From assembly GCA_006384855.1 (NCBI GenBank), contig VCJN01003216.1:1-64000 (forward strand): a stretch of DNA of 64,000 bases, given 5' to 3'. The position numbers and the translations under genes were made by a program. The first letter of the stretch is position 1. Each line of letters opens with the position of its first letter. Source of the DNA: Tetraselmis striata (Eukaryota > Chlorophyta > Chlorodendrophyceae > Chlorodendrales > Chlorodendraceae). Shown here piece after piece: positions 1 through 64,000 of the stretch. The notes under the pieces are model-generated. The model searched no databases and had not been told where the DNA came from. It saw only the letters and a program-made list of their open reading frames with translations.

Positions 1-775
1 GCTCGACTCAGTGGTCGAGCGGTTCTGGTGTATAGTGCTGCCTTTTGGCTGTTATAGTATTTTTTTTCCACGACGCTCCGAATTTCTCAGGTAGCGTCGC
101 GGCCCGGTAATCCCCAAGCTCCGGGTGAAAAAGTAGCGCCGAGGTGGCGCAGAATAAGTATGCTTCCGCCTTATGAAAGAGCGGAGTTATGTTTCACTCG
201 ACTCGGTGGCCGAGAAGGTTTGAGAATATGGTGCCGCCTCTTGGCATGGTGTTTTTTTTTTTTTTTGAAACGGCATACGGCAGGAAAACTGCCGACTATG
301 GTTTGCGGCGGGGTAATCGCCGGCGCCCGCGGTGGCTACCGCACAGGCGCATATGGTATGCTTCCGCCTTCTGAGAGGGCGGAGTTATGTTATAATGGTA
401 TTACGGTGTTTCCGACTCAGTAGTCGAGAGGGTTCGAATATATGGTGCTGCCTTTCGGCAGAGTATTTTACGAGACGGCGGTGCTGCAGGTAGCGTAGCG
501 CCCCGGTAATCTCGTCCATGCTCCGGGCGAGAAAATAAAGTTGATGGTAGCGCCAAGTTCGTGTGGCGGGTATATGATAAGCTTCCGCTGATAGAAAGAG
601 CGGAGTTATGGTAGTGGATCCAGTCGTCGAGAAGTTTCGACTGTCCGATACTGCCTCTTGGCAGGATCGTTCTGAATCGATGGCTTTCGGAAAAGCCCGT
701 TACAGTCTTCCGGCGGGGTAATTGCCTGCGCCCGCCGTGGCTACGCTACAGGCGCGTATGGTATAGTTGATGAAA
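1..775. repeat. Diverged higher-order tandem repeat, about 205-bp monomers in an A-B-A-B pattern
   Basis: Four units start near 1, 194, 412 and 615. Each opens with a short dyad of the form CGACTCAGTGGTCGAG, followed by a variant of TGCTGCCTTTTGGC. The first three close with an inverted pair of the type CTTCCGCC...GGCGGAG. Units 1 and 3 share one middle section (GGTAGCG, CCCGGTAAT, GCTCCGGG). Units 2 and 4 share another (GGCGGGGTAAT, GCGCCCGC, CTACAGGCGC). The array is therefore a dimeric repeat of about 410 bp present twice. No convincing coding frame crosses it. It may continue left of the window and may be the U3 or internal region of the LTR element whose end lies at 1621. Confidence 0.6.
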
Positions 776-1018
776 GCTCGCGAGGGAGCGATCGAGTAGG
801 TAGAAGCACCAAATGTGAGGGGATGCGCTTATGGTGGCGAGAGTCTGTGCTACTCCGAGGTTGTGAGGGTGAGTATTGTCTGATTACAGTTCCGGCAGGG
901 CGCCGTGCTGATATATCAGCTGGCGCCGGTTGGCCGACGCGCCTACGCGCCTGGCGCTACGCGCCTTAATGTGTGCTACTGTTGATTAGGGTTAGTGAGG
1001 GTATAGGATATATCCTCA

Positions 1019-1621
1019 CAGGGTGCGAGTAACCTGTATGTACCTGCGTGCCAGCAGCGGCGATTGTCGTACGCTGTGGTGTCACCTGTTAGAAGATGAT
1101 GACACCAAGCGTTAGATGGAGCGCTGCCTTAGGAGTGTCTTAGCAGTAGGTACTAGAACCTACTGGAACCATCTAGAACGCTATAGCATTTGCTATAGCA
1201 ATAGTAGTGAAATTGACTTATAACCGCTGTGCTGCGGACAGGCGAAGGTGCTAGGAACCGTGTCTGTACTTAGTAGTGTATGACTAAAATAGCGACGGGC
1301 CGCGGGTTAGGACCGCACACGTCGATTTTAGTATTAGTCTAGTAGTTACACGCAGGACAAGTGGCGGGAATTGGAATCAATACGCAGCGCACGGAATGGC
1401 GGAAACCAGCGACTATAAATAGGCCGGCAAAACCACCGCCGGGCCAGTCACCCAGGTTATCGGTATTCCGGTAATGTAAGAATCCCTTTTCCCAAATCTC
1501 TGCTCATTATTCCTGGCCGTGTGGAATAACGATCCAGCAATGGGCCCTCGACTCAGCTCATGCTTTACGACTATCTATGGCTAGACGATTATTCGGCCTA
1601 AGTCCTAAGGGGGTTGTAACA
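1019..1621 (+). repeat. LTR-like repeat, left inverted arm
   Basis: This stretch is an inverted, diverged copy of 3646-4244: the two can be followed base by base in reverse complement, including the pair of GCTATAGC dyads, a TATA box and the terminal TGTAACA. Its right end TAACA at 1617-1621 abuts reverse-transcriptase coding sequence and truncates that reading frame. Left of 1019 it stops matching the other copy. The 5' part may be a diverged U3. No matching 5-bp target duplication was found for this copy. Confidence 0.75.
1414..1420 (+). promoter_or_regulatory. TATA box of the left LTR-like arm
   Basis: TATAAAT lies inside the conserved GACTATAAATAGGCCGG context that is repeated in inverse orientation at 3844-3851. 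It would direct transcription rightward, antisense to the RT fragment at 1622-3616. Confidence 0.5.
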
Positions 1622-3616
1622 TTCCTGGTGAGCCCGGGTGATGCACCAAGTGCCCCGCGATGAGAGGGCACCCCGATCCGCAGCCAAGCATGCGATACCA
1701 CGCACTGTGCGGTGCACCCCCTTGCTCACCTCACCCACTGTGCCGAAGACCATGCCCGTGTACTCCGACATATCCAGGATGTCTCGAAGAGGACCCTTCT
1801 GTCCGGGCTCTGTGTTGTGCCACGCCGCATCCCGCGCAGCCAACCCCCGTTGTATGTCGCCCAACAGGGAGCGCTCAAACCGATCCACAGCCGTGGCCCG
1901 GGGCACTGAAGTGTACTTGATCCCGTACCGCATAGTCTTGAACTCCAACAGCGTGGACTTCAAGCTCCGGGGATCATAGCTCCCGGTCACGACGTTGAAC
2001 GCCGGAAATGAGAGCTCTGCGTCCGGCACTAGGTCCTTGAGCTCATCCCTGGGTACGGTGTTGCCGAGAGGCACTGCCTGCTGGAACAAGTCATCCACCT
2101 CCCGCCGTACTGCGATACCTAGGTCGTGAACACAGTGATCGCGGAAGGCATCTGCGATACCGTCGTGCTGTACACGCCAGTGAGCGTCTCCAGGCGCCGG
2201 GAGGTTCATGAGCGCGTCGCCGTATAGATCAACAATGACGGGGTTGTGCTCTGTCGAGGGCAGAATGATCTGGCACCCAACCACCGGGGCCAAGCACGGG
2301 CTAGGCAGAAAGAAGTACCCGGCAGCGACCTCCCGCAGCTCATGCGGAGTCATGGCTGTCCGCGCGGTGGGGATGGCCACTGTCCACATGCCTGACGCCG
2401 CGTCGAGCTGGTTGAACAAGATCCGTTCCCTACATGTGGCGGGGAGAGCGCACACCTCATTTCGAAGCCGAGAGTTGTTGGCCTGGTCTAGAAATGCCGT
2501 CAGCTCCTTTTGCGAGCCCGACGCAGCCTCCACTTCCCGCTCCATCTGGCGTGCATCTGCGTCGCCGAGATGGCCAGCAGTAGCCGCTTGGAGGCGGCCC
2601 CACGCCTCGCGCATCTCCGCGGCGTAGCTGTCCGACCCATGAGCATCGTTGAGGAAGTGGTCATACTGGCGGGCGGAAGAATTTGCGTTGAAGCTGCCTC
2701 GGCCAAGTACGGACCCGAGCTGTGGGTCGAAGAAACCAGGGGTGGGGGTGTTGGTGCCGGAGTTCCTAGTCAGGAAACTTGGGAGGATGGCATTCATGCA
2801 GCCGACGAAGGCGGCATCACGAACGGTAGCCATGCGGCGGATGCCAGCTCCCTTCAATCGAGTGGGGAGGTGAAGCCTGCTGCGCGCCCTGGCCACTGCA
2901 TCCTCGCTCAAGGTAGCCACCTCCGCTGCCATGGGGTCGGGGTCATGCAAAAGCTCCGCCAAGAAATCGGTGACCACCGGGTTGGTGTCGGTGCCGTACG
3001 TGGAGGGATCAAAAGAGACCCCAAGCACCCGTTCGACCGCCGCGAGGATGGTGGCATCCACCGCCTCCGCAAAGGCCTCCACCTCGGACGGAAGACAATT
3101 GCGGAGCCAATACCCCGCCTTGTGTTGCATGCAGTGCTTGAGCAGGACCCATGCGTGGTGATGCAAGGCGTGGGTGTACCGACGGCTGGGCTTGGCAGAT
3201 AGAAGCTTGCTCAGGCTAGCGTCCACCTCATCTCGTAGCTCCTCCGCCTTGCCGCGCATGTACGCATGCACATACTCTGGCGATCCGAGCGGCACGTTCA
3301 GGACCGCGATGCCGTGATGGCCATCTAGCTCGTGCCACTCGATGTCGGCCGGAGCCTCACGCCGCGCAGCCTCCATGTCAGCGTTGTACGCCTGCATCTT
3401 GTCGAAGCGCACCTCAAGCCCCACGGACGCCTTGATGGATGTGCGGAAGGCGTGAAGAGCCGGCCAAATGTGCTCCGGAAGGCCCACCAGAAATTCATCG
3501 TCGGCGTTGAAGCGCGCCGCCCCGTCATTGACCTCCAACGTGGTATCACACTGCTGCACCTCGGGGTGAATCGCGACGCAAAAGGAAGTCGTGGCCAAAG
3601 GTGCGCCCTGTTGCAC
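1598..3616 (-). pseudogene. Reverse transcriptase element RT-X copy 1, C-terminal half (truncated)
   Basis: The frame opens with RT motif B (QGAPLATT), follows with motif C as FNADD, and then a long C-terminal region with the conserved stretch LPTRLKGAGIRRMATVRDAA. The N-terminal half of the same protein, with motif A, lies at 4479-5508 on the same strand. A solo LTR (3646-4473) separates the halves. The C-terminus is also lost: the last seven codons (CYNPLRT) are read out of the LTR-like repeat ending at 1621. In the second copy the protein continues past the AHQE residues for about 75 more residues. The RT type is clear from the motifs. Which retroelement clade it belongs to is not; it is not the LINE RT found elsewhere in this window. 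Confidence 0.85.
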
Positions 3617-3645
3617 GCCGTCCTCCGACCGCAGAGGGGCGGACC

Positions 3646-4473
3646 TGTTACAGCCCCCTTAGGACTTAGGCCGAATAGACGTCTAGCCATAAATTAGTCC
3701 TAAAGCAGGAGCTGAGTCGAGGGCCCATTGGATCGTTATTCCACACGGCCAGGAATAATGAGCGGAGATTTGGGAAAAGGGATTCTTACAGTACCGGAAT
3801 GCCGGTAACCTGGGTGACTGGCCCGGCGGTGGTTTTGCCGGCCTATTTATAGTCGCTGGTTTCCGTCATTCCGTGCGCTGTGTACCGATCCAATTTCCGC
3901 CACCTGTGATGCGTCTAACTACTAGACTTCTACTATAATCGACGTGTGCGGTCCTAACCCGCGGCCCGTCGCTATTTTAGTCACACACTACTAAGTACAG
4001 ACACGGTTGCTAGCACCTTCGTCTGTCCGCAGCACAGCGGTTATTATTTTATCTACTAGTGCTATAGCAAATGCTATAGCGTTCTAGATGGTTCTAGTAG
4101 CCTCTAGTACCTACTACTAACACTCCACTAAGGCAGCGCTCCATCTCACGCTTGGTATCATCATCCTCTAGCAGGTGACACCATAGCGTACGACAATCGC
4201 GCTCCTGCTGGTACGCAGGCGTAAGTACAGGTTACTCGCACCCTATGTGGGTACTCGTAATACTGTCCTGCACTGCTAGTCGCCTGGTAGTCGCTCGTAC
4301 TGACGCCTCGTCGTCCTCGTACCAGTACTTCGCCTTCACTTGTACTCGCACTCGCAATGCTCATACTCGTACTTCGCTTGGCTTGTACTCGTTCTTGTCC
4401 GCCTCAGTCGCCAGTTCTTCGCTCCTTCGTCGGCTCCCGCAGTACAAAGTACAGCAGTGTAGAGTACATAACA
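3646..4473 (-). mobile_element. Solo LTR (828 bp) inserted in the RT-X reverse transcriptase
   Basis: On the plus strand the insert begins TGTTACAGCC and ends GTACATAACA, so the termini are TG...CA. It is flanked by the direct repeat GGACC at 3641-3645 and 4474-4478. Deleting the insert plus one GGACC joins the codons for VDDRS to APLRSEDGVQQ, the order seen in the second RT-X copy. A TATA box at 3844-3851 on the minus strand sits about 620 bp into the LTR, a sensible U3/R position. Repeats of CAGTACCAG and AGTACGAGTA type fill the distal U3. Confidence 0.9.
3844..3851 (-). promoter_or_regulatory. TATA box of the solo LTR
   Basis: Reading the minus strand the context is GACTATAAATAGGCCGG, identical to the left arm. 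Transcription from here would run leftward into the RT-X C-terminal half in the sense direction. Confidence 0.5.
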
Positions 4474-4478
4474 GGACC

Positions 4479-5508
4479 GGTCGTCCACGACCAGATACGA
4501 ATCCGTGGAGAGGGAGGCTAGGAGCGCAGGGATGACAGGGTGTAGTGGAGAGCAATCGATGTGGCGTTGGATGATGGTGCGGCGCCATGCCTCGTTGTAA
4601 GCGTTGCGAAGGTCTGTGTGGACGATGACGGCACGTGGGCCAAGCTTCTCGGCGATGAGCCGGACGCCGTGGATGAGCACAGAGTCGCCTGCGGGAATGC
4701 CAACGCCAAGCTGAGATGGAGCGAGCACTGACACGTATGCCTCCTTCATGTTGTCCACCACTGCCCGCTCCGCTGCGCGCCGCTCCGCCTCCCCGACTGC
4801 CACAGGCCTCACGTCCGGGGCCCTCCCCTCGCCTAGCTTCTTGACAGGTGCCACGAGCCTAGCAGAGGCGAAGAGCCGGTTGAACCACCCGGGCAGGCGA
4901 CCTTGGAGGTACATGGAGGCAACCTCCGACATGGTGCGGACTGCCGCGGGCCCGGACGCCGGGGCGTATTCGCCCACCAAGCAGCGGAGATACTCGTTGC
5001 GCATGCCTGAGGGCCCCGCCGCCACGTGCTGCTTTAGTTGCTGGTACGGCACGCGCATGTCCACCGTCAGGGCGGCCTCGTCCACCGGAATGTCATACGC
5101 GGCGTCTGGGATCGGGTGGCTATGGGACGGGTGCTTGTCGCGCAGTTGGGCGAGGATAGCAGGATCGGACAAGTCGCCCATACCCTTAGAAGATAGTCGG
5201 CCCGCCGCTCGGGAGAGCTCTCCGTCCTCCACCAACGCCACAACGGTGTCTGCGGTGCCCACGAGCAGCGCCGCAAAGAGATCGGCGTCCGTCCGACGCT
5301 GGCGGGCATGTCCGGCGTAGAACGCCTCAGTGCGCGCGTCGTCCCATGAGCGCACGAGTTCGGTCATGCGCCTCTCCGCGAAAGCGCGGAAGCGCCACGC
5401 CAAGGCTTGTAGCCGCCGCCGTCCGCCTCGGCTCGGGGCCCTAAGCAACAATTGCGGCACTACCTGTAGTCTCAGTGTTGTTTGCCGCCCATTTGCGGGC
5501 GGGCGCAC
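4479..5508 (-). pseudogene. Reverse transcriptase element RT-X copy 1, N-terminal half
   Basis: The product carries the RT finger and palm region: AAGPSGMRNEYLR, RLVAPVKKLGEGRAPDVRP, then motif A as HTDLRNAYNEAWR. The frame leaves RT sequence at VVDDRS, exactly where the solo LTR starts, and runs on into LTR sequence as far as 4336. Upstream, homology to the second copy (29880-32440) holds from about PQLLLRAP at 5465 downward and stops above it. The N-terminus here is therefore either truncated or beyond a divergent junction. The start codon near 5508 is not supported. Together with 1622-3616 it is one interrupted RT. Confidence 0.85.
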
Positions 5509-6004
5509 GGCTCGGAAAACCCGCCATTATTGATTGTTCATTTAGATATATGCAAGCAAGCTGTAATGTCTGGCAACACCTGACATTTTCTCATTCACTG
5601 TTGACATACATACAGTTTTCATCCGTGAACTCGGGGTGACGTGGCGCCCCGCCCGGAGAGGATAGGAGTAGTCCTGATAGTTTGGCTACAGGGAAAGAAT
5701 CCGGAAAATTCACTGAAAATACTGGGGAAAGAAAATCTATCACCACACGCGCGCACAGAGGATCGGAGCGGCGCGCGTGGCGATGTCGTGCGCCGTCGTG
5801 GCGAGCAGCAACATAAATACTGCCGGCCAGTCATCGTCTGCCAGCGGACGCCACGGATTACCCATTACCCACCGCCCACTCACCCAGCACAGCCTGCCCC
5901 CGGCACACTCTGGCAGTGAATCCCAACTACCTCAGCGCCACCCTCCGAGCCCCCCACGTGGTCGCGACCTTGGCGCGCACCACACCCGCAACTTAGACAC
6001 CAGC
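5509..6004. other. Intergenic / probable 5' region of CCB1
   Basis: No coding sequence is supported. An open frame on the plus strand from 5777 runs in frame into CCB1 exon 1 and could supply an upstream start (ATG at 5777 or 5783), but it is rich in H, P and S and does not resemble a transit peptide. No clear TATA box was identified. Confidence 0.4.
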
Positions 6005-7650
6005 ATGTCCCGACCCGTCCCGGCCTTGAGCGTGCAGCTCCCCCTCGCCGCCACCAAGGGCGTGCTGGTCCGACGCGCAGTACACGCCGGCCCTGTCCCT
6101 GCCTGTGTGCCAGCAGCAACTGCAAGCTCCACAGCAGAGCGAGGGCAATGGAAGATGATGTGCCGGGGGCGTGCCGGCAGCCGGACGGTCACGATGCCCG
6201 CATCGCTCGGCGACGCTGATTCGCCGCCGCCGATGAATGCGAGGCCTCTCTTCCCGTCCGCTGCGCTGTGGCTGCTGTCGGAGTCGGCCGCGCACGCCGA
6301 AGGAGTGCGTTTGCCCCCCCAACCCCCCACCCCCCCCCCCTCACCCTCAAACCTCAATTGTCGTAGTCGTATTTGAGCGCTGCCACTGTCTCGTCAACTC
6401 ACATACGGAGGCTCGCCGCCAATCGTCTCACTTCTTCGGAGTATGGCAGTACTTCATCTCTGATCTCGGGCCGCGTTGCCGCTGCAGGCGGAGCCTGGGT
6501 ATTCCATCGCGAGCTATTCTGTCAGCCTGGGCTTGTTCGTATTGACTGTCCCAGGCTTGTGGTCCCTCATAAAGCGCGCCCCCAAGGCCGCCAGCAAAGC
6601 CCGCGTCTACGCTGTGGATGGGCCAGCCAAGCCGGACGCGGTGCCCATCGACGATAGGTGTGCCCGAAGGACCTCCACCGCTGCATGGGGCTGAGTTGCA
6701 TGAATACCGCATGTTTTTTAGTTTGGCTCTAATGTACTCCCCTTCTCCCGGAATGCGCCAATTCCTGCCCCGTTGTCCACGTCCATCCCATGAAGGGCGC
6801 GCGAGATTTTCTCCTACTTCAAAAAGTACAACTACAGGTGCAACGCAACCTAGCCGTGCCCCTGCGTCATGCCAGCCTGATATTTTGTCAGTATCAGTAT
6901 GCGCTGTCCTTTGTGCCGCTTGACATGGATGAAGTGCCGTTGTGCGCACTGCAGTGTGGTGGACACCGGCGAAGTAATCACTTTTGAGGGGACCTACCAA
7001 TCCAACAAAGGCCAAGCTGCATCGCTTGTGTTCTACACATTCGTCTGTACGTTCTGGCGCCACGGCACGCTTGCTCAGTGCGTGCTCCTGCGGCTCATGG
7101 GCTCTCCCTGCTGGTGTGCATGGAACTCACGCTGCCTCTGTTGCGTGCACAGCGCTGCTCTGCTGTGGGCTGGTGCTCACCATCGTGGCTCCGTGGGGGG
7201 GGAACTGGTGGTACGGCTTGTCTGCCCTGAGCCCCATGGCAGGGGCATACTACCTGGATCGGGGAGAGCGCATCGAGCAGGTGCGGAAGAATCCGCGTCT
7301 GGGTGCATTGCCAGCTTGGGTGCAGCCAGGAGGTGAGTGTCTTGCGTGATTGGGGCTGATAGGAGCCTGTGCCATGCACCCCTAGGTGAAGGTAAAGATG
7401 GAGACAAGTGACGACGACTCCGAGATTGACATCACGATTCAGGGGGACCCAGAGGAGCTGGACCGGCTGAGCAAGGTTGCCAAATGTAGCTGGCTTGCTT
7501 GTTGCATTATACACAGCCATCTGGTCTGCTTTGACAGCATGCGGTATAGATGCAAGCAACAGTGGATGACATGAATTTTGTGTTGAATTGCAGGAACTGG
7601 GGCTGATGGAGAAGGGCAAGGTGTACGTGAAGGGCCTTTTGGAGGAATAG
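6005..7650 (+). CDS. CCB1: CCB1-like cofactor assembly of complex C protein (heme c_i attachment to cytochrome b6), seven exons
   Basis: Exons are 6005-6304, 6488-6657, 6796-6837, 6955-7046, 7153-7280, 7386-7475 and 7594-7650. They total 879 nt (292 residues plus TAG), every intron is GT-AG and all phases join. An N-terminal plastid-targeting region ends near SESAAHAEG. Next come a membrane segment (SLGLFVLTVPGLWSLIKRAP), the motif EVITFEG, a second membrane segment (GLVLTIVAPWGGNWW), LSPMAGAYY, and a C-terminal part with VKVKMETSDDDSE and KGKVYVKGLLEE. This order is that of plant and algal CCB1, a thylakoid protein of the CCB (System IV) pathway that attaches heme c_i to cytochrome b6. The start at 6005 gives a usual length; ATGs at 5777/5783 are alternatives. 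Intron 1 holds a C-rich tract. Assignment is from family memory, not a search. Confidence 0.88.
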
Positions 7651-7797
7651 ACTCCCCGCCCACCCATTCATTTGCCCAATGCACAAGTGAACAGCGAGGC
7701 TGGTCTGCTGCTGCAGGGCCAGTGTCTTCTGGGGCAAGGATTTCCTCCATATCCAGATTTTTCGGTAGGAGCAGCCAGCACGCGTCCCAGAAAGAGA

Positions 7798-7802
7798 TGT
7801 AA
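7798..7802 (+). terminator. TGTAA polyadenylation signal, CCB1
   Basis: The canonical volvocine TGTAA pentamer lies 148 nt after the CCB1 stop codon. Confidence 0.6.
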
Positions 7803-9024
7803 GCGGGATCCAAGATCTGAGGCCTTCCCGCATTGCGCGCCAGCCTCATTGTATGTGTGACCCGTCATTTGGTTATGGGGGTTAAAAACTTGAGCACGTG
7901 GCATGTCTCATATTAGAAATTGTTGTGCCTGGCTGTGCTGACAAAGAATGCATGTGCGGTACATCATGAAGCGCATATCGCCTGTATGGACACCTAAACG
8001 CCCCACTTAGTGATCACTGTATTCTGAAACTCGAAGCCTTGCAGCAGGACCTTCTGGATGTTCCAACGTTATTAATCAACCAATTATGAAAAAAGCTATT
8101 TGGCAGATGGGCGCTGCCTCGGACAGTGCGTCCCGGTGAGTGTCTATCGGCGCCGGCGGAGGCGGGGGGAGGCAGGAGGGCTCACGCGAGTCCGGGGAGG
8201 CATCCAGCGCTGCGGCCGCCTGCGCGGTGCGGTGCGCCGAGGGGCTGTGCGCGGGGTTGTGCGCCACGTTCTGCAGTGTTCTATTCTGCTAATGTACCTA
8301 CGGAATTTACTCGTGCTACATGCTGGGGCGGATGTAAGGGTGCACGGTAATAATAACACTACGAATAGGACCTTGGCATGTGCAAGAAGCGGCCGGTTCT
8401 AGGCGAGGCTACAGCGAATGTTCTTATGGCTAGCAAGCCCAATTTGTGCCTTACAACAAGGGTTTTCTCTAGTTCCTGCACCTGTAGTAGACATGGCAAA
8501 CCCTAAAACCCGCCTGTAACCACCCGGACTCACGCATATGTATGCAGAAGTGGTGTAGTCAGGTGCTTATTGGTCAGGGTGCAACCCATTAATACATGGC
8601 CAGATGTCAACTGAGCAAGCTTCGACATGTTGGTAGGTTAACTTTTTGCGCCTTCCGTTGCATCATCACGCAACTCACAAACGGCGCTACGGCAGCCCGA
8701 ACATGACATGGAGCTTCACCATCCAGAAGGTAGTCAATGATTCAGAGGAGACGATGGTGAATTATTGCAAGGCATGGCATCAAGGGATTGAGCAGTAAAT
8801 ACTGCAAGTCAAAGGAAACAGCCGAAGGAGAGACATAACTTGGAAAATTGCGGTATTATGTACAGAGTAGCACCTTGAAAACTTGTACAGAAATTTCACA
8901 TTTGGAGAGCAACCTTAAGAACATTCAGAATGCGTTTGCTTCCATACCTGACCACTGGTCGTATTTGCAGTGAGGTTGTGTCCACAGCGTGTCATGTAGG
9001 TCGCATGCTACTGTAACTGAAGGC
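7803..9024. other. Intergenic region between two convergent genes
   Basis: No frame with recognisable protein character is present. Short open frames at 8076-8402 are arginine-rich, GC-driven and opposed on both strands. A second TGTAA occurs near 8515. Nothing else is recognised. Confidence 0.4.
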
Positions 9025-9029
9025 TTACA
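9025..9029 (-). terminator. TGTAA polyadenylation signal, GNAT gene
   Basis: TTACA on the plus strand reads TGTAA on the minus strand, 160 nt beyond the stop codon of the acetyltransferase gene. Confidence 0.55.
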
Positions 9030-9188
9030 CCAGCCAGTATCACACATACCCTACCCGTATTAGTTAAGAACGGCTTGTTATCATGGGCAGTGCGCCGCGT
9101 AAAACAACTCGGATTCTCAAGTCCAGGAAATATGTAAATCCGGCGACCCATGAAGCTCCAATGCTGTCGATGCTTTGAGCGGGTTGTT

Positions 9189-10283
9189 TTACAGCTTCTT
9201 CCGCATCAGGTGACGCCTCTCTACCCCAAACAGCCGTGCGATCCACATGTCGGTCTCTAGGATCTCGTACCCGGCAGACAGGTATAGAGCCTGAGCGTCC
9301 TCATCCGCCAGCCTGCATCACACAATTGGGCCAACTGTTCCACTTAATCTTGCACGTCCAGTCCGACATTCATGATCGCCCCAAACCCTCCACATCGGAG
9401 CGGCGCAGGAAGCCAGCTCTTACTCTTGAATTCAGTCCCCCCCCCCCCCCCCCACACACACACAACACACCCGCCATGGTCTTGCCCGGGGCGGGGTCTG
9501 CCGCTTACCGCACGTGCAGGTATATCTCATCCTCTCCAGCAAGCCCCACAAAGGTCTCCGCAGCATCCAGCAGCTTTGTCCCAAAGCCCTGGCGCCGATA
9601 GCTCGGGTCGATCGCCATGTTGCACAAGTACGCGCATTTCTGGAGAGGGGGGGGGGGGGGGGGGGGGGGCATGCATGTTGCCGTCAGAAGACGAGCACTG
9701 TTAGTGGGTGTGCTGCGAACCTGTACGGGCATGCTGTAGGCATGGATAGTCCACTAGTATGTGCGGAGTGACGCTGTCAAGTGGACTTGAATGGAGCGGG
9801 AGCCGGAGGCGGAATTATTACCGTCGGCGGATTCAGCGTCATATGTGCTGACCGAGTGGCGGGCCTGAAGGACAGCTCCAGAGTGCCAATCAGAGTTGCC
9901 GCCACTGAGCCGCCACCCCCCCTGCTCCGCCGCGTCCATCCCGCCGTCATCCTGTCCTACTGGCACAGCGCCATTGTTGCTGCCCCGCCGGCTGTCCGCA
10001 ATCTGGCCACCCTCCTGGAGAGCAGAGTCCGCCTCGCTTGGCGGCGCCTCCAGCACTGCCATGAGCACCACCGCCAGCGGGGGCAGCTGCATGTGCTCCT
10101 TCAGGTAGCTCCCGATCTGGTTCTGTAGAAGCCTGTTGTAGGCGGGAAGGTATCCCATGGCATCTGAGAAGGCGCTAGTCAGGATGTCTTGGGTTTGCGC
10201 CACCCACTCCGGCCTCAGCGCCTCCACCTTTAACTGCGACCCATCCCCGCTGCCATCCTGCGCGCCGCATCACCGATGATCAG

Positions 10284-10317
<34 letters not shown>

Positions 10318-11122
10318 ACCCCACCTTCCATACACACACACACTCGCGCACACACAACTGCGTCCGGCTAGGAATAGCATCCAGGAAGGTGCGTGCACAT
10401 ATGCCCAAGCCGGTCAAGCTACGCCCGGAGAGAGCATGTCAGCCTGAGGCATGCGTACCATGGTAATAACTTGCCGAAGCAATTTCTCACGGGTGGTGAG
10501 GGCTTCAGCGAGCTCCGGATCTTCCGGTGGAGTTGGCGCGGATGGGCGCATTCCGCTATTTTCCTGAACCGCGTCATCCGGGGTGGTTCTTCCAGGCGAG
10601 GTCTCGGGTGCCTGCAGGTAGGGCTCTCTTGCTTCCCTTCCAGCCTGGCCAACAGAGGAGCTGCTGGCATGCTTCTCTGGCACGCTCTTGACGGGTGAGA
10701 CGTTCCGCGCTTGAGCCTGCACAGCATGATGTGTGAAAGTCAGCGCCACATGTGTCGATAGACACAGTCCCTGCACACAGCACGCGACGCAAAGCAGCTG
10801 CATGGCGTGCGGACATCGACTCGAAATAACAGTATGCCTTCATGCGGACAGTCTCTGCTGGCAGTGAGCATATGGGTGCGCAGGCCCCATAACATGCCGC
10901 AAATTGACACTCGCGTGTGCACACTTGGCGGCCACCTGCCTGCACGCCGCTTACCCTCGCGCGAGGTGTTGCGCAATGCAGTACTCCACTGGGCAAGGAA
11001 AGCCTGCGGCATGCACCCGGCCTGGCCGGGATGTCCGCGACTGCACCCAGAGGATGACCACCGCGCGCGTGGCGCATGCAGCCACCTTGCGACAGAGGAA
11101 GGGGCAGAGCTGCCGGCGCCAT
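9189..11122 (-). CDS. GNAT-family N-acetyltransferase, probably plastid-targeted, about five exons
   Basis: Supported exons in transcript order are 11122-10955, 10716-10459, 10257 to about 9787, 9639-9509 and 9312-9189. With those borders the phases join to 1152 nt (383 residues, TAA). The acetyl-CoA binding motif is the core of exon 4: NMAIDPSYRRQGFGTKLLD (RxxGxG type). Exon 5 gives LADEDAQALYLSAGYEIL and a basic end RRHLMRKKL. Exon 3 carries WVAQTQDILTSAFSDAMGY and LKEHMQLPPLAVVLMAVLE, typical of algal and plant chloroplast GNATs, then a long low-complexity insertion. The donor of exon 3 (CAA|GTCCAC) is weak, and a short exon between 9690 and 9730 (VRSTPTNSARLLT) may be missing. Introns carry C/G homopolymers of 17, 23 and 34 nt. 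The substrate cannot be inferred. Confidence 0.8.
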
Positions 11123-11332
11123 GGCTTGCCTGCCTACTTGTTCGCGTTTCTGGCTGGTGTTGGCTCGTCACCCCAAGTCGCGCCCTGGCTGGACAGTCTC
11201 CTGCTGCCGGCAGGGCGTAGAAGTGAGGCGGAGGCGGGAGTGAGAGGTTATTTTGGTTACACGGCCGGCGGCGTCGGGGCGGAGGCGGGCAGTCCCCGTA
11301 TACCAGGCTTTTCTTGATGATATTTAACTAAC

Positions 11333-11467
11333 AATGCTTTTATAGTAGTTACCGGTGGATTTTGTACTGGCCTTTTTTCAATTAACACCAGTAGCGACGG
11401 AAGCGGTACTTGTGTGAATTACAAAAAGGCCAGTAACGAATCCACCGACCGCTAAAAGCAGTAGTAG
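11333..11467. repeat. Fold-back (MITE-like) element
   Basis: The left arm (TGCTTTTATAGTAGTTACCGGTGGA, then TACTGGCCTTTTTTCAATTAACAC) is mirrored on the right (GTGAATTACAAAAAGGCCAGTA, then TCCACCG and CTAAAAGCA) as an imperfect inverted repeat, with about 20 nt between the arms. No coding content. It sits directly beyond the 3' end of RT-X copy 2. Confidence 0.55.
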
Positions 11468-11497
11468 AAGATCAAATGATGAATGAAAGCAAGCCGC

Positions 11498-11980
11498 CTA
11501 AAAGCGGCCCGCAACCCGCACGAGGCGGGATGGATGAGTGATGCGCGCACGGTTCAGAGTCCGGGCCACACGTGCACGTGTGTACCAGGGTGATCCCCGG
11601 ACGTGCTTCGCAGCTTCGGCGATGGGATGCCGGACGAATATGCGCCGTCTGATGATGCATCGAGCACGCTCTTGAGCCGCCACCAAGCTCAGGGCCCCGA
11701 AAAAATCTCTTGCGAGTAAGGCCTCTTGGTGAGCACTTGGGCGGTGTTGCACCGAGTGCGCCGCGATGAGAGGGCATCCCGATCCGCGGCCAGGCATGCG
11801 ACACCGCGCACAGTGCGGCGCACCCCTTGCTCACCTGCTCACCCACTGCACCGAAGACCATGTCCGTAGGTGTACTCCGACATATCCAGGATGTCTCGAG
11901 GATGGCCCGGCTTTCTCGGCTCCGTGTTGTGCCACGCCGCATCCCGCACTGCCAAATTCCGTTGTATGTCGCCCAGCAGG
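11498..11980 (-). pseudogene. RT-X copy 2, 3'-terminal coding fragment
   Basis: The fragment matches the last part of the copy-1 reading frame (for example the region around 1690-1860) and then continues beyond AHQE into ALLARDFFGALSLVAAQERARC, ending ...RVAGRF at a stop near 11498. It shows what the LTR removed from copy 1. It is frameshifted inside. The remainder of this copy resumes at 27528 because the Dualen-like LINE inserted at CGCCCAGCAGG. Confidence 0.75.
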
Positions 11981-12008
11981 AACACTCTCTACTCTCCCTC
12001 ACAGACTG

Positions 12009-13404
12009 ATTACATGTGCTAGCTGCAAAATTCAAGAAATCCATGCAGAAATCCAGAAGAAAATCCAGCTACGGGCCACATGAGGCAGGAACCGCCATTA
12101 CAGCCACCGATCAGGCATCGCCACCAGCCAGCCGCCGCTCCACGCAGTAGGGGCGCTCTCGCCAGCACACAATCCCGGGCCACTCCAATAGCGGCACTAG
12201 GCCGAATGTGATGTGAAGGCGCCCACAGGAAAGGGGCTTCGAAGTAGAGGTCTCGCAGCAAGGAGCGAAAGTGGGGGGGGGTCCAACCCAGAACGGGGCG
12301 CCACGGGCGTGCAACAGACCCAGCGCCAAATCAGCCGCCAGCTCGGTCGCGTCCCCTTCCGCCAAACGTAGAACGCCTTCCACAGCACAACATTCCGGGC
12401 CACTCCAATAGCGGCACTAGGCCGAATGTGATGTGGAGGCGCCAACATGACAGAAAGGGAGAGAGTGCTCGACGAGTAGGGAATGGAGAGCCGGCCGGGC
12501 CAGCAACGACGTGAGACGCCGGTGTCCAGCCCGCGTTGTTCCGCCCAGCGCCAGATCCGCCGCCGGCTCGGTCGCGTCCCCTTCCGCCAAACGTAGAACT
12601 TCCTTCCCACCACAACATCCCGGGCCACTCCAATAGCGGCACCAGGCCGAATGTGATGTGGAGGCGCCGACAGGACAGGAAGAGAGAGGGTGCTCAAAGA
12701 ACCGCGAACGGGGACTTGACCGGACCAGCAACGACGTGAGACGCCGGTGTCCAGCCCGCGTTGTTCCGCCTTGCGCCAGATCCGCCGCCAGCTCGGCCGC
12801 GTCCCCTTCCGCCGAACGTAGAACTCCCTTCCCACCACAACATCCCGGGCCACTCCAATAGCGGCACTAGGCCGAATGTGATGTGGAGGCGCCGACAGGA
12901 CAGGAAGGGAGAGGGTGCTCAAAGAACAGCGAACGGGGACTTGACCGGACCAGCAACGACGTGAGACGCCGGTGTCCAGCCCGCGTTGTTCCGCCTTGCG
13001 CCAGATCCGCCGCCAGCTCGGCCGCGTCCCCTTCCGCCGAGCGTAGAACTCCCTTCCCACCACAACATCCCGGGCCACTCCAATAGCGGCACTAGGCCGA
13101 ATGTGATGTGGAGGCGCCGACAGGACAGGAAGGGAGAGGGTGCTCAAAGAACAGCGAACGGGGACTTGACCGGACCAGCAACGACGTGAGACGCCGGTGT
13201 CCAGCTCACACTGCTCCTCCGCGGCAGTGGCAGCACGGGCGGGGCCAAGGCTACCAAGGCGCCACCCGTGCACCATCCCCGCCCCCATCCCCAGCCGGGG
13301 ATGGAGGCGGAGGAAGGGCCCGCGATTTCGAGGCCCGAGGACGGTCGTCGGGCCCGCCCAGGCGGTGGGTGGGTGGGTTGATGGACGTGGGTGAGTGGGT
13401 GGGT
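12009..13404 (-). mobile_element. Retroposon made of 225-bp tandem units, copy 1 (minus strand)
   Basis: About four and a half units of 225 bp (period visible between 12620, 12845 and 13070) are flanked by the 10-bp direct repeat TCACAGACTG at 11999-12008 and 13405-13414. The 3' end in element orientation is TAGCACATGTAAT, close to the TAGCTCATGTAAT of the second copy at 61143-62314. Because 225 is a multiple of three, one frame stays open through all units and encodes 75-residue repeats containing LSLPVLSAPPHHIRPSAAIG and KGTRPSWRRIW. No known domain is recognised in it. It is nested in the 5' part of the LINE. Confidence 0.8.
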
Positions 13405-13414
13405 TCACAGACTG

Positions 13415-14035
13415 GTACTGGTACGTACAGTTGCACACAAAACGAGTATTTTTGAGTAAGAAAAAGGACCAACACTCCGCGATCCCCAGAGGAGGGGGGG
13501 CTGCGTGCACCCCCTCACCCCCAGGCCGCACGACTCCTGCGGGATGTCGACGCCAACCACTGCCCCACCTCCCCACGGAGACGGTGGCTCGGTTGATCCA
13601 CGCCCAAAGCGCCCGCGGGCTGCTCGGCGTGGACTGGAAACTCTGATCCGGCTAGTCGCTGCGGCGACAGACAGCCGAACTCGTAATTTAAAACACCGCG
13701 ACGACCCGCGACACCCGCGCGCGGAACAATACTCACATACAGTACACACACAAAAAGAACGCGCAGCAGCGGAAAGACGCCTCGATCCGGCCGACGACCA
13801 CCCTGCGAGTCGCCCCGCGGATGAGCCACACCCGCCGCCGCCGCCGCCGCCACCACATTACCGGCACCACGCCGCGCCTAAAGCCATGGACATGCGCCGC
13901 GACCGCTCTCGCTTCGGTGCCCGCCGGGGCATAGCTATTCGATCAGGGGGCGAACCCCTTCAAAAACTGGACGACCTCCCTATCAAAACCCCCTGAGCCG
14001 CCGCCGCTTCGGATCCCGGGATAAACAACCGCGCG
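13415..14035 (+). other. 5' region of the Dualen-like LINE
   Basis: This is sequence between the nested retroposon and ORF1. A plus-strand open frame at 13505-13996 (163 codons, rich in R, P and H) could be a small leading ORF, but nothing in it is recognised. Confidence 0.35.
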
Positions 14036-16647
14036 ATGTTCCGCGGCGCCCAGCTATCCAGCGCGGCGCCCGGACTTACCTACCGACCCAGACTCTCAGC
14101 TGCATCAGCAATCCCACACAACATCTTCGGCGCTGCCCACATCCTGACAACGGCCCCAGCGCTACAAGCCCCGCTGACTCTACCGTCCGGAGGGGGCCAC
14201 CTCGACTCGCTCCTCCTCGCAGATCAGTACAGCGATCCACACCCGCGGGCAGGCTACTACATTACGTATTCAGTATTGCCGACCGGCCCAAACCCTCAGC
14301 ATAACGCAGCGGAACAATACCGCCAGCTAGTGGCAGCGCATTTACTGGAGCGCGCAGCTAAGGGCTGCACACTCAGCTTGGGCACCCTGGACGCAGTGGA
14401 GATCGTTCCGCTAGGCACCCGCCCCTCACTCGTGTGGGACACAGCGCCGGCGCACCCCCCATCGATCCCTTCCAGACTCGCACGCACTGGCTATCACTAC
14501 GCAGAAATACGTGTGAAAGCCGGCAGTCATGTAGACACACTCCTCGCCTCCCTAGCCGATGGCACCCGGGTGTGGCTGCCCATGACCCGACACTGCTACC
14601 CCATGCCGCACGTATCGGACGACACACAGCTGGAAGCAATATTGCGCACACAGATCCCAGTTTTCGCGCGTAGGCCGCTGCCGCCAGCAGGCACCGCACG
14701 CACAGCACGCGACACTCAGGTCGCCAGCGCGGCATTCGAGGGCCTCTCAGCTCCGGAGGCTGTCCACCTGCTCAGCGAGGCCCTCCTTGCCACGCTTGTG
14801 CAAGAACTCAGCCGCCCTGAACACAACAACGCACTAGCCAGAGCGGCAAAAGCCTCGGACCTGCCGGAGGCTGTGGCGGCACTAATTGATCTAGCCGACG
14901 CCCTTCAGCCCCTCGGACAAGTTAGGACGACAAAAGCCACCCCCGCACAACCCCTCTCCCTCTCCTTTACCACCCCCATCCTCCCCCACAACCCCATAGA
15001 CAGGCAGACGGCCTCAGTACCGATTATTCTGCAGCACCCCCAACAACCAGCCTTCACCATCACCGTCACAGTCCGCCCCCCTCCCGTGCTCACAGAAACA
15101 ACCCCCGGAGAATGGGAGGCACAGCGGCACCTGGCCCTGCAAATCGGCATCCTCATCCAATCCCGGTCCCTCCTCACTCTCCCATGCCCAAACACATACA
15201 CAGGCGTCCTCCCGGACCACCACTGGCTGCCTAAAATACTTCATAAAATCACAAACAGACTGCAATACAACCATCCTGCCTACGCCCCCACTCCCACTCT
15301 CCAACCCGGCCCACTACTCTCGTTCCCAGACGGTACATGGTTCCGCGCAGGCCAAGCAACCCGCCTCACATCAGCCATGAAAACCTCAATTATCATCTAA
15401 GTTTCCTCGGAGCTCTACAGTATTCTGGTAGCGGCGTCCCACGAACCCTGGACAGTCCCCTCGCCCACACCTACCCGCATAGAGGCGACATGCTGCACGC
15501 CCATGCAGACATCACGGTCAACCCCTACCGCAAATCAATGTTGAGGGGGCACTACACTGATGCCCTCACCCAGTATGCCAATGCCCACATCCCGCCCCAC
15601 ACGGACCCCCACCCCCTTCCTCCCTACCGCCTCACCAAGAACCGCGCCCCCCCCGAGACAATTGCAGACACTATACCCATGGGTTGCACACCTTATCGCC
15701 CACGACATCCCATCCCAATGGCAGCTCCCTCCCAATCAACCCGACAGCCAAGCCCAACCCCAGAACCCTTACAACCCAAACCCCGTCGACCATACCTCTA
15801 TCATCAACCCGACCAACCCAGGAACCCACACCAACCCCTCCCACCAAGACCCACACCCAAACCCCCCATCATCGGCAGCTGCAGCCCTGAGCGGCGCCAC
15901 ATCCCCTGCCTCCAGCCGCCAAAGAGAGGGCACCCCGCCACTCCCTCGCAGCCTGCAAACCGCCTTCGCATCCCAAGCAATCCCCTCATCCCTGTGGAGC
16001 CGGCAGCGAACGCCGCCCAACCCCCGACACACCCCCTCGACACAGCCCTCACACCCGCGCAGCCAGCAGCGGCCACCGCAACAAAGTACACAGAGATGGA
16101 CAACGGCCCTAGTAGCCCTCAGGGCAGCACCATGAACGCCCCACAACAGCCGCACCCGGATCCCCATGCAGTGCCGCCGGAGGGCGATACCAGTCAGCAA
16201 ACCACTAACCAGCCCAACGACGGGGGCGAGCAGATGGACGCAGACTATCCCACCCTAGCGCAGGCCGCCCGCCTTAGCATGTTGGCTAAGGGCAAGGAAG
16301 ATGTGGCACCCCATCGCACAATGACATGTCAGACAAGCGTCCGCACAACCCCTGGCAAAGGGTCAGCGAAGCACGCAATTCTCGCACTCAGACCAACCAC
16401 CAAATCCACATCAACAGGAGGCGGGGGCATCAGCAAGAAATCAAAATCTGCCTCCACACCCATTGTTGATCTCCGCCATCAAACACCACTGCGCACTGGC
16501 CTCCGGTCTAGCGCTAGACTAGCGGCCAGCAGGGAGACAACATCCGCAGCAGACGGCTCACTCCTCCTCCCATCCCACATGACGGCCTCCCCCTCTGAGG
16601 CGGCATCCACAGGCCACAACCAGGCTGCCCCACTTGCCGATGAATAG
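14036..16647 (+). pseudogene. ORF1-like protein of the Dualen-like LINE (frameshifted)
   Basis: An ATG at 14036 opens a 454-codon frame. Near 15380 the natural continuation shifts frame (LSFLGALQYSGSGVPRTLD), and near 15650 it appears to shift again (QTLYPWVAHLIAHDIPSQWQ). The final part to 16647 is rich in P, T and S with an acidic patch (GGEQMDADYP) and basic stretches (GISKKSKSAS). An N-terminal helical part contains AEQYRQLVAAHLLERA and SAPEAVHLLSEALLATLVQE. The layout resembles LINE ORF1 proteins that bind RNA, but no RRM or zinc knuckle is visible. The function is inferred only from position. Confidence 0.55.
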
Positions 16648-18529
16648 TAACCCCCTGGCCCCCTTCCCTCGTCCTCTCTTATGTAATCATTCAGTCCCGT
16701 TCCCCTCCCAAAACGCCAATCGACCTTGCCCCCGAACACTGCCCAGTGACCCAAGCGCCGCCAACAACACCCCCTGCCCAATGAACACATGCCATCCACC
16801 ATGGTCCAGCTGGTGCCACCTTCTTAACTATGAGGCAGATCCTAGCGAGCTTACGCAAATCGCATAACTGCCACCTGCAGCCCCCGTCACCACCCCAGCG
16901 GGGGTGTTCATTGTAGACGAATTGCAAGCATTCTACCCGGGTCAGTACCAATACTCCACAACACTGGGCCACATACATACCCTATGGACAATCGCTGCGC
17001 AGGCCGCATGACACTCTATTTGGAATCTATCGCCGGATATACTACAAACCCAGCGATATCACCCCGCCGGGCTTCCATCACAGTGGACGCGCCGGGATCA
17101 CTTCCCCCCCGGCACTGGTCCAACTACCGACACCCACAGAATCCTTATTCCGGTAAGACCATAACCACTTCGGCGTAATATCCCTCACCGCCACGGCTTG
17201 GACATGGTTGGACCCCCTCCACACCCCTCCCCCACCATGACCTCTCCCCACAATACGCAAAATGATCCAAAACTTTCACCGATGGCAAAATACCCCATGC
17301 CCCCCCCTTCCTAGTCGGTTGACTATCTGCCTCCCCCCCCCGTCAAACAGATGGGTACTCCCCGTGGTCATGTGCCACCCAGTGCCTAATGATAATCTCC
17401 GCTCTCATGACCGACGTCCCACCAGCCACAATAAGGTACCACCCGCGAACAAATGTCTACGCCATGCACAAAACCATGTGGCGCTGGGCTACACAAGGAG
17501 CAGCGCTCCCCTCGTGGCGGTACCATCGGGAACACGGAACCCGCCCACCTGCACCTAGCGGCGGCCCGCGGTCACATGCCCGGACCGCCGTAATTCCAAC
17601 CTCACCAACCCGGACCAGCCACCACTCGACCGAACAAACGACCCCTGGTGCCCGCTCCCACATCCTCCTCACTAGGCGACTCGGAAGCAACGGCCACACG
17701 AAACCGTCCCACGCCCCTTCCAACCCAAATTCCAGTCCGTGCCTCGAAAGCTCCGAAACCCTCCGCGCACCCTTCCCCCACAGTTGCCCACCCTCGACCA
17801 CACATGTCAGCCCCCGCCCGTGTACGCCGCCCGAACAAACGCCTCCTTGACCCCACAACCACAGTAAACCCGCCCCCTCACACGAGAGCCCTGCCCCACA
17901 CCTCCAACTCGCAACCGCAGCCCTCACACCCCCGTGACGGCCCCTCCGTCCCGCCGGGGTCCGCACGTCGGCCCATCGCACACCACAAAAGCAACACACG
18001 GCCCGCGGCTCCCGCCTCGGTCCGCCAAAGGATGAAAAATCGAGCCGCCGCAGAATCCACGCCCGCCCCCTCCGGAACCGGAACGCAACCGACCAATACC
18101 CCACCCGTGCTGACCTCAGCCCGCTCCGGGCCATGCTAACCTTGAGAGAGCAAGCCGCAGCTAAGTCCCACATCCTTGACCTCCAATTCCACCCGACGGC
18201 TACCACCAGGTCCCACCGCCGCTATACCACCCACGCCCCCGCCTCGGACTCGGTAAATGCCCTCACATGCCCATCTTTACTCCGACTCATGGCCGTTTTG
18301 GCCCCCACTCTCAGCGGAGCACTGTGCAAGACGTCCAAGACACTCCGCGCGAAGACCATAGAACGCAGAGACAGATTACACCTCAAAGCTAGATTTCGCC
18401 CACACGCTACCGAGCCGATACCTGAATGGCACCGCCTGCCTATCTACCCGCCCCAGGTCCCGCCACCCTCCAACCCAACCGACCCCGACTCCGGACTACC
18501 ATCCACTCCCCGCCTCCCCCCCACATCAT
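16648..18529 (+). other. LINE interior with fragmented proline-rich frames
   Basis: Open frames at 17389-17850, 17648-18139 and 18133-18648 overlap and are rich in P, T, S and R. They probably derive from the linker or N-terminus of ORF2. The stretch 16650-17260 shows nothing recognisable. Confidence 0.35.
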
Positions 18530-21120
18530 TATGCGCATCCCACACCCCCTCGACCCCCCGGCGACCCTCACAACCTTCAACCTCAGAGGCTCAAAATTCA
18601 CCCTCTATGACGTGCACACATATCTACTCACGGACTACCCGGACATAATGATACTCACAGAAACAAAACGTCCGAACCTCGGCAGAGATTGGCGCCTCCT
18701 CCTTCCATGATACAAAATATTCATGGGACCATGCCTCGTCTCGCAGGAAGGCCATAGGACGGCAGGACTCATGATAGCGGTCCGCAAAGGTGCCTACGCC
18801 AGCACGGAGGCGCTTTCAATCCCGGCCCACCTTACCCCATACGTCCGTGTCCTTCGCCTAACTGCCACAAACAACCGGACCACATACTTGACGGGCACCT
18901 ACCTCCCGCAGCTCCGCACAACGCCCGAGAAATCCACTACGATGAAGTAATCCGTTACATCGTCTCCACCAACGAGACTGCCACGAAGGCTGGCTCCCCA
19001 CACGTCGTAGGAGGAGACTTCCAACTCCCGATCACAGCCACGCACCCCAACAAAAAACATATACAGCCCCTATGACGACCACCTCTGCGCCATCTCCCTC
19101 GGCAAAGAAGACGAGGAGTTCGCGGACACACTGCGCCTGGCAGTGGCCCTCACCTCACATGTCGCACTACTGCGGGCGATACGCCTCCGCACCATCGTCA
19201 TCTACCTCACGGAGTCCGAGTTCGACCCCTCGGAGCTGCTCATCCACCCCTTCAGCCAGACGATCCGCGAGGCGGGAGAACTGGGTGGCAACACTGGCCA
19301 CAACCAGATCCGACGCGATGCGATAGGCCTACGTAAGAAGGTCCGGAAGACCGCCCCCGCGTCCCTCGCCCTACGAGCCACCGGATGCCCAATCTACACC
19401 CTCACCCTACAGCTGACCGCCCACCACCACAGCATCATTGGTGGCACCCGCAGCACCGACAGAATTGAGCAGTGGCGCAAGACAGTGTCGACATCGTGCG
19501 GGAAGATCAAGGCCGCGCCAGCTCCGGCACCAGCCGAGAGGCGCCCTGCCGACACATCACCAGCCCCGCCACCGGCAGGCCCAATCGCACTACCTCTTCC
19601 AGCGACCCCAGCAGCCCAAACCGCACCCCTGGTCCGCGACGCTCCCCCCCCCCCAGGGTTCGAGCACGTCCCATCGAGGCGCGGAGCGGTTGCGGACGCA
19701 GTGGCAGCCATCGACCATCAAGGAGCTGCAACGGAGCGAGCCCCCGGAGCAGCCCCCCCAGCCCCTGCACCTACAGCCACAGCCCCAGCGGCAACTGCCA
19801 TGCCTGGAGCACAGGCGGACGACGAGGAGGAACTGGAACTCAACTACGAGGAGAACGACAGCGCCATGGAGGTGGACACCACTCAGGGCGCGGCAGCAGA
19901 GACACCAGGTCTGGCAGACATATCCCCCGATTCCCCCTAGCGCTCCACATACAGTGCACCTACCGCACATTCAGGGAGGGCACACCCAATGGCACCACTG
20001 AGAGACTAGCATAACTCCACCACCTCACCACAGCAGCCACGGAGCTGCTTGCACAGTCCTATCCTGCCAGTCAACCAACACTAGCCACCAACCTGGTCAG
20101 CCTCGCAGCAGAGACACACCAGCTACGCAACCCACAGCGCCTCTCCATGCAGCTGGAGCGCCACCCCAACCAACCCACCCCAGCCAGCAAGGGCAAGGCA
20201 GCCACAACAGCCAAACGTAAGAAGACGCAGCCCATGGGCCGCAGCCGCTCGGACGGCGCCACCCGCAACCGCAACAGGAGCAAGCCGCGCCTCTCTGGCG
20301 CCCACGGCTCAGACAACGAGTGGGAGACGGACGAGGAAGCAGCTCACCCGTCCAGCAGCTCACACCTGTAAGCTGTTGAGCGAGCCACTGAAGCACCACC
20401 CAAGCCAGCTGCCTCAAGATCACCGCCCACCACTAACCCTGTGCCCGGTGCAGCTCACACACCAACACACACCCTACACACAATGAACACACAAACCGAT
20501 TCTCACAACCGCCACAAACAACACCCACCCAATTCCATGCTGGAGGGCATCGCAGCCCCCACCAATCATACTAGCCGGCTCAGCGGTGCATAAATACTGA
20601 GCACCACATAGCTATTCCGGTCAGCCCCCTTCCCCCATCATACCTTGGTAGCTGTAGGCGGGACGCTTCGGCTGCCTAAGCTTGCATGCTGAGCTCTGGA
20701 TGGGATAGGCCTGACTTAGGTAGGGACAGCAGGGAGGCGTTGCTGTCTTAGCTAAAGCCCACTGGAAGGAGGAGGGGGTAGAAAACATTGGAGGATGGCC
20801 GGTAGCTTGAACTGTGATAACACTTCGTGTTCCCCACTATGGTTAGAGATAGCAGGTCCTGAGAACAACTCAGTCTGAGCGAGCGGATGCAGCAGACTAG
20901 ACATTGTAACAAATTTCAATTTCAATTTTTTTTAACAGCCCATGGCGGACGTCGGCATGATGCAATGGCACCACGAAGTGCCAACGTTCATTCTAGCGAA
21001 CACGCCCATCGGCCACTGGCTCATTGGGGGCGCGCCCCCGCCCCCCACCCGCCTCACAGCAGAAACCTTTGAACCGGACTTCTGTTGCGACCACAGAGGC
21101 CTGACAATCAGGCCTCCGGG
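18530..21120 (+). pseudogene. APE-type endonuclease domain of LINE ORF2 (interrupted)
   Basis: The domain begins with TLTTFNLRGSKFTLYDV, followed by DIMILTETK, the catalytic E region typical of LINE apurinic-like endonucleases. A TGA at 18708-18710 replaces the expected tryptophan codon in LLP-YKIF. After a frameshift near 18920 the frame gives VVGGDFQLPIT (the GDFN-type motif). A nested insertion at 19070-20934 interrupts it. On the far side the frame resumes to CCDHRGL at about 21090, the SDH-type motif. Removing the insert and one copy of ACAGCCC joins HPNKKHIQP to MADVGMMQW in frame. The domain would nick target DNA. Confidence 0.75.
19070..20934 (+). mobile_element. Non-autonomous LINE (family B), 5'-truncated copy nested in the Dualen-like LINE
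   Basis: It is flanked by the 7-bp direct repeat ACAGCCC at 19063-19069 and 20935-20941 and ends in a CAATTT-type tail with a T run. Its body matches, in reverse complement, the longer copy at 37345-40700. It holds the 3' part of the family's ORF1-like gene: 19143-19940, with PIYTLTLQLTAHHHSIIGGT, then an acidic part EEELELNYEENDSAMEVD, and after a break DNEWETDEEAAHPSSSS ending near 20371. No RT, endonuclease or RNase H motif was seen. The 3' UTR carries the hairpin AACACTTCGTGTT at 20819-20831. Confidence 0.85.
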
Positions 21121-21574
21121 CGCCCTTCTTCATCTTGAGCTGCCCGCGGCACCCCCGCCACTGGGACAGACCACACGCAAATATCAATTTACGCTCCCAA
21201 TAACCCCCGAGGCAGCAGCGGCGTACAAACATGGCACTGCCGAAACCGAACAACTCGCCCAACAATTCACGAAATCTTGGTCGGGAGCCTCAACGGAATT
21301 CACCACAACAGATATCGATGACATGGCGGCCGACCTCATGGCCCTCCTCAATCTACACCTCGAGCACGCAGCAACAATCTAGCCCACAAGGCCATCCCCG
21401 GACCCCTCCACCTCCCCTAAACCGCGCCTCCCCGGCGGACACCTCCCCATCTATCTCCCCATCAAACACAAACGCGTCATCCGGCACCTCCGCAGACTCA
21501 CCCGAGACGCGCGACGCCTCACGGCTCCGAAACCAGGCACCCCGGACGCCGTAATCAACGCAAGACGAGCTTCG

Positions 21575-23500
21575 GTGCGCGACGGAGCTCGTGACATTCT
21601 CAAGCCCGACAGCGGAGACACACCCCTCACGCCGGACGCCATACTTACCGAGTGTCGCAAACGCACGAACCACGAGATAAAAATCGCCACAAGAAAGTAC
21701 GACGCGTACCGGAAAAATAACAACAACAAATCATACGACGCTAACCCCCGTATGTTCCACAGCCGCCTCAGTGCTCGAGCGCAAGGACAGAAGAGCACCA
21801 CCCCCCGAATGACGCATGTAAACACCGCAACAGCCAAAGGCCTCACAGGCGACCCGGCGAGGGCTGCCATAGAAAGCCATTACGCCGCACAACTCGCCAA
21901 AGCCACCCCTCACATCCTAGGGACACCCCCTTGGGAACTTCCGACCAACCCCGACCCATTCAAGATCGAACCAAAAGGGCGATCCCAACGTCCATCTCTC
22001 CTCCCAATACTCCCGCACCCTTCTACACGAGACCAAACGCTTCCTCAGTACCGGAAAATCACCAGGTCCAGACTCAATCCCGAACGAAATCCTGAAGTGG
22101 CTGCCGGAAAGCACCAATTCAGCCCTCCATGTCCTCGTCCAACACATGGCTAGCCACATGTACACCCCCTCAACATGGTGCACTAGCGTCACATGTCTGC
22201 TATACAAACGGGGCTCCCCGGCTGAATGCGGCAACTATCGACCCATTGCCCTCATGAACTACGTGCTGAAGCTGTGGACAGCCTGCCTACACAAGATTGT
22301 GGCTGCGTACGCCGGGGAAGCGCAGCATTCGATGCGGCACGAACTATGGCTTCGTCCCTGGCATGCAGCTGCACGATGGTCTCACCGCAATCATGACCGC
22401 ATATGCGGACGCAAAGGAACACCACAAAGACATATACACGGTATATGTTGACTTCAAAGGCGCCTTTGACTCCACCGACCACGAGATACTCTTCAAAACC
22501 ATGACGAACATGGGCATGCCCACGGAGTACATCGTTGTGTGTAGGGACTTATATTCCAAAACGACCACCTCGTATCACACCCCATGGGGGGAAACAGCAA
22601 AGGTCCAAGTGAATAGAGGCACCCTACAAGGAGACTCGCTATCCCCCTTCTTGTTCACCCTCTTCCTGAAACCCCTCATGCAATGGCTCCAGGTTGGTAG
22701 CCGGGGCTACCCTCTCCACTGCATGCGGGAGGACACCCACCCCAATCGACGAACATATGCCGGCCACGGCTTTGCGGACGACATAAGCATTACCACTTCC
22801 ACAATAGCGGACATGAAACTCCAACTCACTAAACTCTCCGAATTCAGCGAATACACAAAAATGTCGGTAGAAGCCTCCAGATGCAAGGCCACTGGCTGGA
22901 GCCCTATGGAGTAGACCAAAACCCCTCCTCCCCGCGAAGCGGGCGGCCCTCTCCCAACAACTTTCCCACCTGCGCCTCCTCGGAGTGTCGGGCCATCTCG
23001 AACCCATAGACCACCTCCCCCCGGGACCAACCGTATAAAATCCTTGGGGTCCCCACCACAATGACACTTAACTTTACGGCGCACGACTCCGATCTGCTCC
23101 GTGAACTCCGACCCATAGGCCGGGCTATCTCCGCACTGTGCCTCTCCTCCACCAGGAAGACTTGTATAGTCGAGTCCCTCATGAAGGGGAAGCTCTTCTC
23201 ACTACAACTAGGCCTCTTCTCCACGGAACAACTCCGCCAATTCGATGCCGCCCTCGGCACGGGTTACCGCAACGCTGTGTCCGCCACAAAGTCCCTTCCG
23301 CGACAAGCCTTGCAGCGCCCCCTAGACCAACTTCGCCTCGGCTTCCACTCCATCCGGGCCAAAGCAGCGTTAATGGCAGCGGGACACGTAAGGAACACAC
23401 TAACCGTACCCGGCCTAAGGGGGGACATGTACAGGGCCCACATCAAAGACACGGTCGCCAGGTACGCCAAGTGGCCGAAGGAATGCACAGCATCCTCCCA
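21575..23500 (+). pseudogene. LINE reverse transcriptase and thumb/connection region
   Basis: The N-terminal part (21575-22150) leads to the RT fingers at 22060-22260: PGPDSIPNEILKWLP and NYRPIALMNYVLKLW. A frame change follows. Then motif A is VYVDFKGAFDSTDHE, motif B is RGTLQGDSLSPFLF and motif C is HGFADDISITT, all within 22297-22914. After another shift YKILGVPTTMTLNF and KTCIVESLMKGKLFSLQLGL (23061-23500) form the connection region. The catalytic aspartates of motifs A and C are intact but the reading frame is broken in at least three places. This is the core of target-primed reverse transcription in the parent element. Confidence 0.85.
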
Positions 23501-24339
23501 CTCCTACCCGGCACTGCGAATGAAGCCTCACGCACATTCACCGCGACCTGCACCTCCACGTCACGGGGTACTCGTACGCCTTCGCCGACGACACACACCT
23601 CGCCACCTCCATCCGCGAGGCCTTCGACTACCGGCACGAGGCCACGAAAGCAGAAGCACGGACCAAACTCTCGGAACACCTACCCCCCGCTGATAGGACC
23701 GCCACGTACAAGCAATACAAAGCCAAACCTAAAACCGCGGCAATAATGCGCAGGATGGCCCCGCTCTGGGCGGTCGGCCTTGAGACCTGGGGGGACGCCC
23801 TGGCAACCCACCGACGAAACGACGCCCCCATACACCGCCTCAAAACGGTCGCAGAGATTACCAGAGCCGCCCCCACCCACACCCCAGCCGCCATCAGATC
23901 CGCCCTCCCGAAGGCATTACATACCCTATCGCAAATCCTCACCCTACCAAGAGGTACCGTACCCCCACCGCGCTACCACTCCCCCAACACGCGTCGGCTC
24001 CCCGTGCACAACACATGGTTATCTGTCCTTCCGCGCACCGCATGCCGCCCACAACTCGGCTCGCCGGTCCTACACCCCCAGCGCGCCCCAGCCCATGCCC
24101 GCACGGCCCAATTCCGCACGCAACCCCTCACAGTCCACGCAACCCCCCTGCCAGCCAGCGACGTGACCCGCATCACCTCCACAGCCCGAGGACCAGATGG
24201 CGTCAACCAATACCTCGTCCACTGGGCCCCGGAAATCCTCAACCTTGCGGAAATCAACGCCGAAAAGCACATGGGCTTCATCCCGGCCTCATGCACACCC
24301 ATCACACAAGACTGCCTTCCGCCACGAGAAGTAAAAAAC
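23501..24339 (+). other. LINE ORF2, RT to zinc-finger linker
   Basis: The plus-strand frame 23746-24540 runs through this region and gives MAPLWAVGLETWGDAL and EILNLAEINAEKHMGF. It is coding-like but without a recognised domain. A short duplicated match to RT sequence (HVTGYSYAFADDTHLAT in one frame near 23560) suggests a small rearranged or captured RT motif C. Confidence 0.4.
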
Positions 24340-24662
24340 GCCGGTCGGCGTCACTGTACCCACTGCCACCTCCAGCTGCACGCATTGTCTAGAACTGCCC
24401 AGTCACAGGGTGCCATAACGTGGTCCACCCCGCTTGCGTCCTCGCCACGGATGCCACGTGTGCCAAATGCGTCCTTAAAAACAACCACAACGACACCACC
24501 CACCTTTTCGAGGTCCAACGGGAACCAGCCTTGCAACTAGCCGAATCCATTATGGATACGAAATCCGGACCGCGCTTTCTCAATGCAAGCCATCGCATTC
24601 GAACCAGACTCGAAACCCCGGAATTCCCCCCCGCTCAACCGGCCGCGTGGCACCCCCCCTAA
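24340..24662 (+). pseudogene. PHD-type zinc finger between RT and RNase H
   Basis: Read across one frame change near 24390, the translation gives HCTHCHLQLH, then NCPVTGCHNVVHPAC, then TCAKCV. The spacing C-x2-C, C-x4-C, H-x2-C, C-x2-C is the C4-H-C3 pattern of a PHD finger. The frame continues to 24662 with NASHRIRTRLETPEF. PHD fingers usually read histone tails. In a LINE this could guide integration or assembly, but that is inference. The ligand-binding aromatic residues cannot be judged. Confidence 0.55.
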
Positions 24663-24668
24663 CACCAA

Positions 24669-25480
24669 GTGGAAATCAGACTCGCCACCATCAATCCGGA
24701 CCTGGACTCCCTACCTACGGGTGAATTCTACTTCAGCGTCCGGGACACACACCAACTAGTGCTCCACAAGCCGGACGGCACAGCCTCCCATACCCTCGAC
24801 CGCCGAAGGGTCGAACACCTCCACTTTCTCTTCAGACCGGACCGAACAAACAAGACGTTTGCAGAGGAGGTTTATGCGCTCCTGGGCAGAATGGGTACCC
24901 TTACGAGTGCCGACGACAATTCCAAACACCAAATCCGAAGAAACAGATGGGCCACGGATGACCGCTTTACACTGGCAATCATGACCGCCCTCCATGCCCG
25001 CACATAACTTTTCAGCGACCCCCTCAACAAGTCGATCTTCACCTCCCAATACCATAGTCTGTACCCCGAAGATGTAGTTTTTGGCGCTAGACCCCCCAAC
25101 GACATGTACTTGTGGGCTGAAACGTCCCTCGCCAACCCCGAATACGATGACAAATGTATGCTGCAAGATGTGCAACACGCTCTCCGTAGCGTGCACGCTC
25201 AAAGGCACGAGTCTACCGCCACGGTGCTCATCCTCCCCGAGTGGGTAGACGCATCCTACAAGAAAGCTCATCTCCTCAACCACCCCTACATGCAAAAATT
25301 ATGCGAGCTCCCCGCGGACCTCACCAAATTCCGGTCCCCAGACCAACACACCGAGACAGCCCCGAACAAGGACCTCGGCACCAAATGGCCGGTGGAAGTG
25401 TACTTGGTGGCTTCCGCCCCCTACCTCGCAAAGTCAACGCAGCGGAAGCTTCGACCAAGATGTCGGCTGCCCTCTGGGTC
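24669..25480 (+). pseudogene. Methyltransferase-like (PCIF1/N6-adenine type) domain of LINE ORF2
   Basis: Two consecutive frames, 24669-25007 and 25104-25514, read as one domain after a small shift. The core is LWAETSLANPEYDDK, then TATVLILPEWVDASYKKA, then LCELPADLTKFRSPD. An NPx(Y/F) motif followed about 30 residues later by a hydrophobic strand ending PEW is the arrangement of the PCIF1 cap-adenosine methyltransferase and of other N6-adenine methyltransferases. NPEY instead of NPPF/NPPY makes activity uncertain. The SAM-binding N-terminal motif was not located. Homology is proposed from motif order, not from a search. Confidence 0.4.
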
Positions 25481-25629
25481 TTGTACCCCGGCCGCACGCC
25501 GCACTTCCTTCTAACACCACCCAACGACCAATAGGCTCGGACGCAGCAAGAGCAGCAACATCATGCCCCCGTCTTCCGAGACCGCCTCGCGACTGGCGGA
25601 TACCACCCGCCGCACAGGAACTCCGCCCA

Positions 25630-26793
25630 TTGACGTCACCAATCCCGTCCATACAACTCCTAGAACGACGGCACGACCCGAAACGCTTTACATACACCGA
25701 CGGCTCCCGCATCCACCGCGGCGGAGCGGTGGGAATCGGTGCCGGGGTCTACACGCTGGGCAATAAACCCATCGCAGTGGGAGTGGACGCGGACAATATT
25801 CGCCGCACCATCACCAGAGCTAAACTGGCCGCCATATCGGTGGCACTCGAGTCTGACCTACCGAAGCACATCCTCTCAGATAGCGCAGTCTCCCTTCACC
25901 TAATAGAGCGGATGATGTACCGGCCGGTCACCTTACGACGCCACGCTCACAAAATACAATTCGAACATATAGTACGCCAACTCCGACACCGAGCGGATTT
26001 GGGACTCCGAACCATTCTCCAAAAAGTCAAAGCCCATATTGGGGTCGAAGGCAACGAACAAGCCGACGCCACCGCCGGCGAAGTAGCCAACAGGACAATC
26101 CCACCTGACACTATCGTAACCGTAGGCGCGACTCCCGAACCAACCGATCACGTGTGGCTGAACCCATGCCAAGGCGCGCCGACCACCACTCACACCCCCC
26201 ACAACTTGAAAGCCGCCCTTCGAAAACACGCCAACGCTACAGTAGGCTGCGACGCCTCCGACGAAACCCTGCACCCCCACCTCATAGACCAGGCGTTGGC
26301 CACGGGTGTAATGCCGGACCTCGTCACCCCCTCGGACATCACCACCTCGGAAAGAATCCACATGCTGGAATTCATGTGGGGAACACACTCAAGCCGAATG
26401 AGACGCAAAGGCCAGCCGTCCTTCACATGCGGGAAATGCGGACGATACCTCAGCAATGGTCACATGGCAGGCAATTGCCCCTCCATGGCAGGCCTAAAGA
26501 CATACCGACACAATAGCACGCTTAAACTCCTCCTCAACGAGCTGGAAGTCCTAAACGGCGGTCGCTGGCACGTACTATCCACGGACGCGGGCAACAAACA
26601 TGTGGTTGACTTCTCCTCCCCCAACAGAGACTCCCCGATCTCCGACCTAACCGACCAAAGCACACAGAGTCCCGTGCATCAACATCCCCGACCGCCTAGC
26701 GGACGCCCAAGAAGGGGAAACCGAAGATCCCACTGCCGCCCAAGCACCCACCCTGCTCCCCACGACCATGCTACCCCCTCACCTCCGCCCTAA
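25630..26793 (+). pseudogene. RNase H domain and CCHC knuckle of LINE ORF2
   Basis: The frame shows the RNase H signature residues in order: YTDGS (first Asp, about 25691), RAKLAAISVALE (Glu), HILSDSAVSLH (second Asp) and KVKAHIGVEGNEQADA (His/Asp). The strand removes RNA from the hybrid after first-strand synthesis. Further on, TCGKCGRYLSNGHMAGNC at about 26427-26480 has C-x2-C-x8-H-x4-C spacing, the zinc knuckle found just before restriction-like endonucleases. Of the domains in this LINE it is the longest uninterrupted one. The C-terminus drifts into P/H-rich sequence, where the true frame changes before the RLE domain. Confidence 0.85.
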
Positions 26794-27286
26794 ACACTGC
26801 AAGCCGGACGCAGTACGCATCGTCGGATTCAACTGGGACCCGGCCACCGAAACCATATCTCCCAGCACCGATCCCAGAGCAGTCCAAAAAATACAGATAA
26901 TCGAATTCAAATACTGTACTGCTCTCAATCATGCCACCGTGCACGCTCTCATCCGCGAAAAATACTAACACATGGTGAGCGCCCTCCGTCAACAATGATG
27001 GCAATGTCCGATTGAAATCATTCCCGTCACCCTCAGCCGCAGCGGCACCATGCACAAACTCACACTAGAAGCCATCCATAGCCTCACGGTCCTCCGCCCC
27101 AAGAAGCAGCCCCCGGACAAACCCTCTTCCCCTCCCAGCGCCGCTGCAATCCGCCTCTGTAGGAAACTCCATCGACACTCAATCGGATGGCTACATACTC
27201 TCCTCCGCATATCCCAACAGTCCCTCAAACTTGCCATGTCCAACCTCAGTACCTCCCACACACCCCGCACGCACACCCACCGTTAA
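26768..27286 (+). pseudogene. C-terminal restriction-like endonuclease (PD-(D/E)XK) of the Dualen-like LINE
   Basis: The frame 26768-26968 contains KHCKPDAVRIVGF and, after about 26 residues, IQIIEFKYCTAL: the PD and ExK catalytic elements of a PD-(D/E)XK nuclease. It ends at a TAA, and coding then appears to continue in another frame with CPIEIIPVTLSRSGTMHKL, which fits the last strand and helix of R2-type RLE domains, to about 27286. Together with the upstream CCHC knuckle this is the R2/RLE module. Its presence with an APE domain in one element places the LINE near Dualen/RandI. Confidence 0.7.
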
Positions 27287-27339
27287 CATACACGCTTTCC
27301 GCAGACCACCGTACACGACACCCCCGCCACGGCAGGGGG

Positions 27340-27527
27340 GGACAATACCAAGCGGCATGGAAGGAGGAGGGGCGCGGGCGATATGGAGGAAGGCCGGAGG
27401 CTGCATCCGTAATCCCTAGGGTTCCCACAGCGGTTGGATAAAGCAGGTCCTAAAAGCAACTCGGCTTGGGCTGTGGAGAGCAGCAAGTCAGCACGTTGTA
27501 AATCAATTTCAATTTCAATTTCAATTT
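27340..27527 (+). promoter_or_regulatory. 3' UTR of the Dualen-like LINE with conserved hairpin and (CAATTT)n tail
   Basis: GGAAGGAGGAGGGG is followed by GATATGGAGGAAGGCCGG, a 13-nt hairpin AATCCCTAGGGTT at 27411-27423, GCAGGTCCTAAAAGCAACTC, and a tail of CAATTT repeats. The same order is found in the family-B elements with changed sequence. It is probably the template signal read by the LINE reverse transcriptase. Confidence 0.6.
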
Positions 27528-27538
27528 CGCCCAGCAGG

Positions 27539-28970
27539 GAGTGCTCAAACCGATCAACAGCCGTGGCCCAGGGCACTGCAATGTACTTGAACCATTACCG
27601 CATAGTCTTTAACTCCAGCAACGTGGACTTCAAGCTCCGGGGATCATAGCTCCCGGTCAAGACGGTGAACGCCGGGAGGGAGAGGTCTGCGTCCGGCACC
27701 AGGTCCTTGAGTTCATCTATGGGTACGGTGTTGCAGAGGCATTGCATGCTGGAACAAGTATCAACCACCTCCTGGCATGCAGCGACACCCGTGTCTTGAA
27801 CACAAGGATCGCGGAAGGTTTCTGCGATAGCGTCGTGATGTACACGCCAGTAAGCGTCTCCATGTGCGGGGAGGCTTATGACCGCGTCGCCATAGAGGTC
27901 GACAGTGACGGAATTGTGCTCTGTCGAGGGCAGAATGATCTGGCTCCCATCCGCCACCGGGGTAGTTAGGCATGGGCTAGGCAGAAAGAAGTACCCGTCA
28001 GCGACCTCCCGCAGCTCATTCGGAGTCATGACCGTCCGCGCTGTGGGGATGGCCACCGTCCACATGCCCAACGCCGCATCGAGCTGGTTGAAAAAGATCC
28101 GTTCCCTATTTGTGCCAGGGAGAGCGCACACCTCATTATGAAGCCGAGACATGTTGACCTAGTCTAGAAATGCCGTCAGCTCCTTTTGCGAGCCCGACGC
28201 AGCCTTCGCTTCCCGCTCCATCACGCGGGCATCTGCGTCGCTGAGGTGGGCAGCATCAGCCGCATTGAGGCGGCCCTAGGCCTCGCGCGTAGCTTGCCGA
28301 CCCACGAGCATCGTTGAGGAAGTGGTCATACCGACGGGCGGAAGAAATTGCGTCGGAGCTGCCTCGGCCAAGTGCTGACCCAAGCTGTGGGTCAAAGAAA
28401 CTAGGGGTGGGCGTGTTGGTGCCGGAGTTCCCAGTGAGGAACCTCGGGAGGATGTAATTCATGCAGCGGATGAAGGTGGCATCACGAACGGTAGCCATGC
28501 GGCGGATGCCAGCGCCCTTCAACCGAGTGGGGAGGTGAAGCATATGCTGCGCGCCCTGGCCTCTGCATCCTCGCTAAAAGTAGCCGCCTCTGCTGCCATG
28601 GGGTCAAGGTCGTGCAAAAGCTCCGCCGGTGACCACCGGATTGGTGTCGGTGCCGTACGTGGAGGGATCAAAAGACCCCCCGCTCGACCGCCGTGAGGAC
28701 GGTGGCATCCATCGCCTCCGCGATGGCCTCCACCTCGGACGGGAGACAATTGCGGAGCCAATACCCCGCCATGTGTTGCATGCATTGCTGAAGCATAGCC
28801 CATGCGTGGTGATGCATGGCGTGGGTGTACCGACGACTGGGCTTGGCTGATAGGAGTTTGCTCAGGCTGGCGTCCACTCCTCTCGCAGCGCCTCCGCCTT
28901 GCCGCGCATGTAGGCATGCACATACCCGGGCGATCCGAGCGGCACGTTGAGGACCGGGATGCCGTGCAGC
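27539..28970 (-). pseudogene. RT-X copy 2, middle part (C-terminal half of the RT protein)
   Basis: Frames at 27595-28152, 28256-28543 and 28668-28877 successively match copy 1: SLKSTLLELKTMR, LPTRLKGAGIRRMATVRDAT and LSAKPSRRYTHAMHHHAW. Frameshifts and small deletions separate them. Homology stops near 28970 at VLNVPLGSPGYVHAYM, where a family-B-like element begins, and resumes at 29880. The sequence between these points in copy 1 (about 70 bp) is missing, so that insertion seems to have removed a little target sequence. Confidence 0.8.
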
Positions 28971-29879
28971 AGCCCCTCAAGACACGGAGATGGACGACGA
29001 CGACCCGCCACCGGAAGTTGACCAGCCGGCGACAAGTGTCGATCAAGCCCCGCACCCCGAGCCGGCTCCACCAGCCATAGCCCACGCCCCCACCGCGACA
29101 GGAGAGGCCTCGGAAGCTCCCGTCCCCCTCGAGCATACCTCCACGACAAGCTCACCAGCGTCCCGCCTGGCCTAGCTCGCGGGCGAGGTCCAACGCCTTT
29201 GTCGCCCCCGCGCCGGACGATCCCCTTGCATCCGCCGGTGGGCCATCTGCTGAGATTCTCCGCCGGCAAGGCGGCCAACCCCAAGCCGGACGAACACCCG
29301 CGACTATCAGCCCCCCAACCCACGAACTAAGGACGTTTTAAGCCGATACGCCCGGAATAGCATATTTTCGAAATACCCGCACTTTTCCCCCGCAAGGAAT
29401 AGACAACGTATCGCCCGACCCGCGGGCTTGGTACATGCACCAGACGAAGGCATTATCCCATTAAAAGCAATATACTGTGGCAAAAAATATTAGTGATGGA
29501 GAGCATTGTAGCCCCCACCCCAGCAAGTTAGCCGGCTCAGCGGTATATATATATACTGAGCACCATGCAGCTATTCCGGTAAGCTCTCCTCCCCCATCAC
29601 ACCTACCAAGCGGGACGCCTCTAGCTGCGTTAGCGTGCCTGCTAAACTCTGGATGGGATGGGCCTGACTTTGGTAGGTACATCAAAGGCGCACTGTTGTC
29701 TCTGCTATAGACCGTTGGACGGAGGAGGGGCTAGGGAACATAGGAGGATGGCCGATAGCTTGAGCTGTAATAACACTTCGTGTTCCCCACTGTGGTCAGA
29801 GATAGCAAGTCCTCAGAACAATTCAGTCTGAGCGAGTTGATGCATCATACTAGCAGCAGTGGTAATCAATTTCAATTTT
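28971..29879 (+). mobile_element. 5'-truncated non-autonomous LINE (family B or close relative) inside RT-X copy 2
   Basis: The 3' 400 bp follow the family-B 3' UTR closely: CAGCTATTCCGGTAAGC, the hairpin AACACTTCGTGTT at 29772-29784, TAGCAAGTCCTCAGAACAA, and a CAATTTCAATTTT end. The 5' part (28990-29175) encodes an acidic, P-rich C-terminal ORF piece beginning DDDDPPPEVDQP. No exact target duplication is seen. The junction shows a ~70-bp deletion of RT-X. Confidence 0.7.
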
Positions 29880-32440
29880 AATGTGTACGCGTTGTACGCT
29901 TGCAACTTGTCGAAGCGCACCTCAAGCCCCACGGACGCCTTAATGGACGTGCGGAAGGCGTGAAGGGCCGGCCAAACGTGCTCCGTGAGGCCCACCAAAT
30001 ATCCATCGCCGGCGTTGAAGCGCGCCGCCCCGTGGTCTGTGACCTCCAAAGTCTTGTGTCGCGAGGCAGAAGTAAGTCGTGCCCAACGGCGCGCCATGTT
30101 GCACGCCGTCCTCCGACCGTAGAGGGGCGGACCGATCGTCCACGAGCAAAAACGAATCCGTGGAGAGTAGCTAGGGAAGCCAGGACCGCGAGGATAACAT
30201 GGTGTAGAAGAGAGCAATCGATGTGGCGTTGGATGATGGTGCGGCGCCTCGCCTCATTGTAAGCGTTGCAAAGGTCGGTGTGGACGATGACGGCACGTGG
30301 GGCAAGCTTCTCGGCGATGAGGCGGATGCCGTGGATGAGCATAGAGTTGCCGGCGGAAATGCCCACGCCGAGCTGAGATGGCGCAAGCACCGCCGACACA
30401 TACGTCTCCTTCATGTTGTCCCCCACTACCCGCTCCACTGCGCGCCGCTCCGCCTTCCCGACTGCCACACGCCGCACGTCTGGGGCCCCGCCTTCGCCTA
30501 CCTTCTTGACAAGGGCCACAAAGCCTAGCAAGGCGAAGAGCCGGTTGAACCACCCGGGCAGGCGACCTTGGAGGTACATTGAGGCGACCTCCGATATGGC
30601 GCTGACCGCCGCCGGCCCCGACGCCGGGGCGTATTCGTCCACCAAGTAGCGGAGATACTCGTTGCGCAATCCTACCGAGGGCCCTGCCGCCACGTGATGC
30701 TTGAGTTGTTGGTAAGGCGCACGCATGTCCACCGTCAAGACGGCCTCGTCGACCGGAATATCATGCGCGGCGTCGGGGATCGGGTGGCCCCGGGACGGGT
30801 GCTTGTCGCGCGATATGGCGAGGATAGCAATATCGGATAGGTCGCCCATACCCTTAGAAGACAGTCGGCCCGCCGCTCGGGAGAGCTCTTCGTCTCCACC
30901 AACGCCACGACTGTGTCCGCGGTGCCCAGCCACGAGCGGCGCCGCAGAGGCCATCGTCGTTTGACGCTAGCTGGCGGGCATATCCGGCATAGAGCGCCTC
31001 TGTGCGGGCATCGTCCCATGAGCGCACGAGTTCGGTCATGCGCCGCTCTGCGAATGCGCGGAAGCGCCACGCCGAGGCTTGTTGCCGCCGCCATCCGCCT
31101 CGGCCCGGGGCCCTGAGCAACAATTGCGGCAATAGGTACTTCCGTTTTAACGGCCTATCGGACACCACGGGGTCATCGGCCTCCACCGCCGCTTCCCCCC
31201 GCTTATTCACGTTGTGCCTCCGCCCACCTTCGAAGTCGATAGGGACCGCCGTCTCTATCCATGGACATCTCCGCCAGCCATGACACCATGTCCACGCGTC
31301 GGAGAGATGGTCCACCGCACCTCACCCCACCGCCCCGTCGCCGCTCGGAGATATGGGCGAGTAGGGGGAGGCGGATACCGAGCCCGTGAGGCCTGGCTAC
31401 CGGAGCGGCCGACCGGTGCACTCACCTCTTGCGGCGCGGGAGCAACAACCTCGGGCGCTACGACGCCCCGGAACGTAGCGACGGACGGCCATGCGGGCTA
31501 TGACAACACCGACGATTATCCTGCTCCACCGGCACGGCGCCCCCCCCGACGGCGGTCGATGCGCTCGGCCAGCACGGCGCGCGCCTCCACGGCTTTCCAC
31601 GCGGCGGCGACTTCAACGAAGGCCACCACATCGGCCGGATGGTGCCTGACGCGAGCGGGTTGGAGCAACTGGACTGCGGCGTCGATCCGCGGCGCCCATG
31701 CGGCGCCCGCGGCGACGCTTGCGATTTAAAGCCCGTTTGCGACTGTCCAAGCCGCCGCCGGCGCTTTGCCCCGCGGCGCCAGCCCGCTGCCGTGTAGCAT
31801 GGAGTGCTGGCGGGCGAGAGCATATCGAGGCCGCTGAGCGCCACACCGCGGTTGCCACCGCGCTGCCGCGGTTGGGGCCGGTCGGAGACCTCCTGGACGG
31901 TCGGAACGCCGTCGTCATCGCGTTGCGACGCGCCGAGCCCCGAAATAATGCTGAAAGTACTGCGGCGAGGCGACGACGCAAGCGAGGCAGCGCGCGCGCC
32001 GGTCGTACCTGCCACGCCCGTCGCGTTCTCGGGACTCGACGAACGGCTCGCCGCCTGGGTGTACGTGGGTGCCGGCGTGGCAGCATGTCGTGAGGGCGGC
32101 GCAGGCGGGCTCGGCCTGGGCGGGGCGGCGCTGGGTGCACTGCCGCTGGATGGCGATCCCGCGGGTGAGGCTCCCGCCGCCCGTGATGCGCCGGGGCTGC
32201 CTGATGTATTGGACGATGTACTGGGGGACGGCGGCGATCCGGGGTCAACAGCGCGCCCTGCCGCACCATCTGCGGAAGGTGTCCATCATCCGCCACAGCC
32301 CGGGCATCACGGTGCCGTCGCGTGGGAGGGGTGTGAGGGTAGCTACGCGGTCTCGGCGGCGAGTGAGGCATGGCGACGCACAAACGCTAGGCGCCTCCGG
32401 GGCCGCTAGTGCGGTGATAGTGGTGGCACCGGACAGTATT
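29880..32440 (-). pseudogene. RT-X copy 2, N-terminal half and upstream coding region
   Basis: The part 29880-31130 matches copy 1: KASVGLEVRFDKLQAYNA, then in other frames EDGVQHGAPLGTT (motif B; one Q changed to H) and TDLCNAYNEARRRTIIQ (motif A). The intact SFLLVDDRSAPLRSEDG order here proves where the solo LTR entered copy 1. Further upstream (31130-32440) a GC-rich region reads on the minus strand as a probable N-terminal extension including FVEVAAAWKAVEARAVLAE, broken by frameshifts. No domain is recognised there. Overall it is a decayed but longer copy than the first. Confidence 0.75.
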
Positions 32441-34338
32441 TATTGGTAGTCGCCCTTCACGGTGATGACTCAGCATGTGCGTCGCCCACCATGGTCCAAG
32501 CCGCACTCCCCCCCTTCTTTCCCCCAACCACACCCGCTCTCCTCCCCAACCCCGCAGCCACACCATCGCCGGCGCGCATCCCCAAATCATCGCGGCACCG
32601 TCCGAGGCAGCCTCACATCACCTATATTCCCCCGTCGGTCCGCACTTCACGGTGATGACTCCGCATGCGCGCCGCCCGCAGTGGTATGGGTTGCATCACC
32701 AACTCCACAAAACTCAAGACATGGAGATGGAGGCGGCGCTCATCCTCGCGGCGTAGGCTTCATGCAGCTTTATTTAAGTTCCCCGTAGTGTTGTACTTAG
32801 CTGCACTTCCTTGACTGTTATTACTTGCGCTTTTGAATCCAAACCAGTAGTCGCTACGTTCGGTATAAAGCACTCGATCTTGACTCTTGAGCCTGCAGCA
32901 TAGCATGTAGTACCAGGTACCAATACAATGGGTACTACGGATCGTGCTCGAGTCAATGCATGTTCTTTTAGTACGCCGCTGCCTGGCGATCTGCAAAACT
33001 GTCGTTGCTGCTGCGCATGCCGACCGACAGCGCCCGACTGGACAACATCTCGTCGGCGGGCGGTGCTGACGCAGTAACCATGACATGCCATGGTTATGCC
33101 GAACTCATATTACCGGGTGTTCATGATGAATACCCCCCGGGCCGTAGCTCGGCAGCACCGAGCACTTTACGCAATGCTACCCGGCACCAAGTAGCTACGA
33201 CTGAGTGGTAGAGTTTCACCGTTGAATCGTACCGATAAAGGTGTCCGTTTGTCCGCTTCTAACAAATTGTACCCGGTTTTATTTCTACGAGCCCCCCTTA
33301 ATACCCGTGTATAGTCTCCGCAATCCAGCCCCAGCTCGCGCTACGGCCGTACGTGACGAGATGAAATCACACGTTTTTTACTAGGCGCAGCGAGAGCACT
33401 TGACAGTAGAACGGCGGTCAGTGGAGTCTTTGTTGATGAGCTTGTCCTTATATTTCTCCATGGTCTTGCCCTTGTTTTCTGAGAAGTCTTGTCATGGTGA
33501 ACAAGATCGGGATCCAGATAGCGGCCATTGAGCTTGAGGAAGTTAAGGACATATGACGGAATCTTTGGCACAAAGCCACTGTCGACCTGGACCGAAGATT
33601 AATATAGCTATGAGGCATCTTGGGAAGAAGGAAGTGTTGATCATGTACATCATGGATACCAACTCTTGGTATGGTTTGGTTTGGTTAAACGCGCCCAGCC
33701 CGGAGGCCTTGGGGTTGCTAAAGGGCATCACCAAGCCCCGATTGGATGCTTGCCCAAAGCCATATCAGAGTTTGTACACAACATAGGCGCCACATACAAT
33801 GTCACGTGGCATGTAATCATGGAAACACAAAACCGGTGTGATGTGCTTGGCAGACACAGCGCGCAATGAGACTATGGGGGTACGTGGATCCTATTATTAT
33901 AGCCGAACTTGGACGAGCTCAGTTGTCCACTCCCGCATCCGCACTCTCCGTGACTTGACCTCGCCACCACCGTAAAACCTCATGTCACGGGTTGGAAGCT
34001 CATTAACGCTCGCACGGGCCACATGTAGTGCTCCTCATTGACATGGCCGAAGTAACTATGAGCATGGGATCCGCCGTCGCGGCATTCAGATCCGCTCCGG
34101 TAACTATTATACTCCGGCAAAAACGATGGGTACAGCCTAGTGGATCGGAAGGTTGGAGATTCGGGATGGAGGGGACGGGCGGGAGGCGGGAGGGGGGAGG
34201 GGGGAGGGGATGCAAGTTGTAGGGTCTTCAAGTCTACCACCTAGAGCCTTGCACGCATGGATTGCATGATCCATGCTCGTCAAACGAACACCACATGGAG
34301 GCATGGACCACTTCGCGCCCACGCTTGGCTATACCTAG
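32441..34338. other. Gene-poor region
   Basis: A direct repeat of about 45 bp (CACGGTGATGACTC then GCATG) lies at 32459 and 32649. A minus-strand frame 33341-33571 (LNGRYLDPDLVHHDKTSQKT) has slight protein character but no recognised domain. Nothing else can be supported. Confidence 0.35.
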
Positions 34339-34507
34339 TATGAAATAACTTGACAGTTGAATCAGCGATGCGTCGATTTTTCAGAAAATTTTAAAAGAAC
34401 GGGTTCTGTATCACTGGCCTAAAGTTCCATGAATTGCATTGCCAGCGCTTTGAAGTACCAGCGGCGAGCGTTTGCATTGTCATCGCTTTGAAGTACCAGA
34501 GTTTTTA

Positions 34508-35112
34508 TGAACCAGAGTACCCCTCGTTTGTATGAGTTTCCTGGTCGATCCCACCATCAGACCCGGGAACTTATGCTGACTATGGCGCTCAGTGGTAGAG
34601 CGAGTGACTACGAGTATGTAAGTCGGCGGCTCGAGACCGGCCGGGCCATGAGAGCTTCGTCGTCACTGCATACTCGTACCGGTACTGTCTCATCTCGTAT
34701 CAAAGACGCAGTGATTCAGTACCGGGGTACGTCGCGAATTGAATGAGGACCTGAAAAATGGGCCAACGTGCGGATAGGCGGGATGGTCCCAGCTCGCCTA
34801 GGCCGTCTGTCCGGATTACGAGTACTTGTACCCGTAATACCGGCAAAACCTTTACAAGGTACATCCCTTGTCCGCTCGTTAGAGCGGTCGTCTCGTACGC
34901 GAGAGACCCGGGTTCGATTCCTGGCTGATGTATTTCGGCAATATCGGCCCGGCGTGTCCCGGGTTTACTCGGTTGATGCATTAGCCCTTCGGGGTTCGAA
35001 TGAGGCAATGGTCTAATAGCTATGCCAGACCTACGACTGCAGTTGGCGCACGAGGTCAAGTGCTGGGGCAGCTTCGGCCGATGTCCCGGGGCGAACTTTA
35101 CTTTACTTTACC
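34508..35112 (+). repeat. SINE-like, tRNA-derived insert
   Basis: This block interrupts the TIR element (the other copies run straight through). It contains two tRNA-like modules. At 34581-34650 there are a perfect A-box-like D arm (GCTCAGTGGTAGAGC), a 5-bp anticodon stem with an over-long 11-nt loop, a B-box-like GGCTCGAGACC and partly complementary ends. A second module is at 34861-34932. A third B-box-like GGGGTTCGAATGAGG is at 34989. Internal Pol III promoters of this kind are the hallmark of SINEs. Confidence 0.5.
34861..34932 (+). tRNA. tRNA-like sequence or pseudogene, possible anticodon CGU (Thr)
   Basis: The T arm is good: CCGGG-TTCGATT-CCTGG at 34908-34924. The following CTGATGT pairs with the 5' ACATC over five base pairs. 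The anticodon loop can be drawn as CTCGTAC, giving CGU. The D arm is abnormal (CCGCTC-GTTA-GAGCGG, a short perfect hairpin in place of the usual loop). I regard it as a SINE head or pseudo-tRNA rather than a working tRNA. Confidence 0.3.
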
Positions 35113-35573
35113 ATAGTTTTTTTCCCATTACCAGCAGCGAGTAACGAGTACCAGTACCAGTACCGGCAGTTCTGGGGAACTGCTCTTTTGTAATTCACAC
35201 CAGTACCAGCAATACCAACAAAACCAACAGTACCAGCAGCGAGTAGCGAGTACCAGTACCAGCAGCGAGCGTTCGCATTGCCAGCGCTTTGAAGTAGTCG
35301 CTACCAGAGTTTTTTCCCATTACCAGCAGCGAGTAGCGAGTACCAGAACCAGTACCTCCCAACCGTGAGATCGTAATCGGACGGCTGTGTAATTAAGGAC
35401 CGTGGGTGCGTGGGCGGGCGGGTGGGCGGGCGGGTGGGTGGATGATAGTACTTAGTAGTACATGCCAGTAGATAAGCGCTTTAGTCATGCACCTATAGGC
35501 CCGATCCGCTGCACTATACGGGTACCCGTACGGCAATAAAGCTCACCGCCGAAAAATCGACGCTTCGCTGGAT

Positions 35574-37344
35574 AATGTACCGTGACGTCGAGCGCGGATG
35601 GTCCGGAAACCAAGCGGGGTGGTTGGTCATGAAGCGGGAAAGAAGTCGGCCGGTCCACGATATCGGCCGAGCGAATATCCCGGGCTATGCGTGCGGGTCC
35701 CGCATTAGCAGTTAATCAGTACATAATAACATATGAAATAAATTCAAATTAATAAGTGCAGAGTAGCGAGCAATGGGCATGCAAATCCGCGCAAATCGCG
35801 TGCGGGGCGACCGGGTATCGTTCATCCGCCCCAATACCCGTAGGAGTCGCTATTGCGGTGCATCACCTTGAGTTGTCCGTAAGCGCCGTGTTGGTCGCTG
35901 TCTCTTACCTCGTCGGGGAGATGGCGAAAAGGAGGGTCAGCGTTGTTGCGCACTGCGCCGTGCAAGCACTTGTAAGTACGGATATAACCGCGTGTCGGTT
36001 GGGAGGTACAAAATGCGCTCACATCGCTTCCCGCGGTAACCCGTACAGTAGTGCGAAAACTGTCCGAATATGTTATATCCGAAATGCCGTTTTCCGCCCA
36101 CTCAGCTGCACGTGTGCGGGTGCGGCACAGCGCCATGTACATGCCAACCCACTCGTCACCCTGCCACATTCTCCGTCACAGACACTCACCGCCCCGCAAC
36201 CAGCCGAAGCACCGGCCCCCCGGGGGCGCAATGGACCCGAAACGGGACTTTCGGCTGCCTGGCGCGGCTGCTTTGGCCTCAGAGGCCAAGTAGTTCGGCC
36301 TCTCCGTGGCCACCCTCAAGACCCTATACAGTGCGCGCACGCCCACCCACCCACATCCCTCAACTTCGCACCTATGCCGCTGCTTTACTCGGCCTAGGGA
36401 AAGTGTCTTTAACGCTTAGGCGGAGACCTAGCCACGTGTATTAGGCAACTTTCTGCCTAGTGGATCCTCTCCTAGTGTGTTTTACAGTCCCCTAGTCCGG
36501 TTTTCGTGGATATGTATTTATGTGGCAATGCGCGAGTGGGAGGATGGCACCGGCGGGGGCGTGGCACCCACCCGCAGCCAACCCGGCCGCGCAGCCAGGA
36601 CTAAACCCCGCTACCCGAACCACGACGGCACCAGGTTCCTGGACCTCTCCTCGGATGAGGACTAGGATTTGGGGGGTAGTGGGTCGGAGTGGGAGTACGA
36701 GGGGAGTGACGAGGAGGACGATTTGGAGATGTCCCCGACTCCCGGGCGCGTCTTGACGCCCCCGGAGCGTCTCGTCAAGCACGGCACCGTCGAACGCGGT
36801 GCCGCTTACTGCTTGCCGTGCCTCGCCGAGGCGGAGGCCTTCAACATCACGGACGTCGATGGCGGGCAGCCCACCGGCCCGCTCTAAACGTGCCTGTGCG
36901 ATGGCGGTGGGGTTGGGTGGTTGATAATTACAATTCAACTTGAAATGCCAGTCGTACTCGCTACATGTCATTCTAAAACGTTTTCCTTTTCTGTTGCCGC
37001 CCCCGGCCCGCCCTTCAGGATACCGGCCGGCACGCTCTGCCGGCCGTGCAAGCAGGACGCCGGCAGCCACTCGCTCGCGCTCTCCCACCCCAAGGCAGCC
37101 AGACGGTCGGAAGCCCCGGCGTGCCGATGGGACGGTAGGCAAGTACGGCGGTATTAGCAACACGGAGTCCCCCAACATGCTTAGGGTTGCCGGCATGCTT
37201 AAAGATGCCAGGCCCGCCTTGAGAGAGAGCAGCGCAAGAGAGTGCGTGAGGGAAAGAAGATGCTCGCTGACAGGGCGGCGGCGGCCAGGCGCTAGCCGCG
37301 CTCTGTACTCTTTTCACTACAGATCTCAAACTTTGCATCGCAAT
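35574..37344. other. Unassigned region with an acidic ORF fragment
   Basis: From 35574 to 36480 nothing is recognised. At 36510-36887 the plus strand encodes a basic, then very acidic stretch (TRFLDLSSDED, stop, then EWEYEGSDEEDDLEM) followed by AAYCLPCLAEAEAFN. A further frame at about 36978-37157 has TLCRPCKQDAGSH. Two CxxC pairs beside an acidic patch recall gag-like or adaptor proteins of algal retroelements, but no family can be named. Confidence 0.35.
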
Positions 37345-40300
37345 TGTCTAGGAAAAACTATTAAAAATTGAAATTGAAATTGATTACAACTGCTAGTATG
37401 CTGCGTCCACTGTCCCAAACTGAGTTGTTCTTAGGATCTGCAATCTCGGACCATGATAGGGAACACTAGGTGTAATTACAGCTCAAGCTAACGGCCTTCC
37501 TCCGCTGTGCCCAAGCCCCTCCTCCGTCCAGTGGGCTGAAGCTAGGACAGCAGCGCCCCCCAGCTGTATGTCCCTACCTAAGTCAGGCCTATCCCATTCA
37601 GAGCTCAGCAGGCAAGCTTAGGCAGCCGAAGCGTCCCGCATGCAGCTACCAAGGTGAGAGGGGGAAGGGGGCTGACCGAAATAGCTATGTGGTGCTCAGT
37701 ATTTATCCACCGCTGAGCCGGCTAGTATGATTGGTGGGGGCTGCGATGCCCTCCGACATGTAATTGAGTAGGTGTTGCCTGTGGTGGTTGTGGGAATCAG
37801 CGGTGTGTGTTCAGTGTGTGTGGTGAGTTTCCGGGTGTGTGTTGGTGTATGAGCGGCACTGGGCACAAGGTTAGTGGTGGGCGGTGTTATTGAGTCAGTT
37901 GGCTTGGTTGGTGATGTAGTGGCTCGCTCAGCAGCTTACTGGTGCGAACTGCTAGACGGGTGGGCTGCATCATCGTCCGTTTCCCATTCGTTGTCTGAGC
38001 CGCGGGTGCCAGAGAGGCGTGGCTTGCTCATGCTGCGGTTGCGGGTGGCGCCGTCCGAGCGGCTACGGCCCATGGGCTGCTTCTTCTTATGTTTAGCTGT
38101 TGTGGCTGCCTTGCCCTTGCCTGCTGGGGTGGGTTGGCTGTGATGACGTTGTTGCTGGATGGAGAGGCGATGTGGGTTGCGCAGCTGGTGTGACTCCGTT
38201 GCGAGGCTGGCTAGTTTAGCGGCTATTGCGGGTTGGCTGACAGGAGAGGACTGTGCAAACAGCTCTGTGGTTGCGGTGGTGAGGTGGTGAAGTTCTGCCA
38301 AGCGTTATGTAGTGCCATAGGGTGTGCCCTCCCGGAATGTGCGGTGCACTGTTGAGCGTTTGGGGGTATCGAGGGATATGCTTGCCAGACCCGGTGTCTC
38401 TGCTGCCGCACGCTGGTCGGTGTCCACCTCCATGGCGCCGTCGTTGTCCTCGTAGTTGAGTTCGAGTTCTTCCTCGTCGTCCGCCTGCGCTACAGGCATT
38501 GCAGTTGCCGCTGAGGCTGTGGTTGTTGGCGCAGGGGCTGGGGGGGGGGGGGGGGGGGGGGGGCTGTTCCGGGGGCGCGCTCCGTTGCTGCTCCGCGCTG
38601 GTCGATGGCTGCCACTGCGTCTGCCACCGCTCCTCGCCTCTGTGTTATATGCTCGAACCCAGGGGAGGGACCGTCGCGGACTTGGGGTGTGGTCTGGGCT
38701 GCTGGGGTCGCTGGAGGTGGCAGTTGGTTCGGGGATGCGGGTGGTTGGGCTGGCGATGTGTCGGCAGGGCGCCTCTTGGTTGGTGCCGGAGCTGGCGCGG
38801 CCATAATCTTCCCGCACGCTGTTGACATTGTCTTGCGCCACTGGTCTGTTATGTCGGCGCCGCAGGTGCCGCCGATGATGCTGTGGTGGTGGGTGGTCAG
38901 TTGCAGGGTGAGGGTGTAGATTGGGTGTCCGGCGGCTCGTAGGGCGAGGGACGCTGGGGCGGTGTTCCGGGCCTTCTTACGCAGGCCCATCGTTGCGCGT
39001 CGGATCTAGCTGTGGCCAGTGTTGCCTCCTAGTTCTCCCGCCTCCCGGGCCGTCTAGCTAAAGGGGTGGATGAGCACGCATCTCCGATGGGTCGAACTCG
39101 GACTCCGTGAGGTAGATGACGATGGTGCGGAGGCGTATCGTCCGCAGTAGTGCGACAGCGGAAGTGAGGGCCACTGCCAGGCGCAGGGTGTCCGCGAACT
39201 CCTCGTTCGTCTTCTTGGCCGAGGGAGATGGCGCATAGGTTGTCGTCTCCCACTACTGCGAGTACTCGCAGCAGTGTCGGCTCGGTGTGGTGGTGGTACA
39301 TCTCGACGCCGGCACCTGTCATGGTGTCCGTCAGCCATTGCGCGTGGTGCAACTCTGGAGGTGTGTTGATGCGCTGGCTGATGGTAGCTGCGATGGCCTC
39401 CGCCAGCTGCTCCACCGTCGGCAGCTCCAGATTGGCCAGGGGGCCGGTGCAGATCGCTTTGGCCGTCAGTGCGCATCGAAATATTTGGACAGTGCCGGGG
39501 GCAGTACTCCTGGGAGCGGGGTGGTTGGCTGGTCCTCTCGGTCCTCGCTGTGTTCTACTGTGACTTGAATCACTGCTCGGCCCTGCGACTGGTCGCCTAA
39601 CGGCAGCGCCATTACTACGTCGCGGCACACGTCATGTAGTAGGCGCGCCGCATCAGGATCAAGGAGATCGAGGCGCGCCGAGTCGGCTGAGCGGCGGGCT
39701 TTCCATACCTCGCAAACCTCTAGGAGGGCCAGTAGTGTGCGGGTCGGGGTGCAGATGACGGCGTCGTCTGCGTCTGTGTCGGCCTCGTACTCGGCCCATG
39801 CTCTCACTCCGGCGAGTGCCAGGACGCCTGCTGGTGTCGCCGCCGGTTGGTCTGTCGCCGCTTCGCTTGGCTGGGGTTGGACGTACGCCGGGAGGAGGCC
39901 CTCCGCCATGTGCAGCCACATGTCGGCCTCAGTAAGGCCTCTAAACGAGGGGAAGCGAAGCCACACGTGGTGCACCGGTCGCTCGATGTCGTCGAGGTGC
40001 GGTGCACCGAGCAAGCGGGTGGAGCAGCGGCGGCCCTGGCGATCGAGGATCGCTATGCCCTCTCCTGTCCATTGGGTATGTAGACGCTCGCGGCTTTGTC
40101 TCTGCGGGCCAATCGTAGGATGACGGACCCGGTGGTGGTGGGGAGCCTAGTGCCACTCGGTCCTGTGGGATCGGCGGCGGCGGGGTTAGGGGGGCGGCGA
40201 GTCACCACTCTGACGTCTGCTGGTAGTATTTAAACGCCGATTTTGGGGCTGAGGGTGCGGATCATGTTCGTCACAATCTTGCCGCGCGACTCATCGCCCA

Positions 40301-40700
40301 TGGCTTGGTGCTGGGCCACTAGATCGCCGAGCATCAGGGCCACATGGGTGGCATCGTCCGTGCCGGCGGGGAGGCCGGTTAGAAGTAGGTGAGATGGGCG
40401 TTGTAGCACGCGTATGTGGCGGCGGGTTGCCGGTGGGAGTTGGGTGCCTGTTACTTGGTGCAGTTACTACCGTGCGGATCGCTGGCTGTTGCACTCCGCC
40501 GCCTTGTAGCGCGGCGAAAAAGGTGCCGACCCCGGCGTCTTGTTGCTCCTCAGATCTGTATGTGTCCATGTTGGCTGTGGTGGTGTCCTCCTAGAAGGCC
40601 TGCTCTTCACGTCACTGTGGGCGCAGGCCGTCAGTTGGCCTGGTGGTGGGTTGTCCGGTCGTCGGATGGTCCGCCGTTTCACATGAGGATCACGCTACCA
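37345..40700 (-). mobile_element. Non-autonomous LINE family B, longest copy
   Basis: In minus-strand orientation the element runs from about 40700 to a tail of (AAATTG)n seen on the plus strand at 37367-37383. The 3' UTR shows the family order, including the hairpin at 37462-37474 (minus strand TACACCTAGTGTT). It contains an ORF1-like gene (40569-37936) and, in about 3.3 kb, no RT, endonuclease or RNase H motif. A poly-G tract of 24 nt at 38540-38563 interrupts a proline-rich part of the gene. The 5' limit is approximate. Confidence 0.75.
37936..40569 (-). pseudogene. ORF1-like protein of family B (frameshifted)
   Basis: The ATG at 40569 begins MDTYRSEEQQDAGVGTFFAA. Successive frames give VWLRFPSFRGLTEADMWLHM and ARLLHDVCRDVVMALPLGDQ (39466-40014), LPTVEQLAEAIAATISQRIN (39029-39628), PIYTLTLQLTTHHHSIIGGT, an acidic ELNYEDNDGAMEVD, a basic KKKQPMGRSRSDGATRNR, and a final DNEWETDDDAAHPSSSSHQ. 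This is helical N-terminus, P-rich linker, acidic and basic tail. It may bind RNA like LINE ORF1 proteins, but no known fold is recognised. The gene is in pieces here and truncated at 19070-20934. Confidence 0.55.
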
Positions 40701-41187
40701 GTACCAGTAGCCGCGCCGGCTCGCCCGGATTTAGTACATACCTGTACTTCGCCCGGTGTTAAGGGCCGGCTGGAAAGTGAGAAGTAAAAAAGCTATTACA
40801 ATGTTTCTATGGCTGGGGGGGAAGGGCTGCGGTGCTGTGGCTCCCGTGGGCGCAGCCCGCTTGGTGCCCGGGGGGGGGGGGGGGGGGGGGGGGGCGCTCT
40901 ACGTGGGCGTAGCGCGCTTCTTGCCCTGTGGGCCACGCTTCGGTCGCTATGGTGTGGGCAGCTCATGTTGGTGGCTTTCATGAATTTTCATGTGGCCAAG
41001 GACCTCCCCCTACCCTGAACTCTGGTTGCCCAGCAGCGCCCCTCCGGTAGGCAGTCTTTGTGACCAAGTGAGCGTGGCTGCTTAGACCCGTGACAATCAC
41101 AGTTCAGCATGTCGCCATACTAGCTTATGTAATCATGGATATGGCACTGCAGAATGTGGCAGTACACGGTGGAAGCGTCATTCTTAC
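40701..41187. other. Intergenic region with poly-G tract
   Basis: A run of 25 G residues occupies 40870-40894. Near 41113-41128 TAGCTTATGTAATCATGG resembles the 3' end (TAGCTCATGTAAT) of retroposons seen elsewhere in the window. No coding region is supported. Confidence 0.35.
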
Positions 41188-42065
41188 CTGCATCATTGAC
41201 AAATGACCGCACGAATATCTCTGCCACATGCTTGACATGTTGTGCGCGAGCCTCTTGCATGTGCAGAGGTGGCAGCTGGGCGGTGCCAGGTGCGCCGGCT
41301 GGGTCCACGGGCTCCAACAGCAGCTCCCAAAGCTGCTTGCAGATTTCCAAGGCGATCTGCGCTTTCACATCATCAGAGGCGCTTACTGTTGGGTAAGTCA
41401 GGCCCGCCGTGATGCGGAGGTTGATGTGCAAGAGATCATATATCTTGTGCTTGGCTTAGATGTGTAGCATTGGGGGCTTGAGGTACCTGCAATGTGCATA
41501 TAGTTATAAACAATCAGCAACATAGTATTAACAATCAGCATGAAACATATAAATACATATGCAAACGCTGCAAAACAATTCGAGATAACATACCTCTCCG
41601 CAGCATGCAGCCTTGCCAATTCCGTAAGTTCGTTCTTGATCTTCTTTGGGGGGACATCGCGGATCATCTTCTTGCAGCACATGCACGTGTATATACACCT
41701 TGTCCACGATGCCGTTTACAAAATTGCGAGACGCGCATGCCGGCTAGCTCCTTGTCCTTGTCATGTACCGCCCGGGCTGGCTGCTCGGCGCGCTGCACCA
41801 CCTCGCCTTCGCAGAGCTGCATCACCTTAGCATGCAGCTCAGCCAGCTGTTCCTCCACGCTCCGGCGTGCGAGCTGTTGCATCTGTGTTGTTGATTGGGC
41901 GGCCGCCAGGTGCGACTCCAACGAGGCGACCGCGCCATCACGCCCGTCGTGCGGGCGGGCAGCGTAGCGCCTTGACCCACGCGCAGTGCTGACGAAGCGC
42001 CCAGCGCGCGCCGCGTTCGAGGCCTCGTCCTGCTTGCCTTGGCGGGTCGAGACCGTCGACAACAA
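41188..42065 (-). pseudogene. Unrecognised spliced coding region with one in-frame TAA
   Basis: Three coding segments join in phase on the minus strand: a coiled-coil-like part (about 42065-41740; RRSVEEQLAELHAKVMQL), an exon at 41670-41594 (IRDVPPKKIKNELTELARLH) and an exon at 41486-41188 (YLKPPMLHI, TAA, AKHKIYDLLHINLRITAGLT ... LEICKQLWELLLEPVDPAG). Introns show good donors (GTATGT after 41594, GTAAGA after 41188). The TAA at 41458-41456 is the only interruption, so either the gene ends at LHI or it carries a nonsense change. More exons may lie left of 41188. I do not recognise the family. Confidence 0.45.
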
Positions 42066-42200
42066 TAGCTTGTGCCTGTGTTACTCGCGTTTTGCGGGCG
42101 ACGGGCGGGCGGGCTGTTGCCTCATGCAGCGTCCGCAGGCGATTAGGTACCCCAGACAAGCAACACCATCGCGGTGAAACCATGTAACTACGAGTGCCCG

Positions 42201-43560
42201 CCCCCCCCCCCCCCCCCCCCCCGCGCCCCATGGGCCTCTTGCCAGTCTCTTGGACCTGGTGGCCGGCTGTGTGGGTGGGCCATGTGGCAGGGATGGCATG
42301 GCACCACTGCCGGCGGCTGTGCCTAACGCCTTTGTATTGTCCGTGGTTTATTCGGAATCCGAACTACGGTACGGGTTACCGCGGGAAGCGGTATGCTCTT
42401 GGTAGATCTTGGTCTTTCGCCCAATAAATGCGGCAATGAGATGGTCATTACGATGTGCCACAGCGAGTTCATCGTGCGGCTACGCACAATCTTCCGGTTG
42501 CTGCCGAGTAGAACTGAAATGATCTTGTCCCACAATGTCTGCCCACAAAGAGGATCTTACATTATATGATGGTGTCGATGACGTATGCAACACATTGTCC
42601 GTTTTTTGTAACCTTGGTGAGAGTTGCAAAGGTAAGTTGCAGGTAAAGTGTCGGAAATACATGAGTAGGGTCGGAAATACATTTTTTTATGTAGAGGATT
42701 AGTGGCATCAGTAAGCATAGCCTTGATAAATCCGGCCGTCGATCTCAGATTTCGAGCCAGAATGTCGCATATGGTTGGGTGGGGGAGAGCCATGGGAAAA
42801 GGAGAGAATTTTTGTTTGGTTTTGAGTGAAATCGACGAGGGGAAAAATACCAAATTAATGAATTGGTGTGGGTGTCGGGTGAGCTCATGAGTCATTCATG
42901 AATCTTCCGCAGATCGAATCGACAACAGTTGAAACGTTTATAATCGTCGACGAGCACTCGGCAAGTCGACTAACTCAGTAGGAGGGCACACACGCCGCGG
43001 AGTAGATAAAGAGTACGAACTAACATGTGACACATAGGAAGGGGGATGCACAGTTACAGACCGACTAGCCGACTGCCCGTGAGTCGGGAGGAGTCGCGAG
43101 GTAGGTCGAGAGGCCTTGGCGACCACGCATGAACTGGTAAGAGCCTAGCTCAAAGCCTCTAATCAAACAAAATGCCCCATCACATATTGCGAGAAGAAAA
43201 TGCCGACGGGCGGTGTCTCAGCCGGTCGGTAACAGAACATACATGATTTTACCACTGGAGGGGTTAAATATGACTTGGAAAAGTGCATGTCTACAATATC
43301 GGCAACGGGATAATTCATGTCCACATCATGTAGCCATGGTGGTGAGCTGAAGGCTAGATCTTTGGTGAGTAGGGAAAGAGCTGGTTCTTAACCCCGGAGT
43401 GCCGTACTGTTGTACTTCGGGAGAAAGTATGGTGATGGTGCTAGGGTTTGATATGCCTAGGGCTATCTGGACCCCAGTCTCCCAACATGTTTTAGTGTTG
43501 TCAGTCCCGTCCCGGGTGCGCAAAAAAGAACTCACGAGCTTTTGCTCCTAAAATTACAAG
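42201..43560. other. Region without supported genes
   Basis: It begins with a run of 22 C residues at 42201-42222. The rest is lower in GC than its surroundings and contains only short open frames without protein character. Nothing is recognised. Confidence 0.35.
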
Positions 43561-43599
43561 CCATATGAGTTACGGGTCATATGCTTACCTTCATTAAAA

Positions 43600-44760
43600 C
43601 TTTTTACAGTGATAGTATGGTACGGGTCAAGACAGGGGTGGCCCTGGGAACACTATCAGACCCCATACCCATAGAGCGTGGCCTCCGACAGGGATGCCCC
43701 GCTTAACCCATCCTATTTAACATATTTATTAACGATATATTCGATGGGGTAGAACATCTAGGGTGTGATGTACCAGGGTGCACCGACACATTAGCGGCAA
43801 GGCAACCACTGCGCACTGGGTGCCAAATCAGTTATACGCGGACGACGTTGTTGGTATCACAGGCTCGTTCGATAACCTTCATGCCATATGATAACCTCGC
43901 AGTGGGCGGAGGACCATATTATGGGGTTGGGGTACTTAAGTGTGGGGTGATGGCATTAGGCCGATATTCCGACGAGACCGCGTTACGCGAACAAGCTGCC
44001 CGATGGCAGCTTGGGGGGGAAACGGGTACCGGTTGTAAATGAATATATGTACTTGGGTACGGTCATTAAGTCGGATTCAGGTATGCAACACATAGTATGT
44101 AGACGGCCGGGTTAAGAAGGGTAAACGCGCCATTGAGGCGCTCGATTCGGCATTTGTCGGTGGACGGGACATAATTCATATTCATGTGCATGTGTCTGTC
44201 TTTTAAAATTGTGTACGGCACGGGCTCGGGCGTTCCTTAAAGCATCCGACTGGAATACATGTATAACCCATTTAGTAGATCAGCCAAGTCGGGCGCGCCC
44301 TAACACGTGGACGTCGGGGACGGTGCGATGGTTGGATCGACTAGCTAGGGCGAACGTAGGGCTAGCTGAGGGGGCGCACCTTCCACTTGAGTGGAGGTCA
44401 TTAGCCGCGCGCGATGCCGCTAAACTAGTAAAGGCATCGGTGTGGGCGCGTTGCGAATCGTCGGCATCATTAGCACGCAATTAAACCTGGGGTATATATG
44501 TCAAGGCGTCATATGCGTCAAAACCGTTGCCACAGTACGGTGTGGGTGTCCCCGCGGGGGTTGTGGCCGGGTTGCACAGTCATCATGATACAATTACGCA
44601 CCCGGGTATTTCCCACTGCCCGCCGATTGGCCCGGATTCATGCCATGCTTGAGCGGTTCTTGGAAGACTGCCTGCATGTGGCGGAGGTGAATCTGAGACT
44701 ATCGAACATATGTTGGTGGAGTGCCCGCGGTGGGGGTATCACCGCCATACTTTTGGGTTG
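43600..44760 (+). pseudogene. Decayed LINE reverse transcriptase (family C)
   Basis: Broken frames give ERGLRQGCPA (motif B, stop where the conserved LSP should follow), PILFNIFINDIFDGVEHL, and QLYADDVVGIT (motif C, about 43833-43862). Next come YMYLGTVIKSDSGMQH, a typical post-RT strand, and GKRAIEALDSAF. Near 44690-44750, ETIEHMLVECPRW is the His/Cys half of the C-terminal zinc motif usual at the end of LINE ORF2. The family differs from the Dualen-like LINE. Stops and frameshifts are frequent, so it is an old copy. Confidence 0.75.
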
Positions 44761-45099
44761 TTAGTTCCGGAGGTTAGGGATCTTAATAGTAGTCAGGTTA
44801 TTGCGTCAACACCCGAGGACTTAACTGCCTTTATTTTGGGCGAGGTCCCCCCCTCCCTTCACGGCGCCCTGGATTTTGCTGGGAATGGGAAATTTTCCAG
44901 CTATGGCGTCGGGCCCTCCCTCACATTGCCTTCTTTGTTGCACATGCATCGCACTCCCGAAATGCTTTGCTCCGCGGGTTGGGGCTTGCCCCAACTCCCA
45001 TTACTCGAATGGGCCGACGCCCATACAGGTAGGGCGGACCTTTCGTGGTCAGTGCCGGGTATTTTGATGGCAGTGTTTTAGACGGTGATCCAACAGTGT

Positions 45100-46120
45100 T
45101 GGAAATTCCATCACTGACCTTTAATTAGTCTTGAATAATGCTTCGGCAATTTGCTTAATGACTGTGACAGAGCGTCGCCTACCCACGGCTTTCCGTACCT
45201 GGATTGCTGCCGAAACGGCCGTCGTAGAGACGCTGCAAAGGTTTCACTGGTGCCAGTCCTGTCCCGGGGCGAAAACAAAACTCACGACGCGGCTAACGTG
45301 ATTTTTTTCGCCTCAAGTGATAGCGATTGATCGCTATTGACGATGCCTTATCCCTTTTCCTGCTCCGTCCCCTTGCTTCTGCTCGTCCGCCGACGGCGAT
45401 GGCAGCTTCGGCGGGTCACTCGTTGGCAAGCTCAGTAGATACCGAGCGAAAACAGCTCGAGTAGGACCCTGCTGAGACAGCTACACGTTTGCCTGCACCA
45501 GAGAAGCATGTTGGCAGTCAGCAGTCTGCTCACCGCGGGCGCCAGCCGCACAGCCGATCGCCCCGCCGCGAGGCCAGCCAAACGTGCGGCGGCAGCACGA
45601 TGGCGGGGCGTCGACGGAGGGAGGGGACCCGGCCGGAGGGGAGTGCGACACGCCGGGCAGCACGCGGGGGCTTTCGCGGGTGCTCCTCTTCCTTCGTTGT
45701 GTCGCCGTGTCTCGTCAGTGAGCGGTGACACACGAGCTCGCCTGGCCTGCGCTGTGTCTGCGCCTCTGCGGGGCTGGCATGTACCTGTACAAATAATAAA
45801 ATACATAAATTCGGTCTGTCAGGAAACATTCGTCGTCGTCGTGGTGCTGAGAGGCATGGTCCATGCGAAACATGAGCAGTGGGTGCGAAGGTGACGTGTA
45901 TTTCGCAGTCAGGCCTGAACAGGGTGGATGTCAGGCGGGCTGGCCCTTACGGCTCGTAGTATTACTTCTCCGCCGCGGCGCGTTTTTTCTCCGCTGGTTC
46001 GCGGTGGGGTGGGCGGGGCGGGCTGACCGGAGAGCACAGGCGGTATCGCTTCAGCCTGGTCATGCACCGACAGCGGGAGCGGGACCCTTCGTGGGACAGA
46101 CACTAGCAAGGAGCTTTAAA
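45100..46120. other. Region upstream of the TLDc gene
   Basis: It includes a near-copy (45256-45295) of sequence found at 43503-43545 on the other side of the LINE-C remnant, and a short perfect stem (ATAGCGAT-TG-ATCGCTAT at about 45318). An arginine/alanine-rich open frame 45508-45894 has no recognisable domain. The promoter and 5' UTR of the TLDc gene probably lie here. Confidence 0.35.
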
Positions 46121-46324
46121 ATGGGATCCGATGACACCGATCACATGACACTTGCCGCCGAGAAGGCGTCGGCGGATATCGGATTGTGGTGTTCAGTGAT
46201 TCTCGTGCTGGGTATCCCCGGCGGTGCAGCGGTGCTGCTTTTGTGTTAAGGTGGTACTACATATGATGCACTTGTGGAACTGTTATGAGGTAGTGCCTGT
46301 CTGCCAACATCTCCCCTGAGGCAG

Positions 46325-46362
<38 letters not shown>

Positions 46363-46952
46363 CCCCAACCCCCCGGAACCGGCGCAGCGCGCGGCCTACT
46401 CGACAGGCTGTTTGGCGGCGGCGCGGAAGCTGCATCCGATGAAGCAGCAGAGGAGGAGGCTGAACTTGTGGCCGCGGAGGACCTGCCCTTCCCCGCCGAC
46501 CTCCTGGACGACACCTTTCTGCAGGCGCGCCCCGTGCCCCATCCCCCACCTGCGCCGCTGAGGCGCATGTGCTCGCCGGCACCGAGGCAGTCGATGTGAT
46601 ATGCGGCGCAGGGGCGCGACCTGGCGATGGCTTACTGCGCCTCGCGGGACGGCTTTGACGCGCGAGTTTTTCATAACAAGGTGGACCAGAAGGTGCGGGC
46701 GCTCGTGCTCCACGCGGCATGCACCAGTCGCACCGCCGCCATGTAGGCCATGTAGACCACACCGAGCCTGCGCTTTCGGTAACGCCGCTTGCAGGGGTCA
46801 ATCAGGCGCGCACTGGCAGCATTTCCCTAGTCAGCATGCGGGCCGAGTCTGTACGGCCGAGCGCCGTCTTCCGTCAGCAAATCCGTGCACTCATATGTTA
46901 GTTGTTCCATTTTGCCCCGCACACCCAAGACGGCACTGCGCTGCTGCTTCCG

Positions 46953-47039
<87 letters not shown>

Positions 47040-49283
47040 CTCCATGTTAACTGTGTTAGGTTGTTGTCAGACACAGTGGCTTCTGAGCTCCCGGCTTGGC
47101 TGGCCTGCAGGGGCCCTGCGTGGTCTACGCGGAGACGGAAGTGGGCGTGCGATTCGGCGGCTTCAACTCGGAGGGCTTCTCCAGCTCGGACGACTACGCG
47201 GCCAGCTTTGCGGCGTTCCTATACTGCTGGCCGGGCAGTGGGGAGGAGTGCGTCAAGCTGGGCAAGGTGGGCGCTTGGCGTGCAACTGTAAGCTGAAAGC
47301 ATGAATGTGGCGGTCCCGCATGTGCGGGCCCGGGGAACGGACTTTTGGTGCTACCGGGGGGGTAGCGTTTACATCGCGACATTCCAGCCTTCGAGTTCAG
47401 TTCTTCGGCTTGCTGTAGCAGAGAGTTTCAAAATAGTTTGAACCTGGCGATGGCAGCTTTCAAAATCGAACCTCCGGAATGTACAAGTCCGCGATGGAGG
47501 ATATGGTACATCTTTCTTGATGCCACCCAGCCTGCAGCGAGGTACTCACAACATGCCATAGTAAAGCTATAGTAACTTATGAAGTAACTTGACAGTTGAA
47601 TCAGCGATGCGTCGATTTTTAAGAAAATTTTAAAATAACGGGTTCTATATCACTGGCCTACAGTTCCATGAATTGCATTGCCAGCGCTTTGAAGTACCAG
47701 AACTTTTTTGTCCATTACCAGCAGCGAGTAGCGAGTACCAGTACTCATAGCCTCCCAACCGTGAGATCGTAATCGGACGGCTGTGTAATTAAGAACCGTG
47801 GGCGGGCGGGTGGGCGGGTGGGTGGGCGGGTGGGTGGATTATAGTACTTGGTAGTAAATGCCAGTAGATAAGCGCTTTAGTCATGCACCTATAGCCTATA
47901 GGCCCGATCCGCTGCACTATATGGGTACCCGTACGGCAATAAAGCTTACCGCCGAAAAATCGACGCGTCGCTGGATCATCCCGTACTTTCGCTGACACGA
48001 AGGAAGTAAAGTGGCATTGTATTGAATAAGGTTCATGCTACGGGTGCAAGTCCACCCTGTGCGGGTTGATGTAGTCAGGCCTAAGACAGCTGGCGCCAGG
48101 GAGCAGAGTTGCAAGAGATTTCAATTTCAATTTGAATACTAATAAATCATCTTAGGAGGTAAAGGACTCCAGACCTTTGAAATTGCGCATTGTTGTCCCT
48201 TATCATATTCAAAACTCGGAATTCGATGTCTCGTACGATGGAAGTGCGAGCGAATCTACAGGGGTGGCGTCTCGCTGCCCGCCCGCCTGCATGTGTATGT
48301 GTGTGTTGGGGGGGGGGTGATTGTTGGGGGGCCGTTGCTTTTCCCACAAGCTTGGTACCTAGGTCAAGGGCTCCGCTCCACACCCGAGCAGCGCTTGTGT
48401 GACCAGAGCGGGCGCTGGTTGGTGCAGGTGGGCGGTCCCGAGGCGGCGGTGTTTGACTACGCTCGAGGTGCGCCGGCGCTGGGGCCCTTTTCAAATGCAT
48501 CGGCTCCGCGGGGTACGCGCGTTTATTTGCGGCCTTGCTCGTGGCTGACGCAGCTCGGCTCGGGGCGACGCAGGCGGGCCGCAGTGGGGGGCGGACGCGC
48601 TGATCATCGGGCCACCGCAGGCGCCGGTGATGGGCGGAATGAGCGGCCCGGACAGCCCCACCGGGGGCGGCGCGGGCAACCTGCGCACCGCCAAGTCCCG
48701 GCTGGGGCAGGCGTATGAGATGGTGCCCGAGGAGTACGGGGACCGCTCGCTGTTTGGCGGCACCGCGACAGAGGCCAAGCTGAGGGAGGTGCAGGTCGGC
48801 CTCCCCCTTCCCATCTGCTGCCAACAACGCCAACATGGTTAAGAGGGAGGGAGGGAGGGAGGGGTGGAGGAATTAAAGTCAAAAGTGTCGCTTCGCGGAC
48901 TTTATTATTGCAGTAAATACCGCAGCTACGAGTCATGACGACAGACAGCGTGATCATAGTAAGTTATATTGATAACTGACTGCACCATGGAGAATGATGT
49001 TCCACTAATTGTAGCGACAATGCTAGCACAACAATGATGAATATAAATACAAATACAAATACAAATACAAATACACATACACATACAAATACAAATACAA
49101 ATATAAATGTAAATATAAATGTAAATGTAAATGTAAATATAAACAAATAAATAAATATATTTATTTATTTATGTAGTTGTTTATCTTTACATTTATATTT
49201 ATATTTATATTTTCATATATAAACACTATAAAGCACAGCAGCACAAAGTACACTAACATCGCTTCAAGCAGGACGTGTCGCCA

Positions 49284-49319
<36 letters not shown>

Positions 49320-49384
49320 CCTGAGTGCAAAGCGTGGTGGCTCGCCAGGTGTTCTTTGCGCCGGAGATCGCCAAGCTGTACTAG
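46121..49384 (+). CDS. TLDc-domain protein with N-terminal membrane segment, seven exons
   Basis: Exons are 46121-46223, 46388-46533, 46612-46704, 47111-47266, 48428-48467, 48574-48794 and 49349-49384: 795 nt, 264 residues, all junctions in phase with GT-AG introns. The start ATG gives MGSDDTDHMTLAAEK and a hydrophobic helix (IGLWCSVILVLGIPG), then an acidic linker with LPFPADLLDDTFLQ. The TLDc part follows: AYCASRDGFDARVFHNKVD, CVVYAETEVGVRFGGFNSEG, AAVFDYARGGPQWGADALII, APVMGGMSGPDSP, RTAKSRLGQAYE, SLFGG and the closing VFFAPEIAKLY. TLDc proteins are linked to oxidative-stress resistance and V-ATPase regulation. The plant proteins with this motif set are little studied. The exon 3 donor is the least certain border. 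Intron 4 carries a TIR element. Confidence 0.8.
46954..47036. repeat. (AC)n microsatellite in TLDc intron 3
   Basis: About 41 uninterrupted CA units lie between exons 3 and 4 of the TLDc gene. Confidence 0.95.
47578..47976 (+). mobile_element. TIR element, copy 2 (shortest, about 400 bp) in TLDc intron 4
   Basis: The 5' part TATGAAGTAACTTGACAGTTG runs into AATCAGCGATGCGTCGATTTTT (47599-47620), and the 3' end GAAAAATCGACGCGTCGCTGGAT (47954-47976) is its inverse. It keeps the CCGTGGGCGGGCGGGTGGGCGG run at 47799-47833 and the TATGGGTACCCGTACGG dyad region. It has no coding content. This copy defines the intact non-autonomous unit. Confidence 0.75.
49041..49225. repeat. AT-rich inverted hexamer repeat in TLDc intron 6
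   Basis: A run of AAATAC/AAATGT-type hexamers is followed by its inverse (TTATAT, TTACAT). The two meet in a perfect 26-nt palindrome at 49145-49170 built of AAAT units. Confidence 0.8.
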
Positions 49385-49523
49385 CGCTCGCAAAGCGCCG
49401 TCATTGCTGTCCGATTTCACTGAGGCGTCAGGCAGGTTGCCCTCCTGGGCAGCGGCGATCCCATGCCGGCAGGAGGTAGTACCTGCATGGTGAATGTGGT
49501 TCTCCGCCTATGCGTATGGCGCC

Positions 49524-49528
49524 TGTAA
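49524..49528 (+). terminator. TGTAA polyadenylation signal, TLDc gene
   Basis: TGTAA lies 140 nt after the stop codon, the same distance class as in the other host genes. Confidence 0.6.
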
Positions 49529-49609
49529 TCAGGCTTTGAAGCAGTCACAAGATAGGCCGCCTAAGCGACGGGTGGTGAAAGGAGAACGGCTGCTTCGTGA
49601 TGGAGAAAA

Positions 49610-49614
49610 TTACA
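49610..49614 (-). terminator. TGTAA polyadenylation signal, WSC-like gene
   Basis: TTACA on the plus strand is TGTAA on the minus strand, 147 nt beyond the stop of the convergent gene at 49761. The two 3' UTRs therefore nearly touch. Confidence 0.55.
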
Positions 49615-49760
49615 GCATTTCAAAACCGAACTACTATGACGACGCCAGAGTATTGTCCTTCGAGAGAAGCGAGGGGGGGGGGGGGACTTCCGTGATCATG
49701 TGATGTTGTTGTAGAGCAGCAAGTGCGCACTTTCCAGTGGGTGCTGCTGTGTCATGTCCT

Positions 49761-52700
49761 TCACTCCTTCGGTGTCATTCGGTAAACCGCGTTCTTGCAG
49801 ATGCTGCCAAACAGCGTGTACGTCATGCCGTCGCGAGTCACGCTCCATCCCTCACCCGCATCGCACGCCGAGTCGTCCAACTGCTGGAAAGGAGCCTGCC
49901 CGTTCACGCCGCGGTCGCCGTACCAGCACTCCATGCGGTCATCCGACGAGCATTGGGCGCACTGAGCGCCAAACACCTCCTCGCCGTTGTCCAGCGCCTT
50001 CTGCGCGCACTCCTCCAGCGTCAGGTGCTCTGCCACGTGCGCGAAGGCCCGGCCGTCGCAGTCGTCGGCGTTGCAGGACTCATAGGTCAGGTCGTAGTCG
50101 GCAGCCACTACATCGGTAAAGGTGTAGACGGCGTTGGTGCAGACGCTGCCGAGGAAGGGCGCGGTGATGCCCAGGAAGGAGTCGGTCAGGCCCTCACCGG
50201 CGCAAGAGGCGTCGTCGATGAGGGGGAACTCAGCGCTGCCCAGGACGCCCTTGTTGCCAAACCAACACTCAAAGCGGTTGTCCCCGGAGCCCTCCGGGTG
50301 CTGCGCGCCGAAGGAGGTCTCGCCAGCGGCGCGGGCGAGGTTAAGGCACTCGGTGAAGGTGATGCTGGGAATGACGTTGGAGAAGGCACGCGAGCCGCAG
50401 TCCTGGTAGCAGCCGGTGTAGGAGATGGCGGGGGTCGATGTGGCGGGTGTGGTGGTGGGAGAAGGTGTCGGAGCAGGTGTCGGCGCAGGGGTCGGAGCTG
50501 GTGTTGGGGCGCGGGTCGGAGCAGGCGTCGGAACAGGTGTCGGCGCTGGGGTCGGAGCTGGTGTTGGTGCCGGGGTAGGAGCAGGGGTTGGGGCGAGGGT
50601 CGGCGAGGGTGTCGGAGCAGGGGTCGGCGCAGGGGTCGGAGCTGGTGTTGGTGCGGGGGTCGGGACAGGCGTCGGAGCAGGGGTCGGCGCTGGGGTCGGA
50701 GCGGGTGTTGGTGCCGGGGTCGGGGCAGGCGTCGGAGCTGGTGTTGGTGCGGGGGTCGGCACAGGCGTCGGAACGGCTGTCGGCGCAGCAGTCGGAGCTG
50801 GTGTCGGGGCAGGAGTGGCAGATATCTTCGGCGTCATGCGGTACACCGCGTTCGTGCAGATGCTGCCAAACAGCGTGTACATCATGACGCCGTCGCGGGT
50901 TACGCTCCATCCCTCGCCCGCGTCGCACGCCGAGTCGTCCAACTGCTGGAAAGGAGCCTGCCCGTTCACGCCGCGGTCGCCGTACCAGCACTCCATGCGG
51001 TCATCCGACGAGCATTGGGCGCACTGAGCGCCAAACACCTCCTCGCCGTTGTCCAGCGCCTTCTGCGCGCACTCTTCCAGCGTCAGGTGCTCTGCCACGT
51101 GCGCGAAGGCCCGGCCGTCGCAGTCGTCGGCGTTGCAGGACTCATAGGTCAGGTCGTAGTCGGCAGCCACTACATCGGTAAAGGTGTAGACGGCGTTGGT
51201 GCAGACGCTGCCGAGGAAGGGCGCGGTGATGCCCAGGAAGGAGTCGGTCAGGCCCTCACCGGCGCAAGAGGCGTCGTCGATGAGGGGGAACTCGGCGCTG
51301 CCCAGGACGCCCTTGTTGCCAAACCAACACTCAAAGCGGTTGTCCCCGGAGCCCTCCGGGTGCTGCGCGCCGAAGGAGGTCTCGCCAGCGGCGCGGGCGA
51401 GGTTAAGGCACTCGGTGAAGGTGATGCTGGGAATGACGTTGGAGAAGGCACGCGAGCCGCAGTCCTGGTAGCAGCCGGTGTAGGAGATGGCGGGGGTCGA
51501 TGTGGCGGGTGTGGTGGTGGGAGAAGGTGTCGGAGCAGGTGTCGGCGCAGGGGTCGGAGCTGGTGTTGGGGCGCGGGTCGGAGCAGGCGTCGGAACAGGT
51601 GTCGGCGCTGGGGTCGGAGCTGGTGTTGGTGCCGGGGTAGGAGCAGGGGTTGGGGCGGGGGTTGGCGCAGGGGTCGGCGAGGGTGTCGGAGCAGGGGTCG
51701 GCGCAGGGGTCGGAGCTGGTGTTGGTGCGGAGGTCGGGACAGGCGTCGGAGCAGGGGTCGGCGCTGGGGTCGGAGCGGGTGTTGGTGCCGGGGTCGGGGC
51801 AGGCGTCGGAGCTGGTGTTGGTGCGGGGGTCGGCACAGGCGTCGGAACGGCTGTCGGCGCAGCAGTCGGAGCTGGTGTCGGGGCAGGAGTGGCAGATATC
51901 TTCGGCGTCATGCGGTACACCGCGTTCGTGCAGATGCTGCCAAACAGCGTGTACATCATGACGCCGTCGCGGGTCACGCTCCATCCCTCGCCCGCGTCGC
52001 ACGCCGAGTCGTCCAACTGCTGGAAAGGGGCCTGCCCGTTCACGCCGCGGTCGCCGTACCAGCACTCCATGCGGTCATCCGACGAGCACTGGGCGCACTG
52101 AGCGCCAAACACCTCCTCGCCGTTGTCCAGCGCCTTCTGCGCGCACTCTTCCAGCGTCAGGTGCTCTGCCACGTGCGCGAAGGCCCGGCCGTCGCAGTCG
52201 TCGGCGTTGCAGGACTCATAGGTCAGGTCGTAGTCGGCAGCCACTACATCGGTAAAGGTGTAGACGGCGTTGGTGCAGACGCTGCCGAGGAAGGGCGCGG
52301 TGATGCCCAGGAAGGAGTCGGTCAGGCCCTCACCGGCGCAAGAGGCGTCGTCGATGAGGGGGAACTCGGCGCTGCCCAGGACGCCCTTGTTGCCAAACCA
52401 ACACTCAAAGCGGTTGTCCCCGGAGCCCTCCGGGTGCTGCGCGCCGAAGGAGGTCTCGCCAGCGGCGCGGGCGAGGTTGAGGCACTCGGTGAAGGTGATG
52501 CTGGGAATGACGTTGGAGAAGGCACGCGAGCCGCAGTCCTGGTAGCAGCCGGTGTAGGAGATGGCGGGGGTCGATGTGGCGGGTGTGGTGGTGGGGGGAG
52601 GGCCGCCGGCCGAATGCAGCCATAGCTTGAAGCTATAGTCGATGTCGCCGCTCTCAGGGAGGCCATACCAGAAGCCGCGGCCAGCGATCACGCTGTTTGA

Positions 52701-53138
52701 ACACTTGGAGAAGTAGCCGCTGTACTGGCTCAGCGGCACCAGCTTCCACGAGTACTGGCTGCCTACAGCAAGAGAGGGCGTGGCGACGCCGAAGTCGAAA
52801 TCGTAGAACTGCGCGGCGCTGGGGGTGAGGTTCTGCGGCCAGGAGATGGGGTCGGAGGGGTTCAGGCTGAGCTTATTGGCGCTGATGGCGAGGAGGTCGC
52901 CCATCTCGCCTGAGTAAAGGCGCAGCTCATAGGTGGTGACGTAGTGCGGGTTGGGTCTGATCCAGACTGATAGCACGCTCACGCTGCCGGAGCTGACGGG
53001 GTAGAAGGACTGGCCGACGGGGTTGTTGATGGGGGTTGTGCCGGGGCCGCAGTCGACGGAGACGTCGAGGACTGAGCTGGCTACCACGCCGCCCAGGAAT
53101 AAGCAGCACAGTGCCAGCAGCGCGACGGCACGAACCAT
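49761..53138 (-). CDS. Secreted WSC-like repeat protein with PT-rich linkers (1125 residues)
   Basis: The ATG at 53138 is chosen because it starts a signal peptide ([17 protein letters not shown]). The frame is open upstream only through GC-rich low-complexity sequence. After an N-terminal beta-rich domain (to about residue 180) come three copies of a two-part cysteine domain. Part 1 starts [15 protein letters not shown] and ends FECWFGN...CTNAVYTF. Part 2 starts [20 protein letters not shown] and ends MECWYGDRG...CTNAVYRM. Copies lie at about residues 193-408, 551-766 and 907-1124, separated by (PTPA)n linkers. GCYxD, TxxEC and ECW(F/Y)G fit the WSC/apple-like carbohydrate-binding class. A cell-wall or extracellular-matrix role is likely by analogy. 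The gene appears intronless. Confidence 0.8.
49770..52590 (-). repeat. Three tandem coding repeats of 1062-1074 bp
   Basis: The landmark GATGCTGGGAATGACGTTGG recurs at 50361, 51423 and 52497, so the period is 1062 and then 1074 bp (354 and 358 codons). Domain parts are nearly identical at DNA level; the PT linkers differ by whole four-codon units. This is a recent duplication or ongoing gene conversion. Confidence 0.95.
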
Positions 53139-55194
53139 CTGAATGTTAGTCGAGTAGCGGTAAGCCTCTTCAGGTACGGGTAGAGTTTCTCGTTTTGCTT
53201 TCGCTGGAAAGTTGTTATCTCTTGGCTGCACCTGCTGGGGTATAGTCGCTATATGTAGCAATCTCCGCCTCGGGCGGGAGCCCTCCCGCATGCGCTGTAT
53301 GCGCTGTATGCGCTGTCGCGCGATCAGGGAGGCGGATGTACGGGCGGATAACCCCCCCCCCCCCCCCCCCCCCCCTCCCCCCGGACAATCCCGCCCACTT
53401 CCGGCTTCCCACAGTACAGTAGGACTTACCTTTATCCGACTCCTCCGCCGCGCGCGTCCTCTCGCCGCGCGAGCGTATGTATTACAACATATCATCCTGA
53501 TGTAACTGATTGCCTTTTATTTTGGTGATTTCCGATATCGCCTTCTGCTGCTAGCTCATGTAATCATCATCCTGATGTAACTCCTACGAGTAACGATTAG
53601 CGACTGTGAGGATCACGAACCCAACGTACCTGTACACGTGGTGAGTACACGGGCAGACAAACCTGAGCGTAAAGCCCGATCACCATCGACCCTCATCGCC
53701 GCCCGCGGCCCGCCTGATGGCATCCCTGCGCGCTCCTGGTACCAGTACCATAACCAGCAGGTACCAGTCCTGTGAATTGACGCTCTGAATATTTCAAAGG
53801 GCCAGTGCTGGTACCCGTAGTAACTATGAATACATAATTATGAGGACCTTTCTGATTGTCCTTTTTTTTTGGTGATTTCCGATATCGCCTTCTGCTGCTA
53901 GCTCATGCAAATAATTATGAATACATCCATCGCTTTATTTGTCATCGCAAGTACGCAAGTCGCGAATAAATTCTTCGACGACCATTCTTGCTCGTACCGG
54001 TGGCATTCTTACTCGTACCGGTGTGGTCTCGGAACTACCAGTAGTACACTACGCTTCAAAATAAATGGCAAACCCTAATTTGGGTAGGGTCTGTGCTCAC
54101 GCGCAATCGAAGCGCGTGGCGCCAATCCTAATATAGGGGTATGTTGCTTGGGCAGGAGTGCTGGCTACAGCCCCCATATTTTAGATTGAATTGATTTGGC
54201 CGTGTACATTGAGGTGTATGTAGATGTAAAAACGAGGCACGAATTTCGCACATCTCGAGTTTACATTAGCACAAATATTCAGAAAAATATTCCTACGCGC
54301 AGCACATGAGGAGTCTTTGGCATGGCTCTATAGCAATAGACTGCCCATAGATGTGCTCGCATGGTTCCGCGAGTGATCCCGCATCGCGCCTTCCAACCGC
54401 TCATAATGCCCGTGTACATCAGCGTTACACCTATCACGAGGCACGTACTCGTGTGAGCGGCGAATTGCTTTGTAATGAGCATGCGCACCTTTTGGCAACC
54501 GCTTCATGTGGTAGCGCGCTACTAGCTCTACACGGTGGGGCAAGCACGTATCCAACTCTTACGGCGCGCGCCGTAAGAGCATCTAAAAACCCCGTAAGTC
54601 CGATTTCGGCATAGATCGGCTATCTTTCCGTCAGAATTCTACGACTTGAGCAGTAGTTTCGCACCCCGAACTTATTCTAAACACCGGCAAGTCACCCCGC
54701 GTCCCAGCCAGCTCGGCGGGTTTTAGTAATGCGTTGATACTCGAAAAATGCTCACCAACTACCCCTGGAGGACAGTTCGCTTACCATTAATTTTGAAGCG
54801 TAGTGAGCAACCCAACTACAAAGTCTTCGTGCTCCCAACGATCGCAGTGCCACGCAATGCGCCCATGCTAGCTACGCATGTTTGTACAATATCACGCCCT
54901 AGTTTTGTTTCCCTTGCAAGATATGCGCGCATATTGGTTTTGGACTTTGGTTTCGGAGATCGGCAATAAACGCTTTAATTTAAAGTAAACGTGATTTTAT
55001 ATAATGTATGGCATCCGGTAAAGTTCAGTACTTTAGACGATGATCGCATGTGCATCATGCATCGTCACGTGTGCGCGTGCCAAGCGCCCCCTTAGCTTTG
55101 TTACCTAGCCTATGCATGGCGTGCATCGTTTGAAGATTTGTTTGGACGGCCGGCATGTGTTCGTGGACACTAACCGCATTTCGCACTGTGTTGG
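53139..55194. other. Upstream region of the WSC-like gene and gene-free interval
   Basis: A run of 24 C residues lies at 53352-53375. Two 5'-truncated retroposon ends share GGTGATTTCCGATATCGCC followed by TTCTGCTGCTAGCTCATG (at about 53522-53562 and 53869-53910). A perfect 24-nt palindrome is at 54556-54579. No supported genes; frames at 54351-54614 and 54748-54969 show no recognisable features. Confidence 0.4.
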
Positions 55195-55684
55195 ATTTGG
55201 CAGCGCGCAGCGGCGCGGTAGCTGGCGTGGAATGGCAGGCGACGCCCATGCTGTTGCCCAGGTTGCCGTATGTTCGTGGCGGTGCTGAGGCTCCCAGGCG
55301 TCCGAGAGTAGATATACGGAATTTTGATTAGTCGACGAGCGTTGATTGCCCAAATAGTCTCGATCGGCCGAGCCGAGAAACTGCAAGTTCGGGCGGGCAC
55401 TGCAATACGCGGCGGTTGCTGGCGTCTTGGCAGCTGGTGAGCCCGTACATGGCGGTTGCTGGCGTCTTGGTAGCCAGCTTCCGGGTGTGCGCTTATTTCG
55501 CTGAAGGTGCGCGAACCTTGAGGCGACATTGCGCCTCGAGTGCGACGTGTAGTCGTTGTTTGAGTGTTGAGACCCCTTGAGTGTAGTCGTTGTTTGAGTT
55601 TTACGTTCAGGCGTCCCGCCCAGACGGACTTCCTGCGAGGTCTATCATCAGACATCTCGACAGGAAGGTAGAGGGCATATAACA

Positions 55685-55967
55685 TGTTATGCGCAGCGTC
55701 GTCCCTGCCAACCCGCCATGCGCGGGTCCCGGCGCGAGCCGGGCACTGTGGGAGGGAGCGTGAAGCAAAGAGGGTGGCTGGGTACAGAGAAGTGACCAGG
55801 CTCGCCTAGGCGCCGCACGCATCTAGGCCGGCGTTGCGGTGCCGGGTGCGCGCGCGCAGTGCTAATTGTGGCGGTGCGGACAATCAATGAGGGTGTGAAC
55901 TAAAGTTCTAAGGCATACCCTAGCTACATTGTACATATGAAGTAGTGTACCACCGCTGTTGTCAACA
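55685..55967 (-). repeat. LTR of the TGTTRACATC family, copy 1
   Basis: On the minus strand it starts TGTTGACAACAG and ends GCTGCGCATAACA (283 bp). It matches 56858-57139 and, inverted, 58621-58906. Flanking pentamers (TAACA, ATCCC) do not match. Confidence 0.65.
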
Positions 55968-56857
55968 ATCCCCTCAATATATATGCCGCTAGGAGATGCT
56001 ACAACCAGGCGTCCGGTTGCTGACGATAGTTGCTAGCCTAGAGAGGCAGCCTGCCATGTTGTGACCGGGCGTGGATCTGGGCTGGCCCTCGAGGAAGTGT
56101 AACATTGCGGGCAATAGCCGAAGCAGGCTTGCGTCGAGTGACGCTTCTCCGGAAATGATGAGCTCCCGCCTGCCTTTGGGCTGCCAGTGTGCCAAGCTTA
56201 GTCAGTAGAAGAGTTTCAGGCGGCAGTCGTTAGCCTAGAGGCATCCTGTCATGCCTTGACCTTGGCTTGGGTCGGAGATGGCCCTTTAGGGAGTCTGACT
56301 GTGCGGGCTGTCGAGCGGACGAAAGTCGTGGCTGGCCCCTTCTCCTCGGCGCTGGTGTGCCGAGCTTTGCATACCAATTCCTCGTTGGTCGAGCGGAACG
56401 TGCACAAAAGTGACAAAAATGTGCATGGCAGCGCGCAGCGGCGCGGTAGCTGGCGTGGAATGGCAGGCGACGCCTATGCTGTTGCCCATGTTGCCGTATG
56501 TTCGTGGCGGTGCTGAGGCTCCCAGGCGTCCGAGAGTAGATATACGGAATTTTGACTAGTCGACGAGCGTTGCCCGAACAGTCTCGATCGGCCGAGCCGA
56601 GAAACTGCAAGTTCGGGCGGGCACTGCAATACGCGGCGGTTGCTGGCGTCTTGGTAGCCAGCTTCCGGGTGTGTGCTGATTTCGCTGAAGGTGCGCGAAC
56701 CTTGAGGCGACATTGCGCCTCGAGTGCGACGTGTAGTCGTTGTTTGAGTGTTGAGACTCCTTCCGGCTGCGGTGATCTCAGTTTTACGTCCAGGCGTTCC
56801 GCCCAGACGGACTTCCTGCATCAGACATATCGACAGGAAGGTAGAGGGCCCATAACC

Positions 56858-57139
56858 TATTATGCGCAGCGTCGTCCCTGCCAACCCGCCATGCGCGGGT
56901 CCCGGCGCGAGCCGGGCACTGTGGGAGGGAGCGTGAAGCAAAGAGGGAGGCTGGTTGCAGAGAAGTGACAAGGCTCGCCTGGGCTTCCGCACGCATCTAG
57001 GCCGGCGTTGCGGTGCCTGGTGCGCGCGCAGTGCTACTTGTGGCGGTGTTGATCATCAATGAGGGTGTGTACTAAAGTACTAAGGCATACTCTAGCTACA
57101 TTGTACATATGCAGTAGTGTACCAACATTGATGTCAACA
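56858..57139 (-). repeat. LTR of the TGTTRACATC family, copy 2
   Basis: It reads TGTTGACATCAATG on the minus strand to GCTGCGCATAATA (282 bp). It truncates the DIRS/PAT-type element whose RT frame starts directly at 57140. Confidence 0.65.
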
Positions 57140-57149
57140 GCGAGGCTAC

Positions 57150-59197
57150 TGCGCAAAATGTGTGTCCCGGCTGTTCTTGGTTCCTAAGCCTGGAACAAAC
57201 AAATTGAGGCTCATCATTGACCTTCGCCCCCTGAATCGCTATTGCCAGATGCGCGGTCTTTCGTTTGAGACGCTTTCGCATTTGCGCAATCCGGCGCGCT
57301 GTGGGGACTTCATGTTGCAGATGGACATGCAGGATGGGTTTTACGAGGTTGGAATCGCCCATGAGGACATGGACTTTTTCACTATCGATTACTGCGGCAC
57401 TATGTACCGATTGGCTGGCCTACCCATTGCCTCGTCTTTGTCCCCTTATTACTTCTGCCAATTCATCAACGTCCGCACTAGGGCATTGCGTCGTCGTAAC
57501 CCGACTGAAGCAGACAGCACACATGTCCCACGGCGCCGATTTGGCCTCCGCATGTTGCCCTACATGGACGATTTCATGTTTCTCGGACTCGGGTTGAGAC
57601 CATCTGGCAACGCGACTACATCGAACGCCACCTCTCAGGATTTAGTCTATTGCGCAATCCCCACAAGGTCGTTTAGGAGCCAACCCAGAAGCTCGTGCAC
57701 CTGCCAGTGGGGCTCGAATTTGACACGTCGGGGTCGCCTACTGTCCGTGCGCCGGTTGAGAAACTCGCCGGCATTGCTTGCGCGGCTAAACACCTCATCC
57801 AACGAGCGAAACGCGATCGTCGGTGGCTCCCTGCTCTCGAGCATTTTGCCGCCCTCGCAAGCAAGTGCAAGTTTCGCTATTTGGCCATCACCCCTGCCCG
57901 CTTCTACCTCCGTGAGCTGCATGATGAGCTCAAGACTTGCGACTCTTGGTCTGGCCGCGTCAAGCTCACCGCCAGCTCGAAAGCGATCTGCAATGGTGGG
58001 TGGGCTTGCCCACCCAGCACAGCGACAGCCCCATCAACCACCCCATCGAAACCAGTTACATGCACGTCGAACAAGTTCGTCGCATGGTTGGGGTGCCATT
58101 ATGAACGAACACCATGAGGCTCGGGGTTTTTGGTACGATGATGACCGCTCTGCGCACATTATACCGTGAAAGAGCTCAAAGCCGTCCGTTTGGCTATTAA
58201 GTCCTTCCTCCTCGTGCTCCTTAATTGTCGCACCCGCTTGCACGAGGACAATCAAGCGGTTGTCGGCGTCCTCACCAACCTCACCTCTCGCTCCCCGCGC
58301 CTCGTGGCTGAGCTACGCAAAACATGATACCTCATGGACACGCACGGCATTACCCTTTCCGTGCGCTACATCCGTTCTACGGCGAATATCTGGGCTGACC
58401 GCTTCAGTCGCGAAGTTGACTGCGATGATTGGCACTTCAACCCTCGTCGATTCGCCTCGCTCACTGCTAAGTGGGGCGCCTGCATCATCGACCGCTTCGC
58501 GACGCCCGAAAATGCCCTCCTACTCCGCTACAACGCCCGCTGGCGTGACCCGCTGGCGAGGCCGTCGACGCTATGCGCCTCTCCGACGCTGAATGGCGTC
58601 GAGAACGCAACTGGTGTAACTGTTAACATCAGTGTTTGTACACTACTGCATATGTACAATGTAGCTAGGGTATTATGCCGTAGTACTTAGGACATACCCT
58701 CATTGATGGTCCGCACCGCCACAGGTAGCACTGCGCGCGCGCACCAGGCACCGCAACGCCTGCCTAGATGCGTGCGGCGCCCTAGCGCGCCTGGTCACTT
58801 CTCTGTGACCATCCACTCTCCGTGCTTCACGCTCCCTCCCACAGTGCCCGGCTCGCGCCGGGACCCGCGCATGGCGGGTTGGCAGGGACGACGCTGCGCA
58901 TAACAGTAGCCCCCCCCCTCTCCCCCCTGGAACCTCAATGGCGATCTTGTCTCCGATCTGGAGTCCAGCGATGCCCCGGCTGTCGTCATTGTTCCCCACT
59001 GGCGTGACAAAGCCTGGTACCAGCTCCGCTCGGAGATGTGCTCCGACATGCGGTGTTGGAAGCCGCGCCACGACCTCTTCATTCCTGGTTGTACTGGCGA
59101 CCGCCTTCCCGTCGGTGCACCCCGTTGGCATGTCGTCGCCTTCACCATTCCCGCCCGTGACCGCCGCCCGTGGCATGCTGCGCCCGGCATACTCTAG
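57150..59197 (+). pseudogene. DIRS/PAT-type reverse transcriptase-RNase H element (interrupted)
   Basis: The RT shows FLVPKPGTNKLRLIIDLRPL, motif A LQMDMQDGFYEV, motif B LPIASSLSPYYF and motif C LPYMDDFMFL. After frameshifts the RNase H follows (LHEDNQAVVGVLTNLTSRSP, then ITLSVRYIRSTANIWADRFS and IDRFATPENALLLRYNARW) and reaches RNWCN at 58620. A solo LTR interrupts it there, and coding resumes after 58911 with VVIVPHWRDKAWYQL and ends near 59197. This protein style is that of DIRS-like elements (compare TOC elements of Chlamydomonas). No tyrosine recombinase was seen. A TGA at 58325 replaces an expected Trp. The 5' end is cut by the LTR at 57139. Confidence 0.8.
58621..58906 (+). mobile_element. 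Solo LTR (286 bp) in the DIRS/PAT-type element
   Basis: The termini are TGTTAACATC and GCGCATAACA. The flanks are GTAAC (58616-58620) and GTAGC (58907-58911), a 5-bp target duplication with one later change. The coding sequence on either side (RNWCN before, proline codons and later VVIVPHWRDK after) belongs to one RNase H region. It is an inverted match to the LTRs at 55685-55967 and 56858-57139. Confidence 0.75.
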
Positions 59198-59926
59198 TCG
59201 GCAAACCAGACGTTCCGTGTGAAATGTTCTAAACTAGTTTATGTGGTTTCCCTAACTGTACGGGATAGCCCTAGCGCGGCGCCCTTAGCGCGCGTGTGTG
59301 TGCGCATGGTTGCGGGGGCCGGTCAGGGCCACCACCTGCCACCACGGCGGGCCGACCGGTCACTCTCCTTTGTTGTGGCACGCTCCATCGAGCGCACCAC
59401 AGCCCGCCCACCCCCCTTGGCTGTGGGCTTGTTTGCCTGCAAATTCCTGATTGCCATGCGGTTAGTTTAGTAGACTGATGCTAATGAGCCGATACTGCAA
59501 TCGAGTTTTTTTGCGTAGAAAACGACAGTTCAATGCTAGTTTGTGGTAGATAATTTACCAAGTTGTGTGATTTTCACGCAAGGCGGTGGAAGTGACGTGC
59601 ACGACATGTCACAGATCTACAACAGTGCAAGCGTCTGAATGGTGATGTATGTGCCAGTACATATTTTCCCAGAAGGTAACCAGCACATATGCTGGCATCC
59701 TTATTGCTGTGAGCAGTGGAATGACAATGCAGAATAAGCAGGTGCATTACAGAGGCGTTTGGGCGAGGGTTGCTCAGCCAAATTTCACAGCCAGTGGGGG
59801 CAGGAGCAACCAGAGAAAACGTGATACTATACCGACTATGAGTGGTGGCAGCTAGCGACTATATATATATATATATGCCTTCCTCTTCATGGCATGGGCA
59901 TTACTGTTTTTACTTTTTAGCCATAT

Positions 59927-59983
<57 letters not shown>

Positions 59984-60135
59984 ATACGGCCAAGTATACG
60001 TATGTTACACCGGGATCAAGTAAGCAACGCCGCGTTATTGGCATCCGTGGGGTTCCACCAAGCGCAGGTGTAGACGTGGTCGCTGCTGCCTAATTGCCTA
60101 TACCTAGCTATTACAGCGGAAGGTATTATGGGGGG
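59198..60135. other. Intergenic region with (AC)n microsatellite
   Basis: Uninterrupted CA units occupy about 59928-59980, preceded by a short (TA)n. Open frames are short. Nothing else is recognised. Confidence 0.4.
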
Positions 60136-60680
60136 CTAGTAAAGATTGTTCTCATCCTTCAGCTGCTTGAGCCATTGACGCTGGTCGTTCTTCGACGGAG
60201 CCTTTGTGGGAAGATTTTGGCCTTTGCCGCGCTTTGAACGGGAGTCTATGTTGTAGCAGTTGAAGGCTCAGGGTGCGATCACACCATTCTTCTTTCTGCA
60301 TGTACGAACACATTCGAATGGCAAGTACTTCAAGCACCGCGCATGCCGAAGCAGTCATGTGGGGATATGAAACATGCATGTGCATGCATTCGTCAGAAGT
60401 AGTGCTCATAATAATAAATCAAACTATCAACCTACCTGGCGGTCAAAGGCTGCTGACATTGATGATGGAGGCAGAAAGCCTTGTGCATGACCTTCATGGC
60501 CCGAAAGCGCTCAGCTGCTTCGCGGCGATCCACAGCTTCATGTGGTGCGTCTTGTTGGGCTGCGGCAACAGCCGCGGCCATCCGCTGCCGCGACACTGGC
60601 ACAGTCCGGGCAATTGATTGCCACTCCGGCCCTTGCTGGCATCACGACCTCCTTGCTCAACGCAGTATATATTTGAATGG
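60136..60680 (-). pseudogene. Unrecognised spliced coding region with one in-frame TGA
   Basis: The last exon (60295-60136) encodes KKNGVIAP, TGA, AFNCYNIDSRSKRGKGQNLP and NDQRQWLKQLKDENNLY before TAG. The upstream exon ends at 60436 with a strong donor (CCAG|GTAGGT) and encodes a helical stretch REAAERFRAMKVMHKAFCLH. Phases join (AG + A). A single TGG-to-TGA change would explain the break. The 5' exons are not found. The family is not recognised. Confidence 0.4.
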
Positions 60681-61041
60681 CGCATGCCATACATAATTCA
60701 GCCTTGGAAGTTTACAATGCTTGCAAGTTATATCTAACAAGTAGCAATCATCCCTATCCGAACGACATATGTGCTTTGAGGCATGTGTGCGTATATGTAT
60801 GCACTTGAGTCTGATGGCTGTTGCAGCATGCTTCCCTCCAGTTCTCGAACGGATGTCCCGACTTGCTTTTTCTTGGCTGTCATTCTCCGACATCATATGT
60901 TACATCACAATAACCTCTCTGCCTTTGCTGCAATAGCTCTGTACGGTTTTGGCATCATCTACGGCGCATCAATAAATATACATTAGACAACGTCAATCGT
61001 GGTCACAACTGATGAGAGATTGGCTTACACTCGTCACAATA

Positions 61042-62570
61042 TATGAAGTAGCTTGACAGTTGAATCAGCGATGCGTCGATTTTTCAGGAAATTTTAAAAG
61101 AACGGGTTCCATATCACTGGCCTACAGTTCCATCAATTGCATTAGTATCCCACCCACCCTCCGCCTCCTGGGCGGGCTCGACGACCGTCCTCGGCCCTCG
61201 GAATCGCGGGCCCTTCCTCCGCCTCCACCCCCGGCTGGGGATGGGGGCGGGGATCGTGCACGGGTGGCGCCTTGGTTGCCTTGGCCCCGCCCGTGCTGCC
61301 ACTGCCGCGGAGGAGCAGTGTGAGCTGGACACCGGCGTCTTACGTCGTTGCTGGTCCGGTCAAGTCCCTGTTCGCTGTTCTTTGAGCACCCTCTCCCTTC
61401 CTGTCCTGTCGGCGCCTCCACATTACATTCGGCCTAGTGCCGCTATTGGAGTGGCCCGGGATGTTGTGTTGGGAAGGGAGTTCTACGTTCGGCGGAAGGG
61501 GACGCGACCGAGCTGGCGGCGGATCTGGCGCTGGGCGGAACAACGTGCGCTGGACACCGGCGTCTTACGTCGTTGCTGGTCCGGTCAAGTCCCTGTTCGC
61601 TGTTCTTTGAGCACCCTCTCCCTTCCTGTCCTGTCGGCGCCTCCACATTACATTCGGCCTAGTGCCGCTATTGGAGTGGCCCGGGATGTTGTGTTGGGAA
61701 GGGAGTTCTACGTTCGGCGGAAGGGGACGCGACCGAGCTGGCGGCGGATCTGGCGTTGGGCGGAACAACGCGCGCTGGACACCGGCGTCTTACGTCGTTG
61801 CTGGCCCGGTCGGCTTTGCATTCCCTACTCGTTGAGCACTTTCTCCCTTCCTGTCCTGTCGGCGCCTCCACATTACATTCGGCCTAGTGCCGCTATTGGA
61901 GTGGCCCGGGATGTTGTGCTGGGGAAGGCGTTCTACGTTTGGCGGAAAAGGACGCGACCGAGCTGGCGGCGCATCTGGCGTTGGGTGGCCTGCGTCTGTT
62001 GCACGCCCGTGGCGCCCCGTTTTGGGTTGGACCCCCCCACTTCCGCTCCTTGCTGCGAGACCTCAACTTCGAAGCTCCTTTCCTGTCGGCGCCTTCACAT
62101 TACATTCGGCCTAGTGCCGCTATTGGAGTGGCCCGGGATTGTGTGCTGGGGAGAGCGTCCCTACTGCGTGGAGCGGCGGCTGGCTGGTGGCGATGCCTGG
62201 TCGGAGGCTACCATGGCGGTTCCTGCCTCTGTTGGCCCGTAGCTGGATTTCCTTCTGGATTTCCTTCTGGATTTCTGTGTGGATTTCTTGAATGTTGCGT
62301 CTAGCTCATGTAATCATCAATTGCATCGCCAGCTTTGAAGTACCAGCAGCGAGCGTTTGCATTGCCAGCGCTTTGAAGTACCAGAGTTTTTTTTTTCATT
62401 ACCAGCAGCGAGTAGCGAGTACCAGTACCAGTACCAGCAGTGATGGGGAACTGCCTTTTTTGTAATTCACACCAGTACCAGCAATACCAGCAGCGAGTAG
62501 CGAGTAGCGAGTACCAGCAGCGAGCGTTCGCATTGCCAGCGCTTTGAAGTAGCTACTAGCGAGAAACGGC
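61042..62570 (+). mobile_element. TIR element, copy 3 (carries a 225-bp-repeat retroposon)
   Basis: The 5' end TATGAAGTAGCTTGACAGTTG, CAGCGATGCGTCGATTTTTC matches copies 1 and 2. Interior repeats (ATTACCAGCAGCGAGTAGCG) resume after the nested insert and run to about 62570. The 3' TIR is not present, so this copy is truncated or diverged. Confidence 0.6.
61143..62314 (+). mobile_element. Retroposon made of 225-bp tandem units, copy 2 (plus strand)
   Basis: It is flanked by the 12-bp direct repeat CATCAATTGCAT at 61131-61142 and 62315-62326. It holds about three and a half units, again open in one frame from 61241 to 62242, with LSLPVLSAPPHYIRPSAAIG repeated. The 3' part has TGGATTTCCTTC repeats and ends TAGCTCATGTAAT. 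The 5' ends of the two copies differ while the 3' ends agree, as expected from retrotransposition. Confidence 0.8.
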
Positions 62571-62863
62571 CCTATCGTCAACACATTTTTGGCTTCCTGC
62601 CACCACCTGCCCTGCCACAGGACCCAGGAAGCAGCTGCAATGGCACAAACCCCACCGATCTAAGCCCTACAGTTGCCCTAGGTGTGGGTGGTCGGGCGTG
62701 GTCAACGGTGCTCGTGTAAGGGTTGCATGCCTATTGGCTAGCCGAGTGGGTCAGGGCAGGGGTGCAGTAACCCGGGCGGCCCTATCTTTCAACACTTTCG
62801 ACATCTCCGCCGAGCCCGCCCTCTCTGCTGTGCTCGCCGCTCTATCCGCCTTGGTACTGCCCG

Positions 62864-62894
<31 letters not shown>

Positions 62895-63034
62895 CCCTCC
62901 GGTTATGAGTCCGCGAGTCCGTATGCTGGGCTGGGGGACGCTTGATGAGTGGGTGATGAAGGCGGACGAGGGCGGGATCTCGTGCAAGGGGGGGGGGGGG
63001 GGGCTGAACCTTACAAATTCGTAGCACCTACTTG
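62571..63034. other. Short gene-free interval with C and G homopolymers
   Basis: Runs of 30 C (62864-62893) and 13 G (62991-63003) flank low-complexity frames that are open on both strands. No gene is supported. Confidence 0.4.
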
Positions 63035-63980
63035 CTACCAGTTCAGCCACTCGTCGTCCTCATCTATGTAGGCAGGGTCTAGCTCGTCCTCGCCTTGCTC
63101 CCCATCCTCCTTTTCCCCCTCCTCTATCTCCTCCTCGCCTTTCTCACTGTCGCTGCTATCAAAAACGCTCATTTCGTCACGCGCATCTTGGCGCTCGCGC
63201 GCACTTGAATCTTGCCATGCGGCGATCTTAGCGTCCGCAACCTTGACGTGGGCACCTAGCACACTTAGCTTAGCTTCAGCCACGGCTTCGGCTAACTCTG
63301 TCTTGCGGCACATGGCGTTCGCCACCTCCTCATGTGCCTTGTTTACTTGCTGCTCCTTCTTTTCTCCTGCCTTCGCTGCTGTCTCCAAGGCAGCGCCAGC
63401 CCTCTGCAAAGTTGTTGGCGTCACCTTCTTGGGTAGCTTGGGTTCGGGCTGGCCGCCTGCTGCAGCCTGCAAGGCTCCTTGGAGCGTTCATTGCAGGCGC
63501 GGGGTTGTCAGGGCTCTCTTCTGCGCTGAGGGTTGCAGTCAGCGCGCACTCCACCGCCGCCTGGAAGCGCTTGGCCTCGTTGTGCTTCGCTTGGGCTGCC
63601 TCGAGCTTCTCTAGCAACACGTCTAGCTGGCTCTCCGCGTTAGAAATCTTGACATCTGCTTGATCCAGCGTTGCCTGCAGCTTGTTCAGGGTAGTTGTAG
63701 CTACTTGCGGCTCCTTCTCCGCTTTCTGCACGCCAGCTTGTGCCTTCTCCTTTGCCGCCTCTCTTGCCTTCGCTGCGTCGGCGATCTTCTTCTCAGCACA
63801 TCGTTCCTATCGCTCTTCCTTCTCTCGTTTCTTAGCAGCCCTATCCTCCTCCCTAGCCTTCTTCATCTCCCGGGCCTCCGCATTTGTCCACATGATGGCG
63901 CATGTGTTCGTTGACGCTCGTGCCCTCTTGGCATGCTCCTCGCGTATCGCAGCCTCTGACAGCCGCACCATGTTGTAGAC
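63035..63980 (-). pseudogene. Coiled-coil protein, broken by one stop and one frameshift
   Basis: The minus-strand reading starts near MVRLSEAAIREEHAKRARA, continues REMKKAREEDRAAKKREKEER, then TAG at 63809-63807, then AKAREAAKEKAQAGVQKAEK, LDQADVKISNAESQLDVLLE and KHNEAKRFQAAVECALTATL. After a frame change near 63460 it gives KVTPTTLQRAGAALETAAKA and an acidic end EEEIEEGEKEDGEQGEDEL...DEWLNW. It is a long charged alpha-helix with an acidic tail, possibly a transposon-encoded accessory or gag-like protein. No named family is recognised. It may continue right of the window. Confidence 0.5.
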
Positions 63981-64000
63981 AGTGGGGTATTTTGAACCGG

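Follow-up and report, generated by a model that had tools for sequence, protein, structure and literature searches.

The window, a 64,000-nucleotide stretch of Tetraselmis striata DNA, carries a Dualen-like LINE in which a small C4HC3 zinc finger and a predicted methyltransferase lie between the reverse transcriptase (RT) and RNase H. Profile and sequence comparisons show that this region (24,355 to 25,433) encodes a divergent member of the PF12237, or CAPAM-like, methyltransferase family. An earlier sequence-only reading of the window had proposed a finger and a methyltransferase at this position, and the analysis confirmed that overall observation. The evidence taken jointly is best explained by a CAPAM-like domain that probably serves the LINE as an adenine-N6 methyltransferase, with RNA or cDNA of the element itself as its substrate.

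The LINE copy extends from 13,405 to 27,522 on the forward strand and measures about 12.3 kb without a nested insert. The genome searched comprised 224 Mb in 2903 contigs, with the window located in contig C2600. Chlorophyll a/b-binding proteins matched at 63 places in it, and for one of these matches the best PDB relatives are chlorophyll a/b LHC chains (9vfj over two stretches, followed by 9is4 and 6kac), as would fit a photosynthetic algal host, probably from the green lineage. The 5' end was placed by matches in contigs C42, C1853, C1547, C2737 and C2300, which share a start at query position 1405-1406, corresponding to window position 13,405. At the 3' end, positions 21,372 to 27,522 are covered by another copy (L035) in two abutting pieces of 94.9% and 92.6% identity, and a TTTCAA-rich tail follows. 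GC skew is negative (-0.18 to -0.35) over 14 to 28 kb of the window, a region within one forward-strand LINE copy. The sequences at 18,300 to 19,072 and from 20,936 onward abut, with 3 to 9 bases of overlap, in the 16 other copies listed, and the intervening segment (about 19,073 to 20,935, its start placed to within a few bases) is therefore another retroelement nested in the upstream part of the LINE. The insert has its own TTTCAA-rich tail, and its first 327 bases match elsewhere in the genome at 94 to 98% identity. A further LINE-like 3' end at 29,494 to 29,882 is 79% identical to the tail region of the insert (20,538 to 20,926). Directly upstream of the LINE, the stretch 12,162 to 13,205 consists of tandem-like repeats whose period is about 220 bases, and it has many copies genome-wide. 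A 362-residue open frame on the reverse strand (29,878 to 30,966) resembles by eye a different type of reverse transcriptase.

A sister LINE family was found at four places in the genome (contigs C2687, C653, C2172 and C596) and informs the class assignment. The sequence-only reading had called the element a Dualen-type LINE, a type reportedly first described by Kojima and Fujiwara in 2005, and this assignment stands by profile for RT and RNase H, by profile in the sister family only for the apurinic-type endonuclease (APE), and by motif only for the restriction-like endonuclease (RLE). RT (RVT_1; 22,345 to 22,893, forward strand; E = 5.7e-19) and RNase H (PF00075; 25,690 to 26,088, forward strand; E = 4.3e-10) were both recognized in unmended pieces. 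The nearest PDB chains to the RT are those of R2 (1.7e-13), followed by L1 ORF2p (2e-7). The combination of RT and RNase H in one element also holds by profile for the sister family, where RNase H has an E value of 5.9e-11. A probable APE-like region, of which the part before the insert lies at 18,300 to 19,072 on the forward strand, was recognized by eye from motif-like text and from continuity. The two pieces tried from the window family gave no Pfam match; their counterpart in the sister family (L031:5281-6120) matches PF03372 with E = 3.1e-7. Downstream, on the forward strand, patterns mark a CCHC zinc motif (26,428 to 26,478) and an RLE motif of the form KPD...EFK...Y (26,801 to 26,965), and together they fit the APE-plus-RLE plan of Dualen. 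The CCHC and [RK]PD...E...K...Y patterns are present in both LINE families. The KPD...EFK...Y region of the window family had no Pfam match, and a PDB search with the corresponding sister-family region returned neither R2 nor another convincing relative. The element resembles Dualen/RandI in the affinities of its RT, its RNase H, its CCHC and RLE-like motifs and, to judge by the sister-family profile, its probable upstream APE. The descriptions of Dualen consulted list APE, RLE and RNase H (PMC4640811) or APE and RLE (PMC3636483), with no methyltransferase in those passages.

The methyltransferase domain occupies 24,663 to 25,433 on the forward strand, as delimited by alignment with other copies and PCIF1-like sequences. 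TAA stops at 24,660 and 25,005 interrupt the frame in the window copy upstream of an open segment at 25,008 to 25,514; the second of these falls inside the domain. The unmodified open segment matches PF12237 with E = 6.9e-7 and 29.5 bits, just below the cut-off of 31.1 bits. A stop-tolerant genome scan that read the window copy through one TAA (24,840 to 25,322) scored 42.5 bits, above the cut-off. Naturally open copies were used in place of a frame-corrected consensus. A copy with an uninterrupted frame of 745 codons (L036; E = 9.9e-10, 38.7 bits) and the sister-family domain (E = 5.7e-15, 55.8 bits) both exceeded the cut-off. The Pfam name of PF12237 is a misnomer, because the family is no WW domain but a methyltransferase of CAPAM-like type (PMC7641849).

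PDB sequence searches point to the same family. With E values up to 10 allowed, the sister-family domain matched PCIF1 chains only (6irx, 2.5e-6; 6irv, 1.4e-5), and a profile of eight LINE rows likewise matched only PCIF1 (1.1e-4 and 3.3e-4). A phmmer search with the 745-residue open piece gave no match at E up to 1, although the shorter and profile queries did match. A search with alignment A7 was left out of the evidence because that alignment contains five PCIF1-like rows. When two PCIF1-like proteins were compared with the LINE rows profile to profile, the probability was 82 and E = 1.1e-5, from very shallow alignments. The genome has a PCIF1-like gene of its own (L039; PF12237 E = 4e-56; PDB 6irx 2.9e-56) with the motif NPPF, and BLAST relates it to the sister-family domain (5.9e-7) and the window-family domain (5.9e-6). 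The claim of a PCIF1-type methyltransferase is thus borne out by Pfam, PDB sequence searches and BLAST to the host gene, and more weakly by predicted structure. Two AlphaFold models had low confidence (pLDDT 40.9 and 40.4), so the fold search lends weak support; the six PCIF1/CAPAM chains nevertheless took ranks 1-6 among 350,542 chains with both models (E = 0.012-0.072 for one; 9.5e-5 to 1.7e-3 with probability 1.00 for the other). The input alignments for folding included PCIF1-like rows (2/17 and 5/35).

A second and quite different PCIF1-like protein with an intact NPPF is encoded elsewhere in the genome (L042, C2385:647864-651310; PF12237 E = 2e-20). An adjacent ORF resembles by eye an RNA 2'-phosphotransferase, and L042 is possibly a viral insert. 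Scans of viral contigs found no PCIF1 relatives. Conservation between the two LINE families was not clearly higher in alignment columns common to the host gene and L042 (19 of 43) than in other columns (40 of 123; p = 0.2), a point against the main reading. Columns kept in the host gene and both LINE families numbered 12 of the 43 common columns and 15 of the 123 others (p = 0.03).

One rival reading takes the resemblance as chance, or the domain as a piece of unrelated host sequence picked up by a single decayed copy; in its favor, the window copy is broken, and motif matching in a single copy can mislead. The genome holds 150 scored matches to the window piece. With the PCIF1-like genes and the sister family set aside, PF12237 was found at 29 places; 28 of these overlap the 150 matches, and the remaining one, on contig C170, adjoins a match to the finger. 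These counts, the profile evidence and the related domain at the equivalent position in a second family make an accidental or isolated origin extremely improbable, and that explanation is considered refuted by the Pfam, genome-scan and PDB matches.

The domain shares with PCIF1/CAPAM (PF12237; PDB 6IRV, 6IRX) the motifs FxxPLN, NPx(Y/F) and PxW in the same order. In the window copy, LFSDPLN (25,008 to 25,028) is the equivalent of CFASPLN in PCIF1, NPEY (25,134 to 25,145) of the catalytic NPPF, and the PEW that ends VLILPEW (25,236 to 25,244) of P(E/G)W, all on the forward strand and in the single open frame at 25,008 to 25,514. The distance from the Y of NPEY to the P of PEW is 31 residues, in agreement with the spacing of about 30 first noted. 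The sister family has LFASPLN in the first motif, and the third motif reads LPEW or LPRW. Both LINE families preserve FxxPLN, Y, FG, NPxY and PxW. The NPxY and PxW motifs singled out by the sequence-only reading therefore recur in two families, but the third residue of NPxY is not proline.

The replacement of NPPF by NPEY in both LINE families makes the activity only putative. Among the distinct window-family segments listed by a pattern that itself required neighboring residues, NPEY occurs in 19/28 and NPxY in 23/28, and in some the third residue is K, D or A. The strongest rival explanation starts here: the domain may be a PCIF1-like fold that has lost catalysis and that ORF2 retains to hold RNA or DNA or as a structural module, which we regard as possible but the less probable account. 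Disruption of NPPF is reported to reduce PCIF1 activity (PMC6318281), and in Drosophila, whose PCIF1 has NPPH in place of NPPF, that change is described as one that could explain absent m6Am (PMC9479742). The same source considers the F to Y change in bee PCIF1 unlikely to explain the absence of m6Am there, which weighs against a dead fold, as do the retention of NPxY in most listed segments and of FxxPLN and PxW. No precedent for a proline-to-glutamate change in NPPF was found in the portions of the PCIF1 literature consulted. We infer an S-adenosylmethionine-dependent adenine-N6 methyltransferase.

Upstream of the methyltransferase is a PHD-like C4HC3 zinc finger (24,355 to 24,470, forward strand) that is broken between 24,366 and 24,396 in the window copy. 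HCTHC (24,352 to 24,366, with CxxC at 24,355 to 24,366) lies in the ORF at 23,524 to 24,540, and CPVTGC...HPAC...CAKC (24,396 to 24,470) lies in the ORF at 24,393 to 24,662, so the ligands are split over two frames with a TAG at 24,390 between them. No one reading frame of the window contains a generic C4HC3 pattern (0 found; 0.01 expected in shuffles). Other copies carry the finger in one frame as C-x2-C-x10-C-x4-C-x4-H-x2-C-x7-C-x2-C, and all eight ligands are kept in 8/11 distinct uninterrupted fingers among the fetched loci. The cysteine and histidine ligands originally noticed, in their C4HC3 order, are real, and they share a single frame in copies other than that of the window. Matches to the finger were scored at 139 places in the genome, some of them pieces of one copy.

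The further claim of a PHD finger finds partial support, from the ligands and the C4HC3 order but not from the profile score or the loop length. The best Pfam family is zf-HC5HC2H ("PHD-like"), at 20.4 bits (E = 6e-4) in one copy and 17.3 bits (E = 0.0054) in a second, both below the cut-off of 29.1 bits; a third copy tried had no match. The last loop of the finger has 7 residues. In PHD fingers, this loop usually has 12 or more. Alignment A1 matches the CHFR cysteine-rich region through the finger at E = 0.03, which is too weak to count. With a score below the cut-off and a short last loop, chromatin reading is a conjecture. The finger probably helps to hold nucleic acid or a chromatin partner. 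No such finger was found in the sister family, in which the 800 residues spanning the PCIF1-type domain and the preceding stretch contain no CxxC.

The fetched copies of the window family now look largely decayed. Among eight copies, pairwise dN/dS lay at 0.51-1.65 for 27/28 pairs and reached 3.36 for the two most similar copies, as expected of copies decaying after insertion; the present copies show little constraint. Selection during replication was assessed by comparing private changes, which mostly arose after insertion, with changes shared by at least 3 copies, which were mostly inherited from the replicating lineage. The sample was 36 loci plus a reference, each place counted once, drawn mostly from the best-scoring loci among the 150 matches. 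The ratio of nonsynonymous to synonymous changes (N/S) in the methyltransferase was 295/127 for private and 44/47 for shared changes (p = 1.4e-4; 37 distinct rows from 36/36 loci and the reference). The corresponding counts for RNase H were 124/69 and 7/18 (p = 8e-4; 31 rows from 30/36 loci and the reference). Exclusion of CpG sites left the methyltransferase at 225/83 and 33/31 (p = 0.001). With sharing thresholds of 2, 3 and 4 copies, the methyltransferase p values were 0.003, 1.4e-4 and 0.002 (0.003, 0.001 and 0.03 without CpG sites); those for RNase H depended on the threshold (0.35, 8e-4 and 3e-5; 1, 0.06 and 0.008 without CpG sites). An earlier run with 40 loci and identical rows dropped gave p = 3.3e-4 for the methyltransferase and 0.004 for RNase H. 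The catalytic core alone (FxxPLN to PxW) gave p = 0.02-0.14, according to threshold and CpG handling, and the finger had too few shared changes for a verdict (4/4 shared, 41/19 private; p = 0.43). Because shared changes replace fewer amino acids than private ones, selection appears to have preserved the methyltransferase domain during replication of the element, less strongly than it did RNase H. The weaker selection (shared N/S of 44/47 against 7/18) is a further point in favor of a dead fold.

The sister family places the PCIF1-type domain beside a second methyltransferase. The copy on C2687 (L031/L032) is a single 3505-residue ORF as assembled and contains APE, RT, the PCIF1-type domain, a C5-cytosine methyltransferase, RNase H, CCHC and the RLE-like motif. 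Across the domain, L033 and L034 each match L032 at 98% identity, so these sister-family copies are young. The C5 methyltransferase matches PF00145 with E = 6.7e-9 (3.7e-10 in a separate search), its core motifs GPPCQPFS and LENV are invariant in 4/4 aligned copies, and its nearest solved relatives are DNMT3A and HhaI (about 1e-3). The PCIF1-type domains of the window and sister families share 31% identity in an alignment of about 285 residues. Their shared position between RT and RNase H makes descent from one ancestral domain likely and suggests that it was captured before the families split. PF00145 matches occur at 128 places genome-wide, many in frames of 1000-2483 residues. One such frame outside the sister family was looked at (L075:1852-8001, contig C663); it is a Ty1/copia-type ORF (RVT_2 E = 1.9e-63, integrase, zinc knuckle) with a C5 methyltransferase between zinc knuckle and integrase (PF00145 E = 6.1e-12). 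Large-scale capture of C5 methyltransferases by retroelements is a lead to follow from these matches.

The layout of PCIF1 is WW, linker, helical domain and methyltransferase domain (PMC10544176). The Pfam search found no WW family in the LINE protein at E up to 0.1, and the PCIF1 helical domain was not matched, the PDB sequence matches spanning the methyltransferase core only. Because neither accessory domain was detected, the LINE domain is, on this comparison, a PCIF1-type domain and not a PCIF1 orthologue, and it is probably not cap-specific. It also differs from PCIF1/CAPAM in having NPEY for NPPF and in its setting within a LINE, where RT and RNase H flank it and one family adds a C5 methyltransferase. 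An m6Am writer that works in cis on the first adenosine of the element's own capped mRNA would follow from homology to PCIF1, whose substrate is the capped first adenosine (PMC6318281), but with the WW and helical domains undetected such a role is improbable.

Alternatively, the domain could write N6-methyladenine on DNA, either the new cDNA or the target site, and so place the copy in permissive chromatin. To our knowledge, PCIF1 relatives act on RNA, which tells against this version. On the other side, the sister family joins the PCIF1-type domain to a C5 methyltransferase, and an association of 6mA with permissive chromatin is described for several eukaryotes, the signal being robust in Chlamydomonas (PMC12695648). 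A DNA-specific writer is a tentative proposal and rather unlikely on balance. The most likely activity of the domain is N6-methylation of adenine within nucleic acid of the element itself. From its position between RT and RNase H, the domain would act on adenines in the element's template RNA or nascent cDNA, and the methylated copy or its RNA would escape host recognition or silencing; alternatively, the new copy would be marked. The C5 methyltransferase with intact core motifs that adjoins the PCIF1-type domain fits a marking role.

No report was found of a PCIF1-type domain in a retrotransposon, or of a LINE with both an adenine-type and a cytosine-type methyltransferase, in a literature search that missed most subscription papers. 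The surveys of eukaryotic DNA-methylation enzymes by Iyer, Abhiman and Aravind (2011) and by Iyer, Zhang and Aravind (2016) reportedly include some enzymes in transposons and may note such fusions. Retrotransposons that carry nucleic-acid methyltransferases are known, with Dam-like enzymes in DIRS elements and C5 enzymes in SymbioLINE, SymbioDIRS and charophyte Gypsy elements, and purifying selection is reported for the C5 enzymes of SymbioLINE-Dnmt and SymbioDIRS-Dnmt3 (PMC5890265). The Tetraselmis LINEs share with these elements the possession of a methyltransferase. In SymbioLINE, the C5 enzyme mostly occupies a separate ORF that precedes the one for RT (PMC5890265); the Tetraselmis LINEs hold their methyltransferases between RT and RNase H, and one of these is PCIF1-type, a family different from the Dam-like enzymes of DIRS.

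Maintenance of a PCIF1-type domain in a LINE is a new setting for a family otherwise known as a cellular mRNA-cap enzyme, and it opens to experiment the question of whether transposons mark themselves with m6A or 6mA. A speculative extension is that a LINE RT protein with its own adenine-N6 writer, joined in one young family by a cytosine-C5 writer, may stamp each new copy with two epigenetic marks at insertion and thereby choose its chromatin state. The sister family, with adenine-type and cytosine-type methyltransferases in one ORF, would be a natural system for studying whether transposons are able to determine their own epigenetic state.
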